Part shown: piece after piece, positions 1 through 35,255 of the stretch | How the letters are laid out: each line of letters begins with the position of its first letter | Numbering within the stretch: the stretch's first letter is position 1 | Assembly: GCA_900316955.1 (NCBI GenBank) | Contig: ONEX01000026.1 | Span: 1 to 35,255, forward strand | DNA length: 35,255 bases | Source: an uncultured Bacteroidales bacterium | Lineage (GTDB): Bacteria; Bacteroidota; Bacteroidia; Bacteroidales; UBA932 | Direction of reading: 5' to 3' | Program-made: the position numbers and the translations under genes | The notes under the pieces: generated by a model | The model's database searches: none | The model's input: only the letters and a program-made list of their open reading frames with translations | What the model was told of the DNA's origin: nothing

Positions 1-54
1 GAATAGCTATTATTTATTACCCCCGTAGGGGCACCTTTCCTACTATGTACAAAA

Positions 55-98
55 AAGAAGGTGACCAATCAGTCAACTGACTTTTTAGTCACCTTCTT
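55..98 (-). terminator. Terminator-like hairpin (minus strand)
   Basis: An 11-bp perfect stem (55-65 with 88-98) encloses an inner 5-bp hairpin (71-75 with 78-82). Read on the minus strand the stem ends in a run of T (56-51), as in an intrinsic terminator. The gene it would serve is not recognisable: no minus-strand reading frame ends just upstream. Its arms closely resemble the fabG terminator at the other end of the window. Confidence 0.6.
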
Positions 99-103
99 CG
101 TCT

Positions 104-400
104 AGTAGCAGAGGCATGACTCGAACATCTATCTTTGGGTGATAATCTATCATAATGAAAAAAAGAAGCCGCTCCACCCAATCCATTCTCGGGCGGAAAC
201 TTTGACGGCTTTTACTTCCGGCTCATAGATTCAGTGCGCACAACACATTCCCGAAACGAGTGGAGAATGACTACCCGACAATCCGCGCTGTTATCATGAG
301 CCGATGAATGTTTTCGAGGATGCAGGTGTTGGGACGGCGGCTAAGATTCAACTTGACGACTTTCAGGCCATTTCGAGGCCTTTCCGATACTCTTTGCAGG
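104..400. other. Intergenic stretch without a recognisable gene
   Basis: No convincing reading frame, RNA gene or promoter was seen here. The minus strand of 104-130 resembles a tRNA T-arm plus acceptor 3' half, but two T-stem pairs fail and no other tRNA arms are visible. An 8-bp inverted repeat (219-226 with 296-303) may be chance. Confidence 0.4.
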
Positions 401-401
401 T

Positions 402-436
402 GCTTGTATAGGTCCAGTTGCGGGACCTATACAAGC
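402..436. repeat. Tandem hairpin repeat, unit 1
   Basis: A perfect 14-bp inverted repeat (402-415 with 423-436) with a 7-nt loop. No T-run follows, so it is not a plain terminator. Unit 2 has the same stem length and loop length and related stem sequence 17 nt further on. Confidence 0.75.
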
Positions 437-453
437 GAAAACACCCCTTAAAT

Positions 454-488
454 GCCCGTACCGGTCCCGTTCATGGACCTGTACGAGC
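454..488. repeat. Tandem hairpin repeat, unit 2
   Basis: A 14-bp inverted repeat (454-467 with 475-488) with two mismatches and a 7-nt loop. It shares GC..GTA..GGTCC with unit 1. Several differences between the units are matched in both arms, which suggests that the folded form has been conserved. Confidence 0.7.
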
Positions 489-529
489 ACCTTTGTCATA
501 CTTGTGAGAGAATCTCGCCAAAGTGATTA

Positions 530-571
530 TTGGCAATTTCTTTGAAATATTGCCAAAATCGTTTATCTTTG
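530..571 (+). promoter_or_regulatory. Promoter with overlapping palindromic operator
   Basis: A Bacteroidetes-type promoter with TTTG at 541-544 and TATCTTTG at 564-571. It is overlapped by an inverted repeat, TTGGCAAT (530-537) with ATTGCCAA (549-556), whose inner bases extend the pairing with a small bulge. The palindrome covers the -33 element, a natural place for autorepression of the toxin-antitoxin unit downstream. The promoter also rules out the in-frame ATG at 530 as the start of the next gene. Confidence 0.6.
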
Positions 572-586
572 TTCCAACACATAAAT

Positions 587-1357
587 ATGGAGTACAAGTG
601 CATCATAACACCCAGGATGAGGGCCGTGGCGGATACGTTGACGGAGGCTTTTGTGGGCATGGACCATTGCATCACGGATGCAGGACGGAATCTGATCGTG
701 GAGGTTCCCAAGAGTATGTGCGACGCGGTCAGGACCGCCCTGAAGCAACGCTTTCAGGATGTCGCGCTGATCCGGAACGCCTATCCGATGATGGAGGATC
801 TGCACGACTTCATCTTGGTGAAGCCTCTCATTTCCGAATCCCCGGTCTTTCAAAATGATGGCGTCAGCGTTCCGGACTTGGAGAAGCGCCTGGTGGACTA
901 TGACGCAGACAAAGAGTACGCCGCCCTGACAGACCAGGACATCCAGCGAGAATTCCAACGGGCTTTTGAACTGTATCCCGTCAATACCTCCCGGCTGCTC
1001 CGGTATGCCGGCAGAAAGGGGAAGAAGGAAGAAATCCGCAGCCGGCTGGATCGAATCGACCAGGACCGGATTGCCACGGTCCGTGCCATTCAAGACTATT
1101 TCCGGCAGGAACCTGTGGAACGTGCCTGGATTTTCGGTTCCTTCTCGAGAATGGAGGAAAGGCCGGACAGTGATGTCGATATTCTCGTCGACCTGGACAC
1201 TTCCTCCCCCATCGGGCTTCTGCAGTATGCAGGAATGATCAACCGGCTGGAAGCCTTGCTGGGCCGCAAGGTCGACCTGGTGGCAAAGGATAGCGTCAAA
1301 CCCTTTGCACGGGAGCGTGTCAACCGCGAAAAAGTCCTCGTCTATGAGAGAACCTGA
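587..1357 (+). CDS. MNT-type nucleotidyltransferase antitoxin fused to an AbiEi/DUF6577-like domain
   Basis: A 256-residue protein. The C-terminal ~95 residues form a minimal nucleotidyltransferase (MNT) with the motif GSF (184-186) and the metal-binding pair D196 and D198, followed by a typical GRKVDLV segment. In HEPN/MNT systems (MntA/HepT) such enzymes neutralise a HEPN ribonuclease, by AMPylation in studied cases. Residues ~1-155 resemble the C-terminal part of DUF6577/AbiEi-type antitoxins (the VPDLEK and LLRYAGRKGKKEE segments), without the usual N-terminal winged helix. I chose the ATG at 587 because the upstream in-frame ATG at 530 precedes the promoter. The gene overlaps the HEPN remnant by 14 nt. 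The MNT assignment is firm; the N-terminal assignment is moderate. Confidence 0.8.
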   Translation: MEYKCIITPRMRAVADTLTEAFVGMDHCITDAGRNLIVEVPKSMCDAVRTALKQRFQDVALIRNAYPMMEDLHDFILVKPLISESPVFQNDGVSVPDLEKRLVDYDADKEYAALTDQDIQREFQRAFELYPVNTSRLLRYAGRKGKKEEIRSRLDRIDQDRIATVRAIQDYFRQEPVERAWIFGSFSRMEERPDSDVDILVDLDTSSPIGLLQYAGMINRLEALLGRKVDLVAKDSVKPFARERVNREKVLVYERT

Positions 1358-1523
1358 ACGCGACTACGGACGGCTGCAAGACATCATCCGTATGCGGCAC
1401 GTCCTCGTGCATGGCTATGCAACCATTCTACCGGAACTGCTTTGGCATACTGCCCTGGTGGATGTCCCCCTCCTCAAAGAACAGATCGAAGTAATCATGA
1501 GTGGAGAGCATTCCAAAACATAA
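1344..1523 (+). pseudogene. HEPN (HepT-like) toxin remnant with internal deletion
   Basis: An intact frame of 59 residues overlapping the upstream antitoxin gene by 14 nt. It starts like HepT/DUF86 toxins (R, D and L spaced as in the first helix) and ends with the family's C-terminal helix (LPELLWHTALVDVPLLKEQIE). It keeps the RX4H ribonuclease motif (R18, H23). Family members are about 110-120 residues, so roughly 50-55 central residues are missing between residues ~13 and 15 with the frame kept. The four-helix HEPN fold cannot be complete, so toxicity is probably lost. Whether it is a dead toxin or a shortened functional protein cannot be told from sequence. Confidence 0.7.
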
Positions 1524-1565
1524 ACTGAAGGACGAGCCATTCTTGGATTATTGCTGCGATGTGCG

Positions 1566-1573
1566 TACTTTTG
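1566..1573 (+). promoter_or_regulatory. -7 promoter element upstream of tlpA-like gene
   Basis: TACTTTTG matches the Bacteroidetes -7 consensus TAnnTTTG, and TTG at 1551-1553 could act as a -33. It lies 22 nt before the ATG at 1596, so it supports that start over the in-frame ATG at 1551. Confidence 0.5.
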
Positions 1574-1595
1574 TGAGACACAGCAGCATTGCCTT

Positions 1596-2099
1596 ATGAA
1601 ACAGCACAGATTCCTCCCCGCCATCCTTCTCCTCGCCGCCGCGCTGATGTTCGCGGTCGCTGGCCATTCCGCAACCCCTCGTTCAACCAAGGGGGCCCTT
1701 ATCCAGTTGCAGGCCGATGGGACCATCTCCGAGGCCACGGGCTGCCTGGACGATTTCGTGGGCAAGGGCCAGTATGTCCTGGTCGATTTCTGGGCCTCGT
1801 GGTGCGGCCCCTGCCGCGAAGAGACCCCGTTCGTGGTGAAAGCGTACAACGACTACAAGGACAAAGGCCTCGTCGTCATCGGCATCGCGGTCCGGGACCA
1901 GAAGCCCAATACGCAGAAGGCGATGGCCAATATGGGCATCTACTACCCGCAGCTGCTTGATCCCACTATCGCGCTCGCCAGGGAATTCGGCGTGTCGACC
2001 ATCCCGCACCTGTTCCTGTTCGACCCTGACGGCAAGATCGTCCAGCAGGACATGCGCGGCGAGGGCATCGACGCCCTCCTGCGGACGGTGTTCAAATAG
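1596..2099 (+). CDS. TlpA/ResA-like thioredoxin-fold thiol-disulfide oxidoreductase, exported
   Basis: A 167-residue protein with an N-terminal signal peptide (basic residues, then a hydrophobic stretch at ~7-24) and a thioredoxin domain. The active site WCGPC follows the strand VLVDFWAS, and the cis-proline loop is STIPHLF. TlpA/ResA-type proteins reduce disulfides in periplasmic partners or help cytochrome and redox-protein maturation. The terminal AhpC/TSA-like order suits this family. The start at 1596 fits the promoter at 1566-1573. The gene converges on the sulfatase gene and their ends overlap by 8 bp. The substrate is unknown. Confidence 0.88.
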   Translation: MKQHRFLPAILLLAAALMFAVAGHSATPRSTKGALIQLQADGTISEATGCLDDFVGKGQYVLVDFWASWCGPCREETPFVVKAYNDYKDKGLVVIGIAVRDQKPNTQKAMANMGIYYPQLLDPTIALAREFGVSTIPHLFLFDPDGKIVQQDMRGEGIDALLRTVFK

Positions 2100-3564
2100 A
2101 CGGGGTTATTGCTGTCTCGCCTTTCAAGACAGGGAAAGCGGGATTGGGGATATGGGACTCGTCCATGATCGCCTGGAGGTCCGCCAGGATGTCGGGACAG
2201 GCGGCTGACAGGTCGTTGGTCTCGCCGGGATCGTCAGCCAGATTGTACAGTTCGTACACCGGGTTGTCCGTGCGGATGTTCAGGTGGACCAGTTTCCAGT
2301 CGCCCTTGCGGACCGCCTGGCGGCCGCCCAGTTCCTGGAATTCAAAGTACAGGCTTTCGTGCTCCTTTTGGCCTTTGCGGCCTTCCAGCAGCGGCAGGAT
2401 GCTGAAACCGTCCAGTCCTTCGCCGTCGGTCTTGGAACCGGCCAGCTCCCGGAATGTGGGCATCAGGTCCCAGAACGTGCACATAAAGTCGGATTCAGTG
2501 CCGGGCTTCACGTGCCCTTCCCACGAAACGATCATGGGCACACGAACGCCACCTTCGTACACATCCCGCTTGTAGCCCCTCCAGGGACCGTTCGAGTCGA
2601 AGAAGTCGGGGTCGGCGCCGCCTTCCTTGTGTGGACCGTTGTCGCTGCTGAAGATGATGACGGTGTTGTCATAGACGCCCAGATCCTTCAAGTGCTGCAC
2701 GATTTCACCCACGTACCTGTCCAGGCGCACAACCATGGCGGCAAAGGCCGCGTGCGGGGTCTCCTGGGAGCAGTAGCCGCCCTTCCGGAAGTATGGGCCG
2801 TCGTCAATTCCCTGGTAAGGCGTCTCGGGGTACTTGCCACGGAAGCCCTCGATGATGTCGTCCTCCGGGACAATCAACTCCGCGTGAGGGATGGTCGTAG
2901 GATACCAGAGGAAGAACGGCTCTCCGCCCGCAACGGCCTGGTCCATGAACGCGAGGGCCTTGGAATGGATCAGGTCCGGGGCGTAGTCCCCTTGTCCATA
3001 AGGCATATCCGTAGCCAGTTCCACCCGTTTCCCGTTGTCCCACAGGTGGTCCGGATAGTAGCTGTGCGCCAGGAGCTGGCAGTTGTAGCCGTAGAACGTA
3101 TCGACCCCCTGCAGGTTCGGGTCGCCGGTCGTGCCCACGAATCCCAGGCCCCATTTGCCGAAGGCGCCGGTCGTGTACCCGGCCTCCTTCAGGTCCTTGA
3201 AAAAGGTATGCGCGTCAGCCGGGAGCGGGAATTGCCCTTCCGGGTCCAGTTCCATATTGCCCCGGATGGCGGTATGGCCGCTGTGGGTGCCGGTGATCAG
3301 GCAGGAACGGGAGGGCGCGCTCACCGTCGTGCCGGAGTAGCACTGGGTGAACCGCATTCCCCGGCTGGCCAGGGCGTCGATGTTCGGCGTCTGGAACCGC
3401 TGCTGTCCATAGCAGCTCAAGTCTCCCCAGCCCAGGTCGTCCGCGAGGATGAACACCACGTTGGGACGCTGGGCGGGGCTTTGTGCCTGCTGCGCGCAAG
3501 AGCCTGCGGCAAGGGCCGCAGCCCCCGTCAGCATCAGTTTGCCGGAAAGAAGTCTCTTATCCAT
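2092..3564 (-). CDS. Arylsulfatase-family lipoprotein (Ser-type)
   Basis: A 490-residue sulfatase. It begins with a lipoprotein signal peptide (lipobox Cys23), then the sulfatase core: RPNVVFILADDLGWGD with metal-binding aspartates and the modification motif SAPSR. Ser82 is the residue converted to formylglycine in anaerobes by a radical-SAM maturase (anSME). Further family signatures are the SSDNGPH metal site and the C-terminal YELYNLADDPGETNDL segment. Such enzymes remove sulfate esters from host or algal glycans at the cell surface or periplasm. No maturase gene is visible in the window. The substrate cannot be deduced. Its 3' end overlaps the convergent TlpA-like gene by 8 bp. Confidence 0.92.
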   Translation of the reverse strand: MDKRLLSGKLMLTGAAALAAGSCAQQAQSPAQRPNVVFILADDLGWGDLSCYGQQRFQTPNIDALASRGMRFTQCYSGTTVSAPSRSCLITGTHSGHTAIRGNMELDPEGQFPLPADAHTFFKDLKEAGYTTGAFGKWGLGFVGTTGDPNLQGVDTFYGYNCQLLAHSYYPDHLWDNGKRVELATDMPYGQGDYAPDLIHSKALAFMDQAVAGGEPFFLWYPTTIPHAELIVPEDDIIEGFRGKYPETPYQGIDDGPYFRKGGYCSQETPHAAFAAMVVRLDRYVGEIVQHLKDLGVYDNTVIIFSSDNGPHKEGGADPDFFDSNGPWRGYKRDVYEGGVRVPMIVSWEGHVKPGTESDFMCTFWDLMPTFRELAGSKTDGEGLDGFSILPLLEGRKGQKEHESLYFEFQELGGRQAVRKGDWKLVHLNIRTDNPVYELYNLADDPGETNDLSAACPDILADLQAIMDESHIPNPAFPVLKGETAITPSI

Positions 3565-3598
3565 CCCGTAAGATCAGGTTAACCGGATTCTCATTTTA

Positions 3599-3606
3599 CA
3601 AATTTA
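3599..3606 (-). promoter_or_regulatory. -7 promoter element for the sulfatase gene
   Basis: On the minus strand this reads TAAATTTG, a match to TAnnTTTG, 35 nt upstream of the ATG at 3564 in an AT-rich stretch. The -33 element is weak. Confidence 0.45.
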
Positions 3607-3626
3607 TATAAAAAAGTTCCATAAAA

Positions 3627-3658
3627 TTTGGTTTATAATGTAAACTTGTTTATATTTG
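3627..3658 (+). promoter_or_regulatory. Bacteroidetes-type promoter
   Basis: TTTG at 3627-3630 and TATATTTG at 3651-3658 are separated by 20 nt, close to the consensus. A leader of about 60 nt precedes the ATG at 3724. It is divergent from the sulfatase promoter. Confidence 0.65.
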
Positions 3659-3723
3659 CATCGGAATCCGGACGGACTGCGCAGCCGCAACGGACTCCGC
3701 AAACCAGTTAAATCCTTGATACA

Positions 3724-4299
3724 ATGGAACAGAACAACGAAATGAGCGCTCAGCAGAGCCTTCAGATCATCACGGAAACCTTCAACAAGAGCCGCAAGGG
3801 CATCCTTCGCAACAGCGCCAAGTACTTCCTTCTCTGGGGTGCGCTGCTTACCGCTCTCTCCCTGGTCATCTACCTGCTTTGGAATCTGACCGGAAAGCCG
3901 CAGTGGAACTTCCTGTGGTTCGCCATGCCGGTCATCGGCTATCCCCTCGCCGCGCTGATGGGCAAGTATGACGTGGCTGTCCCGCAGAACGAGGTCAGCA
4001 AGATGCTCTCCGGCGTGTGGCGCGTCTTCGGCGTTTTCGCCGTCACGCTCAGCGTCCTCGCCATCTTCCTGGTGCCGATGAACGTTTCTCTCATCATCGT
4101 CATCATCCTGGGCCTCGCGGAATGCATGTCCGGCGTCCTGCTGAAGAACTGGCCCATCATCGTCTGCGGTTTCCTCCTGGGCGTTTGCGGCGCCGTCGTC
4201 GCCATGCTGGTCAAGAGCGAGGCGCAGCTGCTGATCTTCACCCTGGGCGGCATCCTCCTGCTCGTCACCGGCGCCATCATGAAACTTCAGAACAGGTAA
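3724..4299 (+). CDS. Six-helix membrane protein of unknown function
   Basis: A 191-residue protein with a hydrophilic N-terminus (~1-30) and about six hydrophobic segments (~33-53, 60-78, 96-115, 117-135, 140-158, 166-186). No catalytic motif is visible. It lies 3 nt upstream of a small winged-helix regulator in an operon-like arrangement. Membrane protein plus winged-helix regulator pairs of this kind are frequent in Bacteroidetes, and a role in envelope homeostasis controlled by the regulator is only a guess. The start is well supported by the promoter at 3627-3658. Confidence 0.75.
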   Translation: MEQNNEMSAQQSLQIITETFNKSRKGILRNSAKYFLLWGALLTALSLVIYLLWNLTGKPQWNFLWFAMPVIGYPLAALMGKYDVAVPQNEVSKMLSGVWRVFGVFAVTLSVLAIFLVPMNVSLIIVIILGLAECMSGVLLKNWPIIVCGFLLGVCGAVVAMLVKSEAQLLIFTLGGILLLVTGAIMKLQNR

Positions 4300-4302
4300 G
4301 CC

Positions 4303-4593
4303 ATGTTTCCCAAATTGGATCCGCTCCTACATTCGGAGCTCAGGCTGGCGGTGATGTCCATCCTGGCCGGGGTGGACGAGGCCGACTTCACCTACTTGAA
4401 GAACCAGACAGGCGCGACGTCCGGGAACCTCAGCGTGCAGATCGACAAACTGACCGCCGCCGGTTACATCACGGTGGAGAAAGGCTTCAAGGGCAAGATG
4501 CCCCGCACCACCTGCAAAATCACCCCGGCGGGCCAGGAGGCCTTCAGAGGTTATGTCAATGCCTTGCAAGAATACCTTTCTTCCGGTAAATGA
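4303..4593 (+). CDS. Winged-helix transcriptional regulator (PF13601-like)
   Basis: A 96-residue, single-domain protein. Its order of elements matches small winged-helix regulators of the HTH_34 type: helix LHSELRLAVMSIL, recognition region GATSGNLSVQIDKLTAAGYI, wing KGFKGKMPRTTCKITPAG and C-terminal helix. No ligand-binding domain is present. It follows the membrane protein gene by 3 nt and probably regulates that operon. A strong hairpin follows the stop codon. Confidence 0.85.
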   Translation: MFPKLDPLLHSELRLAVMSILAGVDEADFTYLKNQTGATSGNLSVQIDKLTAAGYITVEKGFKGKMPRTTCKITPAGQEAFRGYVNALQEYLSSGK

Positions 4594-4606
4594 CCTTTCG
4601 AGCTCG

Positions 4607-4637
4607 AGCGGAAATAGCCTTCCCGGCTATTTCCGCT
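4607..4637. terminator. Bidirectional-type terminator hairpin
   Basis: A perfect 13-bp stem (4607-4619 with 4625-4637) with a 5-nt loop between two convergent genes. It overlaps the stop codon and last codons of the minus-strand gene. No long T-run follows on either strand, so its efficiency as an intrinsic terminator is uncertain. Confidence 0.65.
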
Positions 4638-6075
4638 TAGGTACACGTTTGGACAGGCCGATGGAGCCCGTGGGGCAAATGAGGTAGCAGAGATGGCAGC
4701 CGACGCACTTGGATCCCACGATGTGGGGCTGCCGGTCTTCGCCGAAGGTGATGGCCTGGTGGCCGCCGTCCCGGCAGGAAATGTAGCAGCGGCCGCAGCC
4801 GATGCAGGTGTCGCGGTTGATGACCGGGTAAACGACCGTCGTGCGGTCCAGTTCTGAAGCCCGGACGAACAGCGGAAGCGCTTCGCCCACCAGGTCCCCC
4901 AGCCGGGAAACGCCCCGGGAGGCCAGATAGTTCTGCATTCCGTCAATGAGGTCGTCGATGATCCGGTAGCCATACTGCATTACGGCCGTGCATACCTGCA
5001 CGTTCTGGCAGCCTAGCTGGATGAAATCCAGCGCGTCGTGCCAGGTGGAGATTCCGCCGATGCCGGACAGCTGCAGACCGGGCATGATGGGGTTGCCCGC
5101 CATCTCCAGGATGAACCGCAGGGCGATGGGCTTGACCGCCGAGCCGGAGTAGCCGGAAACGATGCGCTTGCCGTTCACATCGGCCCCCATCGTCACGGAC
5201 TTGATGGTGTTGATGGCGGAGATGCCGTCGGCCCCGGCGAAATGGGCGGAAAGGGCGAACTGGGTCATCGACGCGACATTCGGCGTCATCTTGGGAATGA
5301 CGGGGATGCGGACGGACCGTTTGACATAGGCGGTATAGAAGGTGACGAGCTCCGGATTCTGGCCCACGTCGCTGCCCATACCGGCGAGGCGCATCTGCGG
5401 GCAGGAGAAATTCAGCTCCACGGCATCGACGCCGGCCTCCTCGGCCATCTTCGCAAGCTCGATCCACTGCTCCTCCGTCTGTCCCATAATGGAGGCGACG
5501 ATGATCTTGGAGGGATAGTTCTGCTTGAGCCGCTTGAGGATGTCGAAGTCCATCTCCACGGGATTCTCCGACAGCTGCTCCATGTTGCGGAAGCCAGCGA
5601 AACTGCTGTCGGCCCGTTTCACGGCGTCGAAGCGGGGAGAAACCTCCTGGATGTCCTGCAGGCAGATGGTCTTGTAGAACACGCCCGCCCAGCCCGCTTC
5701 CAGGGCCGCGGCCACCATCTCATAGTTCGTGCAGACGGCGGAAGAGGCCAGGAAGAAGGGATTCTCGCAGTGCAGGCCGCAGAAGTCGACTTCCAGGGAG
5801 GGAAGCTCCGTCTCCGGCGCGGGTGCCGGCAGCGACTTGGCGATCTCCCGCAGGCGTACGGGCCGGTCGTAGTGGATGCAGGCCTTCTCGGCGGCCTCCA
5901 GGTCCGCCTCGCTGATGGCGGCGAACAGGCGGGCTCCCAGGACTTGGTTGTCAAAACGGACGGCCCGGACGGCCCGGGCGGGATCGCCCTGGCGGACGGC
6001 GGCGGTACAAGGGGCGTTTTCGCAAAGCAGGCACCGGACGGCTTCCTGCTTGAGATGGAGCTGGTTCATGGGCAT
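4627..6075 (-). CDS. preA: PreA-like dihydropyrimidine dehydrogenase with extra N-terminal Fe-S segment
   Basis: A 482-residue protein. Residues ~85-390 form the dihydroorotate-dehydrogenase-like FMN barrel (FLASSAVCTNYEM, VELNFSCPQ with the active-site Cys, GADGISAINT, GIGGI). The C-terminus carries two 4Fe-4S motifs of the ferredoxin type (CIGCGRC..C and CVGCHLC..C). This matches PreA, which with PreT reduces uracil and thymine using NADH. Residues 1-80 are extra for PreA (usually ~410 residues) and contain C15, C18 and C23 in a CxxCxxxxC pattern, like the start of the PreT/GltD Fe-S helical domain. No preT lies in the window. The start MPMNQ is favoured; the second Met is two codons later. 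Confidence 0.85.
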   Translation of the reverse strand: MPMNQLHLKQEAVRCLLCENAPCTAAVRQGDPARAVRAVRFDNQVLGARLFAAISEADLEAAEKACIHYDRPVRLREIAKSLPAPAPETELPSLEVDFCGLHCENPFFLASSAVCTNYEMVAAALEAGWAGVFYKTICLQDIQEVSPRFDAVKRADSSFAGFRNMEQLSENPVEMDFDILKRLKQNYPSKIIVASIMGQTEEQWIELAKMAEEAGVDAVELNFSCPQMRLAGMGSDVGQNPELVTFYTAYVKRSVRIPVIPKMTPNVASMTQFALSAHFAGADGISAINTIKSVTMGADVNGKRIVSGYSGSAVKPIALRFILEMAGNPIMPGLQLSGIGGISTWHDALDFIQLGCQNVQVCTAVMQYGYRIIDDLIDGMQNYLASRGVSRLGDLVGEALPLFVRASELDRTTVVYPVINRDTCIGCGRCYISCRDGGHQAITFGEDRQPHIVGSKCVGCHLCYLICPTGSIGLSKRVPKRK

Positions 6076-6093
6076 GGAAAATACTTGTTTTCA

Positions 6094-6101
6094 CAAATAT
6101 A
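6094..6101 (-). promoter_or_regulatory. -7 promoter element for preA-like gene
   Basis: The minus strand reads TATATTTG 18 nt upstream of the ATG at 6075. The extended form CTATATTTGTG recurs at two other divergent intergenic regions in this window. Confidence 0.55.
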
Positions 6102-6121
6102 GGGATTTTGGCGAAAATGCG

Positions 6122-6129
6122 TAATTTTG
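6122..6129 (+). promoter_or_regulatory. -7 promoter element for the CE6-GH51 gene
   Basis: TAATTTTG fits TAnnTTTG and lies 20 nt before the ATG at 6150. It argues against the in-frame ATG at 6108. No clear -33 element was found. Confidence 0.5.
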
Positions 6130-6149
6130 TAAGAAAGAGTTGCAAGACT

Positions 6150-9100
6150 ATGTTCAGACGTTTCTTCACGGCCCTGGCGGCCTTCACGCTCGCCCTGCCG
6201 GCCTTCGCCCAGGGGCCCGACCCCGATTTCCACATCTATCTTTGCTTCGGACAGTCCAATATGGAGGCCGGGGCCCGGCCCGCCCCGCAGGACGAGGGCT
6301 TCAACGACCCGCGCTTCCAGTTCATGGCGGCGGTCGACATGCCCCGCTACGGACGGGAGAAGGGCCATTGGTACACGGCCACGCCGCCCATCTGCCGGGA
6401 AGGCAACAACCTGGGCCCGGTCGATTTCTTCGGCCGCAAGATGATCGAAAACCTGCCGCCGAACATCCGCGTGGGCGTCATCAACGTGTCCGTCGCGGGC
6501 GCCAAGCTGGAGCTCTGGGACAAGGATGCGTACAAGGAGTACATCGACAATGAACGCGACTGGATGAAGGCCATCGTCGCGCAGTACGGCGGCAGCCCTT
6601 ACCACCGCCTGCTGGAAATCGCGCGCATCGCCCAGAAGGACGGCGTGATCAAGGGCATGTTGCTGCACCAGGGCGAGTCCAATCCGGACGACCCCGCCTG
6701 GCCCGGCCGCGTGAAGAAGATCCATGACGACCTCTGCGCCGAACTGGGCCTCAACCCCGACGACATCCCGCTCCTCGCCGGCGAACTGAAGTATGCCGAG
6801 GTGGACGGCGTCTGCGCCGCCTTCAACGACGTCGTGCTGCCGCACCTGCCGGAAGTGATGCCGAACGCCCACGTCATCTCCGCCCTGGGCTGCGAGAGCA
6901 CGGGCGACCAGTTCCATTTCAGCACCGAAGGCATGCGATTGATGGGCTACCGGATGGCCGAGAAGATGCTCCAGCTCGAAGGCTGGAAGAAGCCCGAGAA
7001 GCGCACCCTGGCCCTGCACCCGGACAAGCTCGGCATCCAGGTCAGCCCCACCCTCGCCGGCATCTTCTTCGAGGACATCAACCAGAGCGTCGATGGCGGC
7101 ATCTGCGCCCAGCTCATCCAGAACAACTCTTTCCAGGCCTACAACGTTCCGGAGGCTCCGGGGGCCGATGAATTCTCCCAGTGCGACACCATCTTCTTCG
7201 GATGGACGGTGGTCCGGAAGGACGGCGCCGTGGGCAGCGCCCGTGCCGTGGCCGACAAGCCGCTGGTCCCGAAGCTCAAGCGCTGGTACGACTTCGACCC
7301 GGACGACAAATACGACGACGAGCTCCGTTACGCCCAGTACAGCGTGCGCTTCGACATCCAGGATCCCGGCGAGGGCTTCGGCATCGCCGCCAACGGCTAC
7401 GGCATCTCCGAATACAAGCGCGGCCCGGGACAGCTCTATTCCAACAACACGCAGACGGCGTCCATTCCCGTCAAGGAAGGCGTGAGCTATGACCTGGGCC
7501 TGTACCTGCTGGCTAACAAGTACCGGGGAACCGTCTCGGTCTATCTGGAGGACAAGGACGGGAACATCAATTCCAACGTGGTCTCCATCACCCGGCCGGC
7601 CAAGAACTGGACGAAGTACACCGGCACGCTGAAGGCGGAGCGCTCCGTGGACAGCCGGCTGGTCATCGTGGGCGACGCGAAGGGCACCTTCTGGCTCGAT
7701 TTCGTCACCCTGGTGCCGGAAGCGTCCGAGCTCTGGAAGGGCGGCCAGTATGGGCCTTTCCGCAAGGACCTCCTGGAGGCGCTGGAAGCCCTGCATCCGA
7801 CCTTCATGCGCTTCCCCGGCGGCTGCGCCTCCGAGGGGACCAACTACTTCGGACAGGTGTTCTGGAAGAATTCCATCGGCCCGCGCGAGGAGCGGGTGGG
7901 CTTCCGCAACCACTGGGCCTACTGGACCTCGCAGTACATCGGTTTCTATGAGTACCTGCTCATGGCGGAGGGCCTCGGCGCCACGCCGCTGCCGGTGTTG
8001 AACAACGGTGTCACCTGCCAGTTCGCCGGCCACCAGTACATCGCGCCGCTCGACACGAAGGCCGACCGCGACCGCTTCTACAACATCTTCGTCAAGGATG
8101 CGCTCGACTTCATCGAGTTCTGCAACGGCGGGACCGACACTGAATGGGGCGCCAGGCGGGCTCAGATGGGCCATCCGGCCCCGTTCAACCTCAAGTACCT
8201 GGGCATCGGCAACGAGAACCAGGGACCCGAGTTCTGGGAGCGCTTCGACATCATGTACAAGGCCATCAAGGCCGCCCATCCGGAGATTACGATCGTCTCC
8301 ACCGCCGGCGCCGCCGACGCGGGCCGCGAGTTCGACGCCAATATGTCGGAAATCGACGCGAAATACCCCGACACCATCGTGGACGAGCACTATTACAAGG
8401 GCGACGACTGGTTCTACACCCACGGCGACCGCTATGAGCCGGGCAAGGTGCGCGGCAAGGACGGCAACACCTATGACCGGTCGAAGCCCACGCGCGTGTT
8501 CGTCGGCGAGTTCGCGAACAACCGCGCCAACAACGCCTACTCCTCCGCGATGGCCGAGGCGGCCTACTGGCTCAGCCTGGAGCGCAATTCCGACATGGTC
8601 GTGATGGCGGCCTACGCCCCGCTCTTCTGCAAGAAGGGATTCAACAAATGGAACTCGAACCTGATCTGGTTCGACAACCGCGGGATGTGGCGCAGCTGCA
8701 ACTACTGGTACCAGCAGCTCTTCTCCGTGGCGGGAGACCGCGCCTTCGCGATGTCGCCGGCGATGAACGGGGACGCCGCAGACGAGCGCATCTACAGCTC
8801 CCCCACCATTGACACGAAGACGGGCGAGATCTTCATCAAAATGGTCAATGCCGAGGCGGTGGACAAGGTTTTCACTGTCCAGACCGGAACGGGCCTGACT
8901 TATGAGGCCACGCTGGAGTTCGTCTCCTCGCACGACACGTCCATCAAGAACCAGGGTGACCAGAACTACTACTCCAGTCACCCGGACTACGCGGCGCCAA
9001 CCGCGGTCAACGGCCCCGGCGCCGCCGAACGCCCGGGCCTCCGCGAAATGGCCTTCCGCTTCGGCCGCCGGGTCAAATACAACGAGCCCGTCGTCCCTCA

Positions 9101-9191
9101 CACCAAGGCCCTGGGCGCCGTGAAGGGCAGTTTCGACTTCACCCTCCCGGAGAACGCCATCGCCGTCCTGCGGCTGAAGCCTGTCCGGTAG
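6150..9191 (+). CDS. Bifunctional CE6 acetyl esterase - GH51 alpha-L-arabinofuranosidase, secreted
   Basis: A 1013-residue protein with a signal peptide (~1-20). Residues ~25-280 form a CE6/SASA SGNH esterase: block I FGQSNME with nucleophile Ser36, HQGESN, and the late Asp/His block DQFHFS. Residues ~295-1010 match GH51: an N-terminal strand GIFFEDINQSVDGG, a carbohydrate-binding-like insert (~390-530), MRFPGGC, the acid/base Glu689 in GNENQGP and nucleophile Glu787 in VGEFANN. Together they would remove acetyl and arabinofuranosyl side groups from xylan or arabinan-type glycans. The start at 6150 gives a proper signal peptide and fits the promoter. Both domains look complete and keep their catalytic residues. 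Confidence 0.92.
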   Translation: MFRRFFTALAAFTLALPAFAQGPDPDFHIYLCFGQSNMEAGARPAPQDEGFNDPRFQFMAAVDMPRYGREKGHWYTATPPICREGNNLGPVDFFGRKMIENLPPNIRVGVINVSVAGAKLELWDKDAYKEYIDNERDWMKAIVAQYGGSPYHRLLEIARIAQKDGVIKGMLLHQGESNPDDPAWPGRVKKIHDDLCAELGLNPDDIPLLAGELKYAEVDGVCAAFNDVVLPHLPEVMPNAHVISALGCESTGDQFHFSTEGMRLMGYRMAEKMLQLEGWKKPEKRTLALHPDKLGIQVSPTLAGIFFEDINQSVDGGICAQLIQNNSFQAYNVPEAPGADEFSQCDTIFFGWTVVRKDGAVGSARAVADKPLVPKLKRWYDFDPDDKYDDELRYAQYSVRFDIQDPGEGFGIAANGYGISEYKRGPGQLYSNNTQTASIPVKEGVSYDLGLYLLANKYRGTVSVYLEDKDGNINSNVVSITRPAKNWTKYTGTLKAERSVDSRLVIVGDAKGTFWLDFVTLVPEASELWKGGQYGPFRKDLLEALEALHPTFMRFPGGCASEGTNYFGQVFWKNSIGPREERVGFRNHWAYWTSQYIGFYEYLLMAEGLGATPLPVLNNGVTCQFAGHQYIAPLDTKADRDRFYNIFVKDALDFIEFCNGGTDTEWGARRAQMGHPAPFNLKYLGIGNENQGPEFWERFDIMYKAIKAAHPEITIVSTAGAADAGREFDANMSEIDAKYPDTIVDEHYYKGDDWFYTHGDRYEPGKVRGKDGNTYDRSKPTRVFVGEFANNRANNAYSSAMAEAAYWLSLERNSDMVVMAAYAPLFCKKGFNKWNSNLIWFDNRGMWRSCNYWYQQLFSVAGDRAFAMSPAMNGDAADERIYSSPTIDTKTGEIFIKMVNAEAVDKVFTVQTGTGLTYEATLEFVSSHDTSIKNQGDQNYYSSHPDYAAPTAVNGPGAAERPGLREMAFRFGRRVKYNEPVVPHTKALGAVKGSFDFTLPENAIAVLRLKPVR

Positions 9192-9238
9192 CGCGATATC
9201 TTTTTTGCTTTTTTTCTTGGATTTTGGAAAATCATCCG

Positions 9239-9246
9239 TATCTTTG
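9239..9246 (+). promoter_or_regulatory. -7 promoter element for the S41-like lipoprotein gene
   Basis: TATCTTTG, with TTGG at 9217-9220 as a candidate -33 (18-nt spacing). Just downstream, an 8-bp perfect inverted repeat (9249-9256 with 9263-9270) lies at or after the predicted transcription start and could be a leader hairpin or operator. Confidence 0.6.
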
Positions 9247-9288
9247 CGGTGTATTAATGTGCTAATACACGAATAAACGATAAAAGGT

Positions 9289-11145
9289 ATGAAAACCAGA
9301 GTCCTCTCCCTTCTGCTGCTGGCGGCCACGCTGGCCACCGTTTCCTGCAGCCCGAAGTACTACGCCAACCGGAACCGCGTTCCTGACGAGATGCCCGACG
9401 GGGGCAGCTACACCGAGCGGGTCGTGCCCGTGGTCACCAAGATCGCCCCGGACGGGCAGGTGACGCTCCGCTTCTATGACAGCATGCCGAATGTCGCCTA
9501 CATCTCGGCGGCGGACTTCCAGTCCATCGTCCTGCCCGGCTCCACGATGACCGTCACGCACACTGGCGCGGGCCAGTACACCCTGACCAACGCCGATGCG
9601 ACGGCGACTGTCAATATCAACGACGACGTGTTCGTGACCGACGGGTTCGAGGCATTTACGAACCAGATGGGCCTCCTGCAGCCCGGCATGGCCAATGTCT
9701 ATTATGACGGCATGCCGTTCGTCCGCTACAAGAGCGTCGCCTACCTCCCGCTCAAGGCGACCACGACGCTCGATATGGGTGCCTACGGCATCGACCTCCA
9801 CGCCGACGGCAAGGGTGCGGTCTATTTCCCCTTCGCCACGCTCGCGGACATGTACACGGACCTCTACTACCACCACGCCGGCTTCAACGGCGAGAAGGTG
9901 GTGGCCAACCTGTCGGTCAACGAAGTCGAGCTCTCGGAAATCGACCCCGACTACAACAAGCCCCTCGTGGCCCGGACCACCCGTCCGGCCGACCTGGCGG
10001 ACTTCAACTACAAGGAGCTGTGCTTCGCGATGGACCATTTCTATGGCTACCCCGGCCGGATCAAGTACAATGATGCCCTCAAGGCCAAGGGCCTGGACAA
10101 GGTCCTCGAAGAGGATATCGAATGCGGGCCTTCCATCAAGAAACTCCTGCTCTCGGAGAAACTCTCCGATTACCTGGTTGGCATGATGGGCCTGACGGGC
10201 GTCTATTTCGACGGTCACACGGCCATGGCCATTACCTCGGCCCTCGGAAAGACCACGGACCATCCTGAATTATTCCAGGAATACCAGGCAGGCTTGATGG
10301 CGCACCAGGACGTCCTGGCCCTGGTCATGGGCGCGATTGCGTCCATGCAGACGATGGTGGCGGACGGACAGGCTGTCGAGGCGCTGCGCCCGAAAGTCTA
10401 TGGCGAGGGCGTGACTTACGTCAAGAAGGGCGATACGGCCGTCTGCGTGTTCGATTCGTTCAACGAGCGGAATGAGCAGGCCTGGAAGGATTATTATGCC
10501 GGCAAAGGCCCGATGCCCACGGTCGAAAACGCGCCGAAAGACGACATAGTCATCTTCCTGGACGCCCTGAAGAAGGCCGCAGCCGATCCCGAGGTGAAGA
10601 ACTTCGTCATCGACATCACCGCCAATGGCGGCGGCTCCGCGGACATCGTCCTGGCAATGACCTCCCTCATCCTGGACAAGAGCTATATCAGCCAGGACAA
10701 CAGTCTCACCGGCCAGCGGTCGATCGTGGAGTATGAGGTGGACCGCAACTTCAACGGCGTGTTCGACGCGGCGGACAAGGACGTCCGCTACGACCTCAAC
10801 TTCGCCGTCCTTACGTCCGGCATGTCCTTCTCCTGCGGCAACCTGTTCCCGTCCATCCTCAAGGACAACGGCGTTCCCGTGCTGGGCGCGACCTCCGGCG
10901 GCGGCGCCTGCGCCATCCAGGCGATGTGCACGGCCGACGGCTTCTGCTTCCAGATTTCCTCCTTCCGCGCCCGGCTGAACACGCTGGACGGCGACAACAT
11001 CGACGGCGGCGTCACCCCCGACATCCCGATCGACAACGACGGGAAGGTCGAGGTGAAGCTCTCCGAGGAGAACTCCCTGATGGTCAAGGATTACTCGAAG
11101 TATTTCGACATCGACTACCTGCGCTCCCTGCTGGAGAGCAAGTAA
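9289..11145 (+). CDS. S41-peptidase-like lipoprotein
   Basis: A 618-residue protein with a lipoprotein signal peptide (lipobox Cys20). Residues ~30-230 show no family I recognise. Residues ~395-600 match the S41 (C-terminal processing protease) catalytic core: KNFVIDITANGGGS, the serine region LTSGMSFSCGN (candidate nucleophile Ser513 or Ser515), GATSGGG and GVTPDIPI. The lysine found after this point in CtpA-type enzymes is not seen in the GATSGGGAC loop, so the mechanism or activity is uncertain. No PDZ domain is apparent. It is probably anchored to the outer membrane and may process surface or periplasmic proteins. Its own promoter precedes it, so it need not belong to the CE6-GH51 transcript. 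Confidence 0.75.
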   Translation: MKTRVLSLLLLAATLATVSCSPKYYANRNRVPDEMPDGGSYTERVVPVVTKIAPDGQVTLRFYDSMPNVAYISAADFQSIVLPGSTMTVTHTGAGQYTLTNADATATVNINDDVFVTDGFEAFTNQMGLLQPGMANVYYDGMPFVRYKSVAYLPLKATTTLDMGAYGIDLHADGKGAVYFPFATLADMYTDLYYHHAGFNGEKVVANLSVNEVELSEIDPDYNKPLVARTTRPADLADFNYKELCFAMDHFYGYPGRIKYNDALKAKGLDKVLEEDIECGPSIKKLLLSEKLSDYLVGMMGLTGVYFDGHTAMAITSALGKTTDHPELFQEYQAGLMAHQDVLALVMGAIASMQTMVADGQAVEALRPKVYGEGVTYVKKGDTAVCVFDSFNERNEQAWKDYYAGKGPMPTVENAPKDDIVIFLDALKKAAADPEVKNFVIDITANGGGSADIVLAMTSLILDKSYISQDNSLTGQRSIVEYEVDRNFNGVFDAADKDVRYDLNFAVLTSGMSFSCGNLFPSILKDNGVPVLGATSGGGACAIQAMCTADGFCFQISSFRARLNTLDGDNIDGGVTPDIPIDNDGKVEVKLSEENSLMVKDYSKYFDIDYLRSLLESK

Positions 11146-11163
11146 TCCCCCTCCTTTTCCGGT

Positions 11164-11574
11164 TTACCTCCGCATCGCCTCGTTCAGGCCGGTGCGGAGG
11201 TTTTCGATGACCGCTTCGGAACTGTAGGTAGCGCCGGAGACGGCGTCGAGGGGCATTTTAGCGGCTTCGCTCACTTTCCTGCCCACGACGGCCTTCAGGA
11301 GGCCACCTTTGATGACTCGTTCGAAATAGCTCGGCGACTCGGTGTTCGGGAGCGCCTCGACGGAGGCAACCACCCCGCCCACGACCTTGATGACCAGGGG
11401 CGTGGGACCGTCATAGCCGATGACGTCCTTGCAGAGCTCGGTGGTGTTGATGACCAGGGTGTCGGCCGGCGCCTTCACGCCGGTGCGCGGGCCGCCGGCG
11501 CGTCCGGCCAGGCCCGCGGAGAGGAAGAGGGCGGCAAAAGCCGCCAGGAACAGGATCCGTTTCATATTCTTCAT
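11164..11574 (-). CDS. Exported FMN-binding domain protein
   Basis: A 136-residue protein with a signal peptide (~1-25) and one FMN_bind domain (PF04205). The flavinylation motif Dxx[ST]GAT is present as D110-A-V-S-G-A-T116, so Thr116 is the likely site of covalent FMN attachment by ApbE. Related domains are RnfG and NqrC. It could pass electrons outside the inner membrane. It lies 17 nt downstream of the phosphatase-esterase gene on the same strand, so it is probably the last gene of that operon. No apbE is visible nearby. Confidence 0.85.
   Translation of the reverse strand: MKNMKRILFLAAFAALFLSAGLAGRAGGPRTGVKAPADTLVINTTELCKDVIGYDGPTPLVIKVVGGVVASVEALPNTESPSYFERVIKGGLLKAVVGRKVSEAAKMPLDAVSGATYSSEAVIENLRTGLNEAMRR
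11166..11204 (+). terminator. Terminator-like hairpin inside a convergent gene end
   Basis: A 9-bp perfect stem (11166-11174 with 11193-11201), with an 18-nt loop and then TTT, follows the S41-like gene by 20 nt. It lies inside the last codons of the convergent FMN-binding gene, so one sequence may serve both as coding DNA and as a terminator. Confidence 0.45.
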
Positions 11575-11591
11575 AGTTCAGGTCCAAACCA

Positions 11592-13769
11592 TTACCGGAA
11601 AAGCATCGGGGCGAACTGGTGCAGGGAGCGGCGCCAGGTGAGCCATTCGTGGCCCGTACCCGGGGATTCGTAATAGAAATGCTTGACGCCCAGCTTGTCC
11701 AGGGAGAGGTGCAGGTCGCGGATACCGGCGTACATTTGCGCGGGTTCGTCCGTACCGATGCTGATGTACAGCAGATGATAATCGTCGTTCAGGGACTGCG
11801 GATACATTTCGGCGTCGCAGCGGTCGCCCGGGCCGCGGCCGGAGCCGCTGAAACCGCCGATCCAACCGAACAGTTCCGGATGATCGAGGCCGATGGTATA
11901 AGCCTGGAAACCGCCCAGCGACAGGCCGCAAATGGCGCGGTGGTCACGGTCTGTGAGCGTGCGGAAACGGGCGTCGAAGGTCGGGACGGTCTCCTCTATG
12001 GTCACCTTTTCGAAGGCGTCGAAATTGAACAGGTTGAAGCCGCCCGCGGGTTGGGCGCCGGCGAGCGTCGCCACTGCATGCTCGCAGACGATGATCATCG
12101 GCTCGCAAGCCCCTTCCGCGATGAGGTTGTCCATGATGTCGCGCATCATGCCCTGGGTTGCCCAGCCGGTCTCATCCTCGCCGGCCCCGTGCATCAGGTA
12201 CAGCACCGGGAAGCGGCGCGCCGGCTCGGACGCGTACTGCGGCGGCAGATAAACATAGCAGGTGCGCTCCGCCCCGGTGAGCGCGGAATTGTATTTCTCA
12301 ATGCGGATCTCGCCGTGCGGGACGTCCTTCTCCAGGTAATAGTCCACCCCCGCCTCGGGGATCTCGATGCCGCTGGACCAGAAGCCCGAGCCGAAGAACA
12401 GCCGGCTGTTCGGGTCCGAGACCCGCTTCCCGTCCACATTCAGCGTGTAATAGTGGAAACCGGGCACGAGGGGATCGGACTTGGCTTCCCAGATTCCGTC
12501 TGCACCCTTTACCATCGGATAGTTCTTGCCGCCCACGTTCACGGTGACCGCCTGGGCCTCCGGAAAGTCGTTGCGGAAAACGGCCGAGAGGTCCGGATAG
12601 ACCATCGGGTAGGCCTTCCCGGGCAGGTTCGTTGTTGCAGGCGTCGGTTCGGTGAGGACGCCGACCGTCTCCTTTTCGATGAGATACGACCGCAGGCGCG
12701 CAATCTCCTCCGGGGTGAGCGGATCCACGCTGGCGGAATGCCGGGTGGTCGCCCAGTTGTACACGAGCTGGTGGATGTCCGTCACTTCGAGCCATCCGAA
12801 CTTACGCAGATGCTGGACGGCCTCATACAGGATATGCGTCTCCTTCCCGTCGTCGCGGAAATTCCGCAGGCGGGTGTTCGGCCCGGCGAAGGTCGTAATC
12901 TCATAATCCTTGGACATGTCGCTCTCGGACACGCCCAGGAGCGCTTCAATCAGGAAACCCAGGGTCCCGGTGCGGTCCGCGCCGCCGGCGCAGTGGAAAT
13001 ACACCGCCCGGCCTTCGCCGAGATAGCCGATGATGGCCCGGATCGCCTGCTGGTAGAGTTCCTGCGTATTACCGGTGCCGCGACCGAGGTTCTTCTCCAC
13101 GGGAAACTTGATATATTCCACGCCTTCCACGACCGGGCCCACATTCGCTTCGCTCTCCTTGATGCCGCGGAGGTCCAGGTCGACGGAAATGCCCAGGTCA
13201 TCCTTGAAGATCTCCTTGGCGCGGTCCGTTGTCCGGCGACTGCTGAGCGCGGCGCCCCGGAACAACTTGCCATAGGCGATGTGCCCGCCATCGGCTTTCC
13301 AGCCGCCCAGGTCACGCATGTTCGATGCGACGCCGGCAATCATGCGCAGCGGGCCGACGGGCGTGAAGGAGGCCGACGTCAGGACCTTTCCTTCGCCGTC
13401 CAGCACCTTGTAGAAATACTTCACCCCCGGTACCAGGTTATAAATCTTGGCCTCTTCCGCCTCGAACGGGACCTCGGTCGCCGCCTCGAAAAGCGGGGAA
13501 CGGGACACTAGCACCTTTACGGCATTGCCTTCCTTCCAGGAGACCGTCACCGGCTTCGGCCGGTCCGTCGCGTGCAGGTTCTTCCGGTATTCCCGGGCGT
13601 AGGAAACGGTGTACGCGGTGTCGGCGGTATAATCCACTTCCTCCAGGAACCGCCAGGTTCCGTCATTGACCATACCGATTTTGACCTCCTGCGCGGCGGC
13701 GCAGACAGTCAGGGCCGCGAGGGCGGCCAGGAGCAGGAGTCTTCTTTTCATGCCAAGGGTTGTTTTCAT
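11592..13769 (-). CDS. Secreted tyrosine-phosphatase / CE1-type esterase fusion
   Basis: A 725-residue protein with a signal peptide (~1-26). Residues ~27-135 resemble an Ig/FN3-like domain. Residues ~140-355 are a tyrosine/dual-specificity phosphatase domain of the PF13350 type: NMRDLGG, then the P-loop HCAGGADRTG with Cys260 and Arg266. Residues ~395-480 look like an E-set/CBM48-like domain (DGIWEAKSDPLVPGFHYYTL). Residues ~490-725 form an esterase-D-like (CE1/feruloyl esterase) alpha/beta hydrolase with nucleophile Ser617 in GLSLGG and a late GTGHEW histidine. It follows the upstream gene by 1 nt (translational coupling), with a GAGGAA ribosome site that favours the first ATG. The CBM48-CE1 half resembles PUL feruloyl esterases; the phosphatase half is unusual there. 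Confidence 0.88.
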   Translation of the reverse strand: MKTTLGMKRRLLLLAALAALTVCAAAQEVKIGMVNDGTWRFLEEVDYTADTAYTVSYAREYRKNLHATDRPKPVTVSWKEGNAVKVLVSRSPLFEAATEVPFEAEEAKIYNLVPGVKYFYKVLDGEGKVLTSASFTPVGPLRMIAGVASNMRDLGGWKADGGHIAYGKLFRGAALSSRRTTDRAKEIFKDDLGISVDLDLRGIKESEANVGPVVEGVEYIKFPVEKNLGRGTGNTQELYQQAIRAIIGYLGEGRAVYFHCAGGADRTGTLGFLIEALLGVSESDMSKDYEITTFAGPNTRLRNFRDDGKETHILYEAVQHLRKFGWLEVTDIHQLVYNWATTRHSASVDPLTPEEIARLRSYLIEKETVGVLTEPTPATTNLPGKAYPMVYPDLSAVFRNDFPEAQAVTVNVGGKNYPMVKGADGIWEAKSDPLVPGFHYYTLNVDGKRVSDPNSRLFFGSGFWSSGIEIPEAGVDYYLEKDVPHGEIRIEKYNSALTGAERTCYVYLPPQYASEPARRFPVLYLMHGAGEDETGWATQGMMRDIMDNLIAEGACEPMIIVCEHAVATLAGAQPAGGFNLFNFDAFEKVTIEETVPTFDARFRTLTDRDHRAICGLSLGGFQAYTIGLDHPELFGWIGGFSGSGRGPGDRCDAEMYPQSLNDDYHLLYISIGTDEPAQMYAGIRDLHLSLDKLGVKHFYYESPGTGHEWLTWRRSLHQFAPMLFR

Positions 13770-13770
13770 A

Positions 13771-14430
13771 TCACAATTCCTCCCCGCTGTTCAGGCGGGT
13801 AAGGAAAGCACGGGTGTCGTCGAGCGTCTTGGGAAGGGAGTGGGACTTGAGCCAGGCGTCCAACTCGTCCTTGCGGGCGGGGAAGCGCTTCCGGAGGCTG
13901 CGCTTGTTGATGGCGGTGACGTTGCCGGCCTGATACAGGAAACAGGACTCGGATACGTTGTAGGGATAGCTCTTGGACGACTGGAGGGTGTACATCATTC
14001 CGTCGGACTGGAGCGACCCCACTTCCCGGATGGCGCTGGTGCGGGATTGGATGCCATAGGCGCCCGTCTTGACGTCGCGGAGGATCTCCACGTTGCGCCG
14101 GTAGGCCAACGTCAAGTCGTCGGTGATGGGATACAGCCGGTAGAAGACGCCGTCGATGCGGACGAAGACAATGTCGTCGATAACCACCCGGTTGATGTTG
14201 TCGGCCTTGGAAGAGAGCTCCTTATCCTTGTCCATGAACCGCAGCGTCTGGTCCACCGCGCAGATGTTCAGCTCTCCCTGCGCGGGGCCCTGGTCGGAGA
14301 AATAGACCATCCCCTGCCGGAATTCCGGCAGCAGGTAGAAGACGTCCGCGGGGATGTCGCCCTGGGCCTCCTGGCCGAAGGCCGCTCCGCCCGCAAGCAA
14401 AAGGACCAGCAGCAGAACTATCTTTTTCAT
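13771..14430 (-). CDS. Secreted protein of unknown function
   Basis: A 219-residue protein with a clear signal peptide (~1-20, ending AFGQ). The rest is soluble, with no motif I recognise; several repeated strand-like segments (NINRVVIDDIVFVRIDGVFY, DVKTGAYGIQS) suggest a beta-rich fold. I chose the ATG at 14430 because the frame's earlier Met lies upstream of the promoter and would hide the signal peptide. The -7 element is so close (14436-14443) that the transcript would be leaderless or nearly so. It is the first gene of a three-gene operon with the phosphatase-esterase and the FMN-binding protein. Confidence 0.7.
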   Translation of the reverse strand: MKKIVLLLVLLLAGGAAFGQEAQGDIPADVFYLLPEFRQGMVYFSDQGPAQGELNICAVDQTLRFMDKDKELSSKADNINRVVIDDIVFVRIDGVFYRLYPITDDLTLAYRRNVEILRDVKTGAYGIQSRTSAIREVGSLQSDGMMYTLQSSKSYPYNVSESCFLYQAGNVTAINKRSLRKRFPARKDELDAWLKSHSLPKTLDDTRAFLTRLNSGEEL

Positions 14431-14435
14431 ACCCA

Positions 14436-14443
14436 CAAATATA
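14436..14443 (-). promoter_or_regulatory. -7 promoter element of the phosphatase-esterase operon
   Basis: The minus strand reads TATATTTG, followed by TGGGT and the ATG at 14430. In Bacteroidetes transcription starts a few bases after this element, so the mRNA would begin at or just before the start codon. Confidence 0.55.
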
Positions 14444-14464
14444 GGGTTTTTCCGCAAAATTGCC

Positions 14465-14472
14465 GATATTTG
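14465..14472 (+). promoter_or_regulatory. Possible -7 element for the GH29 gene
   Basis: GATATTTG has one mismatch to TAnnTTTG. It lies 17 nt before the ATG at 14490 and is divergent from the operon on the other strand. Confidence 0.35.
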
Positions 14473-14489
14473 TATAAATGCTGACCACC

Positions 14490-15851
14490 ATGAAACAGAT
14501 GCTTCTCTCCCTGGCGGGCCTGCTCGCGGCCGCCGCCCTCTTTGCCCAGAACAGTTTTGTCCACGAACAGTCCGACGGGTACGTCTGGCCCGAGGACCCG
14601 GCCGTCCTCGAGAAGCTGGACCAGTGGCAGGACCTCAAGTTCGGCGTCCTGATGCATTGGGGCCTGTACAGCGTCCCCGGCATCGTGGAGTCCTGGAACC
14701 TATGCAACGAGGACTGGGTCGTCCGGCCGGAAGGCACCACCTATGAGGGTTACAAGCAGTGGTACTGGGGGCTGTCCAAGGTTTTCAACCCGGTCAACTT
14801 CAACCCGGAGCAGTGGGCCGACGTGTTCGAGGACGCGGGCATGAAGTACATGATCTTCACGACCAAGCACCACGACGGCTTCTGCATGTTCGACACCGAG
14901 TACACGGACTTTTCCGTGGCCAAGGCCGGTCCTTTTGCCGACAATCCCCGCAAGGACATCGCCAAGTACGTCTTTGACGCCTTCCGCCCGAAGGGCTTCA
15001 TGATCGGCGCCTACTTCTCCAAGCCCGACTGGCACTGCGAGTGGTTCTGGAACCCCTATTATGCCACCGCGCGCCGCGGCATCAACTACTCGGTGGAGCT
15101 GCATCCCGACTGGTGGCAGAACTACGTGGACTTCACGAAGAACCAGCTCACGGAGCTCACCGGCGGCCGCTACGGCCAGTTGGACATCCTCTGGTTGGAC
15201 GGCGGCTGGATCACCGGTGACCAGGTGGGCCTGAACGAGGTCCTGCCCGAGGCCCGGAAGGTGAGCCCCGGCCTCATCTGCGTGGACCGAACCATCCAGG
15301 GCCCGAACGAGAACTACCAGACTCCGGAACAGTCCGTCCCGAAGACGCAGCTCAAGCATCCCTGGGAGTCCTGCATGACCCTCGGCACCGACTGGGGATG
15401 GACCCCGAACCCGCGCTTCAAGACCGCCCGCCGGGTAATCGGCACCCTCGCGGAAATCACCGCCAAGGGCGGCTGCCTCGCGCTCGGCGTGGGCCCGACC
15501 CCGGACGGCGTCATCGAGGACAAGGCCATCGTCATCCTGCAGGAAATCGGCGCCTGGCTGCGCCGCTGCGGCGAGGCCATCTACAACACCCGCATCACGG
15601 ACAACTACAATGACGGAAACACCTGGTTCAACGCGTCCAAGGACGGAAAGACGCTCTATGCCATCTATGCCCTCCCCGATGGCGAGAACCTCCCGGCTGA
15701 ACTCACCTGGACCGGTAACCTCCCGAAGGGAAAGGTAACCGTCCTCAACAACGGCAAGAAAGTCAAAGCCATCGTCAAGGACGGTAAAGTGACGGTCAAG
15801 CTCCCGAAGGGGCTGGCTAACGAACCCGTTGCGCTGAAGTTCAGTCTTTAG
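14490..15851 (+). CDS. GH29 alpha-L-fucosidase, secreted
   Basis: A 453-residue protein with a signal peptide (~1-19). The GH29 barrel is clear: LKFGVLMHWGLYSVPG, YMIFTTKHHDGFCMFDT, and DILWLDGGW with the nucleophile Asp237. A Trp-Glu pair (Glu293 in HPWESC) is a candidate acid/base region, which varies in this family. A small C-terminal beta domain (~375-453) follows. It hydrolyses alpha-linked fucose from glycans. The ATG at 14490 is preferred over 14478 because it gives a typical signal peptide; both are in frame. It lies in the carbohydrate region but is transcribed alone. Confidence 0.92.
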   Translation: MKQMLLSLAGLLAAAALFAQNSFVHEQSDGYVWPEDPAVLEKLDQWQDLKFGVLMHWGLYSVPGIVESWNLCNEDWVVRPEGTTYEGYKQWYWGLSKVFNPVNFNPEQWADVFEDAGMKYMIFTTKHHDGFCMFDTEYTDFSVAKAGPFADNPRKDIAKYVFDAFRPKGFMIGAYFSKPDWHCEWFWNPYYATARRGINYSVELHPDWWQNYVDFTKNQLTELTGGRYGQLDILWLDGGWITGDQVGLNEVLPEARKVSPGLICVDRTIQGPNENYQTPEQSVPKTQLKHPWESCMTLGTDWGWTPNPRFKTARRVIGTLAEITAKGGCLALGVGPTPDGVIEDKAIVILQEIGAWLRRCGEAIYNTRITDNYNDGNTWFNASKDGKTLYAIYALPDGENLPAELTWTGNLPKGKVTVLNNGKKVKAIVKDGKVTVKLPKGLANEPVALKFSL

Positions 15852-15873
15852 CCTTCGCGTGTCCGCTCGGGAC

Positions 15874-16329
15874 TCAATGATCCTCAAGCGGCATTGTCTT
15901 CATCTTCTGAACGAAATCTTCCGGGGTGCAGATTTGCATCATGGAAGAATTGTGCCTATTCAACAGTTTTCGGTCAGAGGTGATGAAATAATCACATCGG
16001 GCATTGTATGCGTGGTAATACTGCAATTCGTCTTCAAAATCCGGCGCTCCGGAAAGCAGTGCGTCCTGCAGGTCAAAAGCATTCAGCGACTCCAAATTGA
16101 CATAATTCTTGATTTGAAGGATCCTGTCACGAAAAAGGCTCTGCGTCCTGAGGTCACGACGGAAAGCGTATGCGGCATCCACGACACTCTGGACAGTAAT
16201 GACCCCCTCCAACTTGAAATTACGGATTTCCTGGAATATTCGGATGGAATATTCCGTAGCGGGCCGTTCCGCCACGGACAACACGTCGATAAGGACATTT
16301 GTGTCCAAAAAAACCTTAATAGTCAACAT
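15874..16329 (-). CDS. PIN-domain toxin (VapC-like)
   Basis: A 151-residue PIN-domain protein. Acidic residues of the nuclease site are visible: Asp9 and Asp15 in FLDTNVLIDVL, a D97/E99/D100 cluster before helix LQYYHA, and D113 and D119 in CDYFITSDRKLL. PIN toxins cleave RNA, often tRNA. It overlaps the upstream antitoxin gene by 14 nt. Both genes are visibly more AT-rich than the flanking carbohydrate genes, which suggests acquisition. Confidence 0.85.
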   Translation of the reverse strand: MLTIKVFLDTNVLIDVLSVAERPATEYSIRIFQEIRNFKLEGVITVQSVVDAAYAFRRDLRTQSLFRDRILQIKNYVNLESLNAFDLQDALLSGAPDFEDELQYYHAYNARCDYFITSDRKLLNRHNSSMMQICTPEDFVQKMKTMPLEDH

Positions 16330-16597
16330 ATTTTTTCCAGAGATATTCCAACTTGGGATCAGCGGCGAACTCTTCGTCTGTAGGACGTTTTAACTCCAGG
16401 CAGCGCAATTGCCGTATTTCATCGGAAATGGGAGTATCCCACGAAAAGGATGGCTGCTTCGGCCGCAAGGCTTGCTCCACCGCATCCTCCACCCATTTGT
16501 TTAAAGAAACATTTCTCTTCTGAGCCTCCCATTTCATCCGTTCCAGCAGTTCTGGCGGTAAGCGGAAGGCCGTTTGTATGCGCGTTGTCGAGCCCAT
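16316..16597 (-). CDS. Ribbon-helix-helix antitoxin
   Basis: A 93-residue protein. The N-terminal half fits an Arc/MetJ-type ribbon-helix-helix: a strand RIQTAFRLP, then helices PELLERMKWEAQKR and SLNKWVEDAVEQAL. The C-terminal tail would bind the toxin. It precedes the PIN gene with a 14-nt overlap, the usual antitoxin-first order, and probably autoregulates the pair. Confidence 0.82.
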   Translation of the reverse strand: MGSTTRIQTAFRLPPELLERMKWEAQKRNVSLNKWVEDAVEQALRPKQPSFSWDTPISDEIRQLRCLELKRPTDEEFAADPKLEYLWKKYVDY

Positions 16598-16614
16598 TAT
16601 GATAACACTTTTTG

Positions 16615-16622
16615 CAAATATA
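16615..16622 (-). promoter_or_regulatory. -7 promoter element of the PIN/RHH operon
   Basis: The minus strand reads TATATTTG 17 nt upstream of the ATG at 16597. TTTG further upstream (16641-16638) is closer than the usual -33 spacing. Confidence 0.45.
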
Positions 16623-16657
16623 TAACATTATTCGCAACAAAGCAAAAAAACGAACAC

Positions 16658-17806
16658 TCAGAGTTTCACCTCCACCATGCAGGGGAAGGAGTAGGAGAGG
16701 TCGTTGCGGGTGTAGAGGGTTTTCTTGCGGAGCGCGTCGGAAGGAGTAAGCTTTCCCTCGAAGAGGGTCTTGCCCTTGTGGACGACCTTGACGGGCTTGC
16801 TGAGGTCCACCATCTTCTCGTTCAGGTAGATCCGGACGGAGGAATAGTCGCAATCGCCGATGGTGACGGTATTTCCGTCGATATCGGCATAGAGGACGCT
16901 GCCCTTCTTGGCTTCCTTGACCGGAACGCCCAGCCAGTAGAAGAATTCCTTGTTGACATCACCCTGGACCCAGACCACCTTGTTCGGATAGGGGTTGCGG
17001 GTGTATTTCGCCATCCACGGAACGGCAGCGGCGTCCTTGCCATCCATCCAGTGCCCTTTCCCGGCCACGATATGGCCCTCGTGTACGTAGCCTTCCGGGT
17101 CTTCCGCCTGCAGGGCGTCCAGCTTGCCGATATACTCGGCGCAGACCTTGTTGCGGTCATAGGCCGAATCTTCGGCCCCGCACCAGATCATGAACGGAAG
17201 GTTCCGAAGGGACTCCAGGCGCACGCCGTTCGGGTGGCCGGCCATCATCGAGGCGGCGGCCCAGTGGTCCGCCATCCGCGGCGCCACCTGCCACACGCCG
17301 TCGCCGCCGGCGGAGTAGCCCATCAGGTACACCTTGTCCGGATTCACGTCCAGGAACACCACGGCCAGCTGGATGATCTGCTCATAGAAGCCGTCCGATT
17401 CAGGACGGAAGTGAAGGTCCCATGTATCCGTAATGGCCCGGGGGCACAGGTACACGCCCTCGGACGGAGTATAGAGCTGTTTCTGGTTCTCCCACTGCCC
17501 GTCGTTCTCCGAAGGGTCGGTCTGGCCGCCGCCGTGCAGGGAGATGTACAGGGAGCGCCCGCCAGCCGGTTTGCTGCCGAAGACTTTCCACCAGATGGGC
17601 ATCTCGTACCGGCCGATCTGGAGTACATGGTCCTGGTAGGCATACGCCAAGGCCGTGTGGACGGAATCCCGCCACTGGCCCTCGAGGGTGCTCAGGTCGG
17701 GATTGTAATCGTCCGCCGGATTCCCGTCGACCTCCGCCCCGCAGGCGCAGGACAGCGTCAGGGCAGAAATCAAGGACAGGGCGAATAAGGTAGGGAAACG
17801 TTTCAT
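16658..17806 (-). CDS. Alpha/beta-hydrolase esterase lipoprotein of the SusCD operon
   Basis: A 382-residue protein with a lipoprotein signal (lipobox Cys20). Its alpha/beta-hydrolase core shows SLYISLHGGGQ (oxyanion region), nucleophile Ser165 in GYSAGGDGVW, a later Asp in WCGAEDSAYDR and a catalytic His candidate in GKGHWMDG. It resembles polyhydroxybutyrate-depolymerase or phospholipase-like esterases found in PULs. A ~90-residue C-terminal beta domain follows. It lies 78 nt downstream of susD on the same strand, separated by a hairpin, and is probably the third gene of the SusC/D operon. An ester on the imported glycan is a likely substrate, but this is inferred. The start at 17806 gives the lipobox; an ATG at 17869 does not. 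Confidence 0.85.
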   Translation of the reverse strand: MKRFPTLFALSLISALTLSCACGAEVDGNPADDYNPDLSTLEGQWRDSVHTALAYAYQDHVLQIGRYEMPIWWKVFGSKPAGGRSLYISLHGGGQTDPSENDGQWENQKQLYTPSEGVYLCPRAITDTWDLHFRPESDGFYEQIIQLAVVFLDVNPDKVYLMGYSAGGDGVWQVAPRMADHWAAASMMAGHPNGVRLESLRNLPFMIWCGAEDSAYDRNKVCAEYIGKLDALQAEDPEGYVHEGHIVAGKGHWMDGKDAAAVPWMAKYTRNPYPNKVVWVQGDVNKEFFYWLGVPVKEAKKGSVLYADIDGNTVTIGDCDYSSVRIYLNEKMVDLSKPVKVVHKGKTLFEGKLTPSDALRKKTLYTRNDLSYSFPCMVEVKL

Positions 17807-17836
17807 AGCTTTCGTCTGCTTGTCTCGGTCAATGAA

Positions 17837-17863
17837 TCGGGCGGCCCTGAAGAGGCCGCCCGA
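17837..17863 (-). terminator. Hairpin between susD and the esterase gene
   Basis: A perfect 10-bp GC-rich stem (17837-17846 with 17854-17863) with a 7-nt loop and no T-run. It probably partly terminates transcription or protects the susCD mRNA 3' end. The same stem sequence, TCGGGCGGCC, recurs in the hairpin after cydB (23144-23169). Confidence 0.55.
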
Positions 17864-17884
17864 AATCATGGGAACCGTTTTGGA

Positions 17885-19564
17885 TTATTTCAGTTCCTTC
17901 GCCCAGAAGAGCTTGTAGTAAGCAGAATCGTTGTCCACCTTGGACGCGGCTTCCGTGTAGTTCGCCTTGTTGTTGTTGAACTCGGTGTTCGGATACTTGA
18001 CGCGCTGAGGGATGGTCTTGTAGCCGTTGTTGTCGGCACCATCCGTCGGATAATACAGGGCAGGATAGCCCGTACGACGGATGTCGGTCCAGGCCTGGGT
18101 GGCCTGCAGGATGCCGAAATGGATCCACTTCTGGGTCATGATGGCCTCGAGCTTGTTGCTGTAAGCGGCCCAGACGGCGGAAGCATAGTCGGCGATGGCG
18201 CTGTCGGAAGGATAATCCTTGGCCTGGAAATCATCCTGCTGTTCGGTAAAACCGGCCCAGGCGGAGGAGACACTCTCGATGTTGGACTTGTAGTAAGCCT
18301 TGATGGAATACTCGACGCCCTTCTTGAAAGCATCCTCGGCGCTGCCGCTCACGCCATAGGCCTGACGGGCTTCGGCGAGAAGGAACCAAGCCTCGGCGGC
18401 GGAGAAAATCGGGCTCACCATGAAGTTGTTGGCCGTGAAGGTCTTGGCGTTCAAGCGGGCATAATAACGGGTTGCCTCGGTATTGTGGGTGGAGCCGGAG
18501 CGGACGTTCTGCTGGTTGTCGGTCTCACGGGTGCTGCGGCCGAAGTATTCACCGGCGGAATAGGCCGTGTCGTCCTTGTCAGCATCGGCGGCCGGCGTGT
18601 AGTCGGTCTTGGTCGGGACATAGATGACCGGGAGACGCGGGTCGTTGGAACCCGTGATCTGCATCGCGTCGATGAGGGCCTGGCTGGCCGTGTTGTTGAT
18701 GTCCTTGAAACCGTCACGGAAGTTCTCATAATACTTGAACCCGTCGTTGTCGGCCTTGACCCCCACGCTGTTGTCCAGGTCGCTGACCAGCAGGCGGCCG
18801 GCCGCCTTGGCGGCGAAGTTCTTGCCGACGGAAACCAGGTCGCCCTGAGCGGACACATGGACGGCGAGACGGAGGAGCAGGGAGTTGCAGTAACGCTGCC
18901 ACTTCTCCAGATCGCCACCGCAGATGAAATCCTGCTTTTCGAGCTTGGACTTGGTGTTCGCGGAGATGCTGCCGTTCAGGGATCCGATCTCGGAGTAGAG
19001 GGCGTCCAGACGCTCCATCATGGTGTTGTAGAGGTCCTTGTCGTCATCATAGGTCGCATAAGAGGCGGCCAGGTCGCCGGAGAGGCCCAGATAGCAGGCG
19101 GTAGAATAAGGAACCGGGCCCCAGAGGTCCACGAGCTGGGAGAGATGGTCGATCACGAACACCTCGGCAAGGTCCAGGAAAATCTTGTCCTCGGCCTGGT
19201 CCGCAGGATCTTCGCTCTGGTAGAGGTTATCGAGCACGCGGAAGTTGCGAAGGATATCGTAGAAGTTGTTCCAACGGTCGTTGGCATAGCCGTCATTGAT
19301 ATAATAGACGGTGCCGCTGTTGTTGGAGAAGCCGATCGTCTGGGCATACTTGCCGAAGTTGTAGTCCCAGGTATACATTCTCCAGTAGGAGTTGAACGTA
19401 TTCTGGTTGCCGGCGATGAAAGCGCCCGTCATGAGCTTGTCGCAGGTCGCCGTGCTGGTCTTGGACGGATCGGGATAGAGTTCGCCGAACAAACCGTCGG
19501 AGCAGGAAGACGCCATAGATACGACAGCCGCAAGGGCGATAAGAGAAGCAAATATCTTTTTCAT
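17885..19564 (-). CDS. SusD/RagB-family nutrient-binding outer-membrane lipoprotein
   Basis: A 559-residue protein with a lipoprotein signal peptide (lipobox Cys21). Its layout matches the SusD-like family PF12741/PF12771: an early helix (NNFYDILRNFRVLDN), the TPR-like helical segment with LVDLWGPVPYS, the GGDLEKWQRYCNSLLLRLAVHVS segment and a late FSAAEAWFLLAEARQAYG segment. SusD-like proteins sit on the SusC channel and capture glycans at the cell surface. I chose the ATG at 19564; MDKT at 19576 is also possible and lies only 2 nt after the susC stop. Confidence 0.93.
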   Translation of the reverse strand: MKKIFASLIALAAVVSMASSCSDGLFGELYPDPSKTSTATCDKLMTGAFIAGNQNTFNSYWRMYTWDYNFGKYAQTIGFSNNSGTVYYINDGYANDRWNNFYDILRNFRVLDNLYQSEDPADQAEDKIFLDLAEVFVIDHLSQLVDLWGPVPYSTACYLGLSGDLAASYATYDDDKDLYNTMMERLDALYSEIGSLNGSISANTKSKLEKQDFICGGDLEKWQRYCNSLLLRLAVHVSAQGDLVSVGKNFAAKAAGRLLVSDLDNSVGVKADNDGFKYYENFRDGFKDINNTASQALIDAMQITGSNDPRLPVIYVPTKTDYTPAADADKDDTAYSAGEYFGRSTRETDNQQNVRSGSTHNTEATRYYARLNAKTFTANNFMVSPIFSAAEAWFLLAEARQAYGVSGSAEDAFKKGVEYSIKAYYKSNIESVSSAWAGFTEQQDDFQAKDYPSDSAIADYASAVWAAYSNKLEAIMTQKWIHFGILQATQAWTDIRRTGYPALYYPTDGADNNGYKTIPQRVKYPNTEFNNNKANYTEAASKVDNDSAYYKLFWAKELK

Positions 19565-19578
19565 TGTCTTATCCATTA

Positions 19579-22500
19579 TTAGAAGTTGGCACGCAGGGAG
19601 ATACCGAAGGTCCGGGAAGTGGAGGTGGAACCGCCGATGCAGACCTGGTTGGTCCAGGTGGTACCATCGGTGGCCTCGGCGTCGAAGATCGGGAGGTTCT
19701 TGTAGATGAAGAACGGATTGCGGGCGAATGCGGAGATCCTCAGGTTGTTGCAATGGATCTTGCGGGTGAGGGATTCAGGAACCGCATAGGTGAGGGTGAG
19801 CTCGCGGCACTTCAGGTAGGTGTTCTTGAAGATGGAACCGGAATAGAAGCGGGAACCGCCGGTACCCCAGCCATACTGACGCTCGAGAGCCATTTCCTGG
19901 CTGACCATCTTGGTGTTGGGCTTTCCGTCCTCGGTGACGCCCTCGAGGATGACACCGTCGTGACGGACCGCCTCGCCGTTGGGGCCGAGGGCTCCGGTGA
20001 ACGGCACGCAGTTGCTGTCACCGTCCAGATAGTAGGACTGACCGCCGAGGGACTCGTTACGGTTGGGCAGGGACTCGACGATGGCGCCGGTGTGCATGTA
20101 GTACTGGTACGGCATGTTGAACACGTCGCCGCCGATCTGATAGCTGAAATTCGCGTCGAAGCTCACGCGCTTGTAGGCCACGTTGAAGGCAAAACCGCCC
20201 ACGAGGTCCGGCATGGCGTTACCGACCTTGACAGGTTCGTCGCTGCGGGCATAGTAGCCGTTGGAGGCAACGATCTTGTTGCCCTTGTCGTCGTACTTGT
20301 AGTCGAAGGAATAGATGTCACCCATCTTCTCTCCCGGGATGGAATAGAGATAGACGGCGCCGTTATCCCAGCGGGCATGCTCGAGCTTGTCCACGCCGTC
20401 GGCGAGCTTGACGACCTTGTTGGCGTTCCAGGCGGCATTGCCGCTGATGTCCACGCGCCAGTCGCGGTTTTCGACGATCGTCGCATAAGCGGCGACCTCG
20501 ATACCCTGGTTGGACAGTTCACCCACATTCATGAGGATGGAAGAGCCTCCGGCGGAGCGGGCGACCGTCGTCTCGAGGATCTGATCGATGATGCGCTTGC
20601 GATAGTACGTGATTTCGAGGCCGATGCGGTTGTTCAGGAACTTGTTGTCCAGACCGAACTCGAGTTCGTGCGTGGTTTCCGGACGGATGGACTCGTTGCC
20701 CAGGGAAGCGCCGAGCTGGTTGTACACAAAACCGGAAGCGGAATTCTGGCTGTAGGCGACGGCGGCCTTGTAGATTTCAGGAGCGAGACCCACGACACCA
20801 TAGGAGGCACGGAACTTTCCGTAATCATACCAGGACGGTTTGTCGAACAGGTCGGAATAGATGATGGATCCGTTCACGGAAGGATACCAGAAGGAGTTGT
20901 GGCCGGGGGCAAGGGTGGAAGTCTTCTCATTGCGGATCGTGCCTTCCAGGAAGAGGAAGTTGCCGTAGGAGAGACCGGCGGTGGCATAGACGGCCTGCTT
21001 GAGGAGGTCGCTGGTGGACATGCCGCCGTTCTTGGGGCCGGAAGATGCGTTGATATGGAACCAGTTCTCGACGGTGAGACCGCCGCTGGTGCTGGCGTTC
21101 TTGATAAGGGAAGACTCCCGACGGGCGGAATAACCCACGTTGGCGTCGAGGGAGAGCTTGTCGGTCAGGTCCTTCTGGAAGTTGAGCAGGACGTCACCGT
21201 AGATGGTCTGATAAGTGTTGTTCGTCACGCGGTAATAACCGCCGTAGCCGCTGTAAACCTGGGCCGTCTCCTGATGCTCCTTGAGCTCGATGTCCTGGGA
21301 GGTCCAGTCGGTGGCGATGTTGCCCTTGAGGGTGAGACCGGGGATGATCTGCCAGGTAGGGGTCACGCTGCCGATGAGGCGCTGGTTGGTCTCGAACTGC
21401 TCACGGCCGAGGATGTTCCAGAAATACTCGCTGATCAGGGACGGGACACCCGGGGAATACTCCCAGCCTTCGGCGGGATTCTCGTGGGAAGAGCTCGTGT
21501 ACTCGCGGTTCCGGTAACCGGCCGCGGTCATGGTGTGCTCACGATAGTAGGCGATGTCCTCGAAGGAACCGACCATACCGGTAAAGTTCGTAACCAGACG
21601 GGAGATACGGTAAGGACGGTTCTTGACCTTCTGGTTCATGTAGCTCAAGGAATAGCCGAGGTTCAGGCCCTTGGCGATGTTCTGCACGCCGGACACCTGG
21701 AAATTGTGCTTTCCGAGGTGGGAATTGTACTGGTTGGGCGTGTTGTCCATGAAGGTGTAGGAGAAACGGGCGTTGCCGCTCTCGCCGCCGGTGGTGATGG
21801 CCACGTTGTACTGCTGGGTGAGACCGGTACGGAAGATGTTCTTGTACGGATTGTCCGTCACCGCACTGTACTTCATCATGCCGGAAGGAGTATAGATGTC
21901 CTTGCCGTCATATTCGGGACCGTAGTAATAGTATCCGCCGCCGTCATTGGCCATACCCTGGAAGGATCGGACAGTATTTCCGTTGCGGTCCTTGTAGCTG
22001 GTCGTAAAACCGAAAGTCGGAGAGCTGGGATCGTTGTCCACATCGTAGTAGCTCCAATACTGATAGGCGTCGCCAGGACCGAAGATGGTCTGCATCTTGG
22101 GCATGTAGGCGACGGCATCGGCATACACGGAAGCGTTGAAGTCCACATGGGTGCCGGCGTTCTTCTTGCCCTTCTTCATGGTGATGAGGACAACGCCGTT
22201 CGCGCCTTCGGAACCATACAGGGAAGTGGCGGAAGCGCCTTTCAGGATGGAGAGGTTCTCGATATCCTCGACGTTGATGTCGGCGAGACCGTTGGTCTCC
22301 ATGCGCTGCTGATCCCAGTAGCCCTTGTTGTTCACGTCTCCGTTACGGATCGGAACGCCGTCCACGATGATGAGCGGCTGGTTGGTACCGGTAATGGAGG
22401 AGAGACCGCGGACGTTGATGGAGATAGCGCCGGTGGCGCCGCCCGGGGCCGTGGTCACGCGGACGCCGGCGGCCTTACCGTACAGGGCGGAACCCAGGGT

Positions 22501-22911
22501 CGGAGAGACCGTGTTGTTGAGGCTCTCGGCGGAGATGGTGCTCACGGCATAGCCGAGCTTCTTCTCGTCCTTGCGGATACCGAGGGCGGTGACGACAGTG
22601 CCTTCCAGCATTTCGGAGTCCTCGTCGAGGACGACATTCAGGTTGCCGCCGTTCCAGGTCAGGACCTGGGAAGCATAGCCGATGCAGGAGAACTCGATCT
22701 TGTCTCCCACCTTGGCATTGGTGAGGGTGTAGGAACCGTCCATGTCGGCAATCGTGCCGTTGTGGGTTCCCTGCACAAACACGGAAGCGCCGACAACACC
22801 GTTACCGGCGGCATCCTTCACAGTTCCCTTGACGGTCGTCTGCGCATAGGACATCAGTCCGGTTGCGAGCAGCGCGGCCACGAGGGAAAGTCTGATAAAC
22901 AGATTCTTCAT
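19579..22911 (-). CDS. SusC/RagA-family TonB-linked outer-membrane transporter
   Basis: A 1110-residue protein with a signal peptide (~1-23), a carboxypeptidase-regulatory-like domain (~26-98; VKGTVKDAAGNGVVGASV), the TonB-dependent plug (~110-240, LIIVDGVPIRNG, ILKGASATSLYGSEGANGVV) and a long beta-barrel ending in an aromatic residue (final F, GISLRANF). It imports oligosaccharides together with the SusD protein encoded directly downstream. The 145-nt leader is structured. No HTCS, SusR or sigma/anti-sigma regulator gene lies near it in this window, so its regulator is probably elsewhere. Confidence 0.96.
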   Translation of the reverse strand: MKNLFIRLSLVAALLATGLMSYAQTTVKGTVKDAAGNGVVGASVFVQGTHNGTIADMDGSYTLTNAKVGDKIEFSCIGYASQVLTWNGGNLNVVLDEDSEMLEGTVVTALGIRKDEKKLGYAVSTISAESLNNTVSPTLGSALYGKAAGVRVTTAPGGATGAISINVRGLSSITGTNQPLIIVDGVPIRNGDVNNKGYWDQQRMETNGLADINVEDIENLSILKGASATSLYGSEGANGVVLITMKKGKKNAGTHVDFNASVYADAVAYMPKMQTIFGPGDAYQYWSYYDVDNDPSSPTFGFTTSYKDRNGNTVRSFQGMANDGGGYYYYGPEYDGKDIYTPSGMMKYSAVTDNPYKNIFRTGLTQQYNVAITTGGESGNARFSYTFMDNTPNQYNSHLGKHNFQVSGVQNIAKGLNLGYSLSYMNQKVKNRPYRISRLVTNFTGMVGSFEDIAYYREHTMTAAGYRNREYTSSSHENPAEGWEYSPGVPSLISEYFWNILGREQFETNQRLIGSVTPTWQIIPGLTLKGNIATDWTSQDIELKEHQETAQVYSGYGGYYRVTNNTYQTIYGDVLLNFQKDLTDKLSLDANVGYSARRESSLIKNASTSGGLTVENWFHINASSGPKNGGMSTSDLLKQAVYATAGLSYGNFLFLEGTIRNEKTSTLAPGHNSFWYPSVNGSIIYSDLFDKPSWYDYGKFRASYGVVGLAPEIYKAAVAYSQNSASGFVYNQLGASLGNESIRPETTHELEFGLDNKFLNNRIGLEITYYRKRIIDQILETTVARSAGGSSILMNVGELSNQGIEVAAYATIVENRDWRVDISGNAAWNANKVVKLADGVDKLEHARWDNGAVYLYSIPGEKMGDIYSFDYKYDDKGNKIVASNGYYARSDEPVKVGNAMPDLVGGFAFNVAYKRVSFDANFSYQIGGDVFNMPYQYYMHTGAIVESLPNRNESLGGQSYYLDGDSNCVPFTGALGPNGEAVRHDGVILEGVTEDGKPNTKMVSQEMALERQYGWGTGGSRFYSGSIFKNTYLKCRELTLTYAVPESLTRKIHCNNLRISAFARNPFFIYKNLPIFDAEATDGTTWTNQVCIGGSTSTSRTFGISLRANF

Positions 22912-22984
22912 GTGCGTTGGTTTTGTAGGTTAATGGTTGGTAAAAAAAAAGTTAAGTCTTGGTTTTCTTTCCTTTTTATAGTCA

Positions 22985-23054
22985 TACGCGCCAAACTTCC
23001 AAAACGATAGGAAAGTGGCTGATTTCCATGTCGAATTGGCGGTTTTGGCGCGTA
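22985..23054 (-). promoter_or_regulatory. Structured 5' leader of the susC transcript
   Basis: An 11-bp perfect inverted repeat (22985-22995 with 23044-23054) starts almost exactly at the predicted transcription start (about 23056). It encloses a smaller hairpin (GGAAA with TTTCC) and an alternative pair, CCAAAAC with GTTTTGG, that would compete with the outer stem. The remaining leader includes nine consecutive T. The arrangement could be a 5' cap hairpin, an attenuator or an sRNA target. Confidence 0.55.
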
Positions 23055-23062
23055 CACGGTCA

Positions 23063-23070
23063 CAAAGATA
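23063..23070 (-). promoter_or_regulatory. -7 promoter element of the susC operon
   Basis: The minus strand reads TATCTTTG in a sharply AT-rich region, about 150 nt upstream of the susC ATG. The -33 match is poor, consistent with an activator-dependent PUL promoter. Confidence 0.6.
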
Positions 23071-23143
23071 CAATTTTTAATTGGATTTGAACGATTTTTT
23101 ATAATTTTTGAATTAAAAATTCAGTCGGCTGCTGACCACGAAT

Positions 23144-23174
23144 TCGGGCGACCCTTCCGGGCCGCCCGATTTTT
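23144..23174. terminator. Terminator-like hairpin downstream of cydB
   Basis: A 7-bp stem (23144-23150 with 23163-23169) with an inner 3-bp stem and loop. A T-run follows on the plus strand (23170-23174), so on the minus strand the T-run side is read as A before the stem. It separates cydB from the susC promoter region. Confidence 0.5.
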
Positions 23175-23193
23175 ATGCGTATGTCCAGGGAGA

Positions 23194-24333
23194 CTAATAC
23201 TTGTGCTTCGTCTCCTCCAGCTCGTCCGCGGTGATCTTGTGCCTGTCCATCGCCCGCCAGGCAAAGACGATGTACGTCACGACGAACGGGATGAGGAGCG
23301 AGACCCAGGACATCACTTGCAGCGTGAAATAGCTGGAGGAACTGTTCCGGATGGTCAAGGAACTCTGGAGGTCCGTGATGGAAGGATAGTAAGGTGTGTT
23401 GTTGAAACCGGCCACGAAGAAGATGGCCATGACCACGAGGACCGTGCCCGGCGCCGCGAACCAGAAGCCGTCCTGCTCGTGGGAGAATCCGCCCCGGATG
23501 AGGCCGATGAGGACCAGGACGATGCCCCCGAGCAGCATGCCCAGCACGGCGGGCATGGCCAGGAAGTTCGCGAAATACTTGCCGCGTTCCATCACCACGA
23601 CGCCGTCGGCCCCGACCGCAAAGCCCTTGCGGAACAGCAGGAGGACCACCCAGGCCACCAGCAGGGCCACGAACGGGAAGAAGACGCGCTGGATCGCCTC
23701 GTACATTTCTTTCCGGACACCGGTGTCATCGACCCGGCTCAGGAGGTACAGGGCGCCCAGCAGGTAGGCCAGGGCGAACACGGTCAGACCCAGGATCACC
23801 GCATGGGGCTGCGCCAGGGCTTCCAGCCCGTGCCAGGCGCTTTCCCAGGTGCTGATGACCGGCGCGGAAGGGTCCGCGATGGCGGCCTTGTCCACGGTGA
23901 AGCGGGAGCCGGTGAAGAAAGTGCCCACGGCCGTGCCCACCAGGAACGGGGCCAGGATGCCGTTGGCCATCAGAGCGATCCGGAAGCCCTTCATGCCCAG
24001 CAGGTTTTCCTTCTTGGCGTAGAACTCGTAGGAGACCGCCTGGAAGACGAAGGTCACCAGCAGGAGCACCCACACCCAGTAGGCGCCGCCGAAGCTGGTG
24101 CTGTAGAACAGCGGGAAGGAGGCGAAGAACGCCCCGCCGAAGGTCACGAGCGTGGTGAAGGTCAGTTCCCACTTGCGGCCTGTCGCATTCAGGATCATCC
24201 GCTTCTGGGCGTCGTCCAGCTTCTTGTTCACGAGGTGGATATTGGCGCCCTGGACGAACATCAGGGCCACGAGCAGACCGGCCAGCAGGGAGATGAGGAT
24301 CCACCAGTAGTTTTGCAGGAATTCGTACGTCAT
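23194..24333 (-). CDS. cydB: Cytochrome bd ubiquinol/menaquinol oxidase subunit II
   Basis: A 379-residue membrane protein with about eight to nine hydrophobic segments. Its start (YEFLQNYWWILISLLAGLLVALMFVQGAN), the FASFPLFYSTSFGGAYW segment and the C-terminal FNNTPYYPS segment match CydB. With CydA it forms the high-affinity quinol oxidase that lets anaerobic Bacteroidales use or remove trace oxygen. It follows cydA by 3 nt. Confidence 0.95.
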   Translation of the reverse strand: MTYEFLQNYWWILISLLAGLLVALMFVQGANIHLVNKKLDDAQKRMILNATGRKWELTFTTLVTFGGAFFASFPLFYSTSFGGAYWVWVLLLVTFVFQAVSYEFYAKKENLLGMKGFRIALMANGILAPFLVGTAVGTFFTGSRFTVDKAAIADPSAPVISTWESAWHGLEALAQPHAVILGLTVFALAYLLGALYLLSRVDDTGVRKEMYEAIQRVFFPFVALLVAWVVLLLFRKGFAVGADGVVVMERGKYFANFLAMPAVLGMLLGGIVLVLIGLIRGGFSHEQDGFWFAAPGTVLVVMAIFFVAGFNNTPYYPSITDLQSSLTIRNSSSSYFTLQVMSWVSLLIPFVVTYIVFAWRAMDRHKITADELEETKHKY

Positions 24334-24336
24334 GGC

Positions 24337-25824
24337 TTAACTCTCCTTGATTTGCGGTCCTTTCCGGATGGCGCGCAGCATGATGCGGATCTCGATCACC
24401 AGGAAGAGGGCGAAGATGGCGAGGAACAGGAAGAAGGTCGTCTTCACGGCCGTCGGACTGAGGCTGGAGATGGCGACGTTCACGGGCAGGAGGCCCTGGA
24501 TGGTCCAGGGCTGGCGGCCCACCTCGGCGACGATCCAGCCGCACTGCCCGCAGACGATCACGAGCGGGATGCAGGCCAGGGCGGCCCAATAGAACCAGTT
24601 CTTGTTCTCCAGCGTATCGCGCCAGGCGAAGATGAGCGCCAGGAGCAGCATCAGGGCCATGAGCATGCCCAGGCCGATCATCAGGCGGAAGGCCCAGAAC
24701 ACCACCGGAACGGGCGGAACCACGTCTTCCGCCTTCTCCAGGTGGCCGTAGCCCATGTACTGGACGTTCTCGTCCAGGATGGCCCGGGCCGCTTCGGCGG
24801 CCAGCGGGTTGGTGTCCTTGAGCTTCCGGTAGGCGGCGAGGGCGTCCAGCGCCTGGCGGCCGCGCTCCATCTTCTCCTCGACGGAAGGAACGACGTTCCC
24901 TTCATTGTCCGTATAGCCGTTCAGGATGTCGTTGATGCCGGGGACCACCCCGTCCAGGTCGTGCGTGGCGAGGATGGACAGTATCCCGGGAACCTCGACG
25001 CCCGGAATGATGGAGAAGGGGGCGCGGGGACCGCCGTTCTCGAGACCCTCGGCCGCCGCCAGCTTCATGGGCTGGTACTTGGCCGCATGGACCCCGGAGG
25101 AATCGCCGGACAGCATCACGGCGCCGGTGCCGACGAGGCCCACGATCGCGCCGATGAGCATGCTTTTCCGGGCGAACTTGCGCTCCCGGTTCCTCAGGAG
25201 GTACCAGCCGCTCACCGCGACGACGAACACGCCGCCGGTGACCCAGCCGCTGGAGACGCTGTGGAAGAACTTGGAGACGGCCACGGGATTCGTGACCACC
25301 TCCCAGAAGGCCTGGGCCGATGCCATCTCGCTGCGGACGGTGTCAGGGTTGAAGGTCGTGCCCACGGGGTTCTGCATCCAGCCGTTCGCGACGAGGATCC
25401 AGTAGGCGGAGATGGTGGCGCCGATGCCGGTAAGCCAGGTGGACAGCAGGTGGAACCGCTTGGAAACCTTGTTCCAGCCGAAGAACATCACGGCGAAGAA
25501 GGTCGCCTCCATGAAGAAGGCCAGGATGCCTTCGATGGCGAGCGGTGCGCCGAACATGTCGCCCACGAACCAGGAGTAGTTGCTCCAGTTCGTGCCGAAC
25601 TCGAATTCCAGGATGATGCCCGTGGCAATGCCCACGGCAAAATTGATGGCGAAGATCTTCATCCAGAACTGGGCGGTCTTACGCCAGAAGTCGTCTTTCT
25701 TGACGACATACAGGGTCTCCATGATGGCCATGACCAGCGACAGGCCCAGCGTCAGCGGGACGAAGAGCCAATGGTAGGCAGCGGTCATGGCAAACTGGAG
25801 TCGGGACCAGAGGACTGTTTCCAT
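24337..25824 (-). CDS. cydA: Cytochrome bd oxidase subunit I
   Basis: A 495-residue protein. The heme b595 ligand His18 (TAAYHWLF), the heme b558 region KFFHSVSSGW, the quinol-site GRQPW and the multi-helix layout identify CydA. The Q-loop is of the short-to-medium type, inserted at ~255-375. A strong AAGGAG ribosome site precedes the ATG. The upstream DUF4492 gene overlaps its first 40 nt. The operon order is DUF4492-cydA-cydB. Confidence 0.96.
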   Translation of the reverse strand: METVLWSRLQFAMTAAYHWLFVPLTLGLSLVMAIMETLYVVKKDDFWRKTAQFWMKIFAINFAVGIATGIILEFEFGTNWSNYSWFVGDMFGAPLAIEGILAFFMEATFFAVMFFGWNKVSKRFHLLSTWLTGIGATISAYWILVANGWMQNPVGTTFNPDTVRSEMASAQAFWEVVTNPVAVSKFFHSVSSGWVTGGVFVVAVSGWYLLRNRERKFARKSMLIGAIVGLVGTGAVMLSGDSSGVHAAKYQPMKLAAAEGLENGGPRAPFSIIPGVEVPGILSILATHDLDGVVPGINDILNGYTDNEGNVVPSVEEKMERGRQALDALAAYRKLKDTNPLAAEAARAILDENVQYMGYGHLEKAEDVVPPVPVVFWAFRLMIGLGMLMALMLLLALIFAWRDTLENKNWFYWAALACIPLVIVCGQCGWIVAEVGRQPWTIQGLLPVNVAISSLSPTAVKTTFFLFLAIFALFLVIEIRIMLRAIRKGPQIKES

Positions 25825-26066
25825 GTTTGCTCCTTTAGGTTATAAGTTTCAGTGTTCTTGCGGTTTCGGGTGAGGTTCTCCCCCACGGTCTCGCTCTTCT
25901 CGGCGTCGGTCTTCCCGGCCAGGGCGGGCCGGAAGAAGAAGACGCGCAGGATCGCGAACAGGATGAAGAACTTCAGCACGACGAGCCAGATGAGCGGACG
26001 GCCCCAGGTCTGGTTGCGGAAACCATCCCGGTAGAAAAGCCAAACTTTTTTAGCCCATCCCACCAT
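25785..26066 (-). CDS. DUF4492 small membrane protein linked to cytochrome bd
   Basis: A 93-residue protein with the family pattern WLFYRDGFRNQTWGRPLIW, then a hydrophobic segment and FFRPAL. DUF4492 proteins occur directly upstream of cydAB in Bacteroidetes, and a role in assembly or stability of the oxidase is inferred from this context. The start at 26066 is chosen because an upstream in-frame ATG at 26084 falls inside the -7 element. The last 40 nt overlap cydA; the C-terminal ~35 residues are polar and probably unstructured. Confidence 0.8.
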   Translation of the reverse strand: MVGWAKKVWLFYRDGFRNQTWGRPLIWLVVLKFFILFAILRVFFFRPALAGKTDAEKSETVGENLTRNRKNTETYNLKEQTWKQSSGPDSSLP

Positions 26067-26083
26067 CTTTTCGCCGTTTCCCA

Positions 26084-26091
26084 CAAATATA
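26084..26091 (-). promoter_or_regulatory. -7 promoter element of the DUF4492-cydAB operon
   Basis: The minus strand reads TATATTTG, in the extended context CTATATTTGTGGG shared with two other divergent promoters in the window. A short leader of about 10 nt precedes the ATG at 26066. Confidence 0.55.
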
Positions 26092-26115
26092 GCAATATTT
26101 TTCCCGATTTTTTAT

Positions 26116-26122
26116 TATCTTG
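26116..26122 (+). promoter_or_regulatory. Possible -7 element for the nitroreductase gene
   Basis: TATCTTG is one base short of TAnnTTTG and lies about 26 nt before the ATG at 26149, divergent from the cydAB promoter. Confidence 0.3.
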
Positions 26123-26148
26123 CCCCCAACACGAAAAACTGTGAACCG

Positions 26149-26763
26149 ATGAACAAACTCCTGCGAAAACTCACCGACATCTCCAAGATCACCCGGCGTG
26201 CCGCCTTCTCCGACATGGAGCAGCAGATCAAGAAATACAAGTACGGCTCCGACGCCTTCATGCAGATCCTGGAAAGCCGCTATTCCTGCCACGCCTTCAC
26301 CCACCATCCCGTTTCCGAGTCCAAGCTGCAGATGATCCTGGACGCCGGCCGGATGGCCCCGTCGGCAGCGAACAAGCAGCCCGCCCGCATCTGGGTCGTC
26401 CGCAGCGAGGAAGCCCTCGCCAAGCTGCACCAGGTGCATCCCTGCTACGGCGCGCCGGTCGTCCTCATCGTCGGCTGCCGGAACGAAGAAGCCTGGGTGC
26501 GCCCGTACGACGGCATCAACGCCGCGAAGACGGACGCCGCCGTCGTCCTCACGCACCTGATGCTCACCGCGACGGACGTGGGCCTGGCGAACATGTGGAT
26601 CTGGGATTTCGACCCGAGCAAGATCCGCGAAGTCCTCCCCGAGACCCGGGAGCACGGTATCTACGGACTCCTCGCCATCGGCCATCCCGCCGCCGGCGAA
26701 GGCAGGCCCACGGAACTCCACGACCAGCGCAAGCCCCTCGAGGACCTGGTCATCGAACTGTAA
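26149..26763 (+). CDS. Nitroreductase-family protein
   Basis: A 204-residue FMN-dependent nitroreductase. The start of the fold, ILESRYSCHAFTHHPVSESKLQMILDAGRMAPSA with N and Q after it, supplies FMN phosphate contacts. AAVVLTHLMLTATDVGLANMWI is the family's central helix and IYGLLAIGHPA the conserved strand. The N-terminal ~35 residues are an extension. Such enzymes reduce nitro compounds, quinones or flavins with NAD(P)H. The Nudix gene follows 4 nt after it, so the two are probably co-transcribed. The physiological substrate cannot be stated. Confidence 0.88.
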   Translation: MNKLLRKLTDISKITRRAAFSDMEQQIKKYKYGSDAFMQILESRYSCHAFTHHPVSESKLQMILDAGRMAPSAANKQPARIWVVRSEEALAKLHQVHPCYGAPVVLIVGCRNEEAWVRPYDGINAAKTDAAVVLTHLMLTATDVGLANMWIWDFDPSKIREVLPETREHGIYGLLAIGHPAAGEGRPTELHDQRKPLEDLVIEL

Positions 26764-26767
26764 TCCC

Positions 26768-27154
26768 TTGAAACGGATCGAAGTCGTCGCGGCCTTCATC
26801 CTCCAGGAGGGCCGCGTCTTTGCCACCCAGCGGGGCTACGGGCCCTGGAAGGACTGGTGGGAATTCCCCGGCGGGAAGATGGAGCCCGGCGAGAGCCGGG
26901 AGGACGCCCTGCGCCGGGAAATCGCCGAGGAGCTGTCCTGCGCCATCACCGTGGGCGAGCTCCTGGACACGGTGGAATGGGACTATCCCGAGTTCCACCT
27001 CACGATGCATTGCTTCCTGTGCACGCTGGACGGGGAGGCGCCGCACCTGAATGAACATGAAGCGGCGCGCTGGCTCTCCGCCGGCGAGCTGCGCTCCGTG
27101 AACTGGCTCCCGGCCGACTACGGCCTGCTGCCGAAACTCGCCGAACACCTATGA
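26768..27154 (+). CDS. Nudix hydrolase, MutT-like
   Basis: A 128-residue single-domain Nudix protein that begins with TTG, 4 nt after the nitroreductase stop. The Nudix box runs from Gly36 to Ser57 (GKMEPGE, then REIAEEL), with Ser in place of the usual Gly near the end. The early RVFATQRGYGPWKDWWEFPGGK segment is typical of MutT-type 8-oxo-(d)GTP diphosphatases that limit oxidative mutation. Its last codons overlap the first codon of the dtd frame by 4 nt, an operon arrangement. Confidence 0.88.
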   Translation: MKRIEVVAAFILQEGRVFATQRGYGPWKDWWEFPGGKMEPGESREDALRREIAEELSCAITVGELLDTVEWDYPEFHLTMHCFLCTLDGEAPHLNEHEAARWLSAGELRSVNWLPADYGLLPKLAEHL

Positions 27155-27603
27155 GAGTCGTCATCCAACGCGTCCTGGAGGCCTCCGTGTCCATTTCCGG
27201 CACGGTGACGGCCGCCATCGGCCCGGGCCTCCTCGTGCTCCTGGGCATCGGCTATGAGGACGGGGCCGAAGACATCGACTGGCTCGTGAAGAAGGTCGCC
27301 GCCCTGCGCATCTTCGACGATGCGGACGGGGTGATGAACGTCGACGTGCGCGACGCCGGCGGCGACGTCCTCGTCGTCAGCTAGTTCACCCTGCTGGCCT
27401 CCACGAAGAAGGGCAACCGGCCGGCCTACATCCGCGCCGCGCGGCCCGAAGTGGCCATTCCCCTGTACGAGCGCTTCTGCGCCGCCCTGTCGGAGGCGCT
27501 GGGCAAGCCGGTCCCGACCGGCACCTTCGGCGCCGACATGCAGGTCGCCCTGGTCAATGACGGCCCCGTGACGATCTGCATCGACACGAAGAACAAGGAA
27601 TAA
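27151..27603 (+). pseudogene. dtd: D-aminoacyl-tRNA deacylase interrupted by an amber codon
   Basis: The frame is collinear with Dtd over its full ~150 codons, from MRVVIQRVLEASV to the NDGPVT motif and a terminal TAA at 27601. Codon 78 is TAG (27382-27384) where the family has the conserved Gln of the SQFTL motif (CAG), so a single C-to-T change explains it. Dtd hydrolyses D-amino acids and glycine mischarged on tRNA. Other genes in this window end in TAG, so the codon is a true stop here. The gene is therefore probably a recent pseudogene, a polymorphism or a sequence error. It overlaps the Nudix stop by 4 nt. Confidence 0.85.
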
Positions 27604-28299
27604 CTATCTCCCCAGTATCAGACGCACTCCCCCGACCGCCAGCAGCGTCTGCGCGGCCAGGTAGGTGAACATGACCACGAAATGGCGGAGGGCGAAGGTC
27701 ATCACGCCAAACATGCCCATGGCGATGCAGGCGTCGGAGAAGGTGAAGAGGAGGGCGCCTGCGAGGAGGATCCACCAGGTGGCGCGGCTGCCGCGGGGCA
27801 TGCGGAGCACGCCCGCGAGGGCGCTGAAGATGAGCAGCATCAGCACGAATCCATAGACCGTCATCGGCCAGAACAGCGCACCTTCGATGCCGATGGCCTT
27901 CACCAGACCCAGCACGATGGCGGCCATCGCGAAGACCGAGATGGCCCACTGCCACACGGTCAGGCCCTTCCAGGACTGCCCGCCGAGCAGGGACATATAG
28001 AAGATGTGGCCGACCAGGAAGGCGGCGATGCCGCCTGCGAAGAACGGGAAGCCGTCCGGAATGAGGAGGACGTCGCCCGCGCAGCCGAAAAGCTGCGCCG
28101 CGACGAGGAGGCCGACCGGCCGGATGTCGGGCGCGTCCCGGCCGAGCAGGTAGGCCAGCGTGGTGGCGGAAAGCAGCGGCAGGAGGGCCGGCTTCACGAC
28201 TTCGGACAGGTTCGTCCCCAGGATGCAACCGATGAGATTCAGGGCGCAAGCGATCAGGAAAAAGGTGCAGGGAATGCACCAGACGGCGTTCTTACGCAT
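27604..28299 (-). CDS. YhhN/TMEM86-family lysoplasmalogenase-like membrane protein
   Basis: A 231-residue protein with about eight membrane segments. The family features are KPALLPLLSATTLAYL in the second segment, the conserved GDVLL after LFGCA, and FSDACIA with nearby polar residues late in the protein. YhhN homologues hydrolyse the vinyl-ether bond of lysoplasmalogens, but the bacterial substrate is uncertain. Its stop codon is immediately adjacent to the stop of the convergent dtd frame. Confidence 0.82.
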   Translation of the reverse strand: MRKNAVWCIPCTFFLIACALNLIGCILGTNLSEVVKPALLPLLSATTLAYLLGRDAPDIRPVGLLVAAQLFGCAGDVLLIPDGFPFFAGGIAAFLVGHIFYMSLLGGQSWKGLTVWQWAISVFAMAAIVLGLVKAIGIEGALFWPMTVYGFVLMLLIFSALAGVLRMPRGSRATWWILLAGALLFTFSDACIAMGMFGVMTFALRHFVVMFTYLAAQTLLAVGGVRLILGR

Positions 28300-28334
28300 T
28301 TCTTTTCAAGTTTAAGTGTTGCAAGTTAGCCATT

Positions 28335-28381
28335 CCCCGCGAATATTGCAACCCGGTTGCACGCGGGGCGCCGTACCTTTG
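28335..28381 (+). promoter_or_regulatory. Promoter with nested palindrome upstream of the P-type ATPase
   Basis: TACCTTTG (28374-28381) fits TAnnTTTG and lies 22 nt before the ATG. Upstream sits a 7-1-7 palindrome TGCAACC-C-GGTTGCA (28347-28361), framed by a second inverted repeat CCCCGCG (28335-28341) with CGCGGGG (28362-28368). The 7-1-7 layout is that of Fur-family operators, and a metal sensor (Zur-like or other) is plausible for this gene. This is inference; no regulator gene is adjacent. Confidence 0.5.
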
Positions 28382-28403
28382 CCTTCGGAAAATGAACTGA
28401 ACT

Positions 28404-30413
<2,010 letters not shown>

Positions 30414-30538
30414 GTGTTAGGACCACCTTGTAGATGGATCCTTCCCTAGGGTCCTCTCCCCCGTCAGCCCTAATGCCTCCCCGCCCCGACCGGGTGCCCC
30501 TGCTGATGCCACTCCCCTCCCGTTCCCCCAACCCGTTC
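30414..30538. other. Short non-coding spacer
   Basis: 125 nt between the ATPase stop and the first REP unit. Apart from an 8-bp palindrome CCCTAGGG (30447-30454) nothing recognisable was seen; no terminator hairpin with a T-run. Confidence 0.4.
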
Positions 30539-30588
30539 AGCACGGCTGGGGGAACGTTTTTGTAGGTTTCCGTGCCCCCACGCGTGCT
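30539..30588. repeat. REP-like hairpin unit U1
   Basis: A 50-nt imperfect palindrome: an 18-bp stem with mismatches at stem positions 7, 8 and 15 and a 14-nt loop containing GTAG. It differs from U3 by a single base. Two nucleotides (CC) separate it from U2. Confidence 0.85.
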
Positions 30589-30590
30589 CC

Positions 30591-30640
30591 AGCACGGCAG
30601 AGGGAACGTTTGGGGCCCTTTTCGTGCCTCGCCGCGTGCT
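30591..30640. repeat. REP-like hairpin unit U2
   Basis: The second 50-nt unit of the downstream doublet, with outer AGCACG/CGTGCT. Inner GAGG/CCTC replaces GGGG/CCCC of U1, a compensated change. Its last base is the first base of the transposase stop codon on the minus strand. Confidence 0.85.
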
Positions 30641-31551
30641 CACTCTTTATACTTCTTCGACTTAAGCGCCTGAGAAATGATGCGGGCGGGAATGAATACG
30701 GCTTGCGACAAGGTGACTGCATCCAACCTGTATTTCCTGCTCAGCCGAACGGCCAAGGCACAACGGGCGTCGTTGGAGAGTTCGGACAGTTTTCGGCCCT
30801 CCATCATCAGCTCTTGCTTGACGATGTCTTTTGCCTCCCCCACCGAAAACGTTATTTCCTCCCCCAGCTGGTCGGCGATTTCGACAAATGCTTCGTAATC
30901 CTTCACGAGGCGGGTCTCAAATTCCTTCGCCGCCGGAAACACCTTATACAAAACGTCCATGTCCACGAAGCTTTGCGGCAATACCATTCCCAATCCCGGG
31001 TGAATCAAGCGGTCGGGAGGGATGGACACGTGCGTCTGAAACATCTTTCTGAGCGTCCGCACGGACAAGTCGCCAGCCCGGACCGTCTCGAACAGGCGGG
31101 GAAGATCGGAATAGAATGCCATGGACGAGCCGAACAAGTATCCGCCCGGTCGGATATTCAATACTTCGGAAGCGTTCCGCGCGATGTAAATGCCATTGTT
31201 TCGCATCTGATCCTCATCCCCGACAGGAATCAATTTGAAATCATAATCCGCCGGAAGCGGAGGATGTCCATCCGCCACCAACCGTCTGTTGATTCGGCTT
31301 CTCACATAGTCGAATACAGCCACGCAATGCTCCCCCCGCCCTGAAAGGAGCAGGTGGACATGACTTCGCATCACCTCATAGAAGTGCACTTTCACGGGAA
31401 ACAGCAGGTCCAGCAGGGATATCGTGTTGACCACATACACATATTCCGCTTCGTCGTGGCAGATCGTCCCTTTCTTTCCATCCGTTGATAGATGATAATA
31501 GCCCTTCTTCCAGGATTTATACTCGGCTCTTCTTTTCTGTCTTTTATCCAT
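30640..31551 (-). CDS. REP-associated HUH (Y1) transposase, RAYT-like
   Basis: A 303-residue protein. The HUH metal motif is MRSHVHLLLSG (His64, His66) and the catalytic tyrosine candidate is Tyr122 in GIYIARNASEV, matching the YIHxNP-type motif of Y1/RAYT transposases. The flanking KGYYHLSTDG start and VFDYVRSRI helix fit the family. A long C-terminal extension (~190-303) is probably regulatory or DNA-binding. RAYTs cut and rejoin single-stranded REP hairpins. Here the gene is bracketed by two REP doublets, the downstream one touching its stop codon, with a short hairpin (31569-31585) just upstream. Start 31551 (MDKRQ) is preferred; 31599 is an alternative. Confidence 0.8.
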   Translation of the reverse strand: MDKRQKRRAEYKSWKKGYYHLSTDGKKGTICHDEAEYVYVVNTISLLDLLFPVKVHFYEVMRSHVHLLLSGRGEHCVAVFDYVRSRINRRLVADGHPPLPADYDFKLIPVGDEDQMRNNGIYIARNASEVLNIRPGGYLFGSSMAFYSDLPRLFETVRAGDLSVRTLRKMFQTHVSIPPDRLIHPGLGMVLPQSFVDMDVLYKVFPAAKEFETRLVKDYEAFVEIADQLGEEITFSVGEAKDIVKQELMMEGRKLSELSNDARCALAVRLSRKYRLDAVTLSQAVFIPARIISQALKSKKYKE

Positions 31552-31568
31552 TTCGATCTTATTCTTTC

Positions 31569-31585
31569 CCCTGCTCCTAGCAGGG
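31569..31585. repeat. Short hairpin upstream of the transposase start
   Basis: A perfect 7-bp stem (31569-31575 with 31579-31585) with a 3-nt loop between the gene start and U3. It may be a leader hairpin or part of the transposon's sub-terminal structure. Confidence 0.45.
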
Positions 31586-31609
31586 ATTGTTCTTGTCAAA
31601 GTGCGTCAC

Positions 31610-31659
31610 AGCACGGCTGTGGGAACGTTTTTGTAGGTTTCCGTGCCCCCACGCGTGCT
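31610..31659. repeat. REP-like hairpin unit U3
   Basis: Identical to U1 at 49 of 50 positions and in the same orientation, on the other side of the transposase. The loop again contains GTAG. CC separates it from U4. Confidence 0.85.
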
Positions 31660-31661
31660 CC

Positions 31662-31711
31662 TGCACGGCAGAGGGAACGTTTCAGGGCTTTTTCGTGCCC
31701 CGGCATGTGCT
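31662..31711. repeat. REP-like hairpin unit U4
   Basis: The second unit of the upstream doublet, 50 nt, related to U2, with the outer arms TGCACG/TGTGCT only partly paired. It ends 27 nt before the end of the comF-like gene. Confidence 0.8.
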
Positions 31712-31738
31712 TGGGGGCTCGCCATCGCTTACTGAGGA

Positions 31739-32809
31739 TTACGGGCCGCCCGAAGGGGTGCCCTCGACGGCGGCGAGGGTGGCGATGGAGATGCGGGCGG
31801 TGGTGAAGGGGCGCAGAGCGGCGTAGCAGGCGTACAAGGTGGCGCCGGTCGTGAATGTGTCGTCCACGAGGAGGATGTGGCGGGCCGATGCGAGGACTTC
31901 GGCGGGCGATTCCCGGTCTGGCCGGGAATGACGGGTATCATCCTGCCCGGACGGTTCGCCTTCGTCATGGCCGACTTTGATCGTCCATCTGGGGGAACGG
32001 AAGGAGAAAATGTGGGACAAACGGCTGATAATCCGCGCCCTGGGAGAGAAGCGTTCGGGGACCTGAAAGGCGGAGGCGACGTTCCGGGCCTTCTGGTCCA
32101 CGGAGACGCGGGTCTGGGTGCGGGTGCGGCGGGCCCGGACGAGGAGGTCCGTCCGGACCTCGGGGAGATTCCGGGGCAAGCCCGGAATGACGGTCGAAGG
32201 GGCGCCCGGAATGACGGTCGAAGGGGCGCCGGAAGAGGCGGTGGGGGTGCCCCCTTCGTCATGGCCGGCTACGACCGGCCATCTTTCGGACGCGCCCGGA
32301 GGGGCGGGGGCGACACGGAAGGCGTCGGCCAGGGCGCGGGCGAGGATTTCGGCCTGGTTGTAGCCGCGGGAGCGGAGGCGGGTCCAGTGGAGGGGGACGG
32401 GGATGACCAGGTCGATGTCCGCGAAGTGCGGGGCGGTGGCGAGGCGGCGGCCGAGGAGGGCGCCGTAGTGCCGCCCGGCGGCCAGGTCGCCCTGGTACTT
32501 CAAGGCGCGCGGGATCGACCGGTAGGCGCCCTTGTAATAGAGCAGGGCGGCCGCGTAGGCATAGTCCATGGGCTCGGTCCCGCGGTGGCGCTCCAGGACC
32601 GCGTTGAAGCGGTCCGCGAGCGGGTTGTGCGGCGCGAGCCAGAAGCGCGTGTAGGGCACGTCGGCCGCGCACGAGAGGCACAGATGCCGCTCGCGCATGC
32701 CCAGCCTGCGTCCGCAGGCCAGGCACGCCCGCGGCATGAACAAATCGCCGAGGGCGATTACAAAGTCAATCATCCGCATCGTTCCATAGATTCTTCGTCG
32801 GATTGTCAT
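31739..32809 (-). CDS. comF: ComF-family phosphoribosyltransferase-like protein with two in-frame insertions
   Basis: A 356-residue protein. The N-terminal zinc ribbon has Cys29, Cys32, Cys44 and Cys47; HADIDLVIPVPLHWTRLRSRGYNQAE and the PRPP-loop HILLVDDTFTTGATL are typical ComF features. ComF proteins support DNA uptake or recombination, but in Bacteroidales the role is unclear. The family is about 230 residues; two extra blocks (~168-216 and ~260-305) are encoded by palindromic repeats and interrupt otherwise continuous ComF sequence. Both keep the frame. The protein may still fold if they are surface loops. Start 32809 is uncertain; MRMID at 32779 is also possible. Confidence 0.8.
   Translation of the reverse strand: MTIRRRIYGTMRMIDFVIALGDLFMPRACLACGRRLGMRERHLCLSCAADVPYTRFWLAPHNPLADRFNAVLERHRGTEPMDYAYAAALLYYKGAYRSIPRALKYQGDLAAGRHYGALLGRRLATAPHFADIDLVIPVPLHWTRLRSRGYNQAEILARALADAFRVAPAPPGASERWPVVAGHDEGGTPTASSGAPSTVIPGAPSTVIPGLPRNLPEVRTDLLVRARRTRTQTRVSVDQKARNVASAFQVPERFSPRARIISRLSHIFSFRSPRWTIKVGHDEGEPSGQDDTRHSRPDRESPAEVLASARHILLVDDTFTTGATLYACYAALRPFTTARISIATLAAVEGTPSGGP
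31885..32030. repeat. Repeat insertion A inside comF
   Basis: Two hairpins 31 nt apart: 31909-31916 with 31922-31929 (8 bp, 5-nt loop, ATTCCCGG/CCGGGAAT) and a second within 31961-31990 (ATGGCCGA...TCGTCCAT, one mismatch). The second matches the hairpin in insertion B at 25 of 30 positions. Outer limits are estimated from where ComF similarity stops. Confidence 0.7.
32160..32305. repeat. Repeat insertion B inside comF
   Basis: Hairpin 32168-32175 with 32181-32188 (8 bp, 5-nt loop) and a perfect 8-bp hairpin in 32262-32283 (ATGGCCGG...CCGGCCAT, 6-nt loop), the same module order as insertion A. Between them lies an exact 24-bp tandem duplication (32181-32204 and 32205-32228). Confidence 0.72.
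32181..32228. repeat. Exact 24-bp tandem duplication
   Basis: Two identical 24-bp copies, 32181-32204 and 32205-32228, encode the repeated peptide GAPSTVIP in ComF. Each copy starts at the 3' arm of the first hairpin, so the duplication probably arose at that hairpin. Confidence 0.85.
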
Positions 32810-32839
32810 TTTACTGAACGCGCGCTCCCGGCCTTTTCT

Positions 32840-32889
32840 GGCACGGCTGAGGGAACGTTTGGGGCACTATTCGTGCCCCGGCGCGTGCT
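32840..32889. repeat. REP-like hairpin unit U5
   Basis: A fifth 50-nt unit, single, upstream of comF and inside its predicted leader. Its outer arms are GGCACG/CGTGCT; the core GAGGGAACGTTT matches U2 and U4. Confidence 0.8.
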
Positions 32890-32901
32890 TTAACCCATCA
32901 C

Positions 32902-32942
32902 CTCGCCCGAGGGCTTGGTCACGGTGCCCGAGCGAAGGCGAG
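32902..32942. repeat. Long-stem hairpin next to U5
   Basis: CTCGCC (32902-32907) pairs with GGCGAG (32937-32942), with inner GGGC/GCCC. It is GC-rich with a large loop. It may be part of a larger repeat with U5 or an independent leader structure. Confidence 0.4.
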
Positions 32943-32971
32943 GCGCCCACCTCCCACCCGGGGTGGGGTCC

Positions 32972-32979
32972 CAAAGATA
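32972..32979 (-). promoter_or_regulatory. -7 promoter element for the comF transcript
   Basis: The minus strand reads TATCTTTG with TTG 18 nt upstream. Transcription would start near 32965 and give a leader of about 155 nt that contains REP unit U5. Confidence 0.5.
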
Positions 32980-32988
32980 GGCCACACA

Positions 32989-33028
32989 AACAAAAAACAA
33001 CACGGGTTGTGAATAACTCGTGTTGTTT
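32989..33028 (-). terminator. Intrinsic terminator after sahH
   Basis: A perfect 10-bp stem (32995-33004 with 33019-33028) followed on the minus strand by a run of T. It lies about 57 nt after the sahH stop. Confidence 0.85.
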
Positions 33029-33084
33029 CAATATGTATTTTATGTGTTTCTTACGCTCGGAGGGAACGGGCCGGGGCCCAAGGC

Positions 33085-34326
33085 TTACTCCCCGTAGATG
33101 TACAGGTGCTGCTCGGGGGTGAGGGTGTCGATGGTGATGCCTTCGGAGTCGAGCTTGCGGAAGGCGACTTCGCGGTCGATTTCCGCCGGGACGTTGTTCA
33201 GCTTCTGCGGGAGGGCGTCCCGGTGCTGGACAAGGTAGCGGGCGCTGAGCGCCTGGATGGCGAAGGACATGTCCATAATTTCGGCCGGGTGGCCGTCGCC
33301 GGCGGCGAGGTTCACGAGCCGGCCCTCGCCCAGGATGTAGACCGTCCGGCCGCTCTCCAGGGTGAAGGCTTCGATGTTCTGCCGGGCCTCGTGCTTGGAT
33401 ACGGCGTTCGCGCGCAGCCAGGCCACGTCCACTTCCACGTCGAAGTGGCCGGCGTTGCAGCAGATGGCACCGTCCTTCATCGTCAGCAGGTGGTCCGGCG
33501 TGATCACGTCCTTGCAGCCGGTCGCGGTGACGAAAAGGTCGCCCAGCGGGGCGGCGTCGGCCATCTTCATCACGCGGAAGCCGTCCATCGCGGCCTCGAG
33601 GGCCTTGACCGGGTCCACTTCCGTGACGATGACGCGGGCGCCGAGGCCTTTCGCGCGGAGGGCGATGCCCTTGCCGCACAGGCCGTAGCCCGCGACCACG
33701 ACATCCTTCCCCGCCACGATGAGGTTCGTGGTGCGGTTGATGCCGTTCCACACGCTCTGGCCGGTGCCGTAGCGGTTGTCGAACAGGTGCTTGCAGTCCG
33801 CGTCGTTCACGAGCATCATCGGGAACCGGAGGATGCCGGCGCGGTCCATCGCCTTGAGGCGCAGGATGCCGGTGGTCGTCTCCTCGCAGCCGCCGATCAC
33901 GTTCGGGATCAGCTCCGGGAACTCCTTGTGCATCAGCGTCACCAGGTCACCGCCATCGTCGATGATGATGTTCGGGCCCACCTCCAGCACGCGGCGGAGG
34001 TCCTCCTCGTACTCGTCCATCGTGGCGCCGTGGACGGCGAACACGTTCAGCCCTGCATGGACCAGAGCGGCCGCCACGTCGTCCTGCGTGGAGAGCGGGT
34101 TGCAGCCCGTGGCGTACATGTCGGCGCCGCCGGCGGCCAGGCACAGGCACAGGCGCGCCGTCTTCGCCTCCATATGGACGCTCAGGGCGACCTTCATGCC
34201 GGCAAAGGGCTTCGTTTCGATGAAATCCTTCTCGATGCCCGCGAGCAGGGGCATGTGGTCCCGGACCCACTGGATCTTCAGCGCGCCGCTCTCCCACAGG
34301 TTGATGTCTCGGATGTGACTGGACAT
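33085..34326 (-). CDS. ahcY: S-adenosyl-L-homocysteine hydrolase
   Basis: A 413-residue enzyme that cleaves S-adenosylhomocysteine to adenosine and homocysteine with bound NAD. The substrate domain carries LSVHMEAKTA, ATGCNPLSTQDDVAAAL, a metal/substrate Glu-Glu-Thr-Thr-Gly (EETTTG) and NDADCKHLFDN. The NAD site is VVVAGYGLCGKGIA. The C-terminal tail ends LTPEQHLYIYGE. At ~413 residues it is the shorter form, without the ~40-residue insertion of many bacterial enzymes. A promoter and terminator flank it as a single gene. Confidence 0.93.
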   Translation of the reverse strand: MSSHIRDINLWESGALKIQWVRDHMPLLAGIEKDFIETKPFAGMKVALSVHMEAKTARLCLCLAAGGADMYATGCNPLSTQDDVAAALVHAGLNVFAVHGATMDEYEEDLRRVLEVGPNIIIDDGGDLVTLMHKEFPELIPNVIGGCEETTTGILRLKAMDRAGILRFPMMLVNDADCKHLFDNRYGTGQSVWNGINRTTNLIVAGKDVVVAGYGLCGKGIALRAKGLGARVIVTEVDPVKALEAAMDGFRVMKMADAAPLGDLFVTATGCKDVITPDHLLTMKDGAICCNAGHFDVEVDVAWLRANAVSKHEARQNIEAFTLESGRTVYILGEGRLVNLAAGDGHPAEIMDMSFAIQALSARYLVQHRDALPQKLNNVPAEIDREVAFRKLDSEGITIDTLTPEQHLYIYGE

Positions 34327-34347
34327 AAGCGTTTTGTTTCAAGGCTG

Positions 34348-34355
34348 CAAAGTTA
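34348..34355 (-). promoter_or_regulatory. -7 promoter element for the SAH hydrolase gene
   Basis: The minus strand reads TAACTTTG, 22 nt upstream of the ATG at 34326. It is divergent from the fabG promoter. Confidence 0.5.
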
Positions 34356-34376
34356 CCGAATTCCGGAGTATTTTCC

Positions 34377-34384
34377 TATCTTTG
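34377..34384 (+). promoter_or_regulatory. -7 promoter element for fabG
   Basis: TATCTTTG is a full match to TAnnTTTG and lies 28 nt upstream of the ATG at 34412. The -33 element is not clear. Confidence 0.55.
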
Positions 34385-34411
34385 CAGTCCATTTACTAAA
34401 ACGCTGAACTT

Positions 34412-35158
34412 ATGGGTATGTTAGACGGAAAGGTGGCCCTCATCACCGGCGCCGCGCGCGGCATCGGCAAGGCCATCGCACTGAAATTCGCGCAGGAAGG
34501 CGCCGACGTGGCCTTCACGGACCTCGTCATCAACGAAGCGGCGGAGGAGACCATCTCCGAAATCGCCGCCTATGGACATAAAGTAAAGGGCTACGCCTCC
34601 AACGCGGCCAACTTCGACGAGACGCACGCCGTCGTCGAGGAAATCCTCAAGGAATTCGGACACATCGATATCCTGGTCAACAACGCCGGCATCACCAAGG
34701 ACGGCCTCGTCCTGAGGATGAGCGAGGCGCAGTGGGACGCGGTCATCGCCGTGAACCTCAAGAGCGCCTTCAACTTCATCCACGCCGTGATTCCGTCGAT
34801 GGCCCGCCAGAAGGGCGGCTCCATCATCAACATGGCCTCCATCGCGGGCCAGATGGGCAATCCCGGCCAGATCAACTACGCCTCCTCCAAAGCCGGCCTG
34901 ATCGCCATGGCGAAGACCGTCGCCAAGGAAATGGGCTCCCGCGGCATCCGCGCCAACGCCATCGCCCCGGGCTTCATCGTCTCCGAAATGACCAACGCCC
35001 TCCCCGAGGCTGTCCGCGAGGAATACATCAAGAGCATTCCGCTCAAGCGCGGCGGCACCGTCGAGGAAATCGCCAACACCGCCCTCTACCTGGGCTCCGA
35101 CCTCTCGTCCTATGTGACCGGTCAGGTCATCGCCGTCAACGGCGGCCTCTACTGCTAA
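34412..35158 (+). CDS. fabG: 3-oxoacyl-[acyl-carrier-protein] reductase (SDR)
   Basis: A 248-residue short-chain dehydrogenase. The NADPH site is TGAARGIGKAIA, the NNAG motif is NNAGITKDGLVL, and the catalytic Ser with Tyr156 and Lys160 lies in the SIAGQMGNPGQINYASSK region. The C-terminal end matches FabG (GGTVEEIANTALYLGSDLSSYVTGQVIAVNGG). It reduces beta-ketoacyl-ACP in type II fatty acid synthesis. It is transcribed alone, with its own promoter and a strong terminator; an acyl carrier protein gene is not adjacent. The start at MGML is preferred over the Met two codons later. Confidence 0.94.
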   Translation: MGMLDGKVALITGAARGIGKAIALKFAQEGADVAFTDLVINEAAEETISEIAAYGHKVKGYASNAANFDETHAVVEEILKEFGHIDILVNNAGITKDGLVLRMSEAQWDAVIAVNLKSAFNFIHAVIPSMARQKGGSIINMASIAGQMGNPGQINYASSKAGLIAMAKTVAKEMGSRGIRANAIAPGFIVSEMTNALPEAVREEYIKSIPLKRGGTVEEIANTALYLGSDLSSYVTGQVIAVNGGLYC

Positions 35159-35161
35159 AAA

Positions 35162-35202
35162 GAAGGTGACTAATAAGTGATTATTGGTCACCTTCCTTTT
35201 TT
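35162..35202 (+). terminator. Intrinsic terminator of fabG
   Basis: A 15-bp stem (35162-35176 with 35181-35195) with one G-T wobble and a 4-nt loop, then six T (35197-35202). Arm sequences closely match the minus-strand hairpin at 55-98. Confidence 0.9.
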
Positions 35203-35255
35203 CCTCGCCGACTGTATCGCTTTTTCGAGAGAGTTCTGGTCAAAGCAATATTTAC

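Follow-up and report, generated by a model that had tools for sequence, protein, structure and literature searches.

Gene and palindromic units at the locus

The window analysed here (the whole 35,255-nt stretch of contig ONEX01000026.1, from an uncultured Bacteroidales bacterium) carries a gene for a RAYT-like Y1-HUH protein on the minus strand (30640..31551; 303 aa from an ATG at 31551, with a longer ORF possible from a TTG at 31599), recognised by its catalytic residues and a fold model. Its neighbours, a P-type ATPase gene (28404..30413, plus strand) and a comF-like gene (31739..32809, minus strand), mark the resident locus. The product is predicted to cut single-stranded DNA and is related to transposases that maintain palindromic repeats in bacteria including E. 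coli. The predicted fold resembles that of RAYT/TnpA_REP proteins, in agreement with the RAYT-like HUH identity proposed in the first-pass annotation, and the C-terminal part (residues about 235-303) forms an extra helical region. The catalytic residues H64, H66 and Y122 were kept in 123/123 aligned proteins (124 rows with the window protein present twice; the fragment L034 was dropped, also from the tree), a count favoured by the gene-finding profile, whose seed already had these residues. For this gene dN was far below dS and, on such sequence comparisons, it is under purifying selection. Its earlier description as single-copy holds in the sense of an ortholog (the next best protein of the genome is 31% identical) but not for the family, which has nine matches in the genome.

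Five imperfect palindromes of 50 nt, all on the minus strand, lie where the first-pass annotation had placed them: two pairs bracket the gene and a single unit sits upstream of comF. In gene orientation, the downstream doublet consists of U2 (30591..30640) as its first (A) unit and U1 (30539..30588), detected by the repeat finder and the covariance model, as its second (B) unit; the upstream doublet consists of U4 (31662..31711, A) and U3 (31610..31659, B). As described earlier, the spacer within each pair is 2 nt (CC on the plus strand) and U1 and U3 are identical at 49/50 positions (0.98); the start-to-start step within both pairs is 52 nt. U2 is indeed in contact with the stop codon of the gene (30640-30642), but it overlaps rather than abuts it, the opening base of the unit being the final base of the codon. 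U5 (32840..32889) was recovered with both the matrix and the covariance model. A possible degenerate partner of U5 on the same strand (32787..32837) overlaps the comF start, belongs weakly (63%) to direct-repeat family D1 and was missed by the covariance model; its position was inferred from the related locus L057, where comF has a full doublet upstream (at 2650-2751).

A motif-free repeat finder grouped both pairs and the U5 region as three 103-nt copies of a single family (100%, 90%, and 63%), and all five units had their best score on one strand with either the weight matrix or the covariance model. The 50-column weight matrix gave zero matches in one shuffled window, and its recovery of the five units is partly by construction, given that these units helped build it; around the gene of locus L074 it gave eleven hits, compared with four in the window. 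The consensus in gene orientation is about AGCACG-YG-nnnGGG-CACG-14 nt-CGTTCCC-TCAGC-CGTGCT, which in the aligned family units corresponds to an imperfect palindrome: two 18-nt arms that contain mismatches enclose a 14-nt centre of variable sequence. In the window's family, the first unit of a doublet differs in kind from the second (12 doublets, some of them orthologous sites and hence non-independent; 6/1000 random flips reach the observed value).

The comF frame itself holds two CGTC-type REP-like palindromes (CGTCATTCC...GGAATC; window 31908-31933 and 32167-32192, minus strand) and a perfect 24-nt tandem repeat (32180-32227). The exact pattern of these palindromes occurred in 16/199 loci examined, several of which overlap.

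Folding, symmetry, and the GTAG motif

Folded as single strands, U1 (z -3.8/-3.9) and U5 (z -2.6/-2.7) did better than shuffles on both strands and U3 on the minus strand alone (z -2.3; plus strand z -1.3), while U2 and U4 did no better than shuffles on either (z -1.3/-1.1 and -0.7/-0.3, respectively). The case for palindromes therefore rests on the family: the units described earlier as palindromic are imperfect palindromes as a family, but U2 and U4 alone fold like shuffled sequence. Pairing covariation within the window's family equalled that of shuffles (0.083 vs. 0.082; 30/500 shuffles pair equally well), which counts against the interpretation that we favour below, namely cutting and rejoining of the arrays by their own enzyme. 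Among the flanks of the pooled genes introduced below, symmetry exceeded all 40 permutations in 56/101; it was weak (z <= ~2) in 35/101, including the window's upstream pair (1.3), and this also speaks against that interpretation.

GTAG does occur in the centres of U1 and U3 when either strand is searched, as had been pointed out, but in only 2/40 aligned family units; its presence looks coincidental, a possibility that the first-pass annotation had allowed for. We rejected GTAG as a cleavage motif on this count and because it lies in the centre rather than at the hairpin foot, where a search for this one tetranucleotide found it in none of the 40 units. Across the pool, unit sequences differ widely from gene to gene. 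In the main clade the unit centre keeps CAAAA...CGT at 50–68% per column, and CAAAA was present in 22/44 main-clade units (null 2.3) and in 9/26 units of other clades (null 1.7).

A resident gene beside comF

The 18 related loci that we compared come from Bacteroidales/Bacteroidia MAGs, many of them labelled as rumen or other ruminant gut. The Y1-HUH gene adjoins comF in 11 of the 18, down to ~52% protein identity, and among these 11 the ATPase gene is near in eight and ahcY in seven; comF itself is merely 34–36% identical in L064-L066. In the other seven loci (proteins 37–46% identical) comF was not seen, one of them being a 3.3-kb contig. The loci L062-L066 (proteins 52–61% identical) gave no match to the matrix of the window's units. 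A 52-nt lag was found upstream in L062, L063 (both weak), and L064, and on both sides in L065. L061 and L066, likewise at the comF locus, had no clear 52-nt lag, and L061 counts against our favoured interpretation. The gene is thus inherited in place while the repeats turn over. The earlier suggestion of a mobile or recently mobile unit finds no support, given the position beside comF in 11/18 loci and the excess of dS over dN; a recently mobile unit was rejected on synteny together with the absence of a near-identical second gene (next best 31%).

Tandem arrays across the family

Family members were detected in 164/200 genomes of the window's genus (profile search, E 1e-20), with up to at least 11 per genome and nine in the window's genome (best 11 candidates per genome scored). 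In an order-wide draw of 295 genomes (E 1e-15, best seven candidates scored per genome) two matched, both from the window's genus, that is, one of 183 genera. No relative turned up when viral contigs were scanned by pattern. From 141 ORF hits we assembled a pool of 124 distinct genes, with loci L001-L016 and L054-L056 left out; 60 pool loci were hand-picked from the hits in the genus, favouring high scores and contig room, and the fractions below thus describe the pool and not the genus.

Within 400 nt on either side of the gene, we determined which repeat lag from 25 to 124 scored best. The best lag was 52 in 55/243 flanks and 51 in 42/243, and fell within 49–54 in 107/243 flanks compared with 19/230 control flanks further out. 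This first scan used 12 shuffles per flank; when repeated with 30 shuffles and controls tested alike, a tandem repeat of 49–54 nt beat all shuffles in 90/243 flanks vs. 9/230 controls. Among the 119 genes with both flanks, such a lag was present on both sides in 21 and on one side in 46, as compared with 0 and 6 of 106 controls (none in 100). The 52/119 genes with no significant 49–54 lag on either side count against our favoured interpretation, as do the two-unit lags (98–108), which were no commoner than in controls (29/243 vs. 26/230). Lags of 82–85 were best in 23/243 flanks vs. 6/230 controls.

Where a strong lag was found on both sides of a gene, it was equal in 31/36 cases and within one in 33/36. 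The period follows the protein tree (FastTree), with 14 changes vs. at least 24 in 200 shuffles, and the split between 82–85 and 50–53 needs one change vs. at least 6 in shuffles; these counts leave out 47/123 rows with no or odd period labels (63, 74, 75). Of the 55 downstream arrays detected, 50 start no more than 31 nt from the stop codon; for the 52 upstream arrays detected, the median distance from array end to profile-match start is 133 nt. Unit numbers upstream and downstream are correlated (Spearman 0.59, n=34, cut at 450 nt, kinship uncorrected). A doublet (A-B) as the universal repeat was rejected: in the 25 arrays of at least four units, the two-unit lag was clearly better in 5 and the one-unit lag in 4. 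The layout of a RAYT-like gene between its own tandem palindromes is found in many rumen Bacteroidales relatives, with differing unit sequences and a near-equal period.

At L032/L098 (G016 C4), rows of a 74-nt repeat, each several hundred nt long, stand on both sides of one family gene. Among the other family genes of the window's genome (L018-L024), several have repeats of their own, with best lags of 50–52 in L019, L020, L022, L023, and L024; no repeat was seen at L021, and the palindrome at L018 is of another, longer type.

Copies elsewhere and turnover of units

A 20-nt pattern of the unit had 16 matches in the whole genome at up to 3 mismatches, compared with 2 for the reversed pattern. 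The best eight (0–2 mismatches) are the window's five units and three at two sites elsewhere. In line with the REP-like view of the first-pass annotation, the unit is not confined to the window, with two further pairs elsewhere in the genome. Using a covariance model built from 40 units of the window's family, taken from the window's and near genomes, we counted distinct units at E 0.01: at least 9 in the window's genome (G000), at least 15 in G003, and at least 10 in G088. Coordinates in G003 equal those in G226, and coordinates in G088 those in G224, so that we took each pair as the same genome. The nearest relatives of the window's genome have 10–17 distinct units as lower bounds, and G225 (89% ortholog) at least 17. 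Copy number follows the presence of a close ortholog, as had been anticipated: it is high at 100, 80, and 95% identity (G000, G003, and G088) and at most 3 per genome elsewhere, a link that is partly by construction, the model having been trained on units from these three genomes. That search covered 200 genomes, with 30 candidates scored per genome; of the rest, seven had one to three units and 190 had none among the candidates scored. One other genome, G028, scored like these three in the family search, with a protein 38% identical.

Among genomes with distant homologs, G227 (70%) had 7 matches and G231-G233 none. Units were also found where no close ortholog was seen (2 in G150, 3 in G169, and 6 matches in G234, with a 41% homolog), which counts against our favoured interpretation. 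In G150, a fragmented assembly with no close gene seen, a strong doublet lies near a contig end.

The off-gene sites of G000, G003, G088, and G225, which include sites common to several genomes, hold two or three units 50–52 nt apart in 11/16 cases. The doublet on C30 is matched at the equivalent position in G226 and G224 but not in G229, where the C16 doublet likewise lacks a counterpart. These empty counterparts differ by about 250 nt and 163 nt, respectively, rather than by 102; the dispersed doublets are therefore not clean insertions, which is a further point against our interpretation. On two contigs of the G225 MAG (L182/L183; C48, C84), a similar unit triplet stands, by eye, beside a similar terminator-like hairpin, which would reflect either duplication of a segment or the presence of two strains in the assembly.

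Beside the gene, U2 and U4 are 0.82 alike despite the 0.98 of U1 and U3. The nearest units to U1 and U3 are the last downstream unit of L057 (0.84 and 0.82) and the second upstream unit of L058 (0.82 and 0.82). Together, these similarities show that one unit was copied across the gene, with either direction possible.

Comparison with known systems

In excerpts of Nunvar et al. 2010 (PMC2817692), RAYTs always lie between two REPs in inverted orientation; REPs usually exceed 100 per genome and co-evolve with RAYTs, and homologs meeting RAYT criteria are reported solely from gammaproteobacteria. As far as these and excerpts of PMC8266576 go, our family resembles RAYT/REP systems (REPtrons, TnpA_REP) in its HUH-Y1 fold, its cognate flanking palindromes, and its copies elsewhere, and also in that orthologs keep their position while palindromes change. 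It differs in its direct tandem rows of ~50-nt units, its clade-linked period, the lack of GTAG (PMC8266576 documents the role of this motif, and that of CT or CA cleavage sites, in characterised enzymes), and its larger protein (~300 aa) with a C-terminal helical region and a Y..RN motif. Its copies are also few, at least 9 here vs. usually more than 100 (PMC2817692). In most GTAG and CGTC families, head-tail dimers are either lacking or under-represented, or their number is negligible (PMC3733652). In the window's family, doublets were more alike directly than inverted in 11/14 cases, and in 6/6 of those flanking a gene; the other 3/14, all dispersed, count against our favoured interpretation. 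In the arrays of other families, direct orientation is biased because arrays were found by direct lag. Given direct gene-flanking units and few copies, an ordinary REP doublet system fits badly, and in view of the direct rows, the clade-linked period, and the lack of GTAG we call the protein RAYT-like rather than a member of RAYT/REP.

Bacteroidetes TnpA_Y1 subclass 2.6 (RAYT group 5) has atypical flanking secondary structures and genomic copies (PMC6006769, main text), as our family does, so that palindromes next to RAYT genes of Bacteroidetes already had a precedent. Subclass 2.6 proteins are listed there at 179 aa with a YIH[QN]NP motif, compared with ~300 aa and Y..RN here (by eye, from quoted motifs), and the terms tandem, array, and direct repeat are absent from that main text. 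With REPINs, as excerpts of PMC8049555 present them, our family shares the palindrome doublet as the commonest dispersed form; REPINs are two inverted REPs, whereas the gene-flanking doublets here are direct and their A and B units differ in kind. IS200/IS605 TnpA (IS608, ISDra2) has the same Y1-HUH fold and imperfect hairpins on both sides; arrays stand here in place of single ends, with no sign of gene movement. Near-identical copies at changing sites, the mobility trait of IS200/IS605, were not found (comF in 11/18 loci; nearest paralog 31%). A search of the open-access literature found no description of tandem arrays of this kind. Relative to the RAYT/REP systems described in these sources, the direct tandem rows, the clade-linked period, and the lack of GTAG set the family apart.

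Probable processing of the arrays by the resident enzyme

Most probably, the arrays are cut and rejoined in the form of single-stranded DNA hairpins, by whole units, by the resident RAYT-like enzyme to which they belong, with occasional seeding of doublets elsewhere. This reading builds on the modelled fold, the catalytic residues, the arrays beside many relatives with their clade-linked period, the sequence change at a fixed locus, the copying of one unit across the gene, and the few dispersed copies, mostly doublets 52 nt apart. When an array becomes single-stranded (as lagging-strand template or in repair), its units would fold into hairpins, of which the enzyme may recognise the centre (CAAAA...CGT in the main clade) and the stem. 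Cleavage close to the 2-nt spacer would then proceed by way of a 5'-phosphotyrosine link, and the enzyme would rejoin equivalent sites, so that array length would change in whole units and arrays could grow, shrink, and homogenise; now and then a doublet might be inserted elsewhere. The fixed period would represent one enzyme footprint per unit. More tentatively, and with some doubt, we consider that orthogonal enzyme-array pairs may have radiated within this genus alone, often with several in a genome, each enzyme having a private tandem hairpin array whose period is set by the enzyme clade.

The arrays could instead be double-stranded binding sites (autoregulatory operators or chromosome-organising sites), possibly bound through the C-terminal helical part (about 235-303), with catalysis on the arrays incidental; we regard this as unlikely. 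A fixed period with variable sequence would suit it, and so would the location of the arrays: downstream they lie at the stop codon, and upstream their median distance from the profile-match start is 133 nt. By arithmetic alone, 52 (about five helical turns) and 83 approximate a whole number of turns better than 50, 51, and 74 do. However, the three catalytic residues are kept in 123/123 proteins, the units are unlike a plain operator with their internal mismatches and variable 14-nt centre, and operator function alone leaves the dispersed doublets unexplained.

It is quite improbable that the units are RNA hairpins of untranslated regions, acting in termination or mRNA stability, whose tandem copies arose by slippage. 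The downstream array does lie at or near the stop codon in 50/55 genes with an array detected and, by eye, dispersed doublets come after a stop codon at C30 and C101 and adjoin a terminator-like hairpin at C16 and at C48/C84 of G225. Nonetheless, terminator-like sites around the gene (three, one at U3) are not in excess of the 3.1 expected, there are zero Rfam matches at gathering scores, and slippage leaves the clade-linked periods, the equal periods on both sides, and the link to one protein family unexplained.

Hairpins at the ends of IS608 are alike in direct orientation on both sides. An IS200/IS605-like transposon whose gene still moves together with the flanking repeats, the doublets being its two ends, is largely refuted and very improbable: the left and right doublets are direct and 90% alike over 103 nt and paralogs are many per genome, but comF adjoins the gene in 11/18 loci, the genome has no near-identical second gene copy (next best 31%), and the viral contigs covered by the pattern-based scan held no relative.

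Implications for the family

RAYT/REP is a known case of a transposase turned resident. If the radiation of enzyme-array pairs holds, the family would represent a REP system of array type, unlike the inverted REPINs, in which the protein serves as a ruler for its own repeat; the array would be the thing maintained and dispersal a mere by-product. Many such pairs, with their own unit sequences and a near-equal period, occur in one genus, which makes it testable what sets the repeat length and whether the enzyme rewrites its arrays; as the arrays are compact, gain and loss of whole units should be readable from strain genomes.
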